From a virus, in the IMG/VR virus record IMGVR_UViG_3300021375_000025, positions 1 to 64,000 of that record: DNA of 64,000 nucleotides. One strand, written 5' to 3'. The translations under genes and the position numbers were made by a program. The notes under the pieces were generated by a model, which saw only the letters and a list, made by a program, of their open reading frames with translations, was not told the origin of the DNA and did not search any database. Shown piece after piece: positions 1 to 64,000 of the stretch (the first letter of the stretch is position 1; every line of letters starts with the position of its first letter).

Positions 1-203
1 CACACAAACAAGACTTTTATGATCTACAAGAAAAAGGATTGTGTGAAGTAAGAGAGTTTGGCGGTGTAGGTGCAGAGAAGTTTGCAGAACACGCATTTTA
101 CTTTGCTGACAAACTGATTCGAGAAGCAACAGACGGTCGTTGTTATTGTGTAAAGGTAGAATGTGCAGAACACGGTGCTAACTCAGCAATCTACGAAGCA
201 TAA
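1..203 (+). CDS. C-terminal fragment, probable 6-carboxytetrahydropterin synthase (QueD-like)
   Basis: Open at the left edge; the reading frame starts at base 3 and ends with TAA at 201-203. About 66 residues are visible. The end, VKVECAEHGANSAIYEA, fits the last strand of the PTPS/QueD fold, where a catalytic Glu follows a hydrophobic strand and the chain closes with a short A-x-Y tail. QueD makes 6-carboxy-tetrahydropterin for queuosine/7-deazaguanine synthesis, a pathway often carried by marine T4-type phages. The zinc-binding N-terminal half lies outside the window, so the call rests on the tail alone. The stop overlaps the next start (TAATG), which suggests translational coupling. Confidence 0.45.
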   Translation, partial: HKQDFYDLQEKGLCEVREFGGVGAEKFAEHAFYFADKLIREATDGRCYCVKVECAEHGANSAIYEA

Positions 204-907
204 TGAACTATGTTGTTTGTCTAAAATACGGCGACAAATACTCGGCGGAATATGTTAATAAACTTTACTCTATGGTAAAGCGTAACTTAACAGTTCCGTT
301 TGAGTTTGTATGTTTTACAGAAGATAAAACAGGCATAAATGAAAATATTAGGATTGAACCTATCCCGTTAATAAGTGGCGTACAAGGTTGGTGGTACAAG
401 CCTATGTTTTTTAATCCTAATCTTGGATTAAACGGTACAATATTATTTTTTGATTTAGATGTAGTTGTATTTAAAAATATAGATAATTTGTTTACGTATG
501 AACCTAACAAGTTTTGTATTATCCGTGACTTTAATAGAAAATTTGTTCATAACTATAATAAATTTAATAGCAGCATTTTTAGATTAACTACAGGTATGCA
601 TAGTCAGGTATACACAACGTTTATTACTGACCCATCTAATCCAATCAGACGTTATCATGGAGATCAAGACTGGATTCGTGCAACTATAAAAGATGGAACA
701 TACTCGTATTGGCCAGATGATTGGATTGAAAGCTACAAGTGGGAAATGCGTGGTCGTCCTAAATATAACAACAAGCCTAGAGGACAAAGAGACTTTGCAG
801 TTAATGGAGATCCCGTAGTAAAAAGTACTACAAGCGTAGCAGTATTTCATGGCGATCCTAATCCACATAACTGCAAAGATCAATGGGTGATTGACAACTG
901 GCGCTAA
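203..907 (+). CDS. Glycosyltransferase-like protein with DxD motif
   Basis: A 234-aa protein. It starts with a beta strand (MNYVVCLKYG), and a hydrophobic strand ends in FFDLDVVVF, with D84-x-D86 as the likely metal/nucleotide-sugar binding DxD motif of a GT-A fold glycosyltransferase. A later HGDQDW and a C-terminal FHGDPNPH are typical of small GT8-like or DUF-type phage glycosyltransferases. It would transfer a sugar from a nucleotide sugar to an unknown acceptor (phage DNA, virion protein or host glycan). The ATG overlaps the stop of the upstream QueD-like gene. No signal peptide or membrane segment is seen. Family assignment rests on the motif; the acceptor is unknown. Confidence 0.65.
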   Translation: MNYVVCLKYGDKYSAEYVNKLYSMVKRNLTVPFEFVCFTEDKTGINENIRIEPIPLISGVQGWWYKPMFFNPNLGLNGTILFFDLDVVVFKNIDNLFTYEPNKFCIIRDFNRKFVHNYNKFNSSIFRLTTGMHSQVYTTFITDPSNPIRRYHGDQDWIRATIKDGTYSYWPDDWIESYKWEMRGRPKYNNKPRGQRDFAVNGDPVVKSTTSVAVFHGDPNPHNCKDQWVIDNWR

Positions 908-919
908 TAGTGTTATAAT
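891..919 (+). promoter_or_regulatory. Consensus sigma70 promoter with extended -10 (early promoter)
   Basis: TTGACA (891-896), 17-bp spacer, TATAAT (914-919), with TG one base upstream of the -10 (TGTTATAAT). Both hexamers are exact matches to the bacterial consensus. The start point should be near 926, giving a 25-base leader for the UvdE gene at 951. It lies over the 3' end of the glycosyltransferase gene. T4-type phages use host sigma70 for early genes, so this marks uvdE as early. Confidence 0.85.
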
Positions 920-950
920 ATATTTAAATTAACAAACAATAGGCAAACAC

Positions 951-2033
951 ATGATTCAACGTATAGGCTTCGCATGTAAGTACATGCACCCAGATCAAAC
1001 GCAGAAAAAGAAACTACTAGAAGAAATTCAACGACCACTAAATACTCGTAGCACAACAGTGCAGTGGCTTAATAGACAGACACGTGATGTTGCCGAGGAA
1101 CGGTTGTGGGACATCATGGTGCATAACATTCAATCGTATTACAACTTGATTGAATACGTAGGGAGTTTACCACATGAATTACGAATGGTTCGACTTGGCA
1201 GTGATGTCCTTCCTGTATACACTCAGCTTGACTGGAGTTATTATTGGAAACTACCTGCTGTGGTCGCATATTGTGAGAAGCATTTCGCAAGGGTCGGCGA
1301 ACTTGCAAGGCAGTTGGATGTACGGTTGTCTATGCATCCTGGTCAGTTTACTGTGCTTGCTAGTGATAACGACGATATAGTAGATAGGAGCATAGAAGAA
1401 TTTGAATATCACACCGATGTCATCCGCTATATGGGTTACGGCCGACAATTCCAAGACTTCAAGTGCAATGTACACATCTCAGGCCGCAAAGGTCCAGCCG
1501 GTATCAAAGCCGCGCTTAAACGTCTCTCACCGGAAGCAAGAAACACTATTACAATCGAAAACGACGAAAACAAATGGGGACTCGAGCACAGCCTTGAGCT
1601 TGCAGACGATCTCGCTTTGGTGCTAGATGTGCATCATTTTTGGTGTAGAGAAGGATATTATCTTGACCCTAAGTCAGACGACTTCAAACGTGTGATCGAC
1701 TCGTGGCGGGGTGTTCGTCCTGCCATTCACTACAGCTACAGCAGAGATACTGCACTACCAGAAGGCTTTGCACACGATACAATGCCTGATATGCCTGCAC
1801 TTTTAGAAGCAGGACACAAGAAAGCAAAACTGCGAGCACATAGCGATTACTATCCTAATCCTGTTGTAAATGATTATGCACTAAGTTTTCTCGAGTACAG
1901 TGATATTATGGCGGAATCGAAAGCAAAGAACTTAGCAAGTATTGAGCTATATAAATACTACAAAGGAAAAGACAATGAGTTATTTGAATCACATGTACGG
2001 GCGCAAAAGCAGCCCGACCCCATCGAAATCTGA
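951..2033 (+). CDS. uvdE: UV damage endonuclease UvdE/UVDE
   Basis: A 360-aa TIM-barrel DNA repair endonuclease that nicks 5' to UV photoproducts (cyclobutane dimers, 6-4 products). Family marks: N-terminal RIGFACKY strand, a metal-binding LSMHPGQF segment (H129), NVHISGRKG, ITIENDENKWG (acidic metal ligands), LDVHHFWCREG and the late RAHSDYY. Length is close to that of bacterial UvdE. It starts at ATG 951 behind a perfect sigma70 promoter (891-919), with only a weak AATAGG ribosome site. The last 59 bp overlap the next gene in another frame. It probably protects phage DNA in sunlit surface water. Confidence 0.93.
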   Translation: MIQRIGFACKYMHPDQTQKKKLLEEIQRPLNTRSTTVQWLNRQTRDVAEERLWDIMVHNIQSYYNLIEYVGSLPHELRMVRLGSDVLPVYTQLDWSYYWKLPAVVAYCEKHFARVGELARQLDVRLSMHPGQFTVLASDNDDIVDRSIEEFEYHTDVIRYMGYGRQFQDFKCNVHISGRKGPAGIKAALKRLSPEARNTITIENDENKWGLEHSLELADDLALVLDVHHFWCREGYYLDPKSDDFKRVIDSWRGVRPAIHYSYSRDTALPEGFAHDTMPDMPALLEAGHKKAKLRAHSDYYPNPVVNDYALSFLEYSDIMAESKAKNLASIELYKYYKGKDNELFESHVRAQKQPDPIEI

Positions 2034-2259
2034 TAAGAATCCTAATCGTGTAGCAGGTGGATTACGTGCGCAAGGCGCTGACATGTTTGAGATGTTGGGC
2101 GAAGATGGAAGTGTACAAAAGATTCCTACAGAAGCTTATGTGCGTTCGTTGGAAGAGCAGTCAAGAAAACAGCGAGCCGCTATCACTGTATTAGAGCGTA
2201 AGCTGACTCGCTGTGAAACTGCAATTGAACAGTTAAAGGGTATGATTAGACCTTCTTAG
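1975..2259 (+). CDS. Small conserved phage protein with C-terminal coiled coil
   Basis: A 94-aa protein. ATG at 1975 is chosen because AAAGGAAAAG lies just upstream; an upstream TTG at 1942 in the same frame lacks a ribosome site. The N-terminal third is basic and Ser/Pro-rich. The C-terminal half (about residues 50-90) is a heptad-like helix rich in Arg/Lys/Glu ending in EQLKGMI. I do not recognise its function. It overlaps the end of uvdE by 59 bp and converges with a minus-strand gene whose end overlaps its last 14 bases. Confidence 0.7.
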   Translation: MSYLNHMYGRKSSPTPSKSDKNPNRVAGGLRAQGADMFEMLGEDGSVQKIPTEAYVRSLEEQSRKQRAAITVLERKLTRCETAIEQLKGMIRPS

Positions 2260-2533
2260 AAAGTGCTAATACTTCTTTAACTAGTTCGTCTTTCTTTTTA
2301 CGTTTGTCAATATCAACACCATAATTAGATTTTGCAAAGTCTTCTAAGCCTTGCTTAGTTAACTTTGATAAACCTGCTTTAGTGACCTTTACAGTCTTTG
2401 CGTCAACTTCAACAACCGTTTCTACTTTTACTGCTTTTGGCTTAGGAGCAGCTTTGACAGGCTCAGGCATTATTGCCTCAACTGCCTTTTCTACTTCTTT
2501 AATACCAAATAATGATTTCATAAATTTAATCAT
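2246..2533 (-). CDS. Small basic protein with SAP/Rho-N-like C-terminal motif
   Basis: A 95-aa minus-strand protein. The initiating ATG (complement of 2531-2533) is preceded on its strand by a strong AGGAGG ribosome site. The middle is Lys/Pro/Val-rich and probably flexible. The C-terminal 45 residues (SKLTKQGLEDFAKSNYGVDI followed by DKRKKKDELVKEV) form a helix-turn-helix pattern like SAP or Rho-N domains, which bind nucleic acid. This class of tail is common in T4-type marine phage proteins. Function is inferred only from that motif. It is transcribed divergently from the 2590 gene. Confidence 0.7.
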   Translation of the reverse strand: MIKFMKSLFGIKEVEKAVEAIMPEPVKAAPKPKAVKVETVVEVDAKTVKVTKAGLSKLTKQGLEDFAKSNYGVDIDKRKKKDELVKEVLALSKKV

Positions 2534-2589
2534 AATATCCTCCTATAGGAAACTATATTTACTAAATATTTTACACAGGAGATTTAAAA

Positions 2590-2754
2590 ATGGTTAAACA
2601 GTGGATTAAGAAAAGACTAGAAGAAAGAACAACACTCGACGGCGCAGTACTAATTGGCGCAGGTATTGCGTTTTTAATTTTTAAACCAATCGCTGCTCTA
2701 GTTGCTTATGGCGCTATTGCTTATGGTGCTTGGACAATTTGGAAGGCTGAATAA
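2590..2754 (+). CDS. Small single-pass membrane protein (54 aa)
   Basis: ATG 2590 is preceded by ACAGGAGATTTAAAA, a good ribosome site. The product begins MVKQWIKKRLEER (amphipathic, basic), followed by a long hydrophobic stretch (about residues 20-48) rich in Ala, Ile and Gly, and ends WKAE. This looks like a one- or two-pass membrane miniprotein. Its stop overlaps the start of the tail-collar gene (TAATG at 2752-2756), so the two are translationally coupled. Function unknown. Confidence 0.7.
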   Translation: MVKQWIKKRLEERTTLDGAVLIGAGIAFLIFKPIAALVAYGAIAYGAWTIWKAE

Positions 2755-2987
2755 TGGAACCGTTTGTAGGAGAAGTAAAATACTTTGCAGGTAACTTTGC
2801 TCCAAGAGGTTGGTCATTTTGCCAACATCAACTACTGCCTATTGCAGAATGGGAAGCATTGTTTAGTATATTAGGTACAACCTATGGTGGCGATGGTAGA
2901 ACAACATTTGCACTACCTAAAATAGAAGATCTAAATGGCTGTAAAGCAATTATTGCATTACAAGGAGTGTATCCTAGTAGATCATAA
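2754..2987 (+). CDS. Phage tail collar domain miniprotein
   Basis: A 77-aa protein that is almost entirely one phage tail collar (MdpB-type) domain: GEVKYFAGNFAPRGWSFC, then LPIAEWEALFSILGTTYGG and DGRTTFALP. In T4 gp12 and in bacterial microcystin-dependent proteins this domain forms part of a trimeric fibre; here it stands alone. It may be a small fibre tip or collar subunit. It is coupled to the upstream membrane miniprotein. The last residues overlap a convergent minus-strand gene by 6 bp. Confidence 0.85.
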   Translation: MEPFVGEVKYFAGNFAPRGWSFCQHQLLPIAEWEALFSILGTTYGGDGRTTFALPKIEDLNGCKAIIALQGVYPSRS

Positions 2988-3269
2988 TTTACTAATAGGC
3001 GTAGAACTACTAGCAGTCATATTCCATTTCTGCTTCTGTTCTACGCCTTTCTTTTGAGCAAATTTCTTACTATCACAGTTCTTACATACGTGAAAGTAGG
3101 AATTACTTAATCGTTTAGGATCCATGCTTCCTCTAGCACGTTCAAATTCTGTATCACAGTTATCACATCTAAAAACACACATTGTAACTTCGCGTGTATA
3201 GGCGTGTTCCTTGCCCATTTTGCTAGTGCGAACGTGCCGGGTCTGCTTTTTAAATTCTCTCATGTACAT
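2982..3269 (-). CDS. Zinc-ribbon small protein
   Basis: A 95-aa minus-strand protein with two CxxC knuckles (RCDNCDTEF and HVCKNCDSK) about 29 residues apart, a treble-clef or zinc-ribbon arrangement. The N-terminus is basic (REFKKQTRHVRTSKMGK), consistent with nucleic acid binding. The start could be at 3269 or at a second ATG (3263); neither has a good ribosome site. It resembles small zinc-finger proteins of T4-type marine phages, but I cannot name it. It converges on the tail-collar gene. Confidence 0.65.
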   Translation of the reverse strand: MYMREFKKQTRHVRTSKMGKEHAYTREVTMCVFRCDNCDTEFERARGSMDPKRLSNSYFHVCKNCDSKKFAQKKGVEQKQKWNMTASSSTPISKL

Positions 3270-3302
3270 AAGTATATTTACATTAAGATTATAAAATCAT
3301 AC

Positions 3303-3310
3303 GATAAATA
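3303..3310 (+). promoter_or_regulatory. T4-type late promoter box GATAAATA
   Basis: GATAAATA 20 bp before the iron-sulfur carrier gene. T4 late promoters use TATAAATA and the cyanophage form is NATAAATA, recognised by the phage late sigma factor gp55 with the sliding clamp. It belongs to a set of identical boxes at 11861, 14879, 20536, 24081, 32423, 35426 and 39976. Confidence 0.65.
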
Positions 3311-3330
3311 ATATCATAGAAGGATAAATC

Positions 3331-3696
3331 ATGAGCATTTGTACACTAACAGATTCTGCAAAAGCGCAAATTGACACAATTTGCAATGAAAACGAATGTT
3401 ATGCAGTTACACTTAATCTTAAAGGTGGTGGATGTGCTGGATTTGAATACGAATGGGGTACATTATCAACTCCGGAAGAAGTAGAATCTAATGATGTAGT
3501 TCTAAAAACAGACAATAACTGCACATTTGTAATTGGTGCAGCAAGTATTATGTTTCTAGTAGGAACAGAAATAAATTACAAAAAAGATATTATGGGTTCA
3601 ATGTTTGAAATCATTAATCCTAACGCACAATCTGCATGTGGTTGTGGAATAAGCGTAAATTTTGATATGAACAAACTGGCAACCCCAGCAATATAA
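3331..3696 (+). CDS. A-type iron-sulfur carrier protein (IscA/HesB family)
   Basis: A 121-aa A-type Fe-S carrier that would hold and hand over Fe-S clusters to apoproteins. The three invariant cysteines are present: C35 in GGGCAGFEY and C103/C105 in ACGCGISVNF. Length is typical (about 110-125 aa). ATG 3331 follows AGAAGGATAAATC, and a late-type box lies at 3303. HesB/IscA proteins are recurrent auxiliary genes in T4-type marine phages. In this genome a 7Fe ferredoxin (29206) is a plausible client, though that link is my inference. Confidence 0.9.
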   Translation: MSICTLTDSAKAQIDTICNENECYAVTLNLKGGGCAGFEYEWGTLSTPEEVESNDVVLKTDNNCTFVIGAASIMFLVGTEINYKKDIMGSMFEIINPNAQSACGCGISVNFDMNKLATPAI

Positions 3697-3710
3697 ACGG
3701 AGCAAATTAA

Positions 3711-6700
3711 ATGGCAAAGCAACAAATTGATATCGGTATTGAAGGTAACGACGGTACAGGCGATAGTATCCGCGAGTCGTTTCGTAAAGTAAACGAAAAC
3801 TTCCAAGAACTATATGCTGTATTTGGTATTGGTGGACAGATATCCTTTACTGATCTTAATGACACGCCTAACACTTACGAAGGTAATGAAAATAAAGTTC
3901 CTTTAGTAAAATCAGACGGCAGTGGTATCAATTTACTTGAACTTGCTTCAGACAACAGTTTAGATGGTACGCCAGATACTATCGGCTTCGACTTTACTGT
4001 AGACGGTAAAGTAATTATCAAACAACTTGTTTCAAAAGTTTCTAATGACCCTGAGCCTATATTAGGCGGGCCTATGGATGCTGCTACACAGCCAATTGCT
4101 AACGTAAGTGTAACACAGGCTGCAATTGATACATTCAACTCAGTTCACGGCACTAATTTAACAACAGGTGCTCTTGTTATTGATAAAGCTTTTGCTGATA
4201 GAAATTACCAAGGAAAGGCAGTTGCAGGCGGCGGTATTAGATTAGGAGACGAACCGACTGATGCTTCAGGATATGTGTTTACTGCTTCAGGTTTTAGCTT
4301 AGGTAATTTAACTATTACTGCGCACGGACTAACAGAAGCATTTAACGGTGCTGCATTTATCTTTCGTTCAACAGGAACAGATCCTTTTGGTGTTGTAACA
4401 GGCAGCACATACTATATTAATGTAGTAGATCCAAATAATATTGCACTGTATCCTACTGAAGAACAAGCAGTTGAAAGAAATGGTAGAATTTTGCTAAGTG
4501 GCGGCACAGGCACATTTACTATTACTGATGCAGCATATAATGCTAATTTAAAAGGTAACTGGCTCAGCAATGTAGCTATTCCTCGCAAGAGCATTGTAAG
4601 ACGTCAAGGCGACGATATGACAGGTGCCCTAAACTTGTTTGATCATCCGGGCGAACTTGCAGGTACTGGCTTACCGAATGGTCCAGATGATTTACAAGCA
4701 GCAACTAAACTGTATGTAGATAATGCAGCAGCAGAAAGTCAAGTCAACTTATACGTTAGTACATCTGGCTCAGATCAACAAACATTTACTCCTGTAGGAA
4801 AAGAAGGACGAGCTCCAGCATATGCATATCGTACAATTAATGCCGCTGCTCGCAAAGCAGAAGAAATAATTATTGCTGCTCCGCCAGAACCAGGTCCGTA
4901 TATGCAGACAATGACATATGCAACAGGCGGCACAACAGCATTGACTAATACAGTTGGAATAGATAGTCCGATTGCTGATCGTGCAAATGCAAGAGCAATT
5001 ATTGTTGCTAACAAAGAATTTATTGCTAAAGAAGTTACGGGTTATGTTGATGCAACTTTTCCTAATTTTGCAGGAACTTACAGCTTAGAAATTTGTCAAC
5101 GTGATGTTGAATTTATTTTAGATAGCGTTAGTTTAGATGCACTGCTAGGTAACAATGCTAACTATCTATCACGTTGGGCCGGTATACGTTATTACTCAAA
5201 TGTAAGTGCGCAACGAGCAATTGGTGCGCAGAGGGTGGAAACTATTGCAGGTATTGAATATGCTAAAGAAATTGTTACACAGTATATTTTAACAAATACT
5301 CCTGTTCTTACAACATATCAAGACCGTGTATTACAAGTTACTAACTTACCATTACCAGATTCAAGTGCAGACGAAGCAATTGGTAACAAAATGGACATTA
5401 TCTTAGAAATTATTAACGATGGTGTATTAGATGCTCCGCAAATTGTTGATGGACAAACAACTTATAAAATTAATATTAACAACAGCGGACTTGGATTTAT
5501 CAATCAAGCTAACCCAGAAAACACAGATATTATTCCAGGTAAAGTTGTACGTGGTAAAAACTCAGGTGCTATTGGACGTATTATTGATTACAAATACGAA
5601 GCAGGTCCGAGAGCAGTTAGTGTAGTGGGCACTGACGAAATTGAAGTGCAGCTATTAGAGCCAGTTGAGTTTGTAGCAGGTGAACCATTAGAGTATGGCA
5701 ACTTTGTCCGTGAAACACAGATTTCCATTAGAGTTGAATCAGGTATTTACGAAGAGGACTATCCGATTCGTGTTCCGGCAAACGTAAGTGTAAAAGGCGA
5801 CGAATTTAGACGTTGTATTATCCGTCCAAAGAAACGTGTATCACAATCACGTTGGGCAAATACATTCTTCTATCGTGACGCAGAGTTTGACGGTCTTGTA
5901 CTCGGTAAATCAGATATTGAAGCAGTTGCATTTGACGCTCAGCCTAATGCATCACGAACTCCAGGCACATATTCAGTAAGTTTATGGTCTACAGATAAAT
6001 TCGGTAAAGATGCAGAATTTGATATTACTATCGATGGTTCTGGTGCAGTAACAGATATTGCAATTACTAATGCAGGTAAAGACTTCCAGCACGGCGAACG
6101 ACTAACTGTAAGTGACGATCAACTTGGTAGCGGAGGAGCTACTAGTGTCACATTTACTATTGCTAGTATTCCAAATGGTATTGAATACATAAATCCACTA
6201 ACAGGAAAAGCTGATGGATATTTTGGATATCACTATCTAACACAGCCTGAAAAACTTAAAAATACAGGTGCTGGTTATGAAAATGTAGGCAAGTGGGAAA
6301 CAAATGCACTTACACTAATTGACAACAGAGAATTTATTCAAGAGCAGGTTGTTAACTACATTGAAACAACATATCCTGCACTAGTAGGCTCTTACAGCAG
6401 AGCAAAATGTTTTAGAGACGTAGGTTTAATTGTTGATGCACTTGTAAAAGACTTCCGCAATGGTAGTAACGAGTTTTCACTAGAAGCACAAGGTGAATAC
6501 TATGCAGGTGCAGTGGAAGCAGGAACAGAAGATGAAACAGTTGCAGGTATACAACATATCTATACTATTGCAAGCAAATTAATAATTGGTGAAAATCCAA
6601 CTACGCTTTATAATCAAGCCGGTGGTGGCGCAGGCGACAGAATGTATGCAGCAGACTTGTTCAATGGTTCAGGAGAGCCAGCAGCATGGACAACTTCTCA

Positions 6701-9700
6701 GACTTATAGACTAGGTAATGTTATTAAATTTACAACCGGACTAGGTGTAACAACATATTATACCCCAACTAAAGAACATACTAGTGGTGCTAATTTTAAT
6801 GCAGCAGAGATTGCAGAATACTGGAGAGTAATCGACGGTCCTGCAACTGTATTGCAAAACTTAATTAACACTGTAAAATTTGCATTTAACGAAAATTATA
6901 ATCCCCCATTGCGTAACGATCAATTAGATGTGTTCTTGATGAATGATGCTACAATTATACGTAACTTGACTGTACAAGGACACGGTGGATTTATGTGTGT
7001 TCTTGATCCTGAAGGTCAGGTTCTAACTAAATCACCGTACATACAAACCGGATCAAGCTTTTCACAGTCACTTAACAAACAAGCCTTTAGAGGCGGCTTA
7101 TTTGTAGATGCATTTGTTGGTAACTCAGCAGTACAAGTTACAGAAAAAGTAGACGGCTCGCCATTCAGATTAAAAATTAAAAGTTTAGGCTCGTCGACAC
7201 AACCGCAAGGTTTATATGTAAGACGTCCAGAAACGCCTAGTGCTTTCTATATCGACGGCAGACGTTTCCAAGTTAACGCTGTTACAGCTTATGATAAAAG
7301 TTTAGGTACAGCAGAACTTATACTTTCGCCAAACTCAAATAGCGGAGACGGATTTACTGGCGTAACAAGTGCATTAGCAACAGGGATTGACTTAGACGAT
7401 CTAAGTTCTCCAATTCCATTAACATTACAAACAGCTGGTAACAGATCAATCCTAGGTAATGACTTTACACAAGTTAATGACTTAGGATATGGACTTGTTG
7501 CAGCTAACGGTGCGCTATCAGAAATGGTTAGTATGTTTACATACTACTGTCATGCTAGTTACTATTCTAAAAACGGTGCTGAGATTAGATCACTAACAGG
7601 TTCAAGTTGTTATGGTGAGTTTGGACTAGTTGCAGAAGGATCAGATCCAAACGAGATTCCAGACGCAGTTGCATTGTATCAAGATATGACTCAACCTGCC
7701 AAAGCGTTTGACGTTGATGTAATACTAACATTAACAGGTCCGGTAATACTAACAAGTGGAGAAACAGTTACACAATCACTTAGTGGAGCAACAGGCAACG
7801 TTGCAGTTGCAACAAGTACAACAGGTGGTTCTAATGTAATATATATAACAAATATTTCAGGTGCATTTGATACAACTAATGAACTAACAGGCAGTGTAAG
7901 TGGTGCTCTTGGTGCAACCAGTGTTCCGATTAGTGTCGACTCAAATGGGTATGACAATCCTAAAGAAAGTCTAGCAGTATACGTATATGATATGCAAGAT
8001 CCGCCAAGTAATAGATCAGAAGTTAACATATATCATCCTACTCGTCCAGCATTTGCACGTTACGAAGTTGCAAACGCAGAACTAGTACAGCATCATATTG
8101 GTGAATATCCGTTACTTGCAGAAACAACAGACTATACAGCAACTAAAGTAAATCCAGCTGCTGTTGGATTTATATTTAATTTATACAAAACAATTGACGC
8201 AGGTTATAGTGTAGAATTTGCAGTTGCAAATGACGGTGTTAATTATACAGTAGGCGACACGTTTGTTGTTGACGGGTCACTATTAGGTGGTGTTACATTA
8301 ACAAACGATGCAACTATAACTGTTGACGAAGTTGATCTTGCTGGCGCTATCGTTGCTGTATCAGCAACTGGTACTATTGTAATAGAAGACAGTACTCCGA
8401 TGTACAGTGGTAAAGTTTACAAATTAAACTTTAGTACAAGTGACTCGCAATTTAGTGCAAACGGTCTACTAGAAATTGTACCATTTAACACAAGTATTGT
8501 CTACTATAGAAACCAAACACACATTATCAGCGACTTAGCTCGTCCAGATGTACTAACAATTCGACCAAGTACAGCACTAACGTTTGACGAAAATCCAGAC
8601 TTTGTATACAGAAGTATTAGTTTCTTAACTAGTGATAGTTTAGGCAATGAGTTGCCTACTAACACTTCACAAGCAGGTCTTGATAGTACATATGATTTTA
8701 TTAGATTAACAGTTGATTCGGCAAAGGCACAAGAAGTTGCACTAGCAGGCACAGGTACTACAAAAGGTAATACAGTAGGAGATGTTGTACTTGCTGTTAA
8801 ACTAGCTGATGCAAATGAAATATTTAGACTTAACAACAATGCAAGAACGCCAACAGGAAATAGACCAGCAGGCTGGACTGTTGACAGTTTAGCTATTGAA
8901 GCACCTATTATAACATGGGCAGGTAAGAAACATTATGTGTTCAATTACCGTGGAGTTGGTGCTGGAGATATAGTTGAAGAACCAGGTGAAGATAACATAT
9001 ATGCAATTGTTGATTTGGTCGATTATGATACAATTAACCAAACAAATGCAACTGGTATTGCGAGCACGACTGTACTAGGCGGCGAAGTAGTCACACTACG
9101 TGCAGGCCTAAAAGCAGGCGCAACCGGCAGTGTCACAGTTAACATTAGTACATGTCGTGCAACAGGACATGATTTCTTAGACATCGGCACCGGCGGATTT
9201 AATAGTAGTAACTATCCAAATGTTATTTTTGGTGAACCAGGTGAGAAGAAAGAATCTAACGAAGTTGTTGAAAAAGGCAAAGGTCGTGTGTTCTATGTAA
9301 GTACAGACCAAAACGGTATCTTTAGAGTTGGTAGATTCTTTAGTGTGGATCAGGGTACTGGTACTGTTACATTTAGTGCAAGTCTTGCGCTTTCGGACGT
9401 AGACGGACTAGGCTTTAAGCGTGGTGTTGTTATTACTGAATTTAGTACAGACACTGCGATGGTTGATAATGCTTCAGATACAGTACCAACAGAAAGTGCT
9501 GTACGTGGTTATGTAAATAGACGCTTAGGCTACGATGTAACAGGTGCTCCTGTTGCTAACATATTAGGCCCAGGTGTGCTTGCTCCGAACGGCGCTGTGC
9601 CAATGACAGACGATCTCAATGCTGCTGGCAATACTATTACTAATTTAGCAACACCAGTACAGCCAGCAGATGCTGCAACTAAATCATATGTTGATAGCGG

Positions 9701-11516
9701 ACGTGGTGACATGGACGAAATTAAAGATTTACGTAGTGTTGAATATAATAACATTGATAGGAATCAGTTACTGGTATCCACAGGCAAAAAGAAACTTATT
9801 TTAGATGCAGGTAGTATACTAGGCGGTGGCTTTGTAGCCGGTGATGTAATTACAGGTAGTATATCAGGTGCAACAGGTACAATTATTGATGTTGTTGATG
9901 GACTTGTTGGTATTGAAGGTAATATTGTTGAAATTACGTACGATGTACTGACAGGAGTATTTAGTGATGGCAAGCCTGCAGATGGACCAGCAGCTGATGT
10001 ACTTACTGCACCAGGCGGAAAGCAAGGTAATGTTGTCGATGGTCCAGTAGATGAATGGGCTAACGGCGTTGCAAACCCAGCAAGTGATATACAAATACTT
10101 ACTTCTAGGACACCTGGTGTTGGTAGACAAACTACACTTAATTTACAAATTAACGCAGACACAATTGTTAATAGCGACATTTCTGGTACAGCGCAAATTG
10201 CACAAAGTAAGTTAAATCTAGAAGCAGCAACGACTAGAGCAAATGCAACAGGTATTGCACAAGCTGATTTAGGTAGTGCAGCATTTGATGATGCTAAATT
10301 TGAAGTTACAGATGGTTGGGTAACTGTTAAAACAGGAAGTGTAAATCTAGCAGACCTAGAAAATATTGCAACTGATACAGTTCTTGGACGCAGTGCAGTT
10401 GGAACGGGTGCAGTAAGTGCAATACCATTTAGTACAATAGTTGATGAAGGCTTAGGTTTAGCTGACGGAGACTTTACTACTATAATATTAGCAGCTAGTG
10501 ATGCCGGCGAAGCACTAATTAAAACAGGCGCAGGTACATATGGTATTTCAAATGTTACTACAACAGGCGAAGTTAATTCAATTGTTAAAACAGATGCAGA
10601 CGGTAGTGTACAAGCTAACTCACTAATACTAGGCGGTGACAGCAGCTATGAGGTATTAAGTTTAGATAGTCTAACACTTAATGTTAAAACACCGTCACAG
10701 GGTCTAATATTTACAGCAGTTGGCGGCGCGGATGCAGGATTGCCTACAGCAACATATCCAGATATGTTAATTAGTGGTAGTGTTGGCGTCGGCGGAACTG
10801 GCATCGCAGAAAGTATTCTACAAAGTACGTCAAACTTTAACGGCGAAAAAGTACTAGGTGTTGACTGGATTTATAGTAGCTTTATTGAAGCACCAGGTGA
10901 AAAAGGTGCAGCAAGTACAGCTATTGCAATCGGTGCTAATACTGGTAAAACAACTGCTGGACAAGTAGGTATTATTACTGCTGACACAGGAAGTGCTTCG
11001 AGTGTTGCACCTGCTATCTTTAGCTCAACAGGTATGGTACCAGATACCGATAACACATATGATATTGGTAGTGCATCTAAAAAGTACAAAGATGTTTATG
11101 CAACATTGTTCCGTGGTACTGCAACTGAATCATACTACGCTGACTTGGCAGAGAATTACTTGGCTGATGCGGAATATGCTCCAGGAACAGTAGTCGAGTT
11201 TGGTGGAGAAGCTGAAGTTACACAAAGCACAACACACGGTACACATCGTGTAGCAGGCGTTGTATCTACTAACCCAGCACATTTAATGAACTCACACTGT
11301 GAAGGTGATAACGTTGTTGCAGTAGCACTACAAGGGCGTGTACCATGTAATGTAATTGGCAAGGTTTCCAAAGGCGATATGCTAGTAGCAAGTAATATTC
11401 CAGGATATGCAGTTGTTAATAATACTCCAGGAGTTGGTAGTGTAATTGGTAAAGCTCTTGGAGATAAACTAGACGGTGATCGCGGCACAGTTGAAGTTGT
11501 GGTAGGAAAGCACTAA
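3711..11516 (+). CDS. Giant tail-fibre/adhesin (2601 aa)
   Basis: A very long structural protein. The N-terminus (MAKQQIDIGIEGNDG to NFQELY) is a motif shared with the genes at 11649, 19006, 19796 and 40422 and is probably the virion attachment site. The body has fibre signatures ATKLYVDNA (about residue 330) and ATKSYVDSG (about 2000), two C-x-RDV modules (about 460 and 897) and a beta-helix-like section with repeated short strands and turns. The last 155 residues run from DNTYDIGSASKKYKDVYA through YADLAENYLADAEYAPG to VALQGRVPCNVIGKVSKGD, a C-terminal domain common on marine myovirus fibres. That end resembles the layout of peptidase G2/intramolecular chaperone tails (inference). Likely a receptor-binding or baseplate fibre. 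Ribosome site ACGGAG precedes ATG 3711. Confidence 0.8.
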   Translation: MAKQQIDIGIEGNDGTGDSIRESFRKVNENFQELYAVFGIGGQISFTDLNDTPNTYEGNENKVPLVKSDGSGINLLELASDNSLDGTPDTIGFDFTVDGKVIIKQLVSKVSNDPEPILGGPMDAATQPIANVSVTQAAIDTFNSVHGTNLTTGALVIDKAFADRNYQGKAVAGGGIRLGDEPTDASGYVFTASGFSLGNLTITAHGLTEAFNGAAFIFRSTGTDPFGVVTGSTYYINVVDPNNIALYPTEEQAVERNGRILLSGGTGTFTITDAAYNANLKGNWLSNVAIPRKSIVRRQGDDMTGALNLFDHPGELAGTGLPNGPDDLQAATKLYVDNAAAESQVNLYVSTSGSDQQTFTPVGKEGRAPAYAYRTINAAARKAEEIIIAAPPEPGPYMQTMTYATGGTTALTNTVGIDSPIADRANARAIIVANKEFIAKEVTGYVDATFPNFAGTYSLEICQRDVEFILDSVSLDALLGNNANYLSRWAGIRYYSNVSAQRAIGAQRVETIAGIEYAKEIVTQYILTNTPVLTTYQDRVLQVTNLPLPDSSADEAIGNKMDIILEIINDGVLDAPQIVDGQTTYKININNSGLGFINQANPENTDIIPGKVVRGKNSGAIGRIIDYKYEAGPRAVSVVGTDEIEVQLLEPVEFVAGEPLEYGNFVRETQISIRVESGIYEEDYPIRVPANVSVKGDEFRRCIIRPKKRVSQSRWANTFFYRDAEFDGLVLGKSDIEAVAFDAQPNASRTPGTYSVSLWSTDKFGKDAEFDITIDGSGAVTDIAITNAGKDFQHGERLTVSDDQLGSGGATSVTFTIASIPNGIEYINPLTGKADGYFGYHYLTQPEKLKNTGAGYENVGKWETNALTLIDNREFIQEQVVNYIETTYPALVGSYSRAKCFRDVGLIVDALVKDFRNGSNEFSLEAQGEYYAGAVEAGTEDETVAGIQHIYTIASKLIIGENPTTLYNQAGGGAGDRMYAADLFNGSGEPAAWTTSQTYRLGNVIKFTTGLGVTTYYTPTKEHTSGANFNAAEIAEYWRVIDGPATVLQNLINTVKFAFNENYNPPLRNDQLDVFLMNDATIIRNLTVQGHGGFMCVLDPEGQVLTKSPYIQTGSSFSQSLNKQAFRGGLFVDAFVGNSAVQVTEKVDGSPFRLKIKSLGSSTQPQGLYVRRPETPSAFYIDGRRFQVNAVTAYDKSLGTAELILSPNSNSGDGFTGVTSALATGIDLDDLSSPIPLTLQTAGNRSILGNDFTQVNDLGYGLVAANGALSEMVSMFTYYCHASYYSKNGAEIRSLTGSSCYGEFGLVAEGSDPNEIPDAVALYQDMTQPAKAFDVDVILTLTGPVILTSGETVTQSLSGATGNVAVATSTTGGSNVIYITNISGAFDTTNELTGSVSGALGATSVPISVDSNGYDNPKESLAVYVYDMQDPPSNRSEVNIYHPTRPAFARYEVANAELVQHHIGEYPLLAETTDYTATKVNPAAVGFIFNLYKTIDAGYSVEFAVANDGVNYTVGDTFVVDGSLLGGVTLTNDATITVDEVDLAGAIVAVSATGTIVIEDSTPMYSGKVYKLNFSTSDSQFSANGLLEIVPFNTSIVYYRNQTHIISDLARPDVLTIRPSTALTFDENPDFVYRSISFLTSDSLGNELPTNTSQAGLDSTYDFIRLTVDSAKAQEVALAGTGTTKGNTVGDVVLAVKLADANEIFRLNNNARTPTGNRPAGWTVDSLAIEAPIITWAGKKHYVFNYRGVGAGDIVEEPGEDNIYAIVDLVDYDTINQTNATGIASTTVLGGEVVTLRAGLKAGATGSVTVNISTCRATGHDFLDIGTGGFNSSNYPNVIFGEPGEKKESNEVVEKGKGRVFYVSTDQNGIFRVGRFFSVDQGTGTVTFSASLALSDVDGLGFKRGVVITEFSTDTAMVDNASDTVPTESAVRGYVNRRLGYDVTGAPVANILGPGVLAPNGAVPMTDDLNAAGNTITNLATPVQPADAATKSYVDSGRGDMDEIKDLRSVEYNNIDRNQLLVSTGKKKLILDAGSILGGGFVAGDVITGSISGATGTIIDVVDGLVGIEGNIVEITYDVLTGVFSDGKPADGPAADVLTAPGGKQGNVVDGPVDEWANGVANPASDIQILTSRTPGVGRQTTLNLQINADTIVNSDISGTAQIAQSKLNLEAATTRANATGIAQADLGSAAFDDAKFEVTDGWVTVKTGSVNLADLENIATDTVLGRSAVGTGAVSAIPFSTIVDEGLGLADGDFTTIILAASDAGEALIKTGAGTYGISNVTTTGEVNSIVKTDADGSVQANSLILGGDSSYEVLSLDSLTLNVKTPSQGLIFTAVGGADAGLPTATYPDMLISGSVGVGGTGIAESILQSTSNFNGEKVLGVDWIYSSFIEAPGEKGAASTAIAIGANTGKTTAGQVGIITADTGSASSVAPAIFSSTGMVPDTDNTYDIGSASKKYKDVYATLFRGTATESYYADLAENYLADAEYAPGTVVEFGGEAEVTQSTTHGTHRVAGVVSTNPAHLMNSHCEGDNVVAVALQGRVPCNVIGKVSKGDMLVASNIPGYAVVNNTPGVGSVIGKALGDKLDGDRGTVEVVVGKH

Positions 11517-11668
11517 TGGATAAGAACGCTGTAGACAAATTAATTAAAGCTGGTGTAAAAGCCAGCAATGATACTAAAAATCCTCAGCAGAGGCAAGTAA
11601 TTGCTACTGCTGGAAAACTACGAATTCAAGTAAACAAAGGGGCGGAACGTGGCAAAACAAACAATTAA
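11516..11668 (+). CDS. Small basic protein (50 aa)
   Basis: ATG 11516 overlaps the stop of the giant fibre gene (TAATG), so translation is probably coupled. The product begins MDKNAVDKLIKAGVKASN and is Lys/Gln-rich with a pI that looks high; it may be a short helical protein. It overlaps the start of the next gene by 20 bp. I do not recognise it. Position between two virion genes suggests a late accessory or assembly role, but this is only context. Confidence 0.55.
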   Translation: MDKNAVDKLIKAGVKASNDTKNPQQRQVIATAGKLRIQVNKGAERGKTNN

Positions 11669-11852
11669 TTTAGGTACAAGTGCCAATAAAGGCGACGGCG
11701 ATCCGTTGCGCACAGCATTTGATAAAGTTAACGACAATTTTAATGAGTTATACACAACTGATGGAACTTTTATTAGTTTAGCTACTCTAAAAACAGAAGT
11801 AGCAGCATCAACAAGCTTCGAAGACTTCCAAGCTAGGATTGCAGCACTTTAA
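11649..11852 (+). CDS. Stand-alone fibre attachment motif protein (67 aa)
   Basis: GTG start at 11649 (ribosome site AAAGGGG). Residues 1-38 are the same N-terminal motif as the large fibres: MAKQTINLGTSANKGDGD, then LRTAF and NDNFNELY. After this there is only a short helix (TFISLATLKTEVAASTSFED) and the protein ends. It therefore looks like an attachment module without a fibre body, which could cap or block fibre attachment sites or form a heteromer with the larger paralogues. A truncated relic is also possible, though its start, frame and ribosome site are intact. Confidence 0.75.
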   Translation: MAKQTINLGTSANKGDGDPLRTAFDKVNDNFNELYTTDGTFISLATLKTEVAASTSFEDFQARIAAL

Positions 11853-11860
11853 GCAGATAC

Positions 11861-11868
11861 GATAAATA
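11861..11868 (+). promoter_or_regulatory. T4-type late promoter box GATAAATA
   Basis: Located between the 67-aa gene and the 994-aa fibre gene, 32 bp before ATG 11893. Same octamer as the other late boxes in the window. Start point expected near 11874. Confidence 0.65.
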
Positions 11869-11892
11869 TGTATAACAATAGGATAGATTAGA

Positions 11893-14877
11893 ATGGCCAA
11901 TAGATTTCCCCTAGTACTTGATACAACGGACAACAACAAGATTAAAGAAATCCAAACTGGGGATAACTTAAACCTTGCAGACAATAGTATCGTAGGTGTG
12001 CAGAACATAACTGCACTAGGAACAATTGATGCTGCTGATATAAAGGTTAATGGCAACAGAATTGTTGCTCAAGCATTTAATGATCTAACAGATACTCCAA
12101 GTACATTTGTGGGTTCTCCGAACTACTTTGTAAAAGTTAAAGCAGACGGTACCGGATTAGAATACAGACCACTTAGTGATCTAGGCAACATTGAAATTGA
12201 TACTATTACTGTTGATACTAGTATTGTTCCGAGTACAACAAATGTAGGTAATTTAGGTACAGAAGCATTAAAGTTTAACGAAATTGTTGCTACTACCTTA
12301 AAAGGAAACTTAGTTTCATACAACGAAGAAATTGTATTTGATGCGACAACTGGAAAAGTAAGTTATGCTGCGCTACAAGGTGCTCCAACTTTCCTTTCAG
12401 AATTTACAGACGATGTTGGATTTTTAAGAACACAAGATTTAGATGACCAATTAGCTGGGCTGTTTGATGAAGGTCAGCAATTTGTAACAGACATACAAGG
12501 CAGTGTGTTCGGCGACGATAGTACTGTACTAGTAGATGGTGTAAATGGTATTATCACAGGTGATGTTTTAAATTCTCAAATTACTACAACAGATTTAATC
12601 ACAACAACTGCAAGAATTACTACAACAACAGCTACTACTATCAACGGACCAGCGGCAGGCAATCTAACAATTGATGCTGGAACAAGCGGGATTATAAACA
12701 TAGGCACAGGAGTTTCTACAACTACTGTTAACATCGAAAATGCTGTAATCGAAACATTTGATCAAGGTTCAGGTTTAGGTGTTGCACAAATCACAGCAAG
12801 TACTGATCTAGAAATTACAGCAGGCAACAGAGTCAGAATAGAAGGCGGAATTCCTTTTAGATTTGCTTCAACTACTACAGCTCTTCAATTAGCAATTGGC
12901 GCTCAAGAAGGCGATGTGATCTACAATACCACATCGAGTCGTTTGCAAATGTATCAAGGCGGCTCGTGGAAAGATGTAAACGGTAACGTTGAAGCAACAA
13001 CAGGAACATCAACTTTTAATGATGTTACTATAGCAGGCAACTTGATAGTACAAGGTACAACTACAAGTATCGAAACAACTAATACAACAATTACTGATAA
13101 TGTAATTGTTTTGAATAACGGTGAAGTAGGTGCTGGTGTAACTGCTACTACGTCAGGTATCGAAGTTGATAGAGGTTCGGCAGATAATAGGTCCTTAGTA
13201 TGGACAGAAAACTTTGGTGGCAAATGGATAGTCACTGATGATGCTACATTCCTTGCTAATAGAATTGAAGCTAATTACCTTGTAGGAAGTTTATCAGTAT
13301 CGACTGATGATCTTGTAATGACAGACGGTAATGTTACTGCAACTGGCACACTTACAATGGGCGGCAACGGAATTGTACAAGTTGTTAGTGTCTCAACTGA
13401 TATTGAATTGTTGCCAGTTGGTAAGGTATTTGTTGACGGTAACTTAGAAGTTACAGGAAATACCACTATTACAGGTAGTATAGAAGCAGCAGCATTTAAA
13501 GGTACGTTTGTAGGTGACGATAGTACTATACTAGTAGACGGTGTTGCAGGCAAGATTGTAGGCGATATTGACAATGCCGAAGTAGTTACAACAACTGTAC
13601 AAGGTAGAGATAGCGAAGCATTAAACATTTACAGAGGCACAACTGGTTCTGTATTAGTGGGCGATGCGTCAAGTGGATCAATGAGTGTTAGTGACAGCGG
13701 CATTAATATTACTGCTACTGCCGGAGTTGATATCAACGGCGCTGCAACTGGAACAGTTAATATCGGCACAGGTGCTACAACCGGAAATGTTACTATTGGT
13801 AAGGTAGGAAATACTACAACAATCAATGGAACACTTAATGCTGCACTAACAGGCAATGTAAACGGTAATATAACTGGTGATGTAACTGGTGATGTAACTG
13901 GTAACATCGACAACACTGCACTAACTATAGGCACAACAGATGCAGCAACAATTGCAATCGGTAATGCAGGTAGCACAACTACAATTAATGGAATAGTTAA
14001 TTTTGGTACAGCATTAGTTGCAGCTAATATTACAGCAGATGATAGTATTATTATTCAAACAGACGGCAATAGTGCGTCTGAAGCAATAACACTATTCCCA
14101 AAAGGCACAGACACATCGATTTATTTAAGAGCTAATGCACTAAGATTGTTAGGTACACCATTTGTAGATTCAATAGCAGCTCAAGGCGGCATTGTTGGAG
14201 ACATAAAAGGTAGTGTTGTAGCAGACGATAGTACTATACTAGTCGACAGTGTAGGCGGCAAGATTGTAGGCGATATAGAATCTACAAACATACACGGGCA
14301 AGCATTTAAAGCAGATACAATTGTTAATAATACTGGTGATATATTAGATATCACAGCAGGTACATTCTTAAACATATTTGGCGGAGCAGACGATCTTGGT
14401 ATATCAAATATACAACTAGACAAGAATGGCATTAATCATATTGAATTAAAAACAGAGCCAGGAAATCCTCTAGATCCAAGTGACTATGCAAGAATTGCAA
14501 TCAATGCTGGTACCAATGAAGGCGATGTAAGAATTGGTACTCCGACATCGACAAGAAATCAAGTTGTAGAAATATATAATGCAACTGTTACTGGATCGTT
14601 AATTGGTTCAGTTACTGGTTCAGTTACTGGTTCAGTTACTGGTGACTTACAAGGTAGTGTATTTGCAGACGATAGTTCTGTTATGGTAGATGGATTAAAC
14701 TATGCAATCTTTAGTGATATGATGACACTAACTCCATTAAATGTAGAACCAGATTCTCCTGTTAGCGGAATGATAGTAGTAGCAGACGGTGTAAGTTGGG
14801 ATCCAGGATTTACCGGAGTAGATACTTTAGTAGTGTACTTAAACGGTGCTTGGCGACAGGTTGCAGCTGGTGTATAA
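11893..14877 (+). CDS. Tail-fibre-like structural protein (994 aa) with DDST repeats
   Basis: Begins MANRFPLVLDTTDNNKIKEI, a common N-terminus of marine myovirus virion proteins. The body carries a recurring module, GSVFGDDSTVLVDGVNG and relatives (about residues 208, 540, 780 and 925), which also occurs in the fibres at 19006 and 40422, and short Gly-x-Val-Thr repeats (nt 13855-13915 and 14590-14650) suited to a beta-helix or triple-beta shaft. The end (WDPGFTGVDTLVVYLNGAWR) resembles fibre tips. ATG 11893 follows AGGATAGATTAGA and a late box. Likely a trimeric fibre; its receptor is unknown. Confidence 0.78.
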   Translation: MANRFPLVLDTTDNNKIKEIQTGDNLNLADNSIVGVQNITALGTIDAADIKVNGNRIVAQAFNDLTDTPSTFVGSPNYFVKVKADGTGLEYRPLSDLGNIEIDTITVDTSIVPSTTNVGNLGTEALKFNEIVATTLKGNLVSYNEEIVFDATTGKVSYAALQGAPTFLSEFTDDVGFLRTQDLDDQLAGLFDEGQQFVTDIQGSVFGDDSTVLVDGVNGIITGDVLNSQITTTDLITTTARITTTTATTINGPAAGNLTIDAGTSGIINIGTGVSTTTVNIENAVIETFDQGSGLGVAQITASTDLEITAGNRVRIEGGIPFRFASTTTALQLAIGAQEGDVIYNTTSSRLQMYQGGSWKDVNGNVEATTGTSTFNDVTIAGNLIVQGTTTSIETTNTTITDNVIVLNNGEVGAGVTATTSGIEVDRGSADNRSLVWTENFGGKWIVTDDATFLANRIEANYLVGSLSVSTDDLVMTDGNVTATGTLTMGGNGIVQVVSVSTDIELLPVGKVFVDGNLEVTGNTTITGSIEAAAFKGTFVGDDSTILVDGVAGKIVGDIDNAEVVTTTVQGRDSEALNIYRGTTGSVLVGDASSGSMSVSDSGINITATAGVDINGAATGTVNIGTGATTGNVTIGKVGNTTTINGTLNAALTGNVNGNITGDVTGDVTGNIDNTALTIGTTDAATIAIGNAGSTTTINGIVNFGTALVAANITADDSIIIQTDGNSASEAITLFPKGTDTSIYLRANALRLLGTPFVDSIAAQGGIVGDIKGSVVADDSTILVDSVGGKIVGDIESTNIHGQAFKADTIVNNTGDILDITAGTFLNIFGGADDLGISNIQLDKNGINHIELKTEPGNPLDPSDYARIAINAGTNEGDVRIGTPTSTRNQVVEIYNATVTGSLIGSVTGSVTGSVTGDLQGSVFADDSSVMVDGLNYAIFSDMMTLTPLNVEPDSPVSGMIVVADGVSWDPGFTGVDTLVVYLNGAWRQVAAGV

Positions 14878-14878
14878 C

Positions 14879-14886
14879 GATAAATA
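14879..14886 (+). promoter_or_regulatory. T4-type late promoter box GATAAATA
   Basis: Immediately after the 994-aa fibre stop and 21 bp before the subtilase start. The octamer is followed by an A/T-rich stretch and AGGAAAAAG. Confidence 0.65.
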
Positions 14887-14906
14887 TATAAAATAGGAAA
14901 AAGCAA

Positions 14907-17900
14907 ATGAGCGAAAAAGAATATATTGTAAGTTTAAATAAAGGTGTAGACTACGAAGCCTTTAATCAAGAAATGATTGCCGCAACAGGTGCAGGCGATA
15001 TTCCAAGACGCTCAGTTGATGTTGCTAATGCAAGACTTTCTTCAAACCGCAATACACACTATAGTTTAACTGATGCAGAAGCAGAAACACTAAGTAATGA
15101 TCCTAGAGTATATGGTGTAACTTTGCTTCCAGATTTAGATCCAGATATTGGGATTGGGTTTGATACAGCCCAAACTGGAGACTTTACAAAAACTACACTG
15201 GACCGCGGTGACTTCCTAAACTGGGGTATGCGCAGAATGAACGAAGCTCTTAACCCGTATGTAGGAGTTAATGTAACTGGCAGCTATAATTATACGTTAG
15301 ACGGTACAGGTGTTGATGTAGTTATTATGGATAGCGGCCTACAGATTGACCATCCAGAATTTCAAGATGCAAATGGTGTAAGTAGAGTTGTAGAACTCGA
15401 CTGGACAACAGCTAGTGGAATTGTTGGCATGCCTGCACAAAGTGTAAACTACTACAGAGATTTTGACGGACACGGTACACATGTAGCTGGCACAGCAACA
15501 GGTAAAACTTATGGTTGGGCAAAGAACGCTAAAATTTATAGTTTAAAACTTTCAGGTTTAGAAGGAGAAGGCGATAGCGGAACAGGGACAAGCGCAACGT
15601 ATGCTTTTGATTGTATAAAAGAATGGCACAAAGCTAAGCCAATTGATCCTGCAACAGGTGCAAAACGTCCTACAGTAGTTAATATGAGTTGGGGATACCT
15701 TAGATTTTATGATACTGTTGTTAGTATGACTTATCGCGGAACTTCAAAAACTGGAACAGACATTGACTCAACTTCAAAGCGTTGGGCGTTCGGATTGCCG
15801 CCGACCAACAATGGTGTACGATATACTACAAATGTTAGAATACCATCAGTTGATGTTGATATGGAAGAACTAATTGACGCAGGCGTACACGTTATGGTAG
15901 CGGCAGGCAATAGAAGTCACAAAGTTGACATAGTAGGCGGCGCCGATTACGATAATTTGCTTGTGGCTAATACTGGATCTGTAAACTATCAACGAGGTTC
16001 GTCGCCTTATAGTGTAAACGCACATATAGTCGGTAACGTAGATAGTAATATAAATGCAGGAGGATTAGAACAAAAAGCTGCAAGTTCAGAAGCAGGGCCA
16101 GGTGTTAGTGTATTTGCTCCAGGCACAGATATTATGAGTGCAATGAGTACTACAAACAAGTTCGGAGCAACTACGATTAATAATCCGTATCCTGCAAATT
16201 CAAGTTTCTTAATTAATAATATAAGCGGCACTAGTATGGCAGCTCCACAAGTAGCTGGAATGACAGCACTATGGTTGCAATTAAATCCTGGCGCAACACC
16301 TGCACAAGCACTAGCGTTTGTTAATACTACGGCTAAGACCACTGCACTATACGATACAGATTCTCCTGCTACTGATTATACTGATACTCGCAGCTTGTTG
16401 GGAGCAACAAATAGATTTGCATTTAATAAATTTAACAGTGCAACACAACTAACTATGGGCACAGTAGCAGAAGCTGTTGCTCCTGGTGCAGTAGCAACAT
16501 ATTCATTGTCATCAAGTGCAGCAAGTGTTAATGAAGGCAGTAGTGTAACAATTACTCTTACTACTACTAATGTTGCTAATGGCACGTCAGTCGGGTATCT
16601 TATATCTGGCATCGAATCAGGCGATATTAGTGAATCACTCACAGGTAACTTTACTGTAACTGGAAATACAGCAACAGCTACATTTAATATAATAGCAGAT
16701 GCGACTACAGAAGGCGTACAAACTATGTTATTATCTCTAATTGGTATTAGTGAGTCTGTTAGTGTTACAGTTAATGATACAAGTACTACACCGTTAGTAC
16801 CTGCTTATGCAGTGTCACCAGCAGCAACCAACGTAAATGAAGGTAGTGCCTTAGTATTCAACGTTACTACAACTAACGTAAGTGATGCAACTACACTATA
16901 TTGGAGTGTTACAAATGCAGGCGACTTTAGTACATCAACCGGTAGCTTTACAATTACAAGTAACGCAGGTTCGTTTAGTGTTACTCCAACTGCTGATACA
17001 ACAACTGAAGGCGCAGAAACATTTACTGCAAGTGTGAGAACAGGTAGTGTAAGTGGAACAATAGTTGCAACTTCGAGTACAGTTACAATTAACGATACAA
17101 GTACTACACCTGGCGGCAGCGAATCTTACTCACTTGCTGTAAGTTCAAGTTCTCTCCAGGAAGGCGAGAAGACAACGTTCACACTTACTACAGCAAATGT
17201 AGCTGATGCAACTAGCGTACCATACACAATCACAGGTGTTACTTCAAGTGATTTGAATACTGGTCCAAGGGCAAGCGGCACAGTAGGAAATACTGTAGGA
17301 TACGGTAGTAATTTCTTTACTAGAGAAGTTAGAACAGCAGGTATTAGATTAGTTAGTGCAGGATCAGTAGGCGGACAAACAGCAGTACCAGATGCATTTA
17401 TTGAAAAAGTAGCACGTATGTTCCAGTTGTTTACTGATAGTGCAGGTGCAGGTATTAACGCAGGCAAACAAAACCAAATGATAGAAACATTACTTGGTAA
17501 TACAACATCTTATCACTCGCCAAAGCCAACTATACAAAGAATTGCAAGAGGCGCCGGCGGAGATTATACTCCAAACTTCTTAGATGATGCAGGCATACGC
17601 TTTTGGGGTTTAGAACCATTGTTTGATGAAACAGTAGCTAACGATATGGTATGGTACTTAAACAGTAGTGGTACTCCTGGAACAGGCGACGAAGATGCAC
17701 AAGAAGTTATTGAACATGTATTCCACACACTACACATGCATGGTATAGATGCAGTAACATTAAAAATGTATCCAACTCTAAGTGCAGATTGGGCAACTAG
17801 TGATTTGTATAACGCAATGGCTGAAGCATTTGATGGCAACTTTTGGGATCCATCAGGATATCAAAGTCCATCAAACGCTTGGAAGACAGATCCAGATGCA

Positions 17901-18995
17901 TTTGAAGTAGCAGTCAAAGAATACTTGTACTTGCTAAACTTCTGTATGTTTGATTATTCAAGTCTATGGGATGGTGAAAGTCTTGCTCCAGAATGGAGTG
18001 ATAGTCTAAAAACTCCAGCAGGTATACTAGCAAACAATCCTTTAGGTTATGCGTTGTTTAATGCAAACATCGCCGATGTAATTAGTAAGCCATCTTTGGC
18101 AACTATTAGAACAATATTCCAAGACGGTGACTTAGGCGATCCAACAGTCGCAGGCGCATCGGGATATAGTGCAGATGCACCAATTTCATTAACTGGCGAC
18201 TTTACAGTTAGTTCAAACACTGCTACACTTGAAATCAACACAGCAAAAGATGGAATCACTGATGGTGATAAAACACTTGCACTTGCGCTAGACAATGGTG
18301 AAGCATCAACAAACGTTAGTATTACAGATTCAAGTCAAAATGTTGGTCCAACTTACTATGCTTATCCAGATGGCCAATCTATCAACGAAGGTAGTGCTCT
18401 AACAATAAATGTCGTAACAACAGATGTAACAGATGCAACTACACTTTATTGGAGTGTTACAGAAGCTGGCGACTTTGGCGCATCAACTGGTAGCTTTACA
18501 ATCACAGGCAATACAGGTTCATTTACAGTGACTCCGACATCTGATCTGACAACTGAAGGTGCAGAAACTTTCCAGGTTCAAATTAGAATTGGTAGCGTAA
18601 GTGGTACAATTGTAGATACAACTAATCCAATTACAATTAACGATACTAGTACAACTCCTACATTTACGCCAGACTACACAATCACTGTAACAAACGCGGG
18701 CAACAGTTATACGCTTTCAGGTACAGATAGAAATGGTGCAGTAAGTGGGTCGCAACCAACACTGGCATTTAACAGTGGTGATAATGTAAGATTTAATGTA
18801 GATGCAGGTACAGCAAGTGCGCATCCATTCTACATTAAAACTTCACAAAGTACAGGCACTGGCAATCAAGTGTTGGGTGTTACCGGGGCAGGTACAACAC
18901 AACTAGATTGGACAACCGCTACTGACGGCGCCGGATCATACGGTTATCAGTGTTCGATACACTTAGGCATGTGGAATACTATTACAATTACGTAA
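14907..18995 (+). CDS. Virion-associated subtilisin-like protease with beta-domains, inserted domain and cupredoxin-like tail
   Basis: A 1362-aa S8 peptidase. Residues 1-95 resemble an I9-type propeptide (EYIVSLNKGVDYEAF, THYSLTDAEAETL). The catalytic triad is intact: D142 in VVIMDSGLQIDHPEF, H189 in DGHGTHVAGT, S443 in ISGTSMAAPQVAG, with the oxyanion Asn in MVAAGN. After residue about 520 come Calx-beta/Ig-like repeats, each with a VNEGS start and a TINDTSTTP end. One repeat is interrupted by a domain of about 290 residues (790-1080) I do not recognise, with EHVFHTLHMHG. The last 105 residues look like a cupredoxin. Subtilases occur among virion genes of T4-type marine phages and may process fibres or degrade host surface protein. 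Confidence 0.9.
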   Translation: MSEKEYIVSLNKGVDYEAFNQEMIAATGAGDIPRRSVDVANARLSSNRNTHYSLTDAEAETLSNDPRVYGVTLLPDLDPDIGIGFDTAQTGDFTKTTLDRGDFLNWGMRRMNEALNPYVGVNVTGSYNYTLDGTGVDVVIMDSGLQIDHPEFQDANGVSRVVELDWTTASGIVGMPAQSVNYYRDFDGHGTHVAGTATGKTYGWAKNAKIYSLKLSGLEGEGDSGTGTSATYAFDCIKEWHKAKPIDPATGAKRPTVVNMSWGYLRFYDTVVSMTYRGTSKTGTDIDSTSKRWAFGLPPTNNGVRYTTNVRIPSVDVDMEELIDAGVHVMVAAGNRSHKVDIVGGADYDNLLVANTGSVNYQRGSSPYSVNAHIVGNVDSNINAGGLEQKAASSEAGPGVSVFAPGTDIMSAMSTTNKFGATTINNPYPANSSFLINNISGTSMAAPQVAGMTALWLQLNPGATPAQALAFVNTTAKTTALYDTDSPATDYTDTRSLLGATNRFAFNKFNSATQLTMGTVAEAVAPGAVATYSLSSSAASVNEGSSVTITLTTTNVANGTSVGYLISGIESGDISESLTGNFTVTGNTATATFNIIADATTEGVQTMLLSLIGISESVSVTVNDTSTTPLVPAYAVSPAATNVNEGSALVFNVTTTNVSDATTLYWSVTNAGDFSTSTGSFTITSNAGSFSVTPTADTTTEGAETFTASVRTGSVSGTIVATSSTVTINDTSTTPGGSESYSLAVSSSSLQEGEKTTFTLTTANVADATSVPYTITGVTSSDLNTGPRASGTVGNTVGYGSNFFTREVRTAGIRLVSAGSVGGQTAVPDAFIEKVARMFQLFTDSAGAGINAGKQNQMIETLLGNTTSYHSPKPTIQRIARGAGGDYTPNFLDDAGIRFWGLEPLFDETVANDMVWYLNSSGTPGTGDEDAQEVIEHVFHTLHMHGIDAVTLKMYPTLSADWATSDLYNAMAEAFDGNFWDPSGYQSPSNAWKTDPDAFEVAVKEYLYLLNFCMFDYSSLWDGESLAPEWSDSLKTPAGILANNPLGYALFNANIADVISKPSLATIRTIFQDGDLGDPTVAGASGYSADAPISLTGDFTVSSNTATLEINTAKDGITDGDKTLALALDNGEASTNVSITDSSQNVGPTYYAYPDGQSINEGSALTINVVTTDVTDATTLYWSVTEAGDFGASTGSFTITGNTGSFTVTPTSDLTTEGAETFQVQIRIGSVSGTIVDTTNPITINDTSTTPTFTPDYTITVTNAGNSYTLSGTDRNGAVSGSQPTLAFNSGDNVRFNVDAGTASAHPFYIKTSQSTGTGNQVLGVTGAGTTQLDWTTATDGAGSYGYQCSIHLGMWNTITIT

Positions 18996-19005
18996 GGAAA
19001 CTTAG

Positions 19006-19794
19006 ATGGCAAAACAGATTATTAATATAGGGTCAGGTCAAAATGAAGGTGACGGCGGCCCTATTAGACTTGCGTTTGAAAAGATTAATAGTAACTTTAA
19101 CGAGCTTTATGACGGCACTGTTCAAACGCTTACACTAGTTGGTACCACACTTAGTATTAGCGGCGGCAATCAAGTTACACTTGACGATGTCTTCGAAGGC
19201 GGATTAACTGCTGATTTAACTGGTAGTGTGTTTGCAGATGATAGTACATTACTAGTAGATGGTGTGAATGGTAAGATTGTTGGCGATATACAAAACAACT
19301 TAATTGAAACAAATAATATCACAGCACTACCAGGAGACACTGATTTATACATTCAAGGTGGAATTGATAGTGGTACTCCAGGTAACCCTGCAAGAGTAAA
19401 CATAGGTACTACCAACACAAGCACTATTATATTAGGAGCAAGTGATTCATTAATTTATGTTAATGGCAACGATGACAGTATTATTGGCGGCGGCACAGGT
19501 ATCTTTGGTACTATCACAGGCGACTTAACCGGTAGTGTATTTGGCGATGATAGTACATTACTAGTAGATGGTGTGAATGGTGTTATACCTTATCCTGCAC
19601 ATGCTGGAGTATCTTGGGACGGCTTACGTCCTGAAACAGTTGCCGATGCATTGGATAGATTGGCATCATATACGCAAGACTTTGCTGTAGGCACAGCAAG
19701 TGATTGGAGTGGAACTCCGCCTACTACTATTATCGAAGCAATTGATAGATTGGCTACTTTAGTTAAAACATTAAACGGCGGCACAGGAGCATAA
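19006..19794 (+). CDS. Short fibre protein (262 aa) with shared attachment motif
   Basis: N-terminus MAKQIINIGSGQNEGDGG to NSNFNELYDG matches the attachment motif of the giant fibre. Two copies of the LTGSVFADDSTLLVDG module follow (about residues 66 and 168), a minimal version of the 994-aa fibre shaft. The C-terminal 60 residues (HAGVSWDGLRPETVADALDR, then a similar IIEAIDRLA segment) are helical and may form the trimer tip. ATG follows GGAAACTTAG. It lies between the subtilase and another short fibre with 1- to 10-bp gaps, indicating one late operon. Confidence 0.75.
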   Translation: MAKQIINIGSGQNEGDGGPIRLAFEKINSNFNELYDGTVQTLTLVGTTLSISGGNQVTLDDVFEGGLTADLTGSVFADDSTLLVDGVNGKIVGDIQNNLIETNNITALPGDTDLYIQGGIDSGTPGNPARVNIGTTNTSTIILGASDSLIYVNGNDDSIIGGGTGIFGTITGDLTGSVFGDDSTLLVDGVNGVIPYPAHAGVSWDGLRPETVADALDRLASYTQDFAVGTASDWSGTPPTTIIEAIDRLATLVKTLNGGTGA

Positions 19795-19795
19795 C

Positions 19796-20524
19796 ATGGC
19801 AGTACAATTAATTAATATCGGCAATGTTGCCAACGACGGCACAGGTGATGATCTTCGTGAAGCAATGATCAAAATTAATACAAATTTTGAAGAATTAGAT
19901 TTACGTGATGATGAACAAACTACTGCTAGTAATTTAGGCGATACTGGAGAAGGATTATTTTTTCAAAGAAACAGTTACGACTTAGAGTTTAAAAAGATCA
20001 GTGCAGGTTCAAACATAACACTAACTGCCGATGATAATAAAATTGTAATTGCTGCTGATAGTGGAGTTAGCGATCTAACAATTACTGCTGACACTGGCAA
20101 TGTTGTACTAGACGATAGCGCAGCATTAACTATATCAGGCGGCTCTGAAATCAGCACAACCATTGTAGGCGGTGTACTTACTGTTGCGTATACAGGTGTT
20201 ACAGACTTAGTATCAGATCTATCTCCGCAACTGAGTGCAGACCTAGATGCACAAGCAAACAACTTATTAAATGTAGGAACTATTACTACAACTGGAATCA
20301 ATGGCCCTGTAACAGGTAATGTAACAGGTAATGTAACTGGCAACGTAACTGGCTTAGTACACGGTATTGACATACGAACATATCTTGCAGCAGATGCAGC
20401 AGACTTTGGAAATATAACTCCTACTGTATCTAATATACTTGATTATATTGTTTATAATACTGATATAGAATGGGGATCGATTGTTGCACCTAATGCTGCT
20501 ACATTTGACCTAGGCTCTCTGTAA
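19796..20524 (+). CDS. Short fibre protein (242 aa) with shared attachment motif
   Basis: Begins MAVQLINIGNVANDGTGDDL, then IKINTNFEELD, a fifth variant of the fibre N-terminal motif. Contains a beta-rich core (SDLTITADTGNVVLDDSAAL) and a short Gly-x-Val-Thr repeat (nt 20305-20355). It ends with FDLGSL, reminiscent of the DLGS motifs that mark fibre tips. It starts 2 bp after the preceding fibre gene. Probably a virion fibre or linker; no enzymatic motif seen. Confidence 0.72.
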   Translation: MAVQLINIGNVANDGTGDDLREAMIKINTNFEELDLRDDEQTTASNLGDTGEGLFFQRNSYDLEFKKISAGSNITLTADDNKIVIAADSGVSDLTITADTGNVVLDDSAALTISGGSEISTTIVGGVLTVAYTGVTDLVSDLSPQLSADLDAQANNLLNVGTITTTGINGPVTGNVTGNVTGNVTGLVHGIDIRTYLAADAADFGNITPTVSNILDYIVYNTDIEWGSIVAPNAATFDLGSL

Positions 20525-20530
20525 TAAATT

Positions 20531-20559
20531 TTTCCGATAAATACGTTGTATTAAGGAAA
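20531..20559 (+). promoter_or_regulatory. Late promoter box inside a small hairpin
   Basis: GATAAATA at 20536-20543 lies in an imperfect stem: TTTCC (20531-20535) pairs with GGAAA (20555-20559), and AATAC (20540-20544) pairs with GTATT (20548-20552) around a 3-base loop. The GGAAA arm is the ribosome site of the gene at 20567. The pairing is weaker than at 35431 or 36198. Confidence 0.45.
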
Positions 20560-20566
20560 CTCATTA

Positions 20567-23500
20567 ATGTTAGATTTATGGAACGTTGCAACTGGAACAA
20601 AACTAAAAACTATTATTGAACGATCTTCAGTAAACATACTATTACCTCTTGCAAATGGTATAGTTGCTGACATAGAACTTATTAGTGGTAGTATTCCAAC
20701 AGGCACACGATTAGAAAATAGTATAATAACAGGAACTGTGTTTGAAGTTGCTTATGATACAATATTTACGGCTGTATTTAGAGCAACTACTGATGACGGA
20801 TTTCAAGATTGCACTATAGAATTTATAGTTACTGGGCCTGATAGCCCAACATGGCAAACTAATGAAGGATTGTTAGCTGTAGGTTCGAATAACAGTCTGT
20901 TTATCCTTGATAATGAAATTATTGATTATCAATTAGTAGCAACTGATACAGATTTGAGTGCAGGCGATGAGCTTAGTTATTTTATTGCAGATGGAGACGG
21001 TGTATTACCTCCAGGTATTACACTAAGTGATACTGGTAAACTACAAGGTACTACAGAGCCGCTTCTTAGTTTAGATAAAAGGTACACTGGCGGACAATAC
21101 GATAGTGCGCCGTACGCTGGACTACCTATGGATTATACTGTACTAAGTTCAAATGGTTACGGTAGTTTTTATTATGATACTGTTGATTTTGATTATAACG
21201 AGCCAACAGCAAATTTAAGAAAATTAAATAGATATTATCCGTTTGCTGTTACAGTTACAGACGGCGAGAATTTTGTTCGTAGAGAATTTAAGATTTATCT
21301 TGTAGGCGATGATTATCTAAAAGCAGATAACACTATTATGCAAGCAAGTACAGGCGTATTCACAGCGGATAACACAGATGTGAGAACACCAGTTTGGATT
21401 ACTCCTCGTGATTTAGGATTTAAACGTGCTAATAATTATACAACAATATATTTAGAAATTGTCGACAACTGGACACTAGAAGGTGTTGTAGTTTATACTC
21501 TTGAAGATGTTAATGATGATGGCACTCCGAGCGAATTGCCGCTAGGAATGGCACTAGACAGTCAAACAGGCGAAGTAGTTGGACGTATTCCTTATCAGAC
21601 TGCTATTACACAAGATTACAAATTTACAGTAAGAGCAACACGTATTACAACAGATTTAGATACAGTTACAATATTTGCAAACTATTACGAAGATGTCTTA
21701 TTAGGAAATTCTAGTTTTAAAATTAACAAAATTGATTTAACTGGCGACATAGACGGTACTAATGACCTATTTGAATTAGTTGGTAAAAAGATTCTGTTAG
21801 GTAAAAGACAATATACAGTTATTAATGTTGATGACCGAAATGTAGATTATGATGTAATATTTGTAAATGAAACTCTTGCACCAAACATCAATTTATTATT
21901 AAGTCAAACTGCACAAATTGGTCAAGACCATATGTTTGTTGCTCGATTAAATGAAGCAGACAAATCAAAGTATCAAGGTAGAACATTAACATTTTCAAAT
22001 ACCGAATCGTATAATATAAACGGATTTACTCCCTACATTGAATGGCAAATTACGCAAACTACAGAAAATAATCCAATTTTACCTGCTAATGCACCTAGAG
22101 TGATTGAAGTAAACACAAATTATTATGTTGGTGATTACGTTGTTAACACTGTTGAAACTGGCGGCGACGGAAAAATATATCAATGTACAGTGTCTCATTC
22201 GGTTGCATCACAAAAAGACGAGTTTGGTGATGATGTACTATCTAATGGAATTATACAAATAAATTTTATAGGTACAAACTGGAATGAAGTTGCAGAAACA
22301 TTAGAAGGACTTAATGTAAATGACAGAGTTACAGCTACTAAACAGTCACTTGAAGCAGAATACAATGGTACTGCATATATTACAGTAGTTGACAGTTTAA
22401 ATTGGAGAGTAAGAGTTCCTAGTACTGCATATTCAAGAATTAAAACAAATATACAGGCATTTTTTAGTAGTGAAGATAGCAGTAATGTTATTGCAACACT
22501 AATACGCGACAACGAAGATAAAATAACACTTAGTACAAATTTAAGCTCACAGTTAAATAATGGCAGAAATATTGGTATTGCGTTATTTGAAAAAGATAGT
22601 TTTTTCAAAAATATAATTGTTGCTGCAAATGACGAAGTTGATATACCTAGTACAGTTAAGACATTTGAAATACGTGTAATTGGCGAAATTGATTCAAATA
22701 TCAAATGGATATCACCAAGCGACTTAGGATTTATTAATGCTAACTTTACAAGCACTTTAAAATTAATTGCTGAAACAACTGTACCAGATACTGCTATGAT
22801 TTATACACTTAAATCTGGTAAATTGCCATTTGGATTGACACTTGCTTATGATGGTGAAATTATCGGTGCAGCTAGACAATATGGCACAGTCGATGACCCT
22901 GGATTAACTATATTTGAAAACAAAACAGTTACGTGGGACGGATCACTTCCAGGTGACACTACGTTTGACAGAAACTATAAATTTACAGTTGAAGCAAGGG
23001 ATAGATTTAACTACACTGCAATTGAACGAGAGTTTACTCTAAAAGTTGCAGACTTAGATAATACACAGTATACTGACATTTATATGCGTCCGATGTTATC
23101 TGCAAAACAAAAAAGATATTACAAAGACTTTATAAGTAATCCAGAAGTATTTACACCTGAAAAAATTTATAGATCTAGCGATTCCACTTTTGGAGTTCAA
23201 AAGAATTTAGATATGCTTGTTTATGCAGGAGTCGAAGCAGTGTCAATAGATAAGTTTATTGCAGGGGCTGCAAAAAATCATAAGCGTAAAAAATATATAT
23301 TAGGGGAAATTAAAAGTGCTGTTGCAAAAGAGTCAGCTACAAGTGATACTATATACGAAGTGGTATACATAGAAGTTAAAGACCCAGCAAATTCAACTAC
23401 CGGCAATAAAACCGCTACTAGTTTTAAAACGGTAAGCAAAGAAAAGATTACAGTCGATAGTGTACAATATGCAGTAATTGACGATACAACTAGATTCAGA

Positions 23501-24076
23501 GCAGGCTACAATGAATTAGCTGTGTATACTAGAAATACTGTGCGTTTTGTTTTTAGTGATTTAGACGAAATAACAATCGAAACTAGAACAACAAATGATC
23601 AAGAACTAAATGTAGATAATCAAGATTTTGAAATCACTGTTAGAGATGGCGGAACAGTTGAAATTGAATTACAAAAAGGTGACAGCGAACCATATCGTTT
23701 TAGACCTAAGACTAATACTATTAAAACAGATAGTAATGCAATCAATGTTAGTCAGTCAACTGACTCAATTAAATATATATCTAGTATAGATAATATGAGA
23801 GCTAATATTAAAACTATCGGAGACGAGGAACGTTATTACTTACCCTTATGGATGCGCACTGCACAAGAAGGATTTCAAGAATTAGATTATGTAACTGCGA
23901 TACCGATTTGCTATTGCAAGCCGGGTGAATCAAAAAATATAATGAATAACATTAAAAACTACGGATTTGATCCAAAAACAATTAACTACGATATAGACAG
24001 ATATATCGTGAAACGAACTGAAAATTCCGATGTCGAAAAATTTGTCCTGTTCGCAAATTACCAATTCAACGTATGA
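20567..24076 (+). CDS. Large virion protein with Ig-like (He_PIG-type) domains (1169 aa)
   Basis: Several repeats of the putative-Ig type, recognised by the pattern L-P-x-G-[IML]-x-L-[SAD]-x-x-[GT]-G-x-[LIV]-x-G: LPPGITLSDTGKLQGT (about residue 145), LPLGMALDSQTGEVVGR (about 325), LPFGLTLAYDGEIIGA (about 755). Each is preceded by a strand such as LSYFIADGDG and followed by FTVEARD-type ends. These domains resemble cadherin/Ig sandwiches used for surface adhesion. The C-terminal third (from about 830) is different, with a basic stretch NHKRKKYILGEIKSAV. Late box and ribosome site AAGGAAAC precede ATG 20567. Likely a baseplate- or fibre-associated adhesin. Confidence 0.75.
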   Translation: MLDLWNVATGTKLKTIIERSSVNILLPLANGIVADIELISGSIPTGTRLENSIITGTVFEVAYDTIFTAVFRATTDDGFQDCTIEFIVTGPDSPTWQTNEGLLAVGSNNSLFILDNEIIDYQLVATDTDLSAGDELSYFIADGDGVLPPGITLSDTGKLQGTTEPLLSLDKRYTGGQYDSAPYAGLPMDYTVLSSNGYGSFYYDTVDFDYNEPTANLRKLNRYYPFAVTVTDGENFVRREFKIYLVGDDYLKADNTIMQASTGVFTADNTDVRTPVWITPRDLGFKRANNYTTIYLEIVDNWTLEGVVVYTLEDVNDDGTPSELPLGMALDSQTGEVVGRIPYQTAITQDYKFTVRATRITTDLDTVTIFANYYEDVLLGNSSFKINKIDLTGDIDGTNDLFELVGKKILLGKRQYTVINVDDRNVDYDVIFVNETLAPNINLLLSQTAQIGQDHMFVARLNEADKSKYQGRTLTFSNTESYNINGFTPYIEWQITQTTENNPILPANAPRVIEVNTNYYVGDYVVNTVETGGDGKIYQCTVSHSVASQKDEFGDDVLSNGIIQINFIGTNWNEVAETLEGLNVNDRVTATKQSLEAEYNGTAYITVVDSLNWRVRVPSTAYSRIKTNIQAFFSSEDSSNVIATLIRDNEDKITLSTNLSSQLNNGRNIGIALFEKDSFFKNIIVAANDEVDIPSTVKTFEIRVIGEIDSNIKWISPSDLGFINANFTSTLKLIAETTVPDTAMIYTLKSGKLPFGLTLAYDGEIIGAARQYGTVDDPGLTIFENKTVTWDGSLPGDTTFDRNYKFTVEARDRFNYTAIEREFTLKVADLDNTQYTDIYMRPMLSAKQKRYYKDFISNPEVFTPEKIYRSSDSTFGVQKNLDMLVYAGVEAVSIDKFIAGAAKNHKRKKYILGEIKSAVAKESATSDTIYEVVYIEVKDPANSTTGNKTATSFKTVSKEKITVDSVQYAVIDDTTRFRAGYNELAVYTRNTVRFVFSDLDEITIETRTTNDQELNVDNQDFEITVRDGGTVEIELQKGDSEPYRFRPKTNTIKTDSNAINVSQSTDSIKYISSIDNMRANIKTIGDEERYYLPLWMRTAQEGFQELDYVTAIPICYCKPGESKNIMNNIKNYGFDPKTINYDIDRYIVKRTENSDVEKFVLFANYQFNV

Positions 24077-24080
24077 CATC

Positions 24081-24088
24081 GATAAATA
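24081..24088 (+). promoter_or_regulatory. T4-type late promoter box GATAAATA
   Basis: 19 bp before ATG 24107, directly after the stop of the Ig-like protein, followed by the ribosome site AGAGGA. Confidence 0.65.
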
Positions 24089-24106
24089 TATTAAAGAGGA
24101 ATTAAC

Positions 24107-24697
24107 ATGGCCAGCAACATTATAAGCGGAACTATTGACGGAGCATATCCAGTAGCAGGTGTCGACAACGATACGCAAGGCTTTCGTGACAACTTTACAA
24201 TTATTAAAACAGGATTAGCAACAGCAGCTAGTGAAGTAACTGCTCTTCAAGCTAACACTGCTAAATTAAATGTATCTAATGATTTTAACGGAACAGATAT
24301 TACAGATGCTAACTTTTCGTTAAACACAGAAAAATACCATAACATTGGTACAGTTATTACAGGGCAAAACATTAGTTTTCTAAATGGACATTACCAGAGT
24401 GCAACTATTAACTTATCTGAAGGAGTCGGAACTATTAATTTTGCACTAGCAGATTGGCCAGAACGTGATCATGTTGCTAAAATGACAGTGCAGTTATTTG
24501 GTAATGACACTGCTAAAACTGTAACTTTTACAGTTGATGGCGGCGGCACTATTAAATATAACGCAGATTATCCTAGAGTGGCCAGCATTGCAACTGCTAC
24601 AGTAGATAGTAGTACTGATCCTGTTATCATTGATTTTTGGACATATAATCAAGGCACAACTGTATACGCAGAATACAGAGGACGGTTTGAAGACTAA
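24107..24697 (+). CDS. Conserved virion structural protein (196 aa)
   Basis: Begins MASNIISGTIDGAYPVAGVD, then TQGFRDNFTIIKTGL, a known N-terminal pattern of small virion proteins in marine T4-type phages; the RDNFTIIK helix resembles the NxNFxELY helix of the other fibres. The remainder is beta-rich (GTINFALADWPERDHVAKMT, VTFTVDGGGTIKYN). Its stop overlaps the next start (TAATG). A role as fibre-associated or baseplate protein is inferred from position at the end of the first structural block. Confidence 0.7.
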   Translation: MASNIISGTIDGAYPVAGVDNDTQGFRDNFTIIKTGLATAASEVTALQANTAKLNVSNDFNGTDITDANFSLNTEKYHNIGTVITGQNISFLNGHYQSATINLSEGVGTINFALADWPERDHVAKMTVQLFGNDTAKTVTFTVDGGGTIKYNADYPRVASIATATVDSSTDPVIIDFWTYNQGTTVYAEYRGRFED

Positions 24698-24936
24698 TGC
24701 TTAACCCACTAGTTGATAGTTTAGCAGATCTATCTATAAACGAATTAGAAGACAAAATAGTTGTGCTCCAGCGCAGATACTTTATGACTGCAAATCTTGG
24801 AGTACAATCTCAAATTACAAATTTCTTAGAAATTTATAAAGAAGAATTACACACACGCCGAATGATCGAATATCAGCGCCAAAAAGATCAAGATAATAGC
24901 GGATCAGGACTTGACAATCTCATAAATGTAAGTTAA
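24697..24936 (+). CDS. Small helical protein (79 aa)
   Basis: Coupled to the upstream virion gene by TAATG. Mostly helical: LADLSINELEDKIVVLQRRY, then VQSQITNFLEIYKEELHTRR, suggesting a small coiled-coil protein. A tail of polar residues ends in LDNLINVS. Likely a virion assembly or chaperone-type protein (many T4-type fibres need one), but the family is not identified. The promoter of the following early gene starts inside its last codons. Confidence 0.65.
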   Translation: MLNPLVDSLADLSINELEDKIVVLQRRYFMTANLGVQSQITNFLEIYKEELHTRRMIEYQRQKDQDNSGSGLDNLINVS

Positions 24937-24939
24937 AAT
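24911..24939 (+). promoter_or_regulatory. Sigma70-type promoter TTGACA-N17-TAAAAT
   Basis: TTGACA at 24911-24916 and TAAAAT at 24934-24939 with a 17-bp spacer. The predicted start point (about 24946) coincides with the ATG of the next gene, so its mRNA would be nearly leaderless. It marks the switch from the late structural block to the early block. Confidence 0.7.
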
Positions 24940-24945
24940 AAGTGT

Positions 24946-25503
24946 ATGCTTATGAAAACAGATGAACTCGGTATCTTACGATTTACAAACAAAGACTTAA
25001 TTAACATGATCTATTCAGGTCATGCGGATAAGGTGCATGTGGTATTATGTAGCGAATCCGATGAAATAGACAAATTCAATGTCGCTATGGAAGAACAAGG
25101 CTTTGACAAACTACAAAAGTATATCCCATTAGATGTAGATCAAAAGACTTTTGACGGTGTATGTCAAAGTGAATGGTTTATGCCTGACAAATATAAAGAA
25201 CTTGATATAGGTGCAGATATAATGTCACGCTTAATACACAAGTTAAACATTATTGATGCTTACGAAATGCAAGAAACAGTAGAATGGACTAGAGTTTGCG
25301 AAGAACTCGAAGCGTTTATAGAACGCGGTATGGAAAATCTTCTACGCTATATGGTGTATCTTGTGGACTTTATGCGTGAAAATAACATAGTGTGGGGTGT
25401 AGGACGTGGATCAAGTGTAGCAAGTTATGTGCTGTATTTGATCGGTGTTCACAGAATTAATTCAATCCAATATGACCTGGATTGGAGAGAGTTCCTGAGA
25501 TAA
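24946..25503 (+). CDS. Stand-alone DNA polymerase III alpha (DnaE)-like fragment
   Basis: A 185-aa protein. Its C-terminal third reads MVYLVDFMRENNIVWGVGRG then SSVASYVLYLIGVHRIN, close to the bacterial DnaE segment in which a long helix leads to a G-x-GRGS-x-x-x-S motif and the conserved IxxIxP-like stretch. In full-length DnaE (about 1100 aa) this is the start of the polymerase palm; here there is no PHP domain and no catalytic aspartate block, so polymerase activity is unlikely. It may mimic or bind part of the host replicase. A second ATG at 24952 is possible; neither has a ribosome site. Confidence 0.75.
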   Translation: MLMKTDELGILRFTNKDLINMIYSGHADKVHVVLCSESDEIDKFNVAMEEQGFDKLQKYIPLDVDQKTFDGVCQSEWFMPDKYKELDIGADIMSRLIHKLNIIDAYEMQETVEWTRVCEELEAFIERGMENLLRYMVYLVDFMRENNIVWGVGRGSSVASYVLYLIGVHRINSIQYDLDWREFLR

Positions 25504-25506
25504 GTA
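25499..25506 (+). promoter_or_regulatory. Late-box variant GATAAGTA
   Basis: GATAAGTA overlapping the stop region of the DnaE-like gene and 24 bp before ATG 25531. It differs from the late octamer by one base. The same variant occurs in the dnaJ hairpin loop (36213) and upstream of phoH on the minus strand (complement of 32369-32376). Confidence 0.35.
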
Positions 25507-25530
25507 AGTATATAATTAAAGGAGACATAT

Positions 25531-25947
25531 ATGTCAAAGGTATCACAAGCTAAAAAACAACACAGAAGTATGCGTGGAAAACAAGTAGACATGGATCTGC
25601 TTAGAAAACGCAATGAACTAACACCAGCAGTAGGTAATGCTCGTGTAAATGCACGTGGCGACGAATTAGGACCAGGTGGTCAAATTATTAAAAGTCGTGA
25701 AGATGTTGTTGCAGAACATTATGCAACAGCAGGCACAGCAGCAGAATCTACAGGTAGAACATCAGTACCAGTAGCCGACGAGCCTGAAGTTGTAGCAGTA
25801 GCAGAACAGCCTGTTAAAAAAACAGTAACACGTACTACTAAAAATTCAGCTTTGCCAGCAGAAGTAGCAGCTGAAGAAGCAGCATTAGATGCTGATGAAG
25901 AATGGATCGAAGACGATGACGGCAATTTTGTAAAAAAAGGTGAATAA
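25531..25947 (+). CDS. Conserved protein, disordered acidic C-terminus (138 aa)
   Basis: Begins MSKVSQAKKQHRSMRGKQVD, a basic N-terminal segment, followed by a region conserved in appearance (NARVNARGDELGPGGQIIKS) and an Ala/Val/Glu-rich tail ending DEEWIEDDDGNFVKKG. The tail is probably disordered. ATG is preceded by AAAGGAG. The stop overlaps the start of the GroES-like gene, so the pair is likely co-translated. Function unknown; the pairing with a co-chaperonin hints at a role in folding or in the capsid, but that is only context. Confidence 0.65.
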   Translation: MSKVSQAKKQHRSMRGKQVDMDLLRKRNELTPAVGNARVNARGDELGPGGQIIKSREDVVAEHYATAGTAAESTGRTSVPVADEPEVVAVAEQPVKKTVTRTTKNSALPAEVAAEEAALDADEEWIEDDDGNFVKKGE

Positions 25948-26351
25948 TGTCTCAAAATTTAAACGCAATTAAAGGAACTCCTCGAGCTAAAGGTGAAGAT
26001 GTCCTAGTGAGTGATATGGTCTTTGGCGAACAAGTTACACAAGGTGGAATTATTCTTACATCAGATGATGGAAAAACTAGAGGAATTTATCCACGTTGGG
26101 CTAAAGTTTACTCTGTAGGACCAAACAATAAAGATACTGAATTTAATGTAGGTGACTGGGTATTAATTAAACACGGACGCTGGACTCGAGGACTAAAACT
26201 TCAAACAGCCGATGGCGAAATTGAAATGCGTAAAGTTGAATTAGAAAGTATTTTAGCAGTATCTTCTGAAAGGCCAGATGGCACACAAATAGGCGCAGAA
26301 TTTGCAGACGGTGAACACGCAACTATTGATCCATCATCATTTTTAAAATAA
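25947..26351 (+). CDS. GroES-like co-chaperonin (gp31-type)
   Basis: A 134-aa protein with the GroES beta-barrel signature: GEDVLVSDMVFGEQVTQGGI then ILTSDDG (mobile loop, GGIIL tripeptide that docks to GroEL), WAKVYSVG, and FNVGDWVLIKHGRWTRG. T4 gp31 replaces GroES so that host GroEL can fold the major capsid protein; marine T4-type phages often encode such a co-chaperonin. It is longer than GroES (97 aa) owing to a C-terminal extension from about residue 105. It overlaps the upstream gene by TAATG. Together with DnaJ and ClpA in this window it forms a phage protein-quality set. Confidence 0.8.
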   Translation: MSQNLNAIKGTPRAKGEDVLVSDMVFGEQVTQGGIILTSDDGKTRGIYPRWAKVYSVGPNNKDTEFNVGDWVLIKHGRWTRGLKLQTADGEIEMRKVELESILAVSSERPDGTQIGAEFADGEHATIDPSSFLK

Positions 26352-26361
26352 GGCAAAAAAC

Positions 26362-26718
26362 ATGACAAATCCATTTAAAGATATCGACACGTTTCACACA
26401 GCGTGTGATCAGGCACCTAGCATTGAAAACTATGCTATGTATCTTGATTTAATTACAGAAGAGTACAACGAACTAAAAGACGCCATTGTAGCAAACGATC
26501 GTGTAGAACAACTTGATGCACTAGTTGATATCTTAGTTGTAACTATGGGTGCTATTCGTGCAGGCGGCTTTGACGGAGAAGGTGCTTGGAAAGAAGTAAT
26601 GGATACAAACTTTGCAAAGATCGATGCAGAGACGGGTAAAGTACGCAAGCGCGAAGACGGAAAAGTACTTAAACCCGAGGGCTGGAAGGCGCCCAAACTT
26701 GCACAATTTATAAAATAA
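26362..26718 (+). CDS. MazG-like all-alpha NTP pyrophosphohydrolase
   Basis: A 118-aa protein with the MazG/PRA-PH metal-binding pattern E33-E34-x-x-E37 (ITEEYNELKD) and E49-x-x-D52 (VEQLDALVDILV). Such enzymes hydrolyse nucleoside triphosphates to monophosphates and pyrophosphate; phage members may act on dCTP/dUTP or alter ppGpp. The C-terminal RKREDGKVLKPEGWKAPKL resembles the end of the HisE-like/Cofl group. It is one of two MazG-like proteins here (the other at 27640) but shares little sequence with it. Confidence 0.85.
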   Translation: MTNPFKDIDTFHTACDQAPSIENYAMYLDLITEEYNELKDAIVANDRVEQLDALVDILVVTMGAIRAGGFDGEGAWKEVMDTNFAKIDAETGKVRKREDGKVLKPEGWKAPKLAQFIK

Positions 26719-26731
26719 ATTAGTATTTTAC

Positions 26732-26760
26732 TTGACTCCTTAGCGTTTATATGTTATTAT
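26732..26760 (+). promoter_or_regulatory. Sigma70 promoter with extended -10, embedded in a hairpin
   Basis: TTGACT (26732-26737), 17-bp spacer, TATTAT (26755-26760), with TG one base upstream of the -10 (TGTTATTAT). The start point should be near 26767, which lies inside the 3' arm of the hairpin at 26735-26780. The promoter drives the 53-aa membrane protein and the exonuclease. Confidence 0.8.
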
Positions 26761-26780
26761 ATGTATAAACACTAAGGAGT
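26735..26780 (+). promoter_or_regulatory. Long hairpin sequestering the ribosome-binding site
   Basis: Arms 26735-26751 (ACTCCTTAGCGTTTATA) and 26764-26780 (TATAAACACTAAGGAGT) pair at 16 of 17 positions around a 12-base loop. The right arm contains the AAGGAG ribosome site of ATG 26786. Read-through RNA from the MazG-like gene would fold and hide the site; RNA started at the embedded promoter lacks the left arm. As DNA, the palindrome could also be an operator overlapping the promoter. Confidence 0.85.
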
Positions 26781-26785
26781 TTTCT

Positions 26786-26947
26786 ATGAAAATTACACCA
26801 CAAACAGGCAGTATCGGCACAACAGGTGCTTGCGGCATTGCACTAATGATATTACACATAACAGGATATCTAACAGGATGGGCGTGGCCTTTGCTGTATG
26901 TATTCTTAATTCTTTCAGGCGTTGGACAAGAAAATAGGAAAGGCTAA
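26786..26947 (+). CDS. Small membrane protein (53 aa)
   Basis: ATG 26786 follows AAGGAGTTTTCT, whose ribosome site lies in a long hairpin. The product begins MKITPQTGSIGTTGACGI and has one or two hydrophobic segments (ALMILHITGYLTGWAW and LLYVFLILSGVG) before a short basic tail. Expression seems to be specially controlled: an early promoter and a 16-bp stem overlap its translation start. Small inner-membrane proteins of T4 early regions often modulate host functions, but I do not recognise this one. It ends 2 bp before the exonuclease gene. Confidence 0.75.
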   Translation: MKITPQTGSIGTTGACGIALMILHITGYLTGWAWPLLYVFLILSGVGQENRKG

Positions 26948-26949
26948 CT

Positions 26950-27489
26950 ATGGCTACTCACGGAATGATCGACTTAGAAACACTAGACACAAAGCCTAGT
27001 TGTACTGTACTAAGTTTAGGTGCTATTAAATTCAATCCACTGGATGACAGTGAACCCCATAGTGAACTTTATCTTAAAATTAGTGTTGACGATCAGGATC
27101 GCTTAGGACGTACTACAAGCGATGATACTATTGCTTGGTGGGCTAAACAAGATCCTAAAGCAATGGAAGAAGCGTTTGATCAAACTGGCGCAGTTACGGT
27201 TGAAGAAGCATTGCGACAGGTAAGCAAATGGAGCGTTGGCGTTGACACTATTTGGGGACAAGGCTACGGCTTTGACTTAACTATTATGGAAGACATGTAT
27301 CGCATGTTAGGTGTACCTATTCCGTGGCAGTTTTGGCAGATCAAAGATGCACGTACATTGTTTGGTTGCTGTAAAGTAGACCCACGCAAAGTGCTACAAC
27401 AAACTGATTTGCACAACGCACTAGCAGATGCATACTTCCAAGCAAAAGGTGTGCAATTTGCATACAAAGAATTAGGAGTAACTCGTTGA
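26950..27489 (+). CDS. DEDDh 3'-5' exonuclease, RNase T/DexA-like
   Basis: A 179-aa exonuclease. Exo I motif D8-x-E10 in MIDLETLD; Exo II in WGQGYGFDLTIMEDMY (the Asp); Exo III H-x4-D in TDLHNALADAY, which makes it a DEDDh enzyme. Internal TIAWWAKQDP is shared with RNase T-like phage exonucleases related to T4 DexA. It would degrade single-stranded DNA or RNA from the 3' end with two metal ions. It lies in the early block after the hairpin-controlled membrane protein. Substrate (DNA or RNA) cannot be told from sequence. Confidence 0.87.
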   Translation: MATHGMIDLETLDTKPSCTVLSLGAIKFNPLDDSEPHSELYLKISVDDQDRLGRTTSDDTIAWWAKQDPKAMEEAFDQTGAVTVEEALRQVSKWSVGVDTIWGQGYGFDLTIMEDMYRMLGVPIPWQFWQIKDARTLFGCCKVDPRKVLQQTDLHNALADAYFQAKGVQFAYKELGVTR

Positions 27490-27653
27490 TACGCTGGTAT
27501 GATTATGTAGCAGCATTTTTAATGGCAGATATTTTAGTAACTACGTTCTTTGTAATTCCATTTGCTGGTGCTATAATTGCATATGCAATGTATGAATACG
27601 GTTGGGACAGTTATTGTAAATGGAGGTTAAAACAAGAATATGGCGCTGAATAA
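27486..27653 (+). CDS. Small membrane protein with TTG start (55 aa)
   Basis: The frame opens at TTG 27486, which overlaps the exonuclease stop (TTGA) and has AGGAG at 27474-27478, seven bases upstream; an in-frame ATG at 27522 has no ribosome site. The product has a polar start (IRWYDY), a strongly hydrophobic middle (about residues 8-38, with FFVIPFAGAIIAYAM) and a basic end (CKWRLKQEYGAE). Likely a single- or double-pass inner-membrane protein of the early region. It overlaps the next gene by 14 bp. Function unknown. Confidence 0.65.
   Translation: MIRWYDYVAAFLMADILVTTFFVIPFAGAIIAYAMYEYGWDSYCKWRLKQEYGAE
27550..27577 (+). promoter_or_regulatory. Possible extended -10 promoter
   Basis: TGCTATAAT at 27569-27577 (perfect -10 with TGn) preceded at 16 bp by TTGTAA (27550-27555), a 4/6 match to the -35. 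It lies within the 55-aa membrane protein gene, about 60 bp before the mazG-like gene at 27640. Confidence 0.4.
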
Positions 27654-27927
27654 ACTACAAGAACTAATGGTTATTACTATGGAAGAGTGCGGAGAGCTTG
27701 CACAACAGTGTAGTAAAACTATCCGCAAGTTCGATACTATTGAACAAGCACTTGAAGACACAGAAGCAGCAGTTCGTAATCGTACTAAACTGCTCGAAGA
27801 AGTAGGCGATGTACAGTGTTTGATTGACTTAATGGTAGAGTGCGGGCTCTTGACAAAAGAAGAAATCAATGCTAGAATAGCTAGTAAACGTGATAAACTT
27901 AAAACGTGGAGCAAGTTGGTTGATTAA
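27640..27927 (+). CDS. MazG-like nucleotide pyrophosphohydrolase (95 aa)
   Basis: Helical protein with E15-E16-x-x-E19 (MEECGELAQQCSK) and E54-x-x-D57 (LLEEVGDVQ), the MazG metal-binding pair. Short single-domain MazG proteins are frequent in marine phages. ATG 27640 follows TGGAGG (27621-27626) at a long spacing. Its last part, TKEEINARIASKRDKLKTW, is duplicated exactly at DNA level 256 bp downstream (28103-28155), and this repeated stretch carries a promoter. The stop overlaps the next start (TAATG). Confidence 0.85.
   Translation: MALNKLQELMVITMEECGELAQQCSKTIRKFDTIEQALEDTEAAVRNRTKLLEEVGDVQCLIDLMVECGLLTKEEINARIASKRDKLKTWSKLVD
27847..27899 (+). repeat. 53-bp direct repeat, copy 1 (carries promoter)
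   Basis: Exact match to 28103-28155. Begins CTCTTGACAAAAGAAG and ends GTGATAAACT. It lies in the 3' end of the mazG-like gene and contains TTGACA (27850-27855), a 17-bp spacer and TAGAAT (27873-27878) with TG one base before the -10. Beyond the exact match the copies stay partly similar (KTWS versus QTWS). Confidence 0.95.
27850..27878 (+). promoter_or_regulatory. Sigma70 promoter in repeat copy 1
   Basis: TTGACA-N17-TAGAAT with extended TG (TGCTAGAAT). Start point expected near 27885, about 40 bp before the gene at 27927. Confidence 0.65.
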
Positions 27928-28109
27928 TGACAACTACTATCGATCTTAACAACATAGGTGAAACACCCGAAGAACGTCGAGAAGCTATAAGGTGGCTTTA
28001 CACAAAGTATGGTCCTACTATTCACGGGCGCTGGAAGGTACAAGAGTTGACACATGTTGTGTTCGAAGAAGATAAACACGCAACGTATTTTTGTTTGAGA
28101 TTCTCTTGA
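27927..28109 (+). CDS. Small conserved protein (60 aa)
   Basis: ATG overlaps the stop of the mazG-like gene. The sequence (IDLNNIGETPEERREAIRWL, then YTKYGPTIHGRWKV, ending YFCLRFS) looks like a small alpha/beta domain. It sits exactly between two copies of a 53-bp repeat, so it may have entered with a duplication or recombination event. Not recognised. Its stop overlaps the TTGA that opens the second repeat copy. Confidence 0.6.
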   Translation: MTTTIDLNNIGETPEERREAIRWLYTKYGPTIHGRWKVQELTHVVFEEDKHATYFCLRFS

Positions 28110-28155
28110 CAAAAGAAGAAATCAATGCTAGAATAGCTAGTAAACGTGATAAACT
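28103..28155 (+). repeat. 53-bp direct repeat, copy 2 (carries promoter)
   Basis: Exact copy of 27847-27899. It starts at the very end of the 60-aa gene and stays open in the frame of the MazG C-terminus. It brings the same TTGACA-N17-TAGAAT promoter upstream of the 49-aa gene and gp44. Confidence 0.95.
28106..28134 (+). promoter_or_regulatory. Sigma70 promoter in repeat copy 2, upstream of gp44
   Basis: TTGACA (28106-28111), 17-bp spacer, TAGAAT (28129-28134), preceded by TG (TGCTAGAAT). Start point near 28141, giving a leader of about 38 bases for ATG 28179 and about 130 for gp44. Confidence 0.75.
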
Positions 28156-28195
28156 ACAGACTTGGAGCACTTTGATCAATGACGAGAAAGCGTAA
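28106..28195 (+). pseudogene. Duplicated C-terminal fragment of the mazG-like gene
   Basis: An open frame of 29 residues from a TTG codon (TKEEINARIASKRDKLQTWS, then TLINDEKA) that matches the last 28 residues of the MazG-like protein at 27640. The metal-binding residues are absent, so it cannot be an active pyrophosphohydrolase. It is either a relic of a second mazG copy or a side product of moving the promoter in the 53-bp repeat. It overlaps the 49-aa gene by 17 bp. Confidence 0.7.
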
Positions 28196-28328
28196 GGTTA
28201 GTCTACGAGAAATCATGGAAGACGACAACAGCCCCATGATGGCAGAACTAGTTAAAAAATTCGAACAACAATATGGAGAAGAACTTGAAAGAATTATGGG
28301 TAGAGAAGTATCGTCCGAAAACAGTTGA
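28179..28328 (+). CDS. Small charged protein (49 aa) overlapping gp44
   Basis: ATG 28179 to TGA 28326-28328. The product starts MTRKRKVSLREIMEDDN and continues as a highly charged helix (LVKKFEQQYGEELERIMGRE). Its last 56 bp overlap gp44 in another frame. It would be the first gene after the promoter in repeat copy 2. It is too short to be the gp62 clamp-loader partner. Coding potential is plausible from the charged helix pattern and position; there is no clear Shine-Dalgarno site. Confidence 0.5.
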   Translation: MTRKRKVSLREIMEDDNSPMMAELVKKFEQQYGEELERIMGREVSSENS

Positions 28329-29202
28329 CGGTTATGTGTTCCGCGATGAAAATCAGCGTGAACAGATCAAAGGTTGGATTGACAGTGGAAGTATTCCACA
28401 CATCTTGCTGAGTGGTAGTGCAGGACTAGGTAAAACTACTATTGCTAAGATCCTTATTAATCAACTTGACGTACAAGACACTGACGTTATGGTTGCTAAC
28501 GGGTCTAAAGAAGCACGTAAGATTGAATGGGTTGACAAACTTATTACATTCTGTCAAACTATGCCGTTCGGTGACTTTAAAGTTGTGCTGATTGACGAAG
28601 CTGACTACATGAACATCAACAGTGTGCAACCTGCACTACGTAATTTGATGGAAGACTACAGTCACAGTGTACGCTTTATTCTAACGTGTAACTATCCTAA
28701 CAAGATTATGCCAGCTATACACAGTCGCTGTCAGCACATGCACATTGCTAAGATTGATCAGGTAGAGTTTACGGCACGTATGGCAGAGATCCTGCTTACA
28801 GAGAGCGTACAATTTGATTTAGACACCTTAGATACGTATGTCAAGGCTTACTATCCAGACTTGCGCAAATGTATTAATACAGTACAACTAGAATCGCAGA
28901 CTGGCACATTAGTTAATAAGAATGCAGATGATGGTTCTAGTGATGACTACAAACTAAAGATGGTTGACTTGTTTAAAGCAGGCAAGATTACAGAAGCACG
29001 TAAACTTATTTGTAGTCAAGTGTTGCCAGAAGAGATGGATGAAATCTATCGCTGGTTGTATGACAATATCGATGTGTTCGGAAACGAAGAGCAGCAAGAC
29101 AGTGCTGTGCTAATTATTAAACAAGGACTGGTGGATCATGCACTTGTTGCAGACCCGGAGATTAACTTAGCGGCGACACTTATTCGCCTAGGACGACTTT
29201 AA
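28273..29202 (+). CDS. 44: Sliding-clamp loader ATPase subunit (T4 gp44 type)
   Basis: A 309-aa AAA+ clamp loader large subunit that, with gp62, opens the gp45 clamp and loads it on primer-template DNA. Visible: N-terminal WVEKYRPKTVDGYVF, Walker A GSAGLGKTT (residues 48-56), Walker B VVLIDEADY (D108-E109), sensor 1 LTCN (about 137-140) and the SRC arginine finger at 151-153. Length is close to T4 gp44 (319 aa). No gp62 gene is recognised next to it, since a ferredoxin follows instead. In T4 the clamp also links replication to late transcription, which fits the late boxes seen here. Confidence 0.95.
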   Translation: MEKNLKELWVEKYRPKTVDGYVFRDENQREQIKGWIDSGSIPHILLSGSAGLGKTTIAKILINQLDVQDTDVMVANGSKEARKIEWVDKLITFCQTMPFGDFKVVLIDEADYMNINSVQPALRNLMEDYSHSVRFILTCNYPNKIMPAIHSRCQHMHIAKIDQVEFTARMAEILLTESVQFDLDTLDTYVKAYYPDLRKCINTVQLESQTGTLVNKNADDGSSDDYKLKMVDLFKAGKITEARKLICSQVLPEEMDEIYRWLYDNIDVFGNEEQQDSAVLIIKQGLVDHALVADPEINLAATLIRLGRL

Positions 29203-29205
29203 TAT

Positions 29206-29553
29206 ATGACTTATCTAGTAACTGACAACTGTATTAAATGTAAAAATATGGATTGTGTAGAAGTGTGTCCAGTTGACTGCTTTTATGAAGGCGAGAATTT
29301 TCTAGTAATTAATCCAGACGAGTGCATTGATTGCGGTGTTTGTGTTCCAGAGTGCGGACCCGGGGCAATCTTCTCAGATACTGAATTAGATACTGAAGCA
29401 GATAAATGGTATGATATTAATCTTAAATATAGTTTGATTTGGCCAGTAATTACTGAAAAGGGCGAAGCGCCTGCAGATGCACTAGAGTGGGAAGGCGTTC
29501 CTGATAAGTACGATAACGGATTAATGAGCGAATTACCCGGCAAAGGAAGTTAA
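29206..29553 (+). CDS. fdxA: 7Fe ferredoxin (FdxA type, [3Fe-4S][4Fe-4S])
   Basis: A 115-aa ferredoxin strikingly like Azotobacter FdI. All cluster cysteines are present in the expected places: C9, C17, C21 and C50 for the 3Fe cluster, C25, C40, C43 and C46 for the 4Fe cluster, plus the free C12. Segments [30 protein letters not shown] and DECIDCGVC are diagnostic. The usual Pro after the last cysteine is Gly. The C-terminal extension ([19 protein letters not shown]) is also kept. It would shuttle low-potential electrons in the host cytoplasm. It sits 3 bp after gp44 and directly before DHFR, so it belongs to the metabolic operon. Confidence 0.95.
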
Positions 29554-30060
29554 ATGATTAAAGCAATACTAGCATGTGATGATTACGGTGGTGTAAGCAA
29601 AAACGGCACATTGCCGTGGCCCCATAATAGCACAGACTTAAAATGGTTTAAAGAAAATACAGCAGGACACGTTGTTATAATGGGATCTACTACTTGGGAA
29701 GATCCGCATATGCCATGTCCGTTGCCTAAACGTATAAACGTACTGGCAACTACTCGTCCTGCAGAGTATCCAGGTGCTGACAAATACATTAGTGGTGATC
29801 TAAATTTAAGTGTGCAACGTCTTGCAGAAGAATATCCTAGTCTGATTACTTGGGTTATCGGCGGTCCTAATATTATTGAACAAACACTAGGCGTTATTGA
29901 CGAGTTTTATCTAAGTCGTATTCCTGGTGCTTATGCGTGTGACACATTCTTACCGTTAAAGAAGATTGAAAGTTTGTTCGAACGTACTTGGACAGAAGAA
30001 CACCCCGGGGTAACTTTTGAGGTTTGGAAGAGAAGGAAGATTAATGAAGCAGTATCTTGA
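29554..30060 (+). CDS. Dihydrofolate reductase
   Basis: A 168-aa DHFR that regenerates tetrahydrofolate using NADPH, needed because thymidylate synthase consumes it. Marks: MIKAILACDDYGGVSKNGTL then PW, the substrate-binding D28 (NSTDLKWFK), VVIMGSTTWED, NVLATTRP, and the NADPH glycines VIGGPNIIEQ. The end overlaps the thyA start by 17 bp. T4 frd and td are likewise adjacent. Confidence 0.93.
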   Translation: MIKAILACDDYGGVSKNGTLPWPHNSTDLKWFKENTAGHVVIMGSTTWEDPHMPCPLPKRINVLATTRPAEYPGADKYISGDLNLSVQRLAEEYPSLITWVIGGPNIIEQTLGVIDEFYLSRIPGAYACDTFLPLKKIESLFERTWTEEHPGVTFEVWKRRKINEAVS

Positions 30061-30910
30061 TTCACTACATCACATTTTAATACACGGCAAGGATCGTGAT
30101 GACAGAACAGGCGTAGGCACACGTGGCGTATTTGGGCATCAAATGCGTTTTGACTTGCGTAATGAATTTCCTGCTGTTACTACTAAAAAACTTGCTTGGC
30201 GTAGTGTAGTAAGTGAATTATTATGGTTCTTGGAAGGGTCAAGTGACGAACGTAGACTTGCTGAAATACACTATGGCAAACCTAGAGAAGAACTAGTAGG
30301 TAAAACTACTATTTGGACTGCAAATGCGGACAAACAAGCAAAGGACTTGGGTTATGTTAACACAGACACTATAAAGGACCTAGGACCTGTGTACGGGCAT
30401 CAATGGCGCACTTGGGACGCTGCTCTTGGCTTTGTGGATCAGATTGCAGAAGTGTTAGAAAATATGTATTACGACCCAAACAGTCGTCGACACATCGTAA
30501 GTGCTTGGAATGCTGATAGAGTAAACGTAATGGCGCTACCACCTTGCCATACAATGTTTCAGTTTCATATTCAAGATGGTGAATTGAGCTGTCAATTATA
30601 TCAACGTTCAGCAGATATGTTCTTAGGTGTGCCGTTTAATATTGCTAGTTACAGTTTACTCACACATATGTTTGCACAACTACTTGGTCTTAAAGTAGGT
30701 GACTTTATATGGACAGGCGGCGATTGCCATATCTATAAAAATCACTTCGAACAAGTTCAGCAACAAATTATTAGAACTCCTCAAGCAGGTCCTTCATTAA
30801 TAATGCCGGCATTTAGTGACTTAGATGAACTTGTTAAAACTACACCAGACCAATACAAGTTACTTAACTACACTCCGATGGACAGTATTAAGGCACCTAT
30901 GGCAGTATAG
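30044..30910 (+). CDS. thyA: Thymidylate synthase ThyA
   Basis: A 288-aa ThyA that converts dUMP to dTMP with methylenetetrahydrofolate. Start ATG 30044 is chosen over an upstream in-frame start at 30017 because it gives the standard MKQYLDSLHHIL and follows a GAAGGAAG ribosome site. Visible: DRTGVGTRGVFG, the dUMP phosphate-binding SRRHI, catalytic C168 in ALPPCHTMFQFHI, QRSADMFLGVPFNIASYSL, GGDCHIYKNH. No intron or intein is seen, unlike T4 td. Confidence 0.97.
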   Translation: MKQYLDSLHHILIHGKDRDDRTGVGTRGVFGHQMRFDLRNEFPAVTTKKLAWRSVVSELLWFLEGSSDERRLAEIHYGKPREELVGKTTIWTANADKQAKDLGYVNTDTIKDLGPVYGHQWRTWDAALGFVDQIAEVLENMYYDPNSRRHIVSAWNADRVNVMALPPCHTMFQFHIQDGELSCQLYQRSADMFLGVPFNIASYSLLTHMFAQLLGLKVGDFIWTGGDCHIYKNHFEQVQQQIIRTPQAGPSLIMPAFSDLDELVKTTPDQYKLLNYTPMDSIKAPMAV

Positions 30911-30911
30911 T

Positions 30912-31151
30912 ATGTTTGGTCATGGATATTACGGTAGTAAGTTAAACGATCAAGAGCGACACGAAGAAAAGTTTGCTTGGTTGCCAGTGCGTAGTACTTT
31001 TAATAAAAAACGTATATGGTTGACAAAATATTATATTGTACATATTCTATACGATCAAAACGGACGTCCGCCTATCAAAGGCTGGAGTTGGCCTTTAATT
31101 TATACTAAAAACGAATACTTGGTAATGTTGTTGAAAAGAGAAGCAGAATGA
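30912..31151 (+). CDS. Small conserved protein between thyA and dCMP deaminase (79 aa)
   Basis: ATG 30912 follows the thyA stop by one base. The product begins MFGHGYYGSKLNDQERHEEK and ends YLVMLLKREAE; the middle is rich in aromatic and basic residues (NKKRIWLTKYYIVHILYD, GWSWPLIYTKN). It may be a small alpha/beta domain. It overlaps the deaminase start by 4 bp (ATGA), so it is co-translated with nucleotide-metabolism enzymes. Not recognised. Confidence 0.65.
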   Translation: MFGHGYYGSKLNDQERHEEKFAWLPVRSTFNKKRIWLTKYYIVHILYDQNGRPPIKGWSWPLIYTKNEYLVMLLKREAE

Positions 31152-31603
31152 AACAAAAGTTTATCGAAGCATATATGGACGTTGCAGAACGTTTTGCACA
31201 ACTAAGTTCGGCAAAGCGTTTGCAAGTAGGCGCTATTGTTGTTAAGGATGATCGCATTATCTCTATTGGATATAATGGCATGCCTAGCGGATGGAACAAT
31301 GTCTGTGAGGAAAAAGTGTATGATACATCTGCAGAAGCTACATATCAGCTTAAAACTAAACCAGAAGTAATCCATGCTGAATCAAATGCTATTAGTAAAC
31401 TTGCTCGTGGTAATGAAAGTGGGCTAGGTGCAACAATGTTTGTTACACATCAGCCTTGCATCGACTGTGCTAAATTAATTTATCAAAGTGGGATAGCCAC
31501 TGTGTACTACAAAAATGCATATCGTAGTACACAGGGCTTAGATTTTCTAAACAAGTCAGGTGTTGAAGTTATTCATCACCATACACTTGAAGAACTGCCT
31601 TAA
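31148..31603 (+). CDS. dCMP deaminase
   Basis: A 151-aa zinc deaminase that turns dCMP into dUMP, the substrate of ThyA just upstream. Zinc site and catalytic base: H76-A-E78 (VIHAESNAI) and P103-C104-x-x-C107 (HQPCIDCAKL). SAKRLQVGAIVVKDD and SIGYNGMPSGWNN are typical of T4 Cd and ComE-type dCMP deaminases. It starts in the ATGA overlap with the 79-aa gene. The 3' end overlaps the convergent phoH by 35 bp. Confidence 0.95.
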   Translation: MKQKFIEAYMDVAERFAQLSSAKRLQVGAIVVKDDRIISIGYNGMPSGWNNVCEEKVYDTSAEATYQLKTKPEVIHAESNAISKLARGNESGLGATMFVTHQPCIDCAKLIYQSGIATVYYKNAYRSTQGLDFLNKSGVEVIHHHTLEELP

Positions 31604-32297
31604 CAGCAGCGTGTCTTTCAATATCTCCTTGATCAAAGTGGACTATGTCCAAGCACGATTGATTACCTGTTTCTAAACGCTTAGTAAAGTCAATTAGTCC
31701 GTTGTCTTTTAAACGGTCTGCTTGATTTAAGTCACCAGTAACAGCCATCATACTACCTTCACCTAAACGTGTAAGCAGCATCTTCATCTGATTTGGTGTT
31801 GCGTTTTGCATTTCGTCTGCTAAAATGAATGAATTTTTAAATGTTCTACCACGCATATATGCTAATGGTGAAATTTCAATAATACCCTCCTGAATCATTC
31901 CAGTGATCTCAGCAGCACTAAAGTACTCTTTTAATACATCAAAAATAGGTCTCGTCCAAGGCGCCATTTTTTCTTCTAGCGTACCTGGTAAAAATCCTAA
32001 ATCTTCATCTACTGAAACAGCCGGGCGTGTAACAATAATCTTGTCAACAGCACCTTCTTTAAACAGTTTAACAGCAACTTGCACAGCCAATAGAGTTTTG
32101 CCCGTTCCTGCTGGACCGATGCCGAAGACTATGTCCTTTGTTTCGTCGAGCAGTGATAGCACGTAGCTTTCTTGATTTCTATTTCTTGGAAGTATGTTTA
32201 CCTGTTTTTTAGGCTTTTGGAATGGTTTAATATCAACTACATTAGTGTAGCCTTTGTTTGAATTGCGCTTTTCAGCAGCTTTTCTTTTAGCACCCAT
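31569..32297 (-). CDS. phoH: PhoH-like ATPase
   Basis: A 242-aa minus-strand P-loop protein, the common marine phage PhoH. Start chosen at 32297 because the mRNA there reads AAGGAGG then ACACTTAATG; a longer in-frame start (32381) lacks a ribosome site. Walker A GPAGTGKTLL (residues 61-70), IIVTRPAVSVDEDLGFLPG, SPLAYMRGRTFKNSFIL and Walker B ADEMQNATPNQMK, then TGDLNQADR. Its role in phage is unsettled; it resembles an RNA/DNA helicase motor and is linked to phosphate stress in bacteria. It is the only large minus-strand gene here. Confidence 0.95.
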   Translation of the reverse strand: MGAKRKAAEKRNSNKGYTNVVDIKPFQKPKKQVNILPRNRNQESYVLSLLDETKDIVFGIGPAGTGKTLLAVQVAVKLFKEGAVDKIIVTRPAVSVDEDLGFLPGTLEEKMAPWTRPIFDVLKEYFSAAEITGMIQEGIIEISPLAYMRGRTFKNSFILADEMQNATPNQMKMLLTRLGEGSMMAVTGDLNQADRLKDNGLIDFTKRLETGNQSCLDIVHFDQGDIERHAAVKAVLQVYGDE

Positions 32298-32336
32298 TAA
32301 GTGTCCTCCTTGGTGGGATAAGTTAGCAAGGACTTT

Positions 32337-32355
32337 ATTTTCCAGTACGGAAAAT
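32337..32355 (-). other. Small hairpin in the phoH leader
   Basis: ATTTTCC (32337-32343) and GGAAAAT (32349-32355) pair perfectly around a 5-base loop, about 40 bases before the phoH start on the minus strand. No U-run follows on either strand, so it is not an obvious terminator. It may stabilise the leader or be fortuitous. Confidence 0.4.
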
Positions 32356-32422
32356 ATCTTCCCTACACAATTACTTATCATCGAGATACTAGAATAAAAA
32401 TATAACTTAACTCCTAAACTGC

Positions 32423-32430
32423 GATAAATA
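32423..32430 (+). promoter_or_regulatory. T4-type late promoter box GATAAATA
   Basis: In the 161-bp gap between phoH (minus) and the gene at 32459; the start point is expected near 32436. It would serve the run of genes through endolysin and spanins. Confidence 0.65.
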
Positions 32431-32458
32431 AGTATAGTAAAGAGACTGGACTTTAAAT

Positions 32459-32974
32459 ATGCATGACGTTTTAGATATTATTAAAAATGTAGAATCTATC
32501 TATGATTCTAACACTTCCTTCAATGTACTAAAGGACTTTGAACGGGTGCTAGATGAGTTGGATATCTATGTTTACAAAAATTGGAAAGATGGTGAAATTG
32601 CCGAAGGTCCAAAGATTGAAAGACACTGGGTTACTTGCAGCTTCTTTTGGGATGCTGAAAATATGCCGGATCCGATGGGCGGAAAGCGTCTATTAGATTA
32701 TGACTGTAAAGTAAAGTACAAAAAAAGTCATATAGTTGAACCACGTAAAATTGAAAAACAAGATGATATTCGTCCGGGTACTAAAAAAGGCAAACTAGAC
32801 AGACGTCCAATATGGATTGTTGAAATTCAGATGCCTAAAAAATTAATTGCAGACATTTATACTGGTTATATTGAAGCAGCATTTATTGACCCAACACAAT
32901 CTCCTGGACCTAGTGCAGAAGCACAAGAACAACCTGCAGACATTGCAGCAGAAGCACCAGAGGCAACAGTATAA
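32459..32974 (+). CDS. Conserved late protein of T4-type marine phages (171 aa)
   Basis: Starts MHDVLDIIKNVESIYDSNTS, an alpha-helical N-terminus; a central block (HWVTCSFFWDAENMPDPMGG, then KRLLDYDCKVKYKKSHIVEP) looks like a compact beta domain; the C-terminal 30 residues are Pro/Ala/Glu-rich and probably disordered. The late box 29 bp before the codon suggests a virion or assembly protein. Its stop overlaps the next start (TAATG). I do not know the function. Confidence 0.65.
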   Translation: MHDVLDIIKNVESIYDSNTSFNVLKDFERVLDELDIYVYKNWKDGEIAEGPKIERHWVTCSFFWDAENMPDPMGGKRLLDYDCKVKYKKSHIVEPRKIEKQDDIRPGTKKGKLDRRPIWIVEIQMPKKLIADIYTGYIEAAFIDPTQSPGPSAEAQEQPADIAAEAPEATV

Positions 32975-33708
32975 TGAGTTTACAACAATACGATTTAAAA
33001 GACTTAGTAGACAACATCTTAGAAATTGATGGGTACAAAAGTAAAATGGGCGCAGACAAAGATATTGTTACTGTTGCATTTGCTACTAAGACTAAAGAAT
33101 CAGCAGACGATCTAGCTAGTTTCATAGAACGTGGTTATACATTTGTACTAGATGCAGATGCTACATCAGGCGAACAAGCAGACGGTACGTATAAAGTGTT
33201 TGTTGAAATTGAAAGAGACGAAGCTGTTGGTGAACAGATTATGGAACTTGCTAATGGTTTAGAAAATCTAACTGGAATGGGCGACATTAAGTTTCGCTAC
33301 TACAAAGAATTTCGCAGCAAACCTCTAACACTTGAAGAACTCGAAAGCACAATTCCTCTTGAAGCAGACTTATACGGCGTAGACAATGATATACTTAATG
33401 ACTTATCAGAGTCAATGAACAATTACACAAACTTTTTTAACAAGAGTATGGTAGAAAATGTAACGATGTGGAGTGATATGCTTACTATTAAAAAAGCATG
33501 GGCAGATCCAGTTGCATTTAAATTTGTAGACTTTGGCCCTACACAAACAACACTTGATTCCATTGCTGAATCATTTAACCCAAACGATTTTTCTGAAATA
33601 ATTTTCCTTTCTAAGTACATTGGCGACTACAACATTACTAAATATGGCAGTAAGCTAACGTTTGAAAACAATGGTCAAACACTTGTACTTGAACGCATTA
33701 TATTATAA
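32974..33708 (+). CDS. Conserved late protein (244 aa)
   Basis: Coupled to the preceding gene by TAATG. Mixed alpha/beta with a middle acidic region (LEELESTIPLEADLYGVDND) and a segment FNKSMVENVTMWSDMLTIKK. The end SKLTFENNGQTLVLERIIL is beta-rich. No catalytic motif seen. Position between a late box and the endolysin suggests a late structural protein. Confidence 0.65.
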   Translation: MSLQQYDLKDLVDNILEIDGYKSKMGADKDIVTVAFATKTKESADDLASFIERGYTFVLDADATSGEQADGTYKVFVEIERDEAVGEQIMELANGLENLTGMGDIKFRYYKEFRSKPLTLEELESTIPLEADLYGVDNDILNDLSESMNNYTNFFNKSMVENVTMWSDMLTIKKAWADPVAFKFVDFGPTQTTLDSIAESFNPNDFSEIIFLSKYIGDYNITKYGSKLTFENNGQTLVLERIIL

Positions 33709-33718
33709 AGGATAGAAA

Positions 33719-34567
33719 ATGGCAGCTGAAGATTTTGAATTTGAATTCACCGAAGAAATGGTGATTGAAATGCTTCGTGGAAACGAAGAAGCAGAAGATT
33801 GGTACGATGCAATGTGTGAAATTCTTCCACTATGGGAAATGGACACACCTGAGCGTGTAGCAATGTTTATCGCACAATGTGGACACGAATCAAACAACTT
33901 TAAAGTACTATCAGAGAACTTAAACTACAGTGCTAAAGCACTCGATAGCTTGTTTTCAAAATACTTTTCTAAAGTAGGTAGAGATGCACAAGAATATCAC
34001 AGACAACCTCGCAAAATTGCAAATGTTATTTACGCAAATCGTATGGACAACGGCGACACAGAAAGCGGTGATGGCTGGACTTTCCGCGGAGGCGGCATAC
34101 TTCAACTTACTGGACGTTACAACTACACCAAGTTCGCAGAAGAAATGGAAATGTCACCAGAAGAAGCAGTAGAATATGTACGCACTAAAAAAGGCGCACT
34201 AGACTCAGCTTGTTGGTTCTGGGATACAAACAATCTAAATAAGTATGCAGATGCATGTGACGTTAAAGGTGCTACAAAGCGCATTAACGGTGGTTACATT
34301 GGTCTCGAGGATCGTGAAAAGCACTACAAACACGCTATGGAGATACTTGGTGGTGATTGGGAACCAGCAGCAATTGTATACGAAACAGTACGTGTAGGTT
34401 CACGTGGACCAACTGTAATGGCTGTACAAGAAGAATTAGAAATCGGTGCAGACGGCGTCTTTGGTAAAGGCACAGAAGCACACGTAAAGGCTTGGCAGGA
34501 AGAAAACGGACTAACACCGGACGGTATTATGGGACCTGCAAGTCTAAAACTTATGTTTGAGGGCTAA
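33719..34567 (+). CDS. Endolysin: GH19-type muramidase/chitinase-like domain plus peptidoglycan-binding domain
   Basis: A 282-aa lysis enzyme. Residues 20-210 form a GH19-like domain: catalytic Glu E57 in FIAQCGHESNNFKVLSENLN, then GDGWTFRGGGILQLTGRYNY (second conserved block) and ACWFWDTNNLNKYAD. Residues about 225-282 are a PG_binding_1 domain (VGSRGPTVMAVQEEL, IGADGVFGKGT, NGLTPDGIMGPASL). It has no signal peptide, so it needs a holin. It is followed by spanin genes and membrane proteins that complete a lysis cassette. Confidence 0.92.
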   Translation: MAAEDFEFEFTEEMVIEMLRGNEEAEDWYDAMCEILPLWEMDTPERVAMFIAQCGHESNNFKVLSENLNYSAKALDSLFSKYFSKVGRDAQEYHRQPRKIANVIYANRMDNGDTESGDGWTFRGGGILQLTGRYNYTKFAEEMEMSPEEAVEYVRTKKGALDSACWFWDTNNLNKYADACDVKGATKRINGGYIGLEDREKHYKHAMEILGGDWEPAAIVYETVRVGSRGPTVMAVQEELEIGADGVFGKGTEAHVKAWQEENGLTPDGIMGPASLKLMFEG

Positions 34568-34570
34568 ATT

Positions 34571-35074
34571 ATGAAACTGTCAGGAATACTTTTAATTGTT
34601 ATTATGACAATGGGCGGCATTGGATACTGGTATTACACAGATACACAGAAGACTATTGCTGTACTTACAGAAAACAATGCTAAATTAGAAATGGCAGTAG
34701 CTACAAACGAAGAAACAATAGCAACGATGGCAGCGGATTTTGCTGCTGCCAACGCTGAACTAAAAAGAGTCAATGACGAATTTAATGCTATTCGTCAACA
34801 GAATAATAGACTAGCAAGTAAACTTGCAGATTTTGATCTAGCATTACTGGCAGCAAGTAAACCAGAATCCATTGAACGTGCAGTTAATAGAGGAACTGCA
34901 AATGCAAGTAGATGTTTCGAATTACTATCAAATGCTCCACTAACAGAGGAAGAACGAAATGCACAAAATGGCGAATCTTTTAACAAAGAGTGTCCTTGGC
35001 TTTACGATAATTATAGGGCTCGCGGCTTGCTCAACGACCCCGCAGCAAATACAAGTAACGTCGAAGCCAATTGA
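34571..35074 (+). CDS. Inner-membrane spanin (Rz-like)
   Basis: A 167-aa protein with an N-terminal membrane anchor (LSGILLIVIMTMGGIGYWYY) and a long periplasmic coiled coil (about residues 30-95, with TENNAKLEMAVATNEE and FNAIRQQNNRLASKLADF). The C-terminal part (NASRCFELLSNAPLTEEERN) is typical of Rz-type i-spanins. With an outer-membrane lipoprotein partner it fuses the two membranes of a Gram-negative host at the end of lysis. The partner gene at 34959 starts inside it in another frame, the classic Rz/Rz1 layout. Confidence 0.85.
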   Translation: MKLSGILLIVIMTMGGIGYWYYTDTQKTIAVLTENNAKLEMAVATNEETIATMAADFAAANAELKRVNDEFNAIRQQNNRLASKLADFDLALLAASKPESIERAVNRGTANASRCFELLSNAPLTEEERNAQNGESFNKECPWLYDNYRARGLLNDPAANTSNVEAN

Positions 35075-35423
35075 TAAACCTGAACTAGTATTGCCAAATG
35101 TTGACCAAGTCAACATGCGCCGTATTGAATGGGTAATTATCAACGAAGAAAACATGGACGAAAAGATTGCTGAACTTACAGCAGGCGGCGCACCTCTAGC
35201 CATATTTGCACTAACAGCACAAGGCTATGAGAACTTAGGCTTAAACTTCTCAGACATTCGTGCGCTGGTACAACAGCAACAACAGATTATTCTTGCGTAT
35301 GACAACTACTACAAAGCATCTACAAAGGCGTTAGAAGACGCAGAGCTACAAAGACAAGCTCAAGAAGAAGCGGCAGCTGTAGAAGCTGCTAAGAACGGCT
35401 TAGACCTAAATCCTTTTGATTAA
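34959..35423 (+). CDS. Outer-membrane spanin lipoprotein (Rz1-like)
   Basis: A 154-aa lipoprotein. Signal peptide MHKMANLLTKSVLGFTII then IGLAAC, with lipobox LAAC and C24 as the lipidated residue. ATG 34959 is chosen because AGAGGA lies 8 bases upstream; ATG 34968 is possible. After the signal the chain has PQQIQVTSKPIDKPELVLP and a long Gln/Ala-rich helix (ALVQQQQQIILAYDNYY). It is longer than lambda Rz1 (60 aa) and overlaps the Rz-like gene by 116 bp. Together they imply a Gram-negative host. Confidence 0.85.
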   Translation: MHKMANLLTKSVLGFTIIIGLAACSTTPQQIQVTSKPIDKPELVLPNVDQVNMRRIEWVIINEENMDEKIAELTAGGAPLAIFALTAQGYENLGLNFSDIRALVQQQQQIILAYDNYYKASTKALEDAELQRQAQEEAAAVEAAKNGLDLNPFD

Positions 35424-35425
35424 AC

Positions 35426-35433
35426 GATAAATA
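35426..35433 (+). promoter_or_regulatory. T4-type late promoter box GATAAATA overlapping a hairpin
   Basis: GATAAATA shares its last three bases with the 5' base of the hairpin at 35431-35465. Start point expected near 35439, inside the left arm, so promoter-derived RNA cannot form the full stem. Confidence 0.7.
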
Positions 35434-35465
35434 TTCATAGTAAAGAGAGGGTTTACTATGGATAT
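35431..35465 (+). promoter_or_regulatory. Hairpin burying the start codon of the holin candidate
   Basis: Left arm 35431-35444 (ATATTCATAGTAAA) pairs with right arm 35452-35465 (TTTACTATGGATAT) in 14 pairs, one of them G-U, around the loop GAGAGGG. The loop is the ribosome site and the ATG (35458-35460) is inside the stem. Read-through RNA would be silenced; RNA from the late box lacks most of the left arm. Confidence 0.85.
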
Positions 35466-35733
35466 GATTTATCGCATGTTCGGCGATACGCTGTGGATAT
35501 ACACAGCAATCGGCGGATCATTGCTGGGGGCAGCATTTTTAGCATGGTTTAGAAATACACATGCAGCACTTTACCTAATGTCAAAATTTGATGCACTACT
35601 AGATGGTTTAGTAGATCGTTTTGGTTGGGACTTCCTGCAAGACGATCCAGAGGCTTGGCGTAAAAGATATCCTAAAGTAACTAAAAAAGTAGACGAGTTA
35701 GAAGCTCGTATTAAGAAACTAGAGGGAAAATAA
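35458..35733 (+). CDS. Membrane protein with coiled-coil tail, holin candidate (91 aa)
   Basis: N-terminal region MDMIYRMFGDTLWIYTAIGG followed by SLLGAAFLAWF gives one clear membrane segment (about residues 12-31). A polar stretch follows (FDALLDGLVDRFGWDFLQDD) and a C-terminal coiled coil (VTKKVDELEARIKKLEG). It sits just after endolysin and spanins, where a holin or antiholin is expected, and its translation start is hidden in a 14-bp hairpin behind a late promoter. I infer a holin-class role from topology and position; no family motif proves it. Confidence 0.65.
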   Translation: MDMIYRMFGDTLWIYTAIGGSLLGAAFLAWFRNTHAALYLMSKFDALLDGLVDRFGWDFLQDDPEAWRKRYPKVTKKVDELEARIKKLEGK

Positions 35734-35734
35734 T

Positions 35735-36178
35735 ATGCCACGTAAAAAACCAGAAGAACTAAAAAGTAAAGCTCCAGCAGCAGAACCAGTAGTAGAACCA
35801 GTAGCTGCGCCTGTTGCACAGCCTGAAATTTCGTATGAAAGACCTGCGGGCACAATGACTATCGATAGTGGTGCAATCGGCGGCGCTGATATGAACGGTG
35901 ATGGACACATTTCCAAAGAAGAAATGGAGATGCACTTAGAGTTCAAAAGAAAAGAACTAGAAGATCAAGATGCTATGCGTGACGCACAGCGTAACATGAC
36001 TTGGTTTGCACTATTTGGACTATTACTATATCCATTTGCAGTAGTTGGTGCAAGTTTTGTAGGACTGTCGGAGGCAGCAAAAGTATTAGGATCAATGGCG
36101 CCAACATATTTTGTTGCCGTTGCTGGTATTGTTGCAGCATTCTTTGGTGCACAAGCATACAAAGGCAAAGGCAAGTAA
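35735..36178 (+). CDS. Membrane protein with EF-hand motif (147 aa)
   Basis: Domains in order: Pro/Ala/Glu/Val-rich N-terminus (residues 1-40, probably disordered), an EF-hand calcium loop at D52-M-N54-G-D56-G-H-I-S-K-E-E63, a charged helix (EMEMHLEFKRKELEDQDAM), then two hydrophobic segments (WFALFGLLLYPFAVVGASFV at about 89-108; YFVAVAGIVAAFFGAQAY at about 125-142) and a basic end KGKGK. The two-pass C-terminal hairpin is holin-like. It starts 1 bp after the preceding stop. A calcium-responsive membrane protein is plausible but unproven. Confidence 0.75.
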   Translation: MPRKKPEELKSKAPAAEPVVEPVAAPVAQPEISYERPAGTMTIDSGAIGGADMNGDGHISKEEMEMHLEFKRKELEDQDAMRDAQRNMTWFALFGLLLYPFAVVGASFVGLSEAAKVLGSMAPTYFVAVAGIVAAFFGAQAYKGKGK

Positions 36179-36197
36179 CTAATCATTACTAACAAAA

Positions 36198-36238
36198 TGT
36201 AATAGTCCATACGATAAGTAAATGTATGGACTATTATA
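36198..36238 (+). promoter_or_regulatory. Hairpin burying the dnaJ start codon, possible RNA thermometer
   Basis: Core arms AATAGTCCATAC (36201-36212) and GTATGGACTATT (36224-36235) pair perfectly (12 bp); T36200-A36236, G36199-U36237 and T36198-A36238 extend this to 15. The ATG of dnaJ (36226-36228) lies in the right arm. The 11-base loop contains GATAAGTA (36213-36220), a one-base variant of the late promoter box. Confidence 0.85.
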
Positions 36239-37035
36239 ATATCTTAGGTGTTCCGAGAACAGCCACTCCAGAAGAGATTAAAAAAGCTTATCGCAAACTT
36301 GCGATGGCTAATCATCCTGATCGTACAGGCGGCGATGATGCTAAATTCAAACAAATAAGCGAAGCATACGAAATCCTAAGCAATAGCGATAAGCGTAATG
36401 CATACGATAATCCACAGCCTAATTTTAATCAACAAAGACAACGTAATCCGTTTAGTGGATCACCATTTGAACATATGTTCGGACAAGGTTTTTCTCAACA
36501 ACATCAGACTCCGCGTAATAGAGATATAAGTGTTCACGCTGATATATCCTTATCTGATGTTTTAACTGGTAAAAATTTAATAATACAATATCATCTTAGT
36601 AGTGGAAAATTAGAAACTGTAACTGTTGACGTTCCTGCTGGAGCTAAACACGGTGATACAATACAATACGAAGGACTAGGAGATGTAGGACATTCGAGAT
36701 ATCCTAGAGGTAATTTACATGTAAGAATTAGAATTAAAAAAAGCCGCATTTGGCAAAGAGAACAAGACAATTTATTCATAAAAAAAACAGTAAATATATT
36801 TGACTTATTGCTAGGATGTGTTATAATAATTACAACATTAGATGAAAAGAGACTGGAAATAAAAATTCCACAAGGCACAAGTCCAGGCGCAAAATTTAGT
36901 ATACCAAATTATGGATTTCCTAATATCCAATCTAGAAAAAGAGGTACGTTGTACGTAGAAATCCAGGCAGAAATGCCAAAAATAACAGATGTTGATGTAT
37001 TAAATAAGATACATCAAATAAAAAACGAAATATAA
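36226..37035 (+). CDS. dnaJ: DnaJ-like co-chaperone (CbpA type, no zinc finger)
   Basis: A 269-aa J-protein. J-domain at residues 1-65: [20 protein letters not shown], the HPD triad H30-P31-D32 that activates DnaK ATPase, and [18 protein letters not shown] short Gly/Phe/Asn region (70-95) follows, then the DnaJ C-terminal substrate-binding domains ([53 protein letters not shown]). The cysteine-rich zinc domain is absent. It would direct host DnaK to phage proteins. It lacks a clear Shine-Dalgarno site, and its ATG is in a 15-bp hairpin. An extended -10 promoter for clpA lies inside it. Confidence 0.93.
36800..36827 (+). promoter_or_regulatory. Sigma70-type promoter with extended -10 inside dnaJ
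   Basis: TTGACT (36800-36805), 16-bp spacer, TATAAT (36822-36827) preceded by TGT; the nine bases TGTTATAAT match those of the perfect promoter at 891-919. It would give a transcript starting near 36834, about 220 bases before clpA. Confidence 0.6.
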
Positions 37036-37055
37036 TAAGAGGACTATAAAATACT

Positions 37056-39305
37056 ATGGTAGAACCTAGCAAAGAACTACAACTTGTTTTTGACAAATCA
37101 ATCAAAGATGCACAGAAATTACAACACGAATATGTAACTCTTGAACACTTGTTATATGCAATGTTTTGTGAAGAAAATTTTGTCAACGTTCTCACAATGT
37201 TTGGAGCAGACATTGATTATATCAAAGCAAATCTTGAGCATCATCTTAAGACGCAGTGTGATGATATAAAAACAGAAGAGACTAAATTTAAACCTAAAAA
37301 AACACAGACTGTTGAACGTGTACTAAACCGTGCTTTTACACAAGTACTTTTTGCAGGGCGGCAACACATTGAATTAACAGATGTGCTTGTAAGTATCCTT
37401 AATGAAAAGAAAAGTATTAGTTCATATTATCTAGAAAAAGGCGGCGTAGATAAAACTAAGTTTTCTGATTTTATTAATAATGAGCTAGAAGACGGACCGG
37501 TTGAGGAAGAAGAAATGTCAAGCGAGGCACGTAGAGCATTACGTGCATTTACTACTAACTTAAATGATCAAGTCAAGCGAGGTAAAGTAGATCCTATTAT
37601 CGGGAGAGCCGAAGAACTAGAAAGTCTTGCACTTGCATTAGGTCGTCGTTCAAAGAACAATGTGCTAATGGTAGGTGATCCAGGTGTTGGTAAGACTGCT
37701 ATTGCAGAAGGTCTTGCATTTAAAATTGAACAAAACGATGTACCCGAATTTTTGCAAGAGTATAAAGTATATAATTTAGATATCGGTGCTATGCTTGCTG
37801 GGTCAAAGTATCGCGGAGACTTTGAAGAACGCTTTAAACTAGTGCTACAAGCACTTACAAAGCAAGGCAAAACAATTATGTTTATCGACGAAGCACACAT
37901 GATGCAAGGCGCAGGTGCAGCAGGCGGCAATAGTTCTAACGATCTTGCTAACATGCTTAAACCTGCACTTACCAAAGGTGATTTAAAAGTTGTTGCATCA
38001 ACTACTTGGGAAGAATATCGCAAGAGTTTTGAAAAAGACCGTGCATTGATGCGCAGATTTCAGCGTGTAGTTGTTAGTGAACCTACTCCAGAAGTTACTA
38101 AAGACATCCTACGTGGTATTAAGAAATACTACGAAGATTATCATAATACTGAAATTACCGAAGAAGCTATTGCTGCTGCTGTAAAATTAAGCGTTAAATA
38201 CCAGTCAGATAAAAAATTACCTGATAAAGCAATCGATTTGATTGACGTTGCTTGTGCTAGATTTAAACTTAATGACAATCACGAAGGTGACATGATTGTA
38301 GGCGAAGCAGAAATTCAATTCGAACTTGCTAAAATGATTAATCTACCAGCTGAACAAGTAGCTGAAAAAGAAACAAGCAATCTTGCAAATCTTCAAGATA
38401 ATATCAAGAAAGTTGTTTATGGTCAAGATACTGCTATTGAAAGTATTGTAGACAAGATTCTTGTTAGTCAAGCAGGACTTAAACCAGATGATAAACCAGT
38501 AGGTGCATTTGTGTTTATGGGACCAACTGGTACTGGTAAAACTGAAACAGCTAAGGCACTTGCTAATCAACTTGGTGTAAAACTCGTACGTATTGATATG
38601 AGCGAATACATGGAAAAGCATAGTGTGAGTAAGCTAATTGGTAGCCCTCCGGGGTATGTAGGTCACGAAGATAACGCAGGTATCTTGATTAATAAACTGC
38701 AAGAATCGCCTAACTGTGTACTATTGCTCGACGAGATTGAAAAAGCACACCCTGATGTTAGTCAGATCTTGTTGCAGATTATGGACAATGGTAAAATCAC
38801 AGGTTCGAATGGTAAAGAAGCAGATGCACGTAACTGTACACTAATCCTTACAACTAACCTAGGTGCTAAGGATGCTGAAAAGAATACTATTGGCTTTGGC
38901 GGTGATGATACAGAGCATGTCTACGAAGACAAAGCTCTTAAGAAATTCTTTAGTCCAGAGTTCCGCAACAGACTTGATGGTGTAATTACATTTGCAAGCC
39001 TAGGTAAGCCTGTGATGATGAAAATTGTTGGTAAGTTCTTGCTCGACCTTAAAAATATGGTCAAAGACAAAGGCATCACAATTACTGTTAGTGACGATGC
39101 ACTTGATCATCTTGTAGACAAAGGATTTGATCCTAAAATGGGAGCAAGACCATTGCAGCGTGTAATTGATAGAGATATCAAACGTCCACTGTCTAAGCAA
39201 ATTTTGTTCGGAGATCTAAAAAACGGCGGCACAGTTAATATTGATTTTAAAGACGATGAATTAGTTTTAAATTGTGTTAATGAGACGGCAGTTGAAACAT
39301 TTTGA
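37056..39305 (+). CDS. clpA: ClpA-type AAA+ unfoldase with two ATPase modules
   Basis: A 749-aa ClpA. N-terminal Clp_N repeats (KDAQKLQHEYVTLEHLLYAM), D1 Walker A GDPGVGKTAIAEG (about residue 207) and Walker B MFIDEAH, D2 Walker A GPTGTGKTETAKA (about 488) with LLLDEIEKAHPDV and the sensor region RPLQRVIDRDIKRPL. The D2 loop before FFSPEFRNRLD has I-G-F (about 611-613), the tripeptide that docks ClpA/ClpX to ClpP. It has no long middle coiled coil, so it is ClpA and not ClpB. No ClpP is seen here, so it would have to use host ClpP. Confidence 0.93.
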   Translation: MVEPSKELQLVFDKSIKDAQKLQHEYVTLEHLLYAMFCEENFVNVLTMFGADIDYIKANLEHHLKTQCDDIKTEETKFKPKKTQTVERVLNRAFTQVLFAGRQHIELTDVLVSILNEKKSISSYYLEKGGVDKTKFSDFINNELEDGPVEEEEMSSEARRALRAFTTNLNDQVKRGKVDPIIGRAEELESLALALGRRSKNNVLMVGDPGVGKTAIAEGLAFKIEQNDVPEFLQEYKVYNLDIGAMLAGSKYRGDFEERFKLVLQALTKQGKTIMFIDEAHMMQGAGAAGGNSSNDLANMLKPALTKGDLKVVASTTWEEYRKSFEKDRALMRRFQRVVVSEPTPEVTKDILRGIKKYYEDYHNTEITEEAIAAAVKLSVKYQSDKKLPDKAIDLIDVACARFKLNDNHEGDMIVGEAEIQFELAKMINLPAEQVAEKETSNLANLQDNIKKVVYGQDTAIESIVDKILVSQAGLKPDDKPVGAFVFMGPTGTGKTETAKALANQLGVKLVRIDMSEYMEKHSVSKLIGSPPGYVGHEDNAGILINKLQESPNCVLLLDEIEKAHPDVSQILLQIMDNGKITGSNGKEADARNCTLILTTNLGAKDAEKNTIGFGGDDTEHVYEDKALKKFFSPEFRNRLDGVITFASLGKPVMMKIVGKFLLDLKNMVKDKGITITVSDDALDHLVDKGFDPKMGARPLQRVIDRDIKRPLSKQILFGDLKNGGTVNIDFKDDELVLNCVNETAVETF

Positions 39306-39984
39306 ATCAACTAAGTTGTTCTATTCGGAATACCTTTATAAATTGGTATTCCGAAATGAACTTAATGTTATCTTTCGAAATGAGCTTCAGAAAAAAGAAA
39401 AGTTAAGTTATGCAAGAAGCCAACTAGATTCACTAACCGAACAGTATCGAAATAATGATCCTTTGTATAAAAAGGCATGGCGAACAGATGTTTCTGTTGA
39501 TATAAATGATTATTTTGATGCAATGGCAGTTTACAATACTTTAAAGAAGACTGATGAATATAAAATAAGAATAGATCTATATTCAACAATTACGTTGTTT
39601 AGTAATAATAAAGATTTTTTGCTAGAGTTAGGTAATAAACTAAAGACAGATTCGGCTGAATTTCATCAACCTAATCCTGATTATATAGATATTTTAAAAT
39701 CTAACGCTAAAATACAAATTGTAGACGTTCCTCCAAAATTACCTATAAAAGTCTGGTTTAATAGTAATCGAATTAATACCGATTTTGCAAATTGGTTACG
39801 AGCAAACAATGATAAGTGTAAAATAGGTACAATTGCATTAGAAAGTTTAGAAAACTATGGCTACTTAAATGGATTATATATCTATTTAAGAGACGAAAAG
39901 GTTTTAAATCTTGTAACATTACTTGCAGGCGCAAGTATTCGTAGTGTAGAGAAATTGGTATACAAAGACGATATTGATAAATAG
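39280..39984 (+). CDS. Conserved phage protein of unknown function (234 aa)
   Basis: Start ATG 39280 (MRRQLKHFESTKLFYSEYLY) overlaps the clpA end by 26 bp; a GTG at 39274 is possible and no ribosome site is visible. The N-terminal block KHFESTKLFYSEYLYKLVFR resembles hypothetical proteins of marine T4-type phages. The middle contains SLENYGYLNGLYIYLRDEKV. An 11-bp inverted repeat is embedded in its first codons. Possibly a replication or regulatory protein; not assignable from sequence. Confidence 0.6.
   Translation: MRRQLKHFESTKLFYSEYLYKLVFRNELNVIFRNELQKKEKLSYARSQLDSLTEQYRNNDPLYKKAWRTDVSVDINDYFDAMAVYNTLKKTDEYKIRIDLYSTITLFSNNKDFLLELGNKLKTDSAEFHQPNPDYIDILKSNAKIQIVDVPPKLPIKVWFNSNRINTDFANWLRANNDKCKIGTIALESLENYGYLNGLYIYLRDEKVLNLVTLLAGASIRSVEKLVYKDDIDK
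39324..39355 (+). other. 11-bp inverted repeat at the clpA end
   Basis: TTCGGAATACC (39324-39334) and GGTATTCCGAA (39345-39355) pair perfectly around a 10-base loop, 19 bases after the clpA stop and inside the next gene (codons for SEYLYKLVFR). No U-run follows, so it is more likely an RNA-stability or translation-control hairpin than a terminator, or a coding coincidence. Confidence 0.6.
39976..39983 (+). promoter_or_regulatory. T4-type late promoter box GATAAATA
   Basis: Overlaps the stop of the 234-aa gene, only 6 bases before ATG 39989. Transcription starting about 6 bases after the box would give a near-leaderless RNA. It opens the second structural block. Confidence 0.5.
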
Positions 39985-39988
39985 TTAT

Positions 39989-40411
39989 ATGTCCAATAAT
40001 AGCACAATACTTATACCGCAAACTACATATACAGGTCCAGGATCTCAAACTTTGAATGGTGAAAAATTCAAAGGCGACGGTTATTATGGACGTACAGACG
40101 GTCTGCATACTGTGCAAATAAACACTACTGGCTTTACCGGCGCTGTTTCTTTTCAAGGTACACTAGAAATAGATCCAGGTGAACAAGACTGGTCTACTAT
40201 TTTTATCAATGATGTTAATTCTAATACACTGGGATCTGTAGATACAACTGGAGCAGTTGTTCAGTCGGCAGGAACAACTATATCTGCATTAGATTTAACT
40301 AATAATACTGGAAGTCTTAACTATAATTTTACAGGTAACTATGTTTGGGTTAGAGCGAGAATTACTGATTGGACGCAAGGTATTGTAAACAGTATATATA
40401 TGAATAACTAA
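39989..40411 (+). CDS. Small beta-rich virion protein (140 aa)
   Basis: Start ATG 39989 (MSNNSTILIPQTTYTG) is preferred over an in-frame ATG at 39974 inside the upstream gene. The chain is beta-sandwich-like (TVQINTTGFTGAVSFQGTLE, IDPGEQDWSTIFIND, YVWVRARITDW). Similar small proteins lie next to fibre genes in marine myoviruses. A late box overlaps its leader. Probably a virion decoration or fibre-base protein. Confidence 0.65.
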   Translation: MSNNSTILIPQTTYTGPGSQTLNGEKFKGDGYYGRTDGLHTVQINTTGFTGAVSFQGTLEIDPGEQDWSTIFINDVNSNTLGSVDTTGAVVQSAGTTISALDLTNNTGSLNYNFTGNYVWVRARITDWTQGIVNSIYMNN

Positions 40412-40421
40412 GGATGAGGGC

Positions 40422-42287
40422 ATGGCAAAGCAGACAATTAATTTAGGTTCAGGTGAACTAGCAGGCGATGGCGAAAGCCTTCGTTCGGCCTTTTCTAAAA
40501 CTAATGATAACTTTAACGAAGTATATGCTCTTTCCGAAGCCAACAATCTAAGTAACGTATCTCAAGATATTATTCCATCTGCAAATGAAGTATACGATCT
40601 AGGTTCACCTACACGAAGATTTAAAGATTTGCATTTAAGTGGCGACACAATTTACTTAGGTGAGGGACAAATTAGTATTACTGAAGACGGTACTATTGAA
40701 TTTAGCGGCGATGCACGACAAGTTGAACTAGTACAAAAAGATATCGTAGGCGATGTGTTTTCCGAAGATAGTACACTTATTATCAACGGTGGCACCGGAC
40801 ATGTTTTAAACTTGAACGGGCTTCCGCCTAGCTACTACCTAGATTACAACAACTTCATTAATGCTCCGGTATTTAGTTTTAATACAATAACAGATAAACC
40901 AGGTATTGACGATATACTAGGTATTAGTAATACTTCATCTAGATCACTAACCGTTGGGTCAATTGAAACTGGTCAGATTATCGGTAATGGTGCTGACGGT
41001 ATTACTAACATTGTTAATGTAACTTCATTATCGGGCGACTTAAATAATTTCTTAAACATTGCCGGATCTGGCGCTGGCAATATAGCTGGCTATGCAAATA
41101 TTGTAGGATCTAGTACAGGCGAAATTATCGGCTTTACAAATGTTACAACGTCTACTAAGATGACTATAGGCACAACTGAATGGAATGCTACTGACATTAC
41201 TAACTGGAACACTGCATATAGCTGGGGCGATCACGCACAGCAGAATTACGCAACAGAAACATATGTTGATAGTGGAATTAATGCCGCAGTTTTAGGACAA
41301 GGTTTTGCTGACACTGCATATGTTAATCTTGCTATTAATCAATTAAAAAATAATGCTCCTGTTACATTAGATACATTGGGTGAAATTGCAGCAGCTATTA
41401 ATAACGATCCTGATTACTATACTACAGTTAACACTGCACTTGCAACGAAACTAAATGTTGCTGATTTTAATTCTACATTTGACACTCGTCTTGCAACTAA
41501 AACTACAAGTAATATTGCAGAAGGTACTAATTTATATTATACTGATGCCCGTGTTAACACATTATTGGATACAAAAACTACAAATAATATTACAGAAGGT
41601 ACTAATCTATATTATACTGATACTCGTGTTAACACATTATTGGACACAAAAGGTTATGCAACAGAAACATATGTAGGAGAGCAAGTATCAGCATTAATAG
41701 ACACTGCTCCCGAAACATTAGACACACTAAACGAATTAGCAGCAGCGCTCGGAGACGATGCAAACTTTTCAACAACTATTACTAATTCAATTGCAACTAA
41801 ACTTGCAATAGCCGACTTTAGTACTACATTTGATACTAACCTTGCAGCTAAAACTACTACAAATTTAGATGAAGGTACTAATTTATATTATACCGATGCT
41901 CGGGTAAAAGCTGCAATAAGCGCAACTGGCGATATATCATATAATTCAGAAACTGGTGTTATTAGCTTCGGAAATACAAGTGGATTTCTTACTTCTGTAT
42001 TGTTTACAGATGTCGAAACAAGTGCATATCTAACATCTTTAAACACATGGGTAGTAGATGCAGACGATAAATTAGTCACTGCGGCAGCAGTTCAAGGACG
42101 CATCCAAGAAGAAACACTAGATACAATTACAGCAAGAGGCGCGACAACTACTAATGACATTACAGCAAATGACATTATAATAAATGGTGCTACTTTAAAT
42201 AGTATAACCAGTACTAACAGTTATATTGATTTCAACAATAAAGAATTGAGAAATGTAACTTTTGATTTCGGTAGTTACGGGGTGTAA
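40422..42287 (+). CDS. Tail-fibre protein with NLYYTDAR repeats (621 aa)
   Basis: N-terminus MAKQTINLGSGELAGDGESL, then SKTNDNFNEVYALSE, is the shared fibre attachment motif. Next a DLGSPTRRFKDLHLSGD shaft element, one VFSEDSTLIINGGTGHV module, helical TYVDSGINAAVLGQGFADTA and two tandem repeats of about 24 residues containing EGTNLYYTDARVNTLLDTK, then further relatives. These NLYYTDARV modules are widespread in phage fibres and occur in the 1195-aa protein too. The tip ends FDFGSYGV. Late virion gene, probably trimeric. Confidence 0.78.
   Translation: MAKQTINLGSGELAGDGESLRSAFSKTNDNFNEVYALSEANNLSNVSQDIIPSANEVYDLGSPTRRFKDLHLSGDTIYLGEGQISITEDGTIEFSGDARQVELVQKDIVGDVFSEDSTLIINGGTGHVLNLNGLPPSYYLDYNNFINAPVFSFNTITDKPGIDDILGISNTSSRSLTVGSIETGQIIGNGADGITNIVNVTSLSGDLNNFLNIAGSGAGNIAGYANIVGSSTGEIIGFTNVTTSTKMTIGTTEWNATDITNWNTAYSWGDHAQQNYATETYVDSGINAAVLGQGFADTAYVNLAINQLKNNAPVTLDTLGEIAAAINNDPDYYTTVNTALATKLNVADFNSTFDTRLATKTTSNIAEGTNLYYTDARVNTLLDTKTTNNITEGTNLYYTDTRVNTLLDTKGYATETYVGEQVSALIDTAPETLDTLNELAAALGDDANFSTTITNSIATKLAIADFSTTFDTNLAAKTTTNLDEGTNLYYTDARVKAAISATGDISYNSETGVISFGNTSGFLTSVLFTDVETSAYLTSLNTWVVDADDKLVTAAAVQGRIQEETLDTITARGATTTNDITANDIIINGATLNSITSTNSYIDFNNKELRNVTFDFGSYGV
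41504..41651 (+). repeat. 72-bp tandem repeat in fibre gene (two units)
   Basis: Two near-identical 72-bp units, each encoding a K-T-T-x-N-I-x-E-G-T-N-L-Y-Y-T-D-x-R-V-N-T-L-L-D-T stretch. Units differ at a few bases (SNIAEG versus NNITEG; TDAR versus TDTR), pointing to recent duplication and scope for length change by recombination. Confidence 0.8.
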
Positions 42288-42293
42288 TAAATA
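42286..42293 (+). promoter_or_regulatory. Late-box variant AATAAATA
   Basis: AATAAATA overlapping the stop of the 621-aa fibre gene, 19 bp before the GTG start at 42312. It fits the NATAAATA form of the T4-type late box. Confidence 0.5.
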
Positions 42294-42311
42294 TGTTAAG
42301 AGGAGTTAAAA

Positions 42312-44579
42312 GTGTCGCAAATTTTATTTAAAAGAAATACAAGTCCAGGTGTTGTGCCTACAACTAGTGAGCTAGCACTTGGTGAGTTAGCTATTAATAC
42401 ATTTGACGGCGCCCTATTTACAAAAGTAAATAGATCAGGTACAGAACAAATTGTAACAGTTGGCGGACAAACTGGACAAGAAGGTACTATATACGTTGCT
42501 AAAAATGGTAATGACGATAACGATGGTCTTACATCAAATAGTTCAGTAGCTACTATTGCAAAAGCAGCTCAAATAGCAGCAGACAGTGTATTTTCTCCTG
42601 TAATTGCACCCGCAGACGGTTTCTACAGTGCAATATCTTTAATTAAAACTAATAGAGAATTCATTCAAAAAGAAACAATTGCATTTGTTAACAGCATATT
42701 TCCTACATTAGAATACAACGAAGTTAAGTGCGAAAGAGACGTAGGACTTATTATTGATGCAATGCTAGTTGACTTAGAGTTCGGCGGCAATGAAGAAAGT
42801 GTATTTGCAGGAAGAAGTTATCTTAATTATATAGGCACAGTTATCGAAGGCGAAGTAACAGCTACTTCTAGTGCTCTTGCATTTGTAAAAACAACAGCAA
42901 GGCAAATTGCAAGAAATTCATTAATTGGATTTACATATCAAACAAATATAACACAAACAGTTGACGAAACACTAACGAACGGTGTTGCTGCTGATTCTAG
43001 AATTATTGAACTTATTGATATTAGTATAACAGCAGTTTCTCAAGGCGAAGATGGGCTACCAGAAATAATTGAAAATCAAATAACTATAGTTTATCAAACA
43101 ATTAAAGTTGCAAGCGGTGACTACACTGAAATTAATCCAATACAACTATCTCCTTATACTGCAATTGTTGGTGATAGCCTAAGAACTGTAACAGTTCGTC
43201 CTACAACTACTACAAGCGATTTATTTCACGTAACACATGGCGATTATTTGTCAGATATGACATTCAGCGGACACACTTCGCCAGGTGCAGCAATTGCATT
43301 TAATCCAAAAGGCGATACTTTCTTGCAACGCAGTGTAGAAGCATGGCGTTCACCATACATCCAAAACTGTACAAGCAAAACTACTACAGGCACAGGTATG
43401 CGTGTAGACGGCAGTGTTGCAGGCGGCTTGCGCAGTATGGTTGTAGATAGTTATACACAATATAATGAAGGCGGCATTGGTGTACACTTACTCAATAGAG
43501 GTTATGCACAGTTGGTTTCCGTATTTACAATTTGCTGCCAAGATGCTTTCCTTGCAGAAAGTGGCGGCTTTTGTTCAATTACTAACTCTAACAGCTCATT
43601 TGGAACTAACGGATTAAGAGCAACTGGTGTTAGTAAATCTTTATATTCGGGTACAACTTTAGGTGCAACTCAAACAGGTAATACAATTACTGTTGACGGA
43701 TTAATAATACGCCCTAATGTAGGCGATGCAGTTAAATTTGCTGGTGATGATTTTTACTACACTATTGACGCAGCATCAAGCTTGTTTGAAACTGTAAATG
43801 CCGGTAGCTTTACAAACGCTGCGGCAATTTATGGAGCAAATGCTGCATATATAGGTGACTATATAACAGACTGGGTTGATACTAACTACCCTAGTCTAAA
43901 TTACGACACTGCTAAATGCAAAAGAGATGTAGGTCTAATTGTTAATGCTATTGCAGCTGACTTGGTTTCGGGCGGAGTTGAAGAATCAGATAAAGCAGCA
44001 AATGCATATTGGGCAGGTACACAAAGTGCAGTACTAGGTCAAATAGACGAAACTGCTGCTGCAATTGCACAAATAGCTACAATTACAACTGCAATACTAG
44101 CACAGACAGCACCTGGAATGGTAACAAACATTGGAATCACTGCTGAAGAAGGTGCAGAAGCTATCATTAATGGAATTATCAATGATATTAATAATGCAAT
44201 TACAAGAACCTCTGCAGGTACAAGTACACTTACTCTTGCAGAATCGGTAGTAAATGCATTATCAGAGAATACAGTAGTGAGCTTCCATCAAAGAAGTTTA
44301 ATTAGTGCTTCGTCACATACGTTTGAATTTGTCGGAACAGGAAATCAAATTGAACTAGCAGTGCCGTATTTAGGCGGACGTCCTATACAAGAAAATGAAG
44401 TAATTGAAGACGCCAATGGCGCAGGCAGAGTAAACTTTACAAGTACTGACCAACGAGGAGACTTTAGAATTGGTCAAGAACTTGTGATCGAAAGAGCAAC
44501 AGGAACCATCAGTGGTAGAACATTCAACAGAAGTTTGTTTGCGGTGATGACTCCATATATACTAGCAATAGGTGATTAA
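42312..44579 (+). CDS. Tail fibre/adhesin (755 aa) related to the giant fibre
   Basis: GTG start at 42312 behind AGGAG (42301-42305). N-terminus SQILFKRNTSPGVVPTTSEL then ALGELAINTFDGALF is a classic phage-fibre opening. The body parallels the giant protein at 3711: a YVAKNGNDDNDG segment, two C-x-RDVGLI modules (VKCERDVGLIIDAMLVDLE at about residue 140; AKCKRDVGLIVNAIAADL at about 538) and a beta-helix-like centre (LFHVTHGDYLSDMTFSGHTS, PYIQNCTSKTTTGTGMRVDG). The end DFRIGQELVIERATGTISG matches FRVGRFFSVDQGTGTVTF of the giant fibre. Likely a host-recognition fibre with a pectate-lyase-like helix. Confidence 0.78.
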   Translation: MSQILFKRNTSPGVVPTTSELALGELAINTFDGALFTKVNRSGTEQIVTVGGQTGQEGTIYVAKNGNDDNDGLTSNSSVATIAKAAQIAADSVFSPVIAPADGFYSAISLIKTNREFIQKETIAFVNSIFPTLEYNEVKCERDVGLIIDAMLVDLEFGGNEESVFAGRSYLNYIGTVIEGEVTATSSALAFVKTTARQIARNSLIGFTYQTNITQTVDETLTNGVAADSRIIELIDISITAVSQGEDGLPEIIENQITIVYQTIKVASGDYTEINPIQLSPYTAIVGDSLRTVTVRPTTTTSDLFHVTHGDYLSDMTFSGHTSPGAAIAFNPKGDTFLQRSVEAWRSPYIQNCTSKTTTGTGMRVDGSVAGGLRSMVVDSYTQYNEGGIGVHLLNRGYAQLVSVFTICCQDAFLAESGGFCSITNSNSSFGTNGLRATGVSKSLYSGTTLGATQTGNTITVDGLIIRPNVGDAVKFAGDDFYYTIDAASSLFETVNAGSFTNAAAIYGANAAYIGDYITDWVDTNYPSLNYDTAKCKRDVGLIVNAIAADLVSGGVEESDKAANAYWAGTQSAVLGQIDETAAAIAQIATITTAILAQTAPGMVTNIGITAEEGAEAIINGIINDINNAITRTSAGTSTLTLAESVVNALSENTVVSFHQRSLISASSHTFEFVGTGNQIELAVPYLGGRPIQENEVIEDANGAGRVNFTSTDQRGDFRIGQELVIERATGTISGRTFNRSLFAVMTPYILAIGD

Positions 44580-44588
44580 GGAAAAAAA

Positions 44589-44930
44589 ATGGCAGGAAAT
44601 CAGTTACCACTTAATAATTTTAGAACTATAACAGCAGTGCTGGAAACAGACGACATAACAATTTACACTGTTCCAACAGGCATTACTGCTATTGTTCTCG
44701 GTGCGCAGTGTGCAAATGTAACAGATTCAACTGCTGCTGTAACTTTTAAATTTACCAAAAACGCAGTTGACACAGAACTACTAAAAGGATTTGAAATTCC
44801 TACAGAAGATGCTGCAAACTTAGTTAGTGGTAAATTAGTACTAGAAGAAGGTTCTGTATTAAAAGGTAGTACAGATGTTAACTTAGGACTGAAGATAACA
44901 TTAAGTATTTTGGAAACAAGCAATGAGTGA
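44589..44930 (+). CDS. Small beta-sandwich virion protein (113 aa)
   Basis: ATG 44589 follows AAGGAAAAAA. Product MAGNQLPLNNFRTITAVLET is beta-rich throughout with no charged helix; TVPTGITAIVLGAQCANVTD and VTFKFTKNAVDTELLKGFEI are alternating strands. This form is common for small fibre-associated proteins. The last 8 bases overlap the next gene. Function inferred from position between two fibre genes. Confidence 0.65.
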   Translation: MAGNQLPLNNFRTITAVLETDDITIYTVPTGITAIVLGAQCANVTDSTAAVTFKFTKNAVDTELLKGFEIPTEDAANLVSGKLVLEEGSVLKGSTDVNLGLKITLSILETSNE

Positions 44931-47900
44931 TAATAGACTGTTTAGTGGAAGAGTCAAAAAGACTCCGCCGGGCGATTTAAGAGATGATAGATATAGTTTC
45001 TTAGGTCTAGGCGATGCAGAACCCGACTTTGGTTTGCCTGATCAGGCTAGTCAAGCAATTATCAGTGCCGCTGACGGCACACGCAGTTGGCAAACTGTAG
45101 ATCTACAATTTGTAGTCGATCAAGGCTCTACTTCGACTACTGCACTAAACGTCAATGTTAATGGTATTTTAACAGGAAGTGTTGTTGGCAATGTAGCTGG
45201 ACAAGTAAGTGATATATCAAATCATACTACTGATACCCTAACCGAAGGTTCTACTAATCTTTATTTTACAACGGCTAGAGCAAGATCGAGCTTTACAGCA
45301 GGCCCAGGTGTGTCTATCAACGCCGGTGTTATTGAAGTAGGACAACAGGTTGGTCCTACTGACAATGTTAGCTTCAATGACGTGACTGTTAATGGGTTAT
45401 TGTCGTCAGATGACATAACTTCGTCAAACATTGAAGCAACAGGTAACTTAACAGTAACAGGCAACCTAACAGTTTTAGGAAATACAACTACACAAGAAGC
45501 AGATAATCTTGCAATTACAGATCTAATTATTACTGTTGCAAGTGGTGCTGTGGACAACGAAAGTGCAAACGGCTCCGGATTGTTTGTTGATGGTGCAGAC
45601 GCTTCGATCTTGTATAGATCCGTTTCAGATAGATTTGTCTTCAATAAAGGTCTAAGTTCTATTGCAGGATTTGCGGGGCCTGTTACGGGCAATATAACAG
45701 GTAATGTAACAGGTAATGTAACTGGAGACGTAACCGGACATATAAAAGTAGGAACTGCTACAATATTAGATAACGGTTCTGATGGTACAGATGCGCAATA
45801 CTTTGGTAGTGTAGTAGGACAAGATAGTACAGTTATTGTAAGTAATGACGGAACCCTTAATGGAGCACTAACAGGAGATGTAACAGGTAACGTAACAGGT
45901 AACGTAACTGGTGATGTAACAGGTAATGTAACTGGCAATGTAACCGGAACTGTAAGTGACATATCAAATCATACTACTGACACATTAACTGAAGGTTCAA
46001 CTAACTTATACTTTACAACAGCTAGAATTAACACACATCTTTCAGCTGGTACAGGTGTAACATACGACAATGGTGCAATATCAATCGGTCAAAGTGTCGA
46101 AACTACGGATAATGTTGTATTCAACAAAGTAACTAGTAATGTTATAGGTAATGTCTATGCAAGTGACGGAACTAATTTAGTTTTAAATAACGGAACTAAT
46201 GGAACTGACGCAGTGTTTACTGGTAATGTAACTGGTAACGTAACTGGCGGTGTAACTGGTAATGTAACTGGCGACTTAACAGGTAACGTAACTGGTAATG
46301 TAACTGGCGGTGTAACTGGCAACTTAACAGGTAACGTAACTGGTGATGTAAATGGCGGTGTAACTGGTAATGTAACTGGCGACTTAACAGGTAACGTAAC
46401 TGGTGATGTAACTGGTGATGTAACTGGCAACTTAACAGGTAACGTAACTGGTGATGTAACTGGCAACTTAACTGGCAATGTCACAGGCGAGTTAACCGGA
46501 AATGTAACAGCTACAACAGGCACAAGTACATTTAATAATCTTTCAGTTAACGGAGTTCTAATCGGATCTGTATCAGGTGCAACATCAGGTAACTTGATCG
46601 GTAGTGTGTTAGCAACAGATGGTACAGAGGTGTTAGATAACGGCACTGACGGTACTAATGCAGTCTTTACAGGTGCTGTTACTGGCACAGTAAGTGATAT
46701 ATCAAATCATACTACTGATACCCTAACCGAAGGTTCATCTAATTTATATTTTACCGATGCTAGAGTAGCAAGTGCATTACTAAGTTCGAGTATAAATCAA
46801 TTAAGTGACGTTGATACAACAAATATTGCAGACGGTGATGTATTAATTTATAGTTTAATTGCAGGTAAATTTGTTCGAGGTACTGCATTTACAGATGCCG
46901 ACTTTGATACTGCACTAGGAGATAAGACTACAGATGATCTAACTGAAGGCGCAACAAATTTATACTTTACTGATACAAGAAGTAGAGAAAGTGTAAGTGT
47001 TACAGATGAAGGTGGATTTGGTAGCTTAACATACAGTAACTTAACAGGCGTACTTACATATACTGGACCTTCAACATCTGACATTCTTTCAGTAATATCA
47101 AGTGGCACCGGTGTTAGTCTTACACCAGAAGGCGTAATTAGTATTGGTCAAGCAGTAGGTATTACAGATAATGTTACATTTAATGACGTTACTGTTGCTG
47201 GCGACTTAACAGTAACAGGCACAACAACATATATCAACACTACTACATTAGATATCGGCGATAATGTAATAACACTTAACGCAGACCTTCCTGAAGATTC
47301 TAATGCAACTGAAAATGCAGGAATTAAAATAGAAAGAGGTCTAGACACAGACAAGTTCTTCTTATGGAACGAAACAGACGATAAATGGTCCTTTGGAGCA
47401 GACACAGTTGTTGCAGGAGCGTTTGAAGGAGATCTTGTAGGCAATGTAGTAGGCGATATTAAAGCAACGGATGGAACTGTTGTGCTAGATAATGGCACAG
47501 ACGGTACTGATGCAATCTTTACAGGTGATGTAACCGGTGATGTCACAGGAGACCTAACAGGTAATGTGACAGGCAATGTAACAGGCGATGTAACTGGTGA
47601 TGTGACAGGTGATGTCACAGGAGACCTAACAGGTAATGTGACAGGCAATGTAACAGGCGATGTAACTGGCACTGTAAGTGATATTTCAAATCATGACACA
47701 GATACGTTAACTGAAGGTACAACTAATCTTTACTATACAGAACAGCGTGTGTCTGATTTTATAGATACACTTGATTTAGATACTGCTATAAGTTATACTC
47801 TAACTACAAACGGATCTAGTGATTATACATTCAGCGGACCGGGATTTCCTACATCAACTAATGATCCAGAACTAACACTAGTACGTGGATTTACATATAT

Positions 47901-48510
47901 ATTTGATAATACTGCAAACTATATAGCACACCCGTTTAAGATTAGAGAAAGCAATGGCGGCGCTGATTACACAGCCGGTGTTACTGATGACGGAGCAGGA
48001 ACTACTACTTTTGTAGTACCTATGGATGCTCCTGCATCATTATATTATCAATGTAGTGTTCACAGTGCTATGGGCAACACAATAAGTGTACTAAGCCAAG
48101 GTGTTGGGTCAGTTGGAGACCTAGGCGATGTAGATCTAGACGCACCGGCAAATGGGCAGGCATTGGTTTACAATAGTGCAACCTCGTCTTGGGTTAACGC
48201 ACTTCCAGGCAGTCCTCCATATGTAGAAGTTACTAGCAACACGACACTAGAAAGTGGCGGCCAATATATTGTAAATACCAGTTCAAGTGCTATTACACTT
48301 ACACTACCAGCTGTTGGCAGTGCATCACTAGGCGAAAGTATAACAATAATCGACGGTACAGGAAATGCGGTAAATAACAATATAACAATAGCTAGGAACA
48401 GTAATAAGATTCAAGGACTATCAGAAAATCTTGTTGTTGACAGTAACCGAGCTGCGTTTACTTTGATTTACTATAATGTTGCCCAAGGGTGGCTGTTTAA
48501 GGATAACTAA
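44923..48510 (+). CDS. Repeat-rich fibre (1195 aa) with cupredoxin-like domain
   Basis: A fibre made mostly of 4-residue repeats of the form G-[NDGE]-[VL]-T, in four blocks (24 units in the longest), interleaved with LTEGSTNLYFTTAR modules (five copies) and VTVAGDLTVTGTTTYI-type elements. The repeats should build a continuous beta-helix or triple-beta shaft. Residues about 955-1060 are a cupredoxin-like domain (IAHPFKIRES and YYQCSVHSAMGNTISV) also found on the subtilase. The C-terminal SPPYVEVTSNTTLESGGQYI is a typical fibre head. It starts in an overlap with the 113-aa gene and its stop overlaps the next start. Confidence 0.78.
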   Translation: MSDNRLFSGRVKKTPPGDLRDDRYSFLGLGDAEPDFGLPDQASQAIISAADGTRSWQTVDLQFVVDQGSTSTTALNVNVNGILTGSVVGNVAGQVSDISNHTTDTLTEGSTNLYFTTARARSSFTAGPGVSINAGVIEVGQQVGPTDNVSFNDVTVNGLLSSDDITSSNIEATGNLTVTGNLTVLGNTTTQEADNLAITDLIITVASGAVDNESANGSGLFVDGADASILYRSVSDRFVFNKGLSSIAGFAGPVTGNITGNVTGNVTGDVTGHIKVGTATILDNGSDGTDAQYFGSVVGQDSTVIVSNDGTLNGALTGDVTGNVTGNVTGDVTGNVTGNVTGTVSDISNHTTDTLTEGSTNLYFTTARINTHLSAGTGVTYDNGAISIGQSVETTDNVVFNKVTSNVIGNVYASDGTNLVLNNGTNGTDAVFTGNVTGNVTGGVTGNVTGDLTGNVTGNVTGGVTGNLTGNVTGDVNGGVTGNVTGDLTGNVTGDVTGDVTGNLTGNVTGDVTGNLTGNVTGELTGNVTATTGTSTFNNLSVNGVLIGSVSGATSGNLIGSVLATDGTEVLDNGTDGTNAVFTGAVTGTVSDISNHTTDTLTEGSSNLYFTDARVASALLSSSINQLSDVDTTNIADGDVLIYSLIAGKFVRGTAFTDADFDTALGDKTTDDLTEGATNLYFTDTRSRESVSVTDEGGFGSLTYSNLTGVLTYTGPSTSDILSVISSGTGVSLTPEGVISIGQAVGITDNVTFNDVTVAGDLTVTGTTTYINTTTLDIGDNVITLNADLPEDSNATENAGIKIERGLDTDKFFLWNETDDKWSFGADTVVAGAFEGDLVGNVVGDIKATDGTVVLDNGTDGTDAIFTGDVTGDVTGDLTGNVTGNVTGDVTGDVTGDVTGDLTGNVTGNVTGDVTGTVSDISNHDTDTLTEGTTNLYYTEQRVSDFIDTLDLDTAISYTLTTNGSSDYTFSGPGFPTSTNDPELTLVRGFTYIFDNTANYIAHPFKIRESNGGADYTAGVTDDGAGTTTFVVPMDAPASLYYQCSVHSAMGNTISVLSQGVGSVGDLGDVDLDAPANGQALVYNSATSSWVNALPGSPPYVEVTSNTTLESGGQYIVNTSSSAITLTLPAVGSASLGESITIIDGTGNAVNNNITIARNSNKIQGLSENLVVDSNRAAFTLIYYNVAQGWLFKDN
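45688..45741 (+). repeat. 12-bp repeats coding G-N-V-T (block 1)
   Basis: Short array of GGTAATGTAACA-type units, encoding GNITGNVTGNVTGDVTGH. Confidence 0.8.
45872..45950 (+). repeat. 12-bp repeats coding G-[DN]-V-T (block 2)
   Basis: Array of six to seven 12-bp units (GDVTGNVTGNVTGDVTGNVT), same unit as block 1. The units vary mainly at the third codon positions and at Asn/Asp. Confidence 0.8.
46222..46509 (+). repeat. 24 tandem 12-bp units coding G-x-[VL]-T (block 3)
   Basis: 288 bp of uninterrupted 12-bp units of the type GGTAATGTAACT, each coding one 4-residue shaft repeat (GNVT, GDVT, GGVT, GNLT, GDLT, GELT). One unit reads GDVN. Higher-order order is visible (GDLTGNVT recurs), as expected for expansion by slippage or unequal recombination while keeping frame. 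Confidence 0.95.
47524..47667 (+). repeat. 12 tandem 12-bp units with an internal 72-bp period (block 4)
   Basis: Twelve G-D-V-T/G-N-V-T units. Within it 47536-47597 and 47608-47669 are an exact 62-bp direct repeat at a 72-bp period, so this part has duplicated recently as a six-unit block. Confidence 0.95.
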
Positions 48511-51500
48511 TGAGCCAATATTCACAATTAAGACGTGCAGGATTGCCGTCGATATTTGTCTACGATGTTCCGGATAATTTACCACTGGTAAATGTTACAG
48601 CAGGTACTATAGCATTTATAGAAAGTATATCAGGTTTATTCATTTACAGCAATGGTTGGAGACCATTAGATACTAGTTCCGACGGTCCAGTAATAAGCGT
48701 AGCACCGTTAAGTATTAGTGTAGAATCAGGAACAGAGTATACAACAACTATCGAAGCTAGTGACCCGGACGGTCTACCTGTTGTGTATAGTATAACAACT
48801 ACAGGTAATGTTGCAGAAAATACCGAAGTCAGTATTGATGAGGACACTGGTGTACTTACACTACTAAGTAATAATCCATATACAGATAACTTTAGTATTA
48901 TTCTTACAGTAAGCGACGGAGTTTTTGCAACCACAAGAACAATACCTGTAACAATTGAAAATAGATTACCAGTATTTACAGTTGAACCAGCAGAAGCAAT
49001 AACTGGTAATGTTGGTACAGAATTTAGTTACCAATATACTGTTACAGATCCGGACGATAGTACATCATTAACTTATACAATTGACGAAATATTATCTCCA
49101 GCCTTTCCTAATTTTCAACCTCTTCAAACAATATATTCTAATAATGCATTTGATAACCGGGGCTATAGTTTTTATAGCAGTACCGGTGGCAACTATCTTG
49201 CATTGTTGCCATCGACTGAGGCACTGGGGTCAGGTAGAATACGAGACGGAATTTATATATATAAATATGACCAAACTGATAACAAATTTAAACTATTCCA
49301 AAAAAATATAACTGTTCAAAATCCAGTTGACTCAAATAACAATTCGGAACTTTCACCGTCTGCAATTAATAACGAATTCTTCTTTGTTACAGAGTACTCG
49401 ACGCTTACTAGCACACGCACTGGAAAGATAATGAAATACGACGAGATAACTGATCAATTTATAGATTGGGCTGGCGGAACATTAGGATCAGAAGTAAATG
49501 CAGGCAACAGCTTTAGAGGAAGCAGTGCTACATTTTGCAAAACTAGCAATAACGAAACCGCACTAATAATGGGAATGAATGGCGGCAGCGGTAATGACAT
49601 TATAGTATGGGTATACGATTCCCAAAGCGATACATGGATATTAAAAGTTACTGAAATATATTCAAATGATAATAAATTTTTAACTGCTACGGGCGGAAAT
49701 GTCATAGATAGAGATGTAGTTGTCTTTGCCGCAAATCAATTAAATGTAAATCCTTGGAGAGAATACGAAATTGCAACACACGACGATCGAGAAGGCGGAA
49801 CTACAGCAGTATTTGAGTTAAATTTAATCGGTGAAGATCAAGGTTCGGTTACTGCTAACTCATATGCTCTAGTACCTCGGGTTGTTGCAGCAGGATCAAA
49901 TGCCGCGCACGGCCTAGCAAAAAGTATAGAACCTAATGATAATAGTGGCTGGAACCCTGTCGGGACTTTTTTCACAGATGAAAATACTTTATGGTGTGCG
50001 CATTACGACGGAACTTTATTTAAAGTTACAAGAGGAAATACACTCGATAGTGCAAATGGATCAGCTTGGTTAAGTGGCGATAACTATCCATCGCCAGCTA
50101 CTCCATCGGTAAGTCTAGCAGGTTACACCGGCGGGAGTGCAGTTATTAAAAAATATGCTCCTACATCAGCAGCATACACTCCGTCATTATCAGCTATGGT
50201 TAATGCAATAAAGTACTTAGACAGACTTGTAGTTAACGGCAATATTGGTAGTTTAGGATCTTATAAATTTATAATAGACGATGAAGCAAGTACTGTACAA
50301 TATGTAGATGAGTTTGATACGACAAGTTACCCAATGTCAGTATTTGGAAGGCCGGGCCCGAGTGGAAATCAGCAAGCAGTATGTCTATTTAATAGAGACA
50401 ACGGGTTACTAATTTATGTTGATAATAAATCTATACCTGGAGGCTTTGTCAAAACATATACGGTGGGCTTAGATAGTAGTGTAGATGCTAACGGGGTAGT
50501 TAGTGGAAAAGTAAAATCTATAGGCACTTACAATATTACTACTTCGGTGTCTGATAGTATTGATACTATCTTAGATGTTGTTAGTTTGCAGGTTCCTGCA
50601 GGCGTTAATTTTACACAAAATCCATCTAGTACATTAACAATTAGTAGTGCTAATACAGCAACATTTGACACTGATGTAATTGGCAATAATTACGGAGCAC
50701 AAACTCCAAGAATAAAGTTTTCCTCAGATATTCCTCATACACTTAAAGGTTCTATTTCAGGTGCTACTAGTATGGCAGTTAAAGGTAATGATTTAATTGC
50801 ACTAGTAGGAGACGAAGTAAGAGTTTATAATATTAGCGAGTTAGGCGAATTAAGTAGTTCTTATAGTGTAATAAACACTGATGATATTACTAATTCATAT
50901 TCAAAAATTACTAATATCTATGCTACTGAAGACTACTTGATATTAGGGAGAGAAAATAACACAGGTGATGCCGATCTAACAATAGGTCGAGTTACACTAA
51001 CTGATGATGTAGTTGAACGAGATTACGATATATATCGCTCCTCAAGTAGGAGTTATGAAAACTATGTAGATACTAACTGGTACTACTTTACTGATTTACA
51101 TCAAAACGATTTAGACGCAACACAGTTTATTGAATTTAGTTATAGCGTCTCTATTACTAATGGTAACAGGCAATACGACGGCCTTTTACTATCTATAAAA
51201 AAATATGATCCCATTAGTAATGCTGTTTCGACGGTAGCTACTAGAGCTGTTGCTCCGTCAATAGATACAGACGAATATAATAGACCTAAGTTTTTTAGAT
51301 CACACCATCGTGACTACCAAGGTGCTGCCGGAACTGGAATAATTTGGCTCATGTGGCACGGAACTTACCCAGAAGGTGCTGAAGTAATAAAATTGACCTA
51401 TACTAACAATTCAATCTCATTTGTTAGTTCTTCTAGAACTACTAGCGGGATAGGGATAGGAAATCATGGCCCGAGCTATGACCAAGGCCATCACCCTGCA

Positions 51501-54500
51501 GCATCATCGTCTGACGGTACTTGGTTTGCAACTGGATACGATTATAGACAGCTTTACGTATCTAATGGAACTATTGCCAAAAGATTTAGCGAAGCTGTGG
51601 GGCAAGATGTTAATTTTAAGCAAGTTGGATTTGTAAAAATATCCGGTGTGTATCATCTAGTAACAACAACGAAGATTAACAGTACTAATTATAGTGTTGA
51701 ACTATGGGATTTTGATCCTGCTGATCTTTCACCTAACGGTACTATTACACTATTAGATTCATTTAGTACAACAAATATTAACGATTCTTATAAGATATTA
51801 GGTCCAATAGCTTCGGACGATGATAATAATATTATTGTTGGTCTTACTCGATTTAGTGTTAATGCGCTATCTAAAACATTAACTATGGAATCAAATAATA
51901 TAGGCGCCGCAAGTACTGGACTATACGAGTATACTAGCCTTTACACCGGTAGTAATATGCAAAGACTAGAATATGATTCAACTCTTTCGCTATGGTTAGT
52001 ATATCCTGGACTTACTTTGCCAGCAGGCGATGATATTCATCAAAGTCGAAATAGTACAATTAGTGCATTTAGTTTAAATCCTATTACTAAGGTAATTACT
52101 TTGGTTGAAAGCGCTTATCCTCATACCCTAAGTAATCAAGATTCTTACACAGGAGTTAACAGTAAAGGTCAATTTTTTACAAGCGAACAAAGTTCAAAAA
52201 GAAGTACGTCCACTCTTGAAGCATCATATCGACAGTGGTACTACTACGGCCATTGGTATCACAGAGGATCTATTTTTGGAGCTGGTGCCTTAGAATTTTA
52301 TGATAATGATTATAATCATCATAGTAGCTTACAATTTCCTTCATCAGTATCAAATCCAGGATTTGGTAATCTCGCTGGAGGAATATTACAAAACACTGGT
52401 GCTACATCTGATGATACTTATTTGGTTATCGGGCAACCTTGGATTACCCCACAAGGTGGAATGTCATCTTATATTTTTAATATCGATACATCAGAATGGA
52501 GTTTACACTCTTCTCTAACTAGCCACAATCAGTGGAGCGAGGCCGAGGTTACCAACAATAATTTTGGACATAGTTTGGCAAAATTCGGCAACATCATCCT
52601 AGAAGCAGGACCGAGACTAATTGATGCAGCAGGCTGGGCAATTGATTGGAATGATCATGTTACAGTATTAGGTAACAGAGATGGAGAACTTAGAAGAGAT
52701 TATATTTTTGCTGAGAGACAAACAAATGGTATGTTGGACGAAATCATTGATCAATCAAGACGAGGATTTGCACAACGAGTGTTTGCAAAAAGTTACATGG
52801 CATGGGCTTCACCTGAGAATGTAACTGTCTTTAATTCAGCATCAAATAACCCTACAAAATCTATACAAGAGACTATTAAACAGTCGCCGCAAACATTTAC
52901 TACAACTGACTATCATCTACTTTCGCCTCCGGTAGCATTTACTGGCAGTCTTAGATCTTCTGATGATGCACGTCACGGATTATTTTTAACCGATCCTGAA
53001 ACTGATAGAGCATTACTATTTGAACCACCTGGGGATTTTACTATAGAGTTTCATTATAGATGTAGCGATACTATTGGTAGTGTATCAAGTATTATTACAG
53101 CTGAGGCTTTTACTAATGATTTTAACATTGCTGGAAAAGGTTTTGGTATTAGGATATTAGGAGGACGGCTTGAATTTCATGAAAATTATTACCAACCATC
53201 AACTTTTCGAGGTGTTAAATGGCTCGATGTAGCACCTAATGACGGCGTATGGCGACATTATGCAATTGTTTATAATAGTGTGGAAGAAACACATACCTTA
53301 TGGGTAAATGGTATAAAAATAAGTCAACAGGCATCAACAGTTGTCAGCAATCCTAAGATTTGGAAATCTGTAACACCTACATCTTCATCACCGACTTATA
53401 ATTGGACATTGTTAGGCACTACTGAGAGACAAGCCGGTGATCAAGTGTTTGATATTGCTAATTTCATTATAACATACGATGCACAGTATGATACTAACGA
53501 TAATCAGATTGACATAAGTGTATATAGTAAACTATTACCAGATAAAGATCTTACTAATGCTTGGCTAGCTATTGGCATAAATGGCTTAATAGAGTATAGT
53601 AGGAATCATAATGTGGAGAATGTCGGCATAGGCCTCAGCGGCACACCTAGTACATATACTCCATCGAATATTACTACATCAGGCTGGGGCAGACATATAT
53701 CAGGAAATGATAATATGTTAGCAACTGCATCTACAGGTAGTTTATTTATATTCGCTCGAGATGTGCATAATAAGTTTAATATCGAACAGCCCATAAATAT
53801 TTCAGGCATTGAAGATATTAGTGTCCTTGATAACGAAGCAGACAGTGTTATATTACTAACTAATACAGGCGTAAAAGTGTACAGCAGAGACATATCAAAT
53901 TATTTTAAAAATTCTACTAGTTTATCAAGTGGCGCAGTTGTATTATATCCTAACTTATTAGCATCAGGAAATTATACATTAAAAAGTATAGCCACTGACG
54001 GAGTCGATGTTAGGATAAAAGATACAGCAATTACACAAAACGCTGTATTTGATTATTCTAGCGTTACAGACACTACGATTGCATTAGAATGGGGAAACAC
54101 TGACGTACAGACACTTCCGGTTAGCGATACATTTGATACTACATGGCATTATGCGTTTACTGACAGTACAGAGTCACTAAGTCAGATCGAGTTGAGCGAA
54201 AGTAGTGATGGTTATGAACTAACGGTGGCTCCGGATACAATTACACATGATAAGTTTGTAATAGATTTAGATGTCGAAGTAGGCGACGAAAGAGAGACGG
54301 CGGCAACCCTTACATATAACACTTATAGCAGCTGGAAGCTAGGACCGTTCGACGGCGGCGATTTACGAGGCAGTGCTGTTGTAAATCGTAAAACCCCTAA
54401 TTTAAACGGAAACGAACAAGCAGATCAAAGTTACTACTACGGATATGCACTAGATATGTCAGACCAAGATGTGCCTGGATCGACATCTGGTTCATATGTT

Positions 54501-56027
54501 GTAGTTGGACAGCCTAGAAGTAATTGGGACAACACTGACGTAATGACCGAAACTGGAGAAGTTTATGTTTACCAATTGCAATTAGACGGCGGCAATACTG
54601 TGTGGAATCAAGTACAAAGAATACAAGATACATATGTTCCTGGACTTGCGGCAAATGCTGCCGGGAAAGCATTTGGACACGCAGTCAGTATTACGCCAGA
54701 TGGTAATACACTAGTCATCGGCGCACCTACAATTGCTTATGGTAGTGTCGATCCTGAAGTGTCGGGACAAAATCATAGTGCAGCAGTCTACACAAAAAAC
54801 GCCACCGGCACGTTTGTCAAAATTCAAGATATTGATTTTAGAGACATATACAATATTACTGGCAAGCTTGGACTAAGATGTGAAATAAGTGACGATGCTA
54901 GTACCATTGTGTTTAGTGACTACAACTATGGTACTAACAATGGTATTGTTGCAGTGTTTAAAAAGGTAGGCAGTTCTTATAATAGTTTCCAGTTGATAGA
55001 TCATATAACAAGTCTCTGGAGTGATGGTTCTCGCACAGGACAAGATCTTGCAATAAGCGGAGACGGTAGTGTAATAGCAATCGGACAACCGGGAGACGGT
55101 AATGCGCAATCCGGAAAAGTTCTAGTTTACAAATATACCACAGGAGGCTATCAGCTAGTACATTCTCTTGCAGCTAACTATGAAGGAGACGACTTTGGTT
55201 ACAGTGTAGATATGACTCCAGACGGTGGAACTATTGTTGTAGGTTGTCCGGGCTTTAATGAAGATAGAGGAACAGTATACACATTTACAGGAAATGTTAA
55301 TGACGGATATACCCAAGGTTATATACTAGCACCCAATGACGAATTTTATACTCCTCGTCAAAGAACTGGTCATAGTGTGTCAATAGATAAGTTTGCTAGT
55401 ACAATTATTGCAGGAGCGCCTTATCATGGTCCTGACGGAAGGCCAGCAGAATTTGATAGTACTGGCGAAGTTGGTAGAGTTATAACGTTCTATAATAATG
55501 CAGGAACTTGGACTTATGCTAACTCTTACATTCCTACAGGGTTAAGAAACTATATTAAAAATACCAGTGTCGATTTTTGGCTTGCTAGACAATTTGGTTC
55601 TAATGCAGTAATTGCTCCAAGCGGTTATCAATGTGTAGTAGGCGACTTTATTACAGAAGAAATTACTATTCTTAGTCCTTCTAAAGTAAATCTTAACTCA
55701 GAAATATTAAATAGTGCTTACAACTTTACAACTGATTATTCTACAGGAATATTAGAGTCAGGTAATATAACAGCAGGCGGCACCACAATTGAAATTGAAC
55801 TTCCTGATTTGTGGCCGACTGGTATAGACAGTGTACAAAACTATACTATAGGCGATACAACAAATGTCGACGGAATAATTGTAAGTGCATCTATTGTAAA
55901 CAGAACACTTACAATTAGTCATACATCAGATGCATCAGGGTCTAGCACTATCGAAATATTGCCGCCGGCAGCAGTTAGACAAGGCCTAACACTAAACAGC
56001 ACTATCATTAAGTTAAATTGGGTATAA
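48510..56027 (+). CDS. Giant adhesin (2505 aa) with cadherin-like, LamG-like and beta-propeller domains
   Basis: N-terminal 55 residues (YSQLRRAGLPSIFVYDVPDN and AGTIAFIESISGLFIYSNGW) match the N-termini of the genes at 56034 and 57717. Next a cadherin/Ig-like domain (DPDGLPVVYSITTTGN, LTVSDG) appears. A laminin-G/concanavalin-like domain follows around residues 1500-1680 (WRHYAIVYNSVEETHTLWVN). The C-terminal quarter carries FG-GAP-like propeller repeats (AFGHAVSITPDGNTLVIGAP, DFGYSVDMTPDGGTIVVGCP). Such domains bind glycans or proteins, so this is a strong receptor-binding candidate. TAATG overlap with the upstream fibre. Confidence 0.75.
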   Translation: MSQYSQLRRAGLPSIFVYDVPDNLPLVNVTAGTIAFIESISGLFIYSNGWRPLDTSSDGPVISVAPLSISVESGTEYTTTIEASDPDGLPVVYSITTTGNVAENTEVSIDEDTGVLTLLSNNPYTDNFSIILTVSDGVFATTRTIPVTIENRLPVFTVEPAEAITGNVGTEFSYQYTVTDPDDSTSLTYTIDEILSPAFPNFQPLQTIYSNNAFDNRGYSFYSSTGGNYLALLPSTEALGSGRIRDGIYIYKYDQTDNKFKLFQKNITVQNPVDSNNNSELSPSAINNEFFFVTEYSTLTSTRTGKIMKYDEITDQFIDWAGGTLGSEVNAGNSFRGSSATFCKTSNNETALIMGMNGGSGNDIIVWVYDSQSDTWILKVTEIYSNDNKFLTATGGNVIDRDVVVFAANQLNVNPWREYEIATHDDREGGTTAVFELNLIGEDQGSVTANSYALVPRVVAAGSNAAHGLAKSIEPNDNSGWNPVGTFFTDENTLWCAHYDGTLFKVTRGNTLDSANGSAWLSGDNYPSPATPSVSLAGYTGGSAVIKKYAPTSAAYTPSLSAMVNAIKYLDRLVVNGNIGSLGSYKFIIDDEASTVQYVDEFDTTSYPMSVFGRPGPSGNQQAVCLFNRDNGLLIYVDNKSIPGGFVKTYTVGLDSSVDANGVVSGKVKSIGTYNITTSVSDSIDTILDVVSLQVPAGVNFTQNPSSTLTISSANTATFDTDVIGNNYGAQTPRIKFSSDIPHTLKGSISGATSMAVKGNDLIALVGDEVRVYNISELGELSSSYSVINTDDITNSYSKITNIYATEDYLILGRENNTGDADLTIGRVTLTDDVVERDYDIYRSSSRSYENYVDTNWYYFTDLHQNDLDATQFIEFSYSVSITNGNRQYDGLLLSIKKYDPISNAVSTVATRAVAPSIDTDEYNRPKFFRSHHRDYQGAAGTGIIWLMWHGTYPEGAEVIKLTYTNNSISFVSSSRTTSGIGIGNHGPSYDQGHHPAASSSDGTWFATGYDYRQLYVSNGTIAKRFSEAVGQDVNFKQVGFVKISGVYHLVTTTKINSTNYSVELWDFDPADLSPNGTITLLDSFSTTNINDSYKILGPIASDDDNNIIVGLTRFSVNALSKTLTMESNNIGAASTGLYEYTSLYTGSNMQRLEYDSTLSLWLVYPGLTLPAGDDIHQSRNSTISAFSLNPITKVITLVESAYPHTLSNQDSYTGVNSKGQFFTSEQSSKRSTSTLEASYRQWYYYGHWYHRGSIFGAGALEFYDNDYNHHSSLQFPSSVSNPGFGNLAGGILQNTGATSDDTYLVIGQPWITPQGGMSSYIFNIDTSEWSLHSSLTSHNQWSEAEVTNNNFGHSLAKFGNIILEAGPRLIDAAGWAIDWNDHVTVLGNRDGELRRDYIFAERQTNGMLDEIIDQSRRGFAQRVFAKSYMAWASPENVTVFNSASNNPTKSIQETIKQSPQTFTTTDYHLLSPPVAFTGSLRSSDDARHGLFLTDPETDRALLFEPPGDFTIEFHYRCSDTIGSVSSIITAEAFTNDFNIAGKGFGIRILGGRLEFHENYYQPSTFRGVKWLDVAPNDGVWRHYAIVYNSVEETHTLWVNGIKISQQASTVVSNPKIWKSVTPTSSSPTYNWTLLGTTERQAGDQVFDIANFIITYDAQYDTNDNQIDISVYSKLLPDKDLTNAWLAIGINGLIEYSRNHNVENVGIGLSGTPSTYTPSNITTSGWGRHISGNDNMLATASTGSLFIFARDVHNKFNIEQPINISGIEDISVLDNEADSVILLTNTGVKVYSRDISNYFKNSTSLSSGAVVLYPNLLASGNYTLKSIATDGVDVRIKDTAITQNAVFDYSSVTDTTIALEWGNTDVQTLPVSDTFDTTWHYAFTDSTESLSQIELSESSDGYELTVAPDTITHDKFVIDLDVEVGDERETAATLTYNTYSSWKLGPFDGGDLRGSAVVNRKTPNLNGNEQADQSYYYGYALDMSDQDVPGSTSGSYVVVGQPRSNWDNTDVMTETGEVYVYQLQLDGGNTVWNQVQRIQDTYVPGLAANAAGKAFGHAVSITPDGNTLVIGAPTIAYGSVDPEVSGQNHSAAVYTKNATGTFVKIQDIDFRDIYNITGKLGLRCEISDDASTIVFSDYNYGTNNGIVAVFKKVGSSYNSFQLIDHITSLWSDGSRTGQDLAISGDGSVIAIGQPGDGNAQSGKVLVYKYTTGGYQLVHSLAANYEGDDFGYSVDMTPDGGTIVVGCPGFNEDRGTVYTFTGNVNDGYTQGYILAPNDEFYTPRQRTGHSVSIDKFASTIIAGAPYHGPDGRPAEFDSTGEVGRVITFYNNAGTWTYANSYIPTGLRNYIKNTSVDFWLARQFGSNAVIAPSGYQCVVGDFITEEITILSPSKVNLNSEILNSAYNFTTDYSTGILESGNITAGGTTIEIELPDLWPTGIDSVQNYTIGDTTNVDGIIVSASIVNRTLTISHTSDASGSSTIEILPPAAVRQGLTLNSTIIKLNWV

Positions 56028-56033
56028 TAAAAA

Positions 56034-57713
56034 ATGGCAATATATAAAATTATAAAAAATAGTTCAACTAAAAAACTAGGAATATACGGTGCTCCGGAAG
56101 AATTGCCCAGTGATGCACTAGCTGCTGATTTAGCATTTGTTGCAAGTGTAGGTAGATTGTTTGTGTATACTGGCGCCGGTTGGCTACCTGTCATTTCAGA
56201 TAACGCTGCACCTACATGGTTGTCTAAACCTGATGTTAATGTTACAATACTAATAGGAAATACTTATTCGAACACTCTTGCATATCTAGATCCTGAAGAC
56301 ATTGCAGGAACTTTTACATACCAGCTAACGTCTGGTAGCTTAGGCGATAACACATTAACTACAGACAACGAAAATTTTAATATACAAGGAATAGAAGCAG
56401 CAACTTTTAATTTAACATTTAGAGCAAGTGATACTGTTAACGAAATTGTAAGCACAACTAGTTTTGTAGTTAGAAAAGAACGATGGAATGTTGAGCAAAC
56501 TAGTACACTTAATTTAAATCAAACGTTTGCAAATACACACTTAGGTAATGCTATTGCAATTGACGACACAGGTGTTTATGCTGTTGCAGGCGCTTACAAC
56601 TACGGCAGTCCTAGTAGTAGTGCAGGGAGAATAACATTTTTGAAACGCAACGGTGCTAGTTGGACAAATTTAGGAGAATTTTCTGCAACTGATGCAGGTC
56701 TAGGTGATCAGTTTGGTTACAGTGTAAGTATAAACGAAGACGGAAATTTTGCGGCAGTTGGCTCATGGGCAGACGACAACGACGGCTATATCAACAACGG
56801 AGCAGTTTACATTTTTGCTAGAACCGGAGACGTTTGGGTGCAGATACACAAGGAACACGGACCAGCTGCTAACAATGCATACTTTGGCAAAAGCGTTGCT
56901 ATAAGAAACAATATATTGTTTGCAGGTGCGCCGGGAGTTAATAGTAATCGAGGCGCAGTATACACTTATACTACTACTAACTCGGGAATTACATGGACAC
57001 CGGGTTTGTCGTATACATCAGTAACCGGAACTAGCGCCAGCAGTTTATTTGGAGAAACTATTGCGGTTGCTGTAGAAGACGACAGCACACAGCCTGATGT
57101 AACACTTGTAGTTGGTGCTCCAGGAGATAGTTTGAGTAGAGGCGCTGCATTTGCAATTGACAATGATATTGGAGACTGGACAACCGGTGGTGGAGCAACT
57201 GTTACTACGACAAAACTTACAGGGCAATACGACGGCGCTGGTGATCAGTTTGGTGCTAGCCTAAGTATACTAGCTGGTAAGATTGTTGTCGGAGTTCCGT
57301 TTAGTGATTTTAACACACTAGAGGGCGGCTTAGCTTATCAATTCTATTATAACACAGCAAACAACAGCTGGACAGAACAAAATATTATACAACCTGAAGA
57401 CCCTGCAAATTATGATTATTTTGGTAAGAGTGTTAGTATTAGTACAAATACAGAATATCCTGCAGAAACAATCAAAGACACAGTAATGATAGGTGCGTCT
57501 GGTAAAAATGCTGCCTACGGATTTGCATGGAACAGTGATAATAGCACTTACGAACAACTAACAAAAGTTGTACCCGGTAATATTTCCGCTGGTGATGCAT
57601 TCGGAAGTGCTGTTGCAATAAATGGTAACTACGGATTAGTGAGTGCAATAAATAGAAATAGTACCGGCGGCATTAGTAACGTAGGTGAAATATTCCACAT
57701 CAGTTTAGGATAA
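56034..57713 (+). CDS. Adhesin with cadherin-like and beta-propeller domains (559 aa)
   Basis: A smaller relative of the 2505-aa protein. N-terminal module YKIIKNSSTKKLGIYGAPEE with LAFVASVGRLFVYTGAGW, then one cadherin/Ig-like domain (YSNTLAYLDPEDIAGTFTYQ to FTFRASD-type end), then four or more FG-GAP-like propeller blades (LGDQFGYSVSINEDGNFAAV, AYFGKSVAIRNNILFAGAPG, DQFGASLSILAGKIVVGVPF, DAFGSAVAINGNYGLVSA). It starts 6 bp after its larger neighbour and is followed 3 bp later by a third copy, so the three probably arose by duplication. Confidence 0.75.
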   Translation: MAIYKIIKNSSTKKLGIYGAPEELPSDALAADLAFVASVGRLFVYTGAGWLPVISDNAAPTWLSKPDVNVTILIGNTYSNTLAYLDPEDIAGTFTYQLTSGSLGDNTLTTDNENFNIQGIEAATFNLTFRASDTVNEIVSTTSFVVRKERWNVEQTSTLNLNQTFANTHLGNAIAIDDTGVYAVAGAYNYGSPSSSAGRITFLKRNGASWTNLGEFSATDAGLGDQFGYSVSINEDGNFAAVGSWADDNDGYINNGAVYIFARTGDVWVQIHKEHGPAANNAYFGKSVAIRNNILFAGAPGVNSNRGAVYTYTTTNSGITWTPGLSYTSVTGTSASSLFGETIAVAVEDDSTQPDVTLVVGAPGDSLSRGAAFAIDNDIGDWTTGGGATVTTTKLTGQYDGAGDQFGASLSILAGKIVVGVPFSDFNTLEGGLAYQFYYNTANNSWTEQNIIQPEDPANYDYFGKSVSISTNTEYPAETIKDTVMIGASGKNAAYGFAWNSDNSTYEQLTKVVPGNISAGDAFGSAVAINGNYGLVSAINRNSTGGISNVGEIFHISLG

Positions 57714-57716
57714 AAT

Positions 57717-59633
57717 ATGACTGCATCATATAGAAATATAAAAAACAGCGCAAGTAAAAATTATGTAACGTACGAGTTACCGGAAGATTTACCACTGTCT
57801 AATATTATACAAGGAACACTAGCTTTTGTTAAAAGTGTGTCGAGCCTATATGTATACGACAGTGGTTGGCAACCTATACAACTTTCAAACGAAGTACCTA
57901 CACTAAACAACGTGCCTCCTGCAACTGTTAGTATTCCGATTGGGGGCTCGTACAGTATTGATCTTGCTGCAACAGATCCTGACGGATTGCCGATTACATG
58001 GAGTTACGAAGTTGTTGGCGGTAGTTTAAGTATCAATACACTAAGTCTAAATCAAAATACATTTAGTTTTGGTGCACTAGATGATACTAGTTTTACTGTT
58101 AGATTTACAGCAAGTGACAGTGTAAACACAATAACTTCAGATACAGTTTTTACAATTACAAATCAAGCACCGAGTGCTCCAACACTGCTATCAGACGGTA
58201 CTTTATCTGTAACTGTATCTGCTCTTGAGTATGGACAAACATTAAACTATGAGTTTACCTCTGTTGATCCTGAAGGTGCATCTGTGATTTGGTCCTATGC
58301 GCCGCCGGACGAAGACCCTAATGATGTTATAATTAATTCAGCGTTGTCCAATAATGTACTAACTATTATTCCAGGCCAAGACACATCTCGACAAGTATTT
58401 GATATAACTGCAAGTGATGGCAAATACTCAACAACTAGTGAGTTTAACTTTGGACTTCAACGGCCGGTCTTCCCCTATAATACTATCCAAACTACATTAA
58501 ATAATCCATTGACTACAAATTTTAATGATTATTTTGGTGGGCCCGGTAAAAAAACAGATTTGTGGAAAGATTTTCTAATAGTAGGATTTTTAGCCAGCGG
58601 CGTAAATAGAGTGTACGTTTATAAAAAAAATCAATCTAATCAATATGTATTTGAAGACGAATTAGATCCTCCGAGCGGAACATTTCTTAGTTTTGGACGA
58701 TGTGTTTTAATTTACGACGACTATGCATATATAAGTGCAAATGAAGAAGTATCTCCAGGAGTTGCACCTGGAGTTGTGTTGATATACCAAAGAGGCGGTA
58801 GTGGAACGTGGACTTATGTAAATAAATTAACTGGCATTGATACAAATTTTGGTAAAACTATTGATATTTTTAAAGATAAATTAATTATAAACAATAACTA
58901 TTATACAGGCAGTGATTCTACTTGGACTCTATCACAGACAATAAGTATCCCCAATTATCCTGGAACATCTATTGCCGTTTGCGGCAGCAGCTGGGCAACA
59001 AGTGTTGCAATTCATAATAATGTGTTGTGCATCAGCGCAATTCATAGAAATTCTGAAATCACAGGTAGTAGTCTATCTCAACAAGGACTAGTAGCTGTAT
59101 TTGATTACGATAGTGACAACGACGAGTTTGTATTTGATACACCGTTGTTTTCTTCAGTTGACGAAAACAACGGTATTGGACTTCAGGAAACTATAGCAAT
59201 ATATGATGATACTATTGTGTTAGGAGCGCCTGAACGAGGCGGCGGCTATGGCGGGATCTACATCTGGACAAGGCCATCTGACACCAATACCTGGACCTTG
59301 CAACTAGAGTATTTTAGTGACAAACTTAATGATCATTTTGGAGAGTGTGTCGATATCTGGGACACTGAAATTGTAACTACTGGTAGGAAAAACCGCTCTA
59401 ATAGTTCTTATGCAACTATGTGGATATTTTATGGTAGTAATCAAGCTAATGGTCGCAGTTGGCCAAATAACCCTCCAACCTGGAGAGAATTTACAGACGC
59501 TGAATTAACAGACGGATTTAGCGGCGCAAATCAAGAGTTTAACATTACAAAGATACAGTGGAATAATATTGTTGTCGGCGGATATAATGTAGGAACTAAC
59601 GGTAGATTATTTACTTTTTCTGCTAGTGGTTAA
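57717..59633 (+). CDS. Adhesin with cadherin-like and beta-propeller domains (638 aa)
   Basis: Third member of the set. N-terminus ASYRNIKNSASKNYVTYELP with LAFVKSVSSLYVYDSGWQPI is close to that of the gene at 56034. Two cadherin-like domains follow (DPDGLPITWSYEVVGGSLSI; DPEGASVIWSYAPPDED), then propeller-like repeats of weaker form (YFGGPGKKTDLWKDFLIVGF, LSFGRCVLIYDDYAYISANE, DHFGECVDIWDTEIVTTGR). The end GGYNVGTNGRLFTFSASG closes the propeller. Probably surface-exposed and involved in host binding. Confidence 0.75.
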   Translation: MTASYRNIKNSASKNYVTYELPEDLPLSNIIQGTLAFVKSVSSLYVYDSGWQPIQLSNEVPTLNNVPPATVSIPIGGSYSIDLAATDPDGLPITWSYEVVGGSLSINTLSLNQNTFSFGALDDTSFTVRFTASDSVNTITSDTVFTITNQAPSAPTLLSDGTLSVTVSALEYGQTLNYEFTSVDPEGASVIWSYAPPDEDPNDVIINSALSNNVLTIIPGQDTSRQVFDITASDGKYSTTSEFNFGLQRPVFPYNTIQTTLNNPLTTNFNDYFGGPGKKTDLWKDFLIVGFLASGVNRVYVYKKNQSNQYVFEDELDPPSGTFLSFGRCVLIYDDYAYISANEEVSPGVAPGVVLIYQRGGSGTWTYVNKLTGIDTNFGKTIDIFKDKLIINNNYYTGSDSTWTLSQTISIPNYPGTSIAVCGSSWATSVAIHNNVLCISAIHRNSEITGSSLSQQGLVAVFDYDSDNDEFVFDTPLFSSVDENNGIGLQETIAIYDDTIVLGAPERGGGYGGIYIWTRPSDTNTWTLQLEYFSDKLNDHFGECVDIWDTEIVTTGRKNRSNSSYATMWIFYGSNQANGRSWPNNPPTWREFTDAELTDGFSGANQEFNITKIQWNNIVVGGYNVGTNGRLFTFSASG

Positions 59634-59654
59634 TATTTACATAAATACATTAAC
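59629..59654 (+). promoter_or_regulatory. Late-type box CATAAATA inside a hairpin
   Basis: CATAAATA (59640-59647) lies between GTTAAT (59629-59634) and ATTAAC (59649-59654), which pair, with ATTT and AAAT extending the stem. The gene at 59671 has its ribosome site (ATAGGAA) outside the stem, so this is a promoter and perhaps an RNA end for the preceding gene, not a start-blocking structure. Confidence 0.45.
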
Positions 59655-59670
59655 AGCATAGGAATACAAC

Positions 59671-60234
59671 ATGGAACATTTTGTAAGAATAGTAATGGAA
59701 AAGCAAGAAGGCGCTCAATTATTAGATGAGAGCGTTTTTGCAGAACAAGAAATTTACGAAACTGAACAAGGTGGAACTGTATTTCAAATTCCTCTACAAA
59801 GAGAATTGTCAGAAGACGAAGCAAACGAGTATGCTGAAAAATTAGCAAACTATATGTTTGAACAAGGCTACGAAGACTTTGATATTGAAATCAGTGCAGG
59901 TGATGCAGAAGTTGAAGAAGAAACATACGAAGGTGATGAGTTTTTTGAAAACTATGGCACTATGTGGTTCAATGAAGATGACGAAATTGATGAAGCAGAA
60001 TATCAAGGACGCAAAGTACCATTAGGCAAGCCTATGCGCGGCGATGTTAAAAAGTTTAAAGTGTACGTTAAGGATCCTAAGACCAAGAATGTTAAGAAAG
60101 TTAACTTTGGCGATCCTGACATGAAAATTAAAAAGTCTAATCCAGCACGTAGACGTAGTTTCCGTGCAAGACATAATTGTGATAATCCAGGACCGAGAAC
60201 CAAAGCTCGTTATTGGTCGTGCCGTAAGTGGTAA
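59671..60234 (+). CDS. Conserved T4-type marine phage protein with basic C-terminal domain (187 aa)
   Basis: First half acidic and helical (LSEDEANEYAEKLANYMFEQ, GDAEVEEETYEGDEFFENYG); second half a compact basic domain starting GRKVPLGKPMRGDVKKFKVY and ending RARHNCDNPGPRTKARYWSC then RKW. The latter block is strongly conserved in marine T4-type phages as I recall it and has two cysteines and many Arg/Lys, suggesting nucleic acid binding. A late box precedes it. Its N-terminus, MEHFVRIVMEK, resembles the short head-targeting type peptides seen in the following genes. Function not established. Confidence 0.7.
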   Translation: MEHFVRIVMEKQEGAQLLDESVFAEQEIYETEQGGTVFQIPLQRELSEDEANEYAEKLANYMFEQGYEDFDIEISAGDAEVEEETYEGDEFFENYGTMWFNEDDEIDEAEYQGRKVPLGKPMRGDVKKFKVYVKDPKTKNVKKVNFGDPDMKIKKSNPARRRSFRARHNCDNPGPRTKARYWSCRKW

Positions 60235-60243
60235 GGAACTAAA

Positions 60244-60573
60244 ATGAGAATAGATGAATTTGCACAACCAACAGACGACCGTTTACCATTTGACGTAGTA
60301 GATGACGTTGCTATCTTTATGCGCAACGATCCAATGTTTTATCGCAAGCAGTTATTTCCTGCTATTATGAACATGAAAGATCGTATTGACACCAACAAAA
60401 AGTGTGTTGCAGAAGAATGTTTAGGCGAAGTATGCGGTCGTGCTATGGAAACATATTGTAATAAGTTTAACTTAGGCAGTATGAAAAATGTATTCAAACC
60501 TGAAGACAAAGGATTGTTAATTAACAAAGTATTCGGCGAAGAAATGACACAGATACGCAATGGAGCGTACTAA
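60244..60573 (+). CDS. Conserved phage protein (109 aa)
   Basis: ATG 60244 after AAGGAACTAAA. Helical protein starting MRIDEFAQPTDDRLPFDVVD, with a mid-section KCVAEECLGEVCGRAMETYC containing four cysteines and an end EEMTQIRNGAY. The stop overlaps the next start (TAATG). No family name recognised. The N-terminal MRIDEFAQ is similar in form to T4 capsid-targeting peptides. Confidence 0.65.
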   Translation: MRIDEFAQPTDDRLPFDVVDDVAIFMRNDPMFYRKQLFPAIMNMKDRIDTNKKCVAEECLGEVCGRAMETYCNKFNLGSMKNVFKPEDKGLLINKVFGEEMTQIRNGAY

Positions 60574-61625
60574 TGTTATTAAGAGAATTATTTGAAGCAC
60601 CAGGAAAAACAGCAGTACTAGCATTTGGTAGATTAAATCCGCCAACAATAGGACACGCTAAACTTGTAGATAAGATTACTAGTATCGACGGCGATCATTA
60701 CCTTTTTTTATCTCAAACACAAAAACCTAAAACTGATCCTTTAGACTTTGCTACTAAAATGAAGTTAGCAAAGCAATTCTTTCCAGGCATTAACATTGGG
60801 CATCAGGCAGTACGTACACCTGTACAAGCATTAGAACAACTACAAAGTCTAGGCTATACTGACGTTATCTTTATTGCAGGTTCAGATCGTGTAGACGCTT
60901 TCCAAAAACTATTCGACACATACAACGGACAGACTGATAAAGCAGGTAATGTTCCTTTTAAATTTAATTCAATTAAAGTAGTAAGCGCAGGCGAGCGTGA
61001 TCCAGATGCAGATGGTGCAGAAGGTATGAGCGCAAGCAAAATGCGAGCAGCAGCCGCTGAAGGTAATCTAGAAGCATTTGCACAAGGTGTTCCAGATAAG
61101 AAACTTGCCAAGACTATGTATGATGCTGTACGCAAAGGTATGGGTGTTAAAGATGTTGTAGCAGCAGAAGACGTTAGCCCCGAAAATGAAAAGAAATTTC
61201 ACAACGAACTTGACGATTTAGTACACAAATACTTTGGTGATTCTCCTGACGAAGTGAAGATGAAAAAGAAAATGCGTAAAGTCAAAGAAGACGATCTTAA
61301 TGAAGCAGTGCCACTTGTAGCAGCAGCAATTTGGATTATTAAATGGGCTATTAGATACGGTGCATGGCCAGTAATCAAATGGTTACTAAAGAAACATGGT
61401 GGAAAAATTATAGGCGGCGCGGCAGCAGCATACTATATTGATCAAGGATGGGATTGGGTCAAAGACAAGATTGGTGCAGAATATGCACAGATGTTGATCG
61501 ATAACAAGTTCGAAATCGGTATGGCAGTTGCACTTATCATTGGTGCAGTTGCACTTAAAAAGTATATGGAAAAACAAGGCGATAAACTTGTTAAAGCAAA
61601 CGAATCATTAATGGCGAGATCGTAA
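60573..61625 (+). CDS. Cytidylyltransferase-like nucleotidyltransferase with membrane tail (350 aa)
   Basis: Residues 12-180 are a nucleotidyltransferase of the HxGH superfamily: FGRLNPPTIGHAKLV (T25-x-G27-H28 in place of HxGH), LFLSQTQKPKTDPLDFATKM, DVIFIAGSDRVDAFQKLF, and the second motif GMSASKMRAAAAEG. Such enzymes transfer a nucleotide to a phosphorylated substrate. From about residue 240 it has hydrophobic segments (PLVAAAIWIIKWAIRYGAWP and FEIGMAVALIIGAVALKKYM) that are probably membrane-inserted or buried. N-terminus MLLRELFEAP is targeting-peptide-like. Substrate unknown. Confidence 0.82.
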   Translation: MLLRELFEAPGKTAVLAFGRLNPPTIGHAKLVDKITSIDGDHYLFLSQTQKPKTDPLDFATKMKLAKQFFPGINIGHQAVRTPVQALEQLQSLGYTDVIFIAGSDRVDAFQKLFDTYNGQTDKAGNVPFKFNSIKVVSAGERDPDADGAEGMSASKMRAAAAEGNLEAFAQGVPDKKLAKTMYDAVRKGMGVKDVVAAEDVSPENEKKFHNELDDLVHKYFGDSPDEVKMKKKMRKVKEDDLNEAVPLVAAAIWIIKWAIRYGAWPVIKWLLKKHGGKIIGGAAAAYYIDQGWDWVKDKIGAEYAQMLIDNKFEIGMAVALIIGAVALKKYMEKQGDKLVKANESLMARS

Positions 61626-61846
61626 TGGATGAACTCGAGCGTATAAAGAAACTTGCAGGCGTAAACGAATTCAAAGGTTACACAGAGTATACTCTTGAGA
61701 ATATTAGTGACGCTGCTAATGCAAATGCTAAGAAGATGCGTAAAGATAATATCAAACCAGGCGACAAAGAATGGTTTGAATTATGGTTTGGATTGCCTAA
61801 GATGACAGGCGAGAATATGCCTAAAGGCTTTAGAGGACGCAAGTAA
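61625..61846 (+). CDS. Small conserved protein (73 aa)
   Basis: TAATG-coupled to the nucleotidyltransferase gene and to the next gene. Begins MDELERIKKLAGVNEFKGYT, a Lys/Leu helix; middle EWFELWFGLPKMTGENMPKG is Trp-rich, and the end is basic (FRGRK). The LERIKKLAG start is frequent in marine phage small proteins. Function unknown; the position suggests a head-assembly accessory protein. Confidence 0.65.
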   Translation: MDELERIKKLAGVNEFKGYTEYTLENISDAANANAKKMRKDNIKPGDKEWFELWFGLPKMTGENMPKGFRGRK

Positions 61847-62091
61847 TGGGTTTAAGAACTTGGTGGAAAAAAGTTTGGCGAGAAGAGTATGAGCTAATCA
61901 TAACTGTTCCCGGCGAAGTAACCATACACTCAGATGGTTCACGTACTGAAAAGAAAGCACAACAATTTTATCAAGCAAAAAAGATAGCAAAGGCTACTCC
62001 TAAGTATTTTTTATTTTACGACTTAGATGGCAAAAAGAATGAAATTAAATTTTTAAAACCTGTAGACTTTCATATAGTAAAGATTTGGTAG
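61846..62091 (+). CDS. Small conserved protein (81 aa)
   Basis: ATG overlaps the stop of the previous gene. Product MGLRTWWKKVWREEYELIIT has an amphipathic Trp/Lys/Arg N-terminus, then a small beta-rich domain (VPGEVTIHSDGSRTEKKAQQ, YFLFYDLDGKKNEIKFLKP). No enzyme motif. Probably part of the same late operon as its neighbours; not recognised. Confidence 0.65.
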   Translation: MGLRTWWKKVWREEYELIITVPGEVTIHSDGSRTEKKAQQFYQAKKIAKATPKYFLFYDLDGKKNEIKFLKPVDFHIVKIW

Positions 62092-62092
62092 T

Positions 62093-62728
62093 ATGCGTAT
62101 TAGAGACATCACAGAAGGCGTTGGACGCATCACTAAACAGAATCAAACTGTTGATGTCGGACCTGATGAAGTCACAAAACAAGCTGCTAAGTTTGGCAAT
62201 AAAGTAGACAAAGACGGACGTCCGCCTACTCTAAGCAAACGTGTAAAAGGTAAGTCAACTAATGTGTTGTTTAATCTAGGACTTGCTGAAGGTTACAAAC
62301 TACAATTAGAACGTGACAAAGAACTATTAGTATTACATATTAAAGATACTGCTACAGGCAAGCGTACAGAAGTACGTGGCAAGCCAGGTTATGAAACCGA
62401 CTATGATCCTAACGATAGTTTGCACATACTGTTAGACAAAGTAGGCAAGAGTGCTAACATCAGTGAACTAATGAATGGCGAAGTTGTAACTATTAATCCT
62501 AAACATCCTGATGCTGATCGTGCAAAAGCAGCAACAGATAAAGCATACAGTGAAAACTTTGCTGATGGTAAGAAAAAAGGCAAAAGCAGACCGGGTCGTG
62601 TAAAACGTAGTGGTGCTAGTTGCAATGGTAGTGTTACAGCACTACGCAAACGTGCTAAAAATGCAAGTGGTGAAAAGGCTAAAATGTATCACTGGTGCGC
62701 CAATATGAAGTCGGGGAAAAAGAAGTAA
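62093..62728 (+). CDS. Conserved phage protein with C-terminal GRVKRSGASC domain (211 aa)
   Basis: Starts MRIRDITEGVGRITKQNQTV. The middle is an alpha/beta domain (LFNLGLAEGYKLQLERDKEL, LLVLHIKDTATGKRTE). The last 50 residues, SRPGRVKRSGASCNGSVTAL then RKRAKNASGEKAKMYHWCAN, are a basic module common at the C-termini of marine T4-type phage proteins, likely DNA- or RNA-contacting. The N-terminal DITEG resembles a cleavable capsid-targeting peptide (I-T-E then G). It is TAATG-linked to the next gene. Confidence 0.7.
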   Translation: MRIRDITEGVGRITKQNQTVDVGPDEVTKQAAKFGNKVDKDGRPPTLSKRVKGKSTNVLFNLGLAEGYKLQLERDKELLVLHIKDTATGKRTEVRGKPGYETDYDPNDSLHILLDKVGKSANISELMNGEVVTINPKHPDADRAKAATDKAYSENFADGKKKGKSRPGRVKRSGASCNGSVTALRKRAKNASGEKAKMYHWCANMKSGKKK

Positions 62729-62928
62729 TGTTTAGTAAACAATGTAAACAACATTTAGAAGAACAAAACGAAACCGGCTTACAGCATATGCGAGCAGCTC
62801 TTTGGGTAGCACTACGTTTACAATTACTTGTACCAATGCTTATAATACATAGTATTGCTCCTCGATTCTTCACACACAAAGGATCACAAGTAATACAAGA
62901 CATATTAGACGACAGGAATGCAAAATGA
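62728..62928 (+). CDS. Small membrane-associated protein (DUF6356-like, 66 aa)
   Basis: ATG 62728 overlaps the preceding stop and is preferred over an upstream in-frame start at 62695. The sequence MFSKQCKQHLEEQNETGLQH then MRAALWVALRLQLLVPMLII matches the layout of DUF6356-type small proteins: a charged start, a helix with a hydrophobic stretch, and a HSIAPRFF end segment. One membrane span is likely. Function unknown. Its stop overlaps the next start. Confidence 0.7.
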   Translation: MFSKQCKQHLEEQNETGLQHMRAALWVALRLQLLVPMLIIHSIAPRFFTHKGSQVIQDILDDRNAK

Positions 62929-63104
62929 AAATGAACGAAATAGTGGAAACAACTAGTGCAGGCGCAGTAGCAAGTGTAGCAACACCCGTCGGCGGATTAG
63001 TTGCAAGACAACCTAAAAATGCAGACGGCACTGCTAAGAATGGTGTAGATAGTGATAACCTATTTGGCAACAAGAAAAAGAAGCCTAAGCGTAATAAAGC
63101 ATAA
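62925..63104 (+). CDS. Small late protein (59 aa) with targeting-peptide-like start
   Basis: ATG 62925 (AAAATGAAAATG) overlaps the previous stop. The product is MKMNEIVETTSAGAVASVAT, then PVGGLVARQPKNADGTAKNG and a Lys/Asn-rich basic tail (NKKKKPKRNKA). The IVE-T junction near residue 8 fits a phage head protease site of the (L/I)-x-E type. The basic tail could bind DNA in the capsid. A CATAAATA late-type box overlaps its stop. Confidence 0.6.
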   Translation: MKMNEIVETTSAGAVASVATPVGGLVARQPKNADGTAKNGVDSDNLFGNKKKKPKRNKA

Positions 63105-63107
63105 ATA
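63100..63107 (+). promoter_or_regulatory. Late-type box CATAAATA
   Basis: Overlaps the stop codon of the 59-aa gene, 27 bp before ATG 63135. A short palindrome AATACGTATT (63115-63124) follows downstream. Confidence 0.55.
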
Positions 63108-63134
63108 CTACATAATACGTATTGGAGTTCCTCA

Positions 63135-63773
63135 ATGAGAGAAAAAGAATTTAAAGAAGGTTTAGGCGATTTAGCACACGCTGCCGAACGTGACCATGAA
63201 GTACAAATGGCTCGTGCTGAACTATACAAACTAGCAAAGTATGCTATCAAACTACACGACATGCTCAAAGGCATCAGTGAAGCTGAAGGCTTAGAAGGTT
63301 GGGTACAAAGTAAAATTACTAAATCAGCAGACATGATCGGTAGTGTTTATCACCACCTAGACTATCAAGAAAGTCCTATGGGCGAAGTTACTGAAGCTAA
63401 GGATACGCATTGTTCAGACAAATGCTGCGGTAGTGATGTAAAAGCAGAAGATTGCACATGTCCTCCAACTTGTAAGCATTGTAACTGTAATGCTGTTGCA
63501 GAAGGCAAGTACAAGAATGATGCACAGCGCAAAGCTATACATGCTAATAAAAAGAAAACTGAAAGCCTACAAGATCGCCTAGCAGCAAAACTATCTGAAA
63601 AGTCAGTTTCAAAAGCACAACAACAAGCAGCTGGTATTGCACTAGCAGCTAAAGAAAAAGGTAAAACACCTAAAGGTAAAGGTGCAGCAGCACAGATGGC
63701 AAAAATGTCTAAAGCAGATCTAAAAGACTTTGCAGGCACTAAGCACAAAGGCTTACCTAAGCACAAAAAATAA
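63135..63773 (+). CDS. Conserved late protein with cysteine cluster and basic tail (212 aa)
   Basis: Three parts: a helical N-terminal domain (AERDHEVQMARAELYKLAKY, LEGWVQSKITKSADMIGSVY), a cysteine-rich centre (CSDKCCGSDVKAEDCTCPPT then CKHCNCN) that should bind zinc, and a Lys/Ala-rich helical tail (SKAQQQAAGIALAAKEKGKT and KHKGLPKHKK). Such Lys/Ala tails are found in prohead core and DNA-packaging proteins. Starts MREKEFKEGLGDL. A late box lies 27 bp upstream. Function unknown; a prohead core or DNA-condensing role would fit. Confidence 0.65.
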   Translation: MREKEFKEGLGDLAHAAERDHEVQMARAELYKLAKYAIKLHDMLKGISEAEGLEGWVQSKITKSADMIGSVYHHLDYQESPMGEVTEAKDTHCSDKCCGSDVKAEDCTCPPTCKHCNCNAVAEGKYKNDAQRKAIHANKKKTESLQDRLAAKLSEKSVSKAQQQAAGIALAAKEKGKTPKGKGAAAQMAKMSKADLKDFAGTKHKGLPKHKK

Positions 63774-63787
63774 ACAGGATTAATATT

Positions 63788-63979
63788 ATGTATAAAAAAG
63801 TTGAAGATATTTTTAGTGCTACAGACGGCAATCGTTCAGATACAGTCATGCAGTCAAACAGTATGGCGGCGCCGCTAGTAAATTCACAAACTCCACCAGT
63901 AACACAAAATGGAAATGCAAGCGAAGCTGAAAAGATTAGAGCAATGGGCGACAGACTTGCAAAGATTTGGGAAGACTAA
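63788..63979 (+). CDS. Small acidic/polar protein (63 aa)
   Basis: ATG 63788 follows AGGATTAATATT. MYKKVEDIFSATDGNRSDTV, then an Asn/Ser/Pro-rich middle and a C-terminal helix (SEAEKIRAMGDRLAKIWED). The stop overlaps the next start (TAATG). Not recognised; position suggests a head-region protein. Confidence 0.6.
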   Translation: MYKKVEDIFSATDGNRSDTVMQSNSMAAPLVNSQTPPVTQNGNASEAEKIRAMGDRLAKIWED

Positions 63980-64000
63980 TGGACTTTAACGCACTACAAC
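63979..64000 (+). CDS. Start of a further gene (truncated by the window)
   Basis: ATG 63979 overlaps the preceding stop; only MDFNALQ is visible before the right edge. It may be the next head-region gene, but nothing can be said of its function. Confidence 0.5.

Follow-up and report, generated by a model that had tools for sequence, protein, structure and literature searches.

Candidate capsid-targeting propeptides at the starts of unrelated proteins in a phage genome fragment

Introduction

Why several neighbouring genes for otherwise unrelated proteins should open with nearly the same short peptide is the question raised by the right-hand part of the window (the whole 64,000-nucleotide stretch of viral DNA that was analysed, from a marine relative of phage T4). 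In the preliminary description, the starts of consecutive genes in positions 59671–63200 were likened to the capsid-targeting sequences of phage T4. According to the analysis reported here, the starts of the genes at 60573, 62093, 62925 and 63135 very likely act as short T4-type propeptides for capsid targeting that are cut by a gp21-type protease.

Gene starts and features of the interval

An ORF check returned all five starts as those of ATG ORFs: 60244 (MRIDEFAQP), 60573 (MLLRELFEAP), 62093 (MRIRDITEGV), 62925 (MKMNEIVETT) and 63135 (MREKEFKEGL). These five genes, spanning 60244–63773, begin with M-(R/K/L)-x-x-(E/D)-(hydrophobic), and four of them, all except MRIDEFAQP, carry (hydrophobic)-x-E at residues 6–8. 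The strict form L/I-x-E, a short motif with a frequency of 0.8% per residue, was found as proposed in three, namely 60573 (LFE), 62093 (ITE) and 62925 (IVE); 63135 has F-K-E, and 60244 has neither. The shared starts are thus real, but the genes are not strictly consecutive, since 61625 (MDELERIKKLAGVNE) and 61846 (MGLRTWWKK), both lacking the shared start, interrupt the tagged row. Gene 59671, with which the interval opens, begins MEHFVRIVMEK and does not belong to the set by its start, although it does by a predicted internal cleavage site. The features are listed below (all on the + strand; a slash marks the predicted cut).

59671..60234, +, HVA1-like protein: acidic propeptide of residues 1–108 (net charge −31) and basic 79-aa mature domain (net +19)
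59983..59994, +, predicted cut E-I-D-E (residues 105–108) before A-E-Y-Q-G of the HVA1-like domain
60244..60573, +, gene starting MRIDEFAQP, alike but with no Glu where the cut would fall
60573..61625, +, nucleotidyltransferase of NadD/CoaD-like fold, peptide MLLRELFE/A (fold search, alignment)
60573..60596, +, capsid-targeting-like peptide MLLRELFE (conserved in related loci, alignment, predicted model)
61293..61304, +, second predicted cut D-L-N-E/AVPLVAAAIW in the 60573 gene, before a hydrophobic C-terminal module
61625..61846, +, 73-aa protein MDELERIKKLAGVNE/F, candidate substrate only (V-N-E in most orthologues)
62093..62728, +, basic protein with C-terminal Cys motif, peptide MRIRDITE/G (orthologue starts)
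62093..62116, +, capsid-targeting-like peptide MRIRDITE (recurrence in related loci)
62925..63104, +, 59-aa basic protein, peptide MKMNEIVE/T (family copies the capsid-protein mature N-terminus)
62925..62948, +, capsid-targeting-like peptide MKMNEIVE (recurrence in related loci)
63135..63773, +, zinc-cluster protein with C-terminal DUF3008, peptide MREKEFKE/G (orthologue comparison)
63135..63158, +, capsid-targeting-like peptide MREKEFKE (recurrence in related loci)

Conservation in related loci

In this virus, M[KRL]xx[ED][LIFV]xE, a strict motif defined post hoc with the starts already known, was matched by 4 of 63 ORF starts and by none of the 284 internal Met (P = 8e-5). A slightly wider form was then counted in 67 related loci, where 69 distinct 13-residue starts carried it against 2.6 expected from the internal-Met rate (26-fold); many of these starts are mutually orthologous and represent about eight unrelated families. 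Recurrence of the starts in relatives and their attachment to otherwise unrelated proteins were thereby borne out. When the motif was loosened to any [LIFV]xE among the first residues, little or no excess was seen, and therefore register-specific forms alone were used.

Conservation in orthologues was likewise confirmed, as amino acids were kept while synonymous change was free: Leu6 of the nucleotidyltransferase is written with five codons among orthologues, and in an alignment of 12 sequences Glu8 never varies, nor do the active-site residues G27/H28. Glu precedes the predicted cut in nearly all tagged starts. Orthologues of 62093 begin MKVNELLE/AVGRI, MKLNDLLE/DGRIV or MKVYEILNE/DGRIV, and a tblastn search of the phage collection gave no relative of this protein. 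Most 63135 orthologues have (hydrophobic)-x-E/G-L with a varying length upstream, and the second site of the nucleotidyltransferase, D-L-N-E, is retained in three loci (L049, L050, L060) despite differing upstream sequence.

Alike starts could also arise from translation-initiation or codon constraints, or by chance, with no targeting role; AAA and AGA second codons are frequent in phage gene starts. This explanation is regarded as highly improbable in view of the conservation at the protein level, the position-specific hydrophobic and Glu residues with their excess over internal Met, and the tie of a related pattern to virion detection in S-CREM2 (see below).

The MRIDEFAQP gene, listed earlier among the shared starts, had to be set apart, as Glu is missing from the cut position in this virus and in nearly all readable orthologues. 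MRIDEFAK, MKIDEFTQ, MRIEEFSK, MKINEFAT and other starts of this family lack Glu8, which was present in a single readable variant, MKLFELAEK (L029 and one other). The cleavage rule therefore fails for the family, and the gene is a weak member and probably not a protease substrate.

Protease and capsid proteins

A gp21-type prohead protease (PF03420) was present in the relatives G009, G010, G011 and G016–G018 and in the Kyanoviridae tested; the 69.5-kb fragment of the virus itself, which carries no head genes, gave no protease match. All 79 of 79 clade capsid proteins have L-x-E at the predicted cut. Short forms of the HVA1-like protein begin exactly at the internal site of 59671 and occur in phages without a gp21-type protease, and the propeptide is confined to phages with gp21, which constitutes a protease-linked length switch.

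Cyanophage loci and virion proteomes

At the homologous loci of cyanophage, methylophage and C48C1, starts such as MKKFSAFLKEA, MKKFSTFISEA, MLSFKQFVSEV and MQGFKTFLSEA were found, which share the register of T4 ipII/ipIII, MKTYQEFIAEA. A T4-derived pattern of residues 4, 7, 8 and 10 was scanned over whole genomes and gave 18 matches vs 3 in the control; within T4, ipII, ipIII and 61.1 alone matched. In the S-CREM2 proteome (PMC10665884), the pattern occurred in 4 of 50 virion-detected vs 0 of 180 other proteins (P = 0.002), a test that consists of four proteins and uses a pattern derived from T4 and the homologous loci but put in writing when the S-CREM2 starts were already known. When each gene was read from its longest start, without alternatives, the counts from the same data were 3/50 vs 0/165 (P = 0.012). 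Most S-CREM2 virion proteins, several hypothetical ones included, are without the peptide, and S-SZBM1 alone gave no enrichment (1/27 virion-detected vs 2/202).

Nucleotidyltransferases homologous to 60573 are reported from virions in three papers: S-CREM2 gp154 (PMC10665884), S-SZBM1_140 (PMC9146016) and S-SCSM1_91 (PMC9602691). These cytidylyltransferase/NMNAT-like proteins, of an enzyme family homologous to 60573, begin MKNFSSFLTEA, MRFRQFIIEAV and MKSFLQFLKEA, respectively; these peptides are in the T4 register or one residue shorter and differ from the window peptide. No mention of a targeting peptide was found in the passages covered, and co-purified contaminants were considered for the virion enzymes by the authors (PMC10665884, PMC9602691). 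Targeting could instead explain the nucleotidyltransferases, SAM hydrolase and kinase-like protein of cyanophage virions.

Taken together, the protease in relatives, the capsid L-x-E, the length switch of the HVA1-like protein, the cyanophage peptides at the homologous loci, the S-CREM2 pattern and the virion homologues make capsid targeting and cleavage of the tagged proteins a well-supported prediction. During prohead assembly, the peptide would dock its protein on the scaffold core, and the gp21-type protease of the phage would cut after (L/I/F)-x-E at residue 8, so that the mature basic protein or enzyme would stay in the head with the DNA; 59671 would be processed by the same protease at its internal site. 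At least some tagged proteins may then reach the host upon infection. With a rule of this kind for recognising head-packaged proteins of T4-like marine phages by their sequence, dozens of genes that are now hypothetical would become injected effectors open to testing, and so would enzymes currently labelled auxiliary metabolic genes.

Comparison with T4 and other phages

For T4, residues 4 and 7 have been mapped as the determinants of targeting and residues 8 and 10 as those of processing, and gp21 cleaves after L/I-x-E (PMC9026906). Like the IPII/IPIII peptide (MKTYQEFIAE/A), the window peptide is N-terminal, sits on unrelated proteins, has (L/I)-x-E before a small residue and belongs to phages with a gp21-type protease (for the window virus, its relatives). 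It is, however, two residues shorter, hydrophobic residues 3 and 6 replace aromatic residues 4 and 7, which are present in the cyanophage relatives, and it is also used on enzymes and multi-module proteins. The proposed resemblance thus holds for the cut residues and the N-terminal position and breaks down for length and the aromatic targeting residues. The window peptide is therefore treated as a variant and putative member of the T4 type. The closest look to MRIRDITE and MKINELLGE was found in the starts of T4 Alt (MELITE...) and the vertex protein gp24 (MAKINELLRES), a likeness in sequence. The Alt propeptide and gp24 start are annotated or described gp21 substrates; gp24 is a shell protein, unlike the window proteins. 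Head-packaged proteins of the giant phages phiKZ and SPN3US are likewise matured by a gp21-like protease, the phiKZ cut motif S/A-x-E being different from that of the window (PMC9026906).

The missing aromatic residues would also suit an N-terminal helix that docks to another partner, e.g. a membrane or host protein, with an incidental x-E site. In the predicted model of the nucleotidyltransferase, a short helix covers residues 2–8 and the fold runs from residue 13 on, a layout that likewise agrees with a targeting peptide (a sequence search of solved structures with this protein gave nothing useful; the fold search did give matches). Another partner is nevertheless improbable, as the homologous cyanophage locus and enzyme bear T4-register peptides, Glu stands before nearly every predicted cut, and relatives of 62925 match the capsid-protein cut site from Glu onward.

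Proteins copying the capsid-protein arm

These 62925 relatives and T4 gp61.1 are tagged and, from the cut onward, copy the capsid-protein N-terminus of their own phage, as seen for gp61.1 (MKTFKEFIKE/DMVAGDSGGNPENISIGTTSGAVVNKGP) and gp23 (E/AEIGGDHGYNATNIAAGQTSGAVTQIGP). The copy is clear in the relatives G009, G010 and G004, weak in HTVC008M, and was not found in Melnitz, C48C1 and S-SZBM1. Between phage families, 6/7 copies matched best with their own capsid protein; inside the T4 group, only 3/6 did. The arm of window 62925 is shortened, its score being attained by 44 of 3000 shuffles, and this copy was not convincing when set against capsid arms alone.

Since arm copying suggests shell binding, it also speaks for a different fate, in which the propeptides are cut by the prohead protease and the proteins are scaffold-core or head-structural ones, retained or degraded and not injected. 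The long acidic propeptide of 59671 would fit, and in T4, gp22, gp67 and gp68 are for the most part lost after cleavage (PMC9026906). The nucleotidyltransferase, by contrast, retains its fold and active-site motifs and has been detected in the virions of three cyanophages; the structural fate is considered possible though rather unlikely, and packaging of the mature proteins with the DNA is preferred.

With moderate confidence, it is proposed that T4-like phages share a conserved, overlooked class of head-targeted proteins composed of tag, own capsid-arm copy after the cut and basic tail. T4 gp61.1, P-SSM4_163, S-RIM14_182, the virion-detected S-CREM2 gp160 and the 62925 family are assigned to it with the same moderate confidence. 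The arm copies may occupy the arm-binding site of the inner shell and in this way fasten the basic tail, or cargo proteins, to the wall of the capsid. For gene 61.1 of the model phage T4, which is conserved and has no assigned function, this gives a hypothesis that can be tested.

Gene starts and their conservation

The nucleotidyltransferase locus lies at the right end of the window (bases 1-64000 of a 69,507-base record), with the DNA polymerase gene further on in the remainder; locus plan and relatives match T4-like marine myoviruses. Between 3711 and 59633 stand very long, repetitive ORFs of tail-fibre-like type (the longest 2601 aa), which take up much of the window. The genes concerned, by start coordinate, are:

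59671, HVA1-like protein
60244, protein beginning MRIDEFAQP
60573, nucleotidyltransferase
62093, basic Cys protein
62925, 59-aa basic protein
63135, zinc-cluster/DUF3008 protein

The preliminary description had read five starts on consecutive genes as a shared T4-like targeting peptide. All five are genuine ATG ORF starts, but strict consecutiveness fails and 59671, the first gene of the interval, starts differently. A strict motif (M[KRL]xx[ED][LIFV]xE, Glu8 being the predicted cut residue), defined post hoc once the ORF starts were known, occurred at 4/63 ORF starts vs 0/284 internal Met in IMGVR_UViG_3300021375_000025 (P = 8e-5). The suggested search for the same starts in relatives took in 67 related IMG/VR loci, chosen by a related nucleotidyltransferase: 69 distinct starts with a slightly broader motif were observed vs 2.6 expected, on unrelated proteins otherwise without common sequence. 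Carriers include the nucleotidyltransferase (MLLRELFEA), the basic Cys protein (MRIRDITEG or MKLNDLLED), a small protein (MRLRELIET), the zinc-cluster/DUF3008 protein (MRKQEIEEG) and, among others, one beginning MKVEDLVEAP. Synonymous codon choice varies freely at the fixed peptide residues, which argues for selection at the protein level. Every sequence of the nucleotidyltransferase alignment has Glu8; in the MRIDEF family, Glu stands at position 8 in only one readable orthologue variant.

Comparison with the T4 targeting sequence

Capsid targeting via a short N-terminal peptide is already known from T4, where residues 4 and 7 serve targeting, 8 and 10 processing, and gp21 cleaves C-terminal to L/I-x-E (PMC9026906). 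Since the peptides of the window have another length and other targeting residues, they are classed as a variant acting like the T4 sequence. Around the homologous enzyme of cyanophages P-SSM4 and S-RIM14, methylophage Melnitz and phage C48C1, gene starts (MKKFSAFLKEA, MKKFSTFISEA, MLSFKAYLAEK, MLSFKQFVSEV, MITFKKYLEEK, MKKFKQYIDEG, MQGFKTFLSEA) share the register of T4 IPII/IPIII (MKTYQEFIAEA); the locus of pelagiphage HTVC008M has looser forms, e.g. MKTFTDFSTD. A DNA pattern encoding the four T4 residues, scanned over eight phage genomes, gave 18 matches vs 3 for the reversed control, those in T4 being only ipII, ipIII and hypothetical gene 61.1. The literature searched, which is thin on subscription journals, yielded no description of such a peptide from cyanophages and no function of gp61.1.

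Protease, predicted cut sites and proposed mechanism

A gp21-type protease (PF03420) was found in relatives with head genes and in all Kyanoviridae members tested. The predicted capsid-protein cut is L-x-E followed by S/T/A; all 79 clade capsid proteins examined have Leu at P3 and Glu at P1. HVA1-like 59671 comprises an acidic propeptide (net -31), (I/L/V/M)-x-E, AEYQG and a basic 79-residue domain. HVA1-like proteins with extra N-terminal sequence accompany the protease in C48C1, HTVC008M, Melnitz and Immuto; in Aegir, CRP-901, CRP-3 and HTVC111P the protein is the mature domain only, beginning M-A-K-Y-Q-G or nearby, and a search for the protease there showed none. CRP-6 has just a short leader before the domain, and a protease match is also absent. 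This length difference tied to the protease is a natural experiment in support of cutting.

The peptide would bind the prohead core, the protease would then cut after Glu8 (predicted in IMGVR_UViG_3300021375_000025), basic products would remain with the DNA (packaging likewise predicted there), and some may enter the host by putative injection. This model draws on the sequence facts, gene neighbourhood and protease linkage presented here, and on homologues in virions from published papers.

Virion detection in cyanophages

The protein form of this four-residue pattern, derived from T4 and homologous-locus starts though set out only once the S-CREM2 starts were known, fell on 4/50 virion-detected S-CREM2 ORFs vs 0/180 others (P = 0.002; PMC10665884 proteome): SAM hydrolase (MKDFDSFLEE), kinase (VKRFDAFLTE), cytidylyltransferase (MKNFSSFLTE) and gp136 (MQTFSMFFSE). 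Near misses were gp13 (MKDLHSFLTE) and a Cas9-like-annotated gene with SFMAEAA at annotated residues 21-27. Homologous nucleotidyltransferases are also virion-detected in S-SZBM1 (MRFRQFIIEA) and S-SCSM1 (MKSFLQFLKEA); the pattern is not enriched among virion-detected proteins of S-SZBM1 taken alone. The cyanophage authors left contamination as a possibility and, in the portions available, mention no targeting peptide (PMC10665884, PMC9602691).

The Cas9-like gene (S-CREM2 OR473000 7704-10313, annotated CRISPR-associated endonuclease Cas9-like) is in the virion proteome list; its frame has a 16-residue leader, then LRFASFMAEAA, and the targeting-like site may mark its true start.

Copies of the capsid arm

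From the predicted Glu onward, relatives of 62925 read E then TATAGGTSAGAIATVAN or E then TASAGATSAGSVAAVAN, the capsid protein there reading E then TATAGATSAGNVATLNR; they rank directly below capsid proteins (926 ORFs, four genomes). In the window's copy the arm is shortened, and taken by itself this copy does not convince. In an unbiased scan of ten genomes, each searched with its own phage's capsid arm (mature N-terminus), such a gene came top by a wide margin in 6/10.

Arm-copy scores (score; next best)
T4 gp61.1: 69; 39
P-SSM4_163: 91; 45
S-RIM14_182: 106; 51
S-CREM2 gp160: 95; 49
Copy in relative G009: 54; 39
Copy in relative G010: 49; 37

None was found in Melnitz, C48C1 or S-SZBM1, and own-capsid specificity inside the T4 group is weak (3/6). 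Cut-to-arm distance is unchanged in T4, G009 and G010, and in P-SSM4 if MNE is the site. P-SSM4_163, S-RIM14_182 and S-CREM2 gp160 lack the full targeting peptide; the last is in the virion proteome (PMC10665884). T4 gene 61.1 (NC_000866 18966-19130; L226:967-1131), annotated hypothetical, encodes a capsid-targeting-like peptide, then a copy of the gp23 mature N-terminus. Relatives of gp61.1 turn up in 1386 phage records, a number of which label it major capsid protein; certain T4-group phages have the module after the L-F-E or M-L-E of another protein. In related loci L014, L029 and L034, ORFs of 111-112 aa carry a zinc-cluster segment, then V-A-E/SATAGASSAGS or similar (slash, predicted cut), which by sequence is an arm copy within a longer protein.

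Nucleotidyltransferase and other candidate cargo

In the predicted nucleotidyltransferase model, residues 2-8 form a low-confidence helix and the fold begins at 13; NadD and CoaD adenylyltransferases match best among solved structures. Cyanophage authors suggested a role in NAD supply (PMC9602691). The C-terminus carries L-N-E/A (window 61293-61304, and L049, L050, L060) and behind it a hydrophobic module; upstream, sequence otherwise differs among the four viruses, as if the chain were a multi-product precursor releasing several products. In L054:5983-7923, L044, L061 and L035:6001-9687 the enzyme is fused to a 62093-type C-terminal Cys module or other modules, in chains of up to 1228 aa.

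Two G009 proteins without PHROG match, C1:107636-109792 (718 aa, MKLNEVITSK) and 109803-110318 (171 aa, MKINQIVTETT), adjoin head genes and are candidate head cargo.
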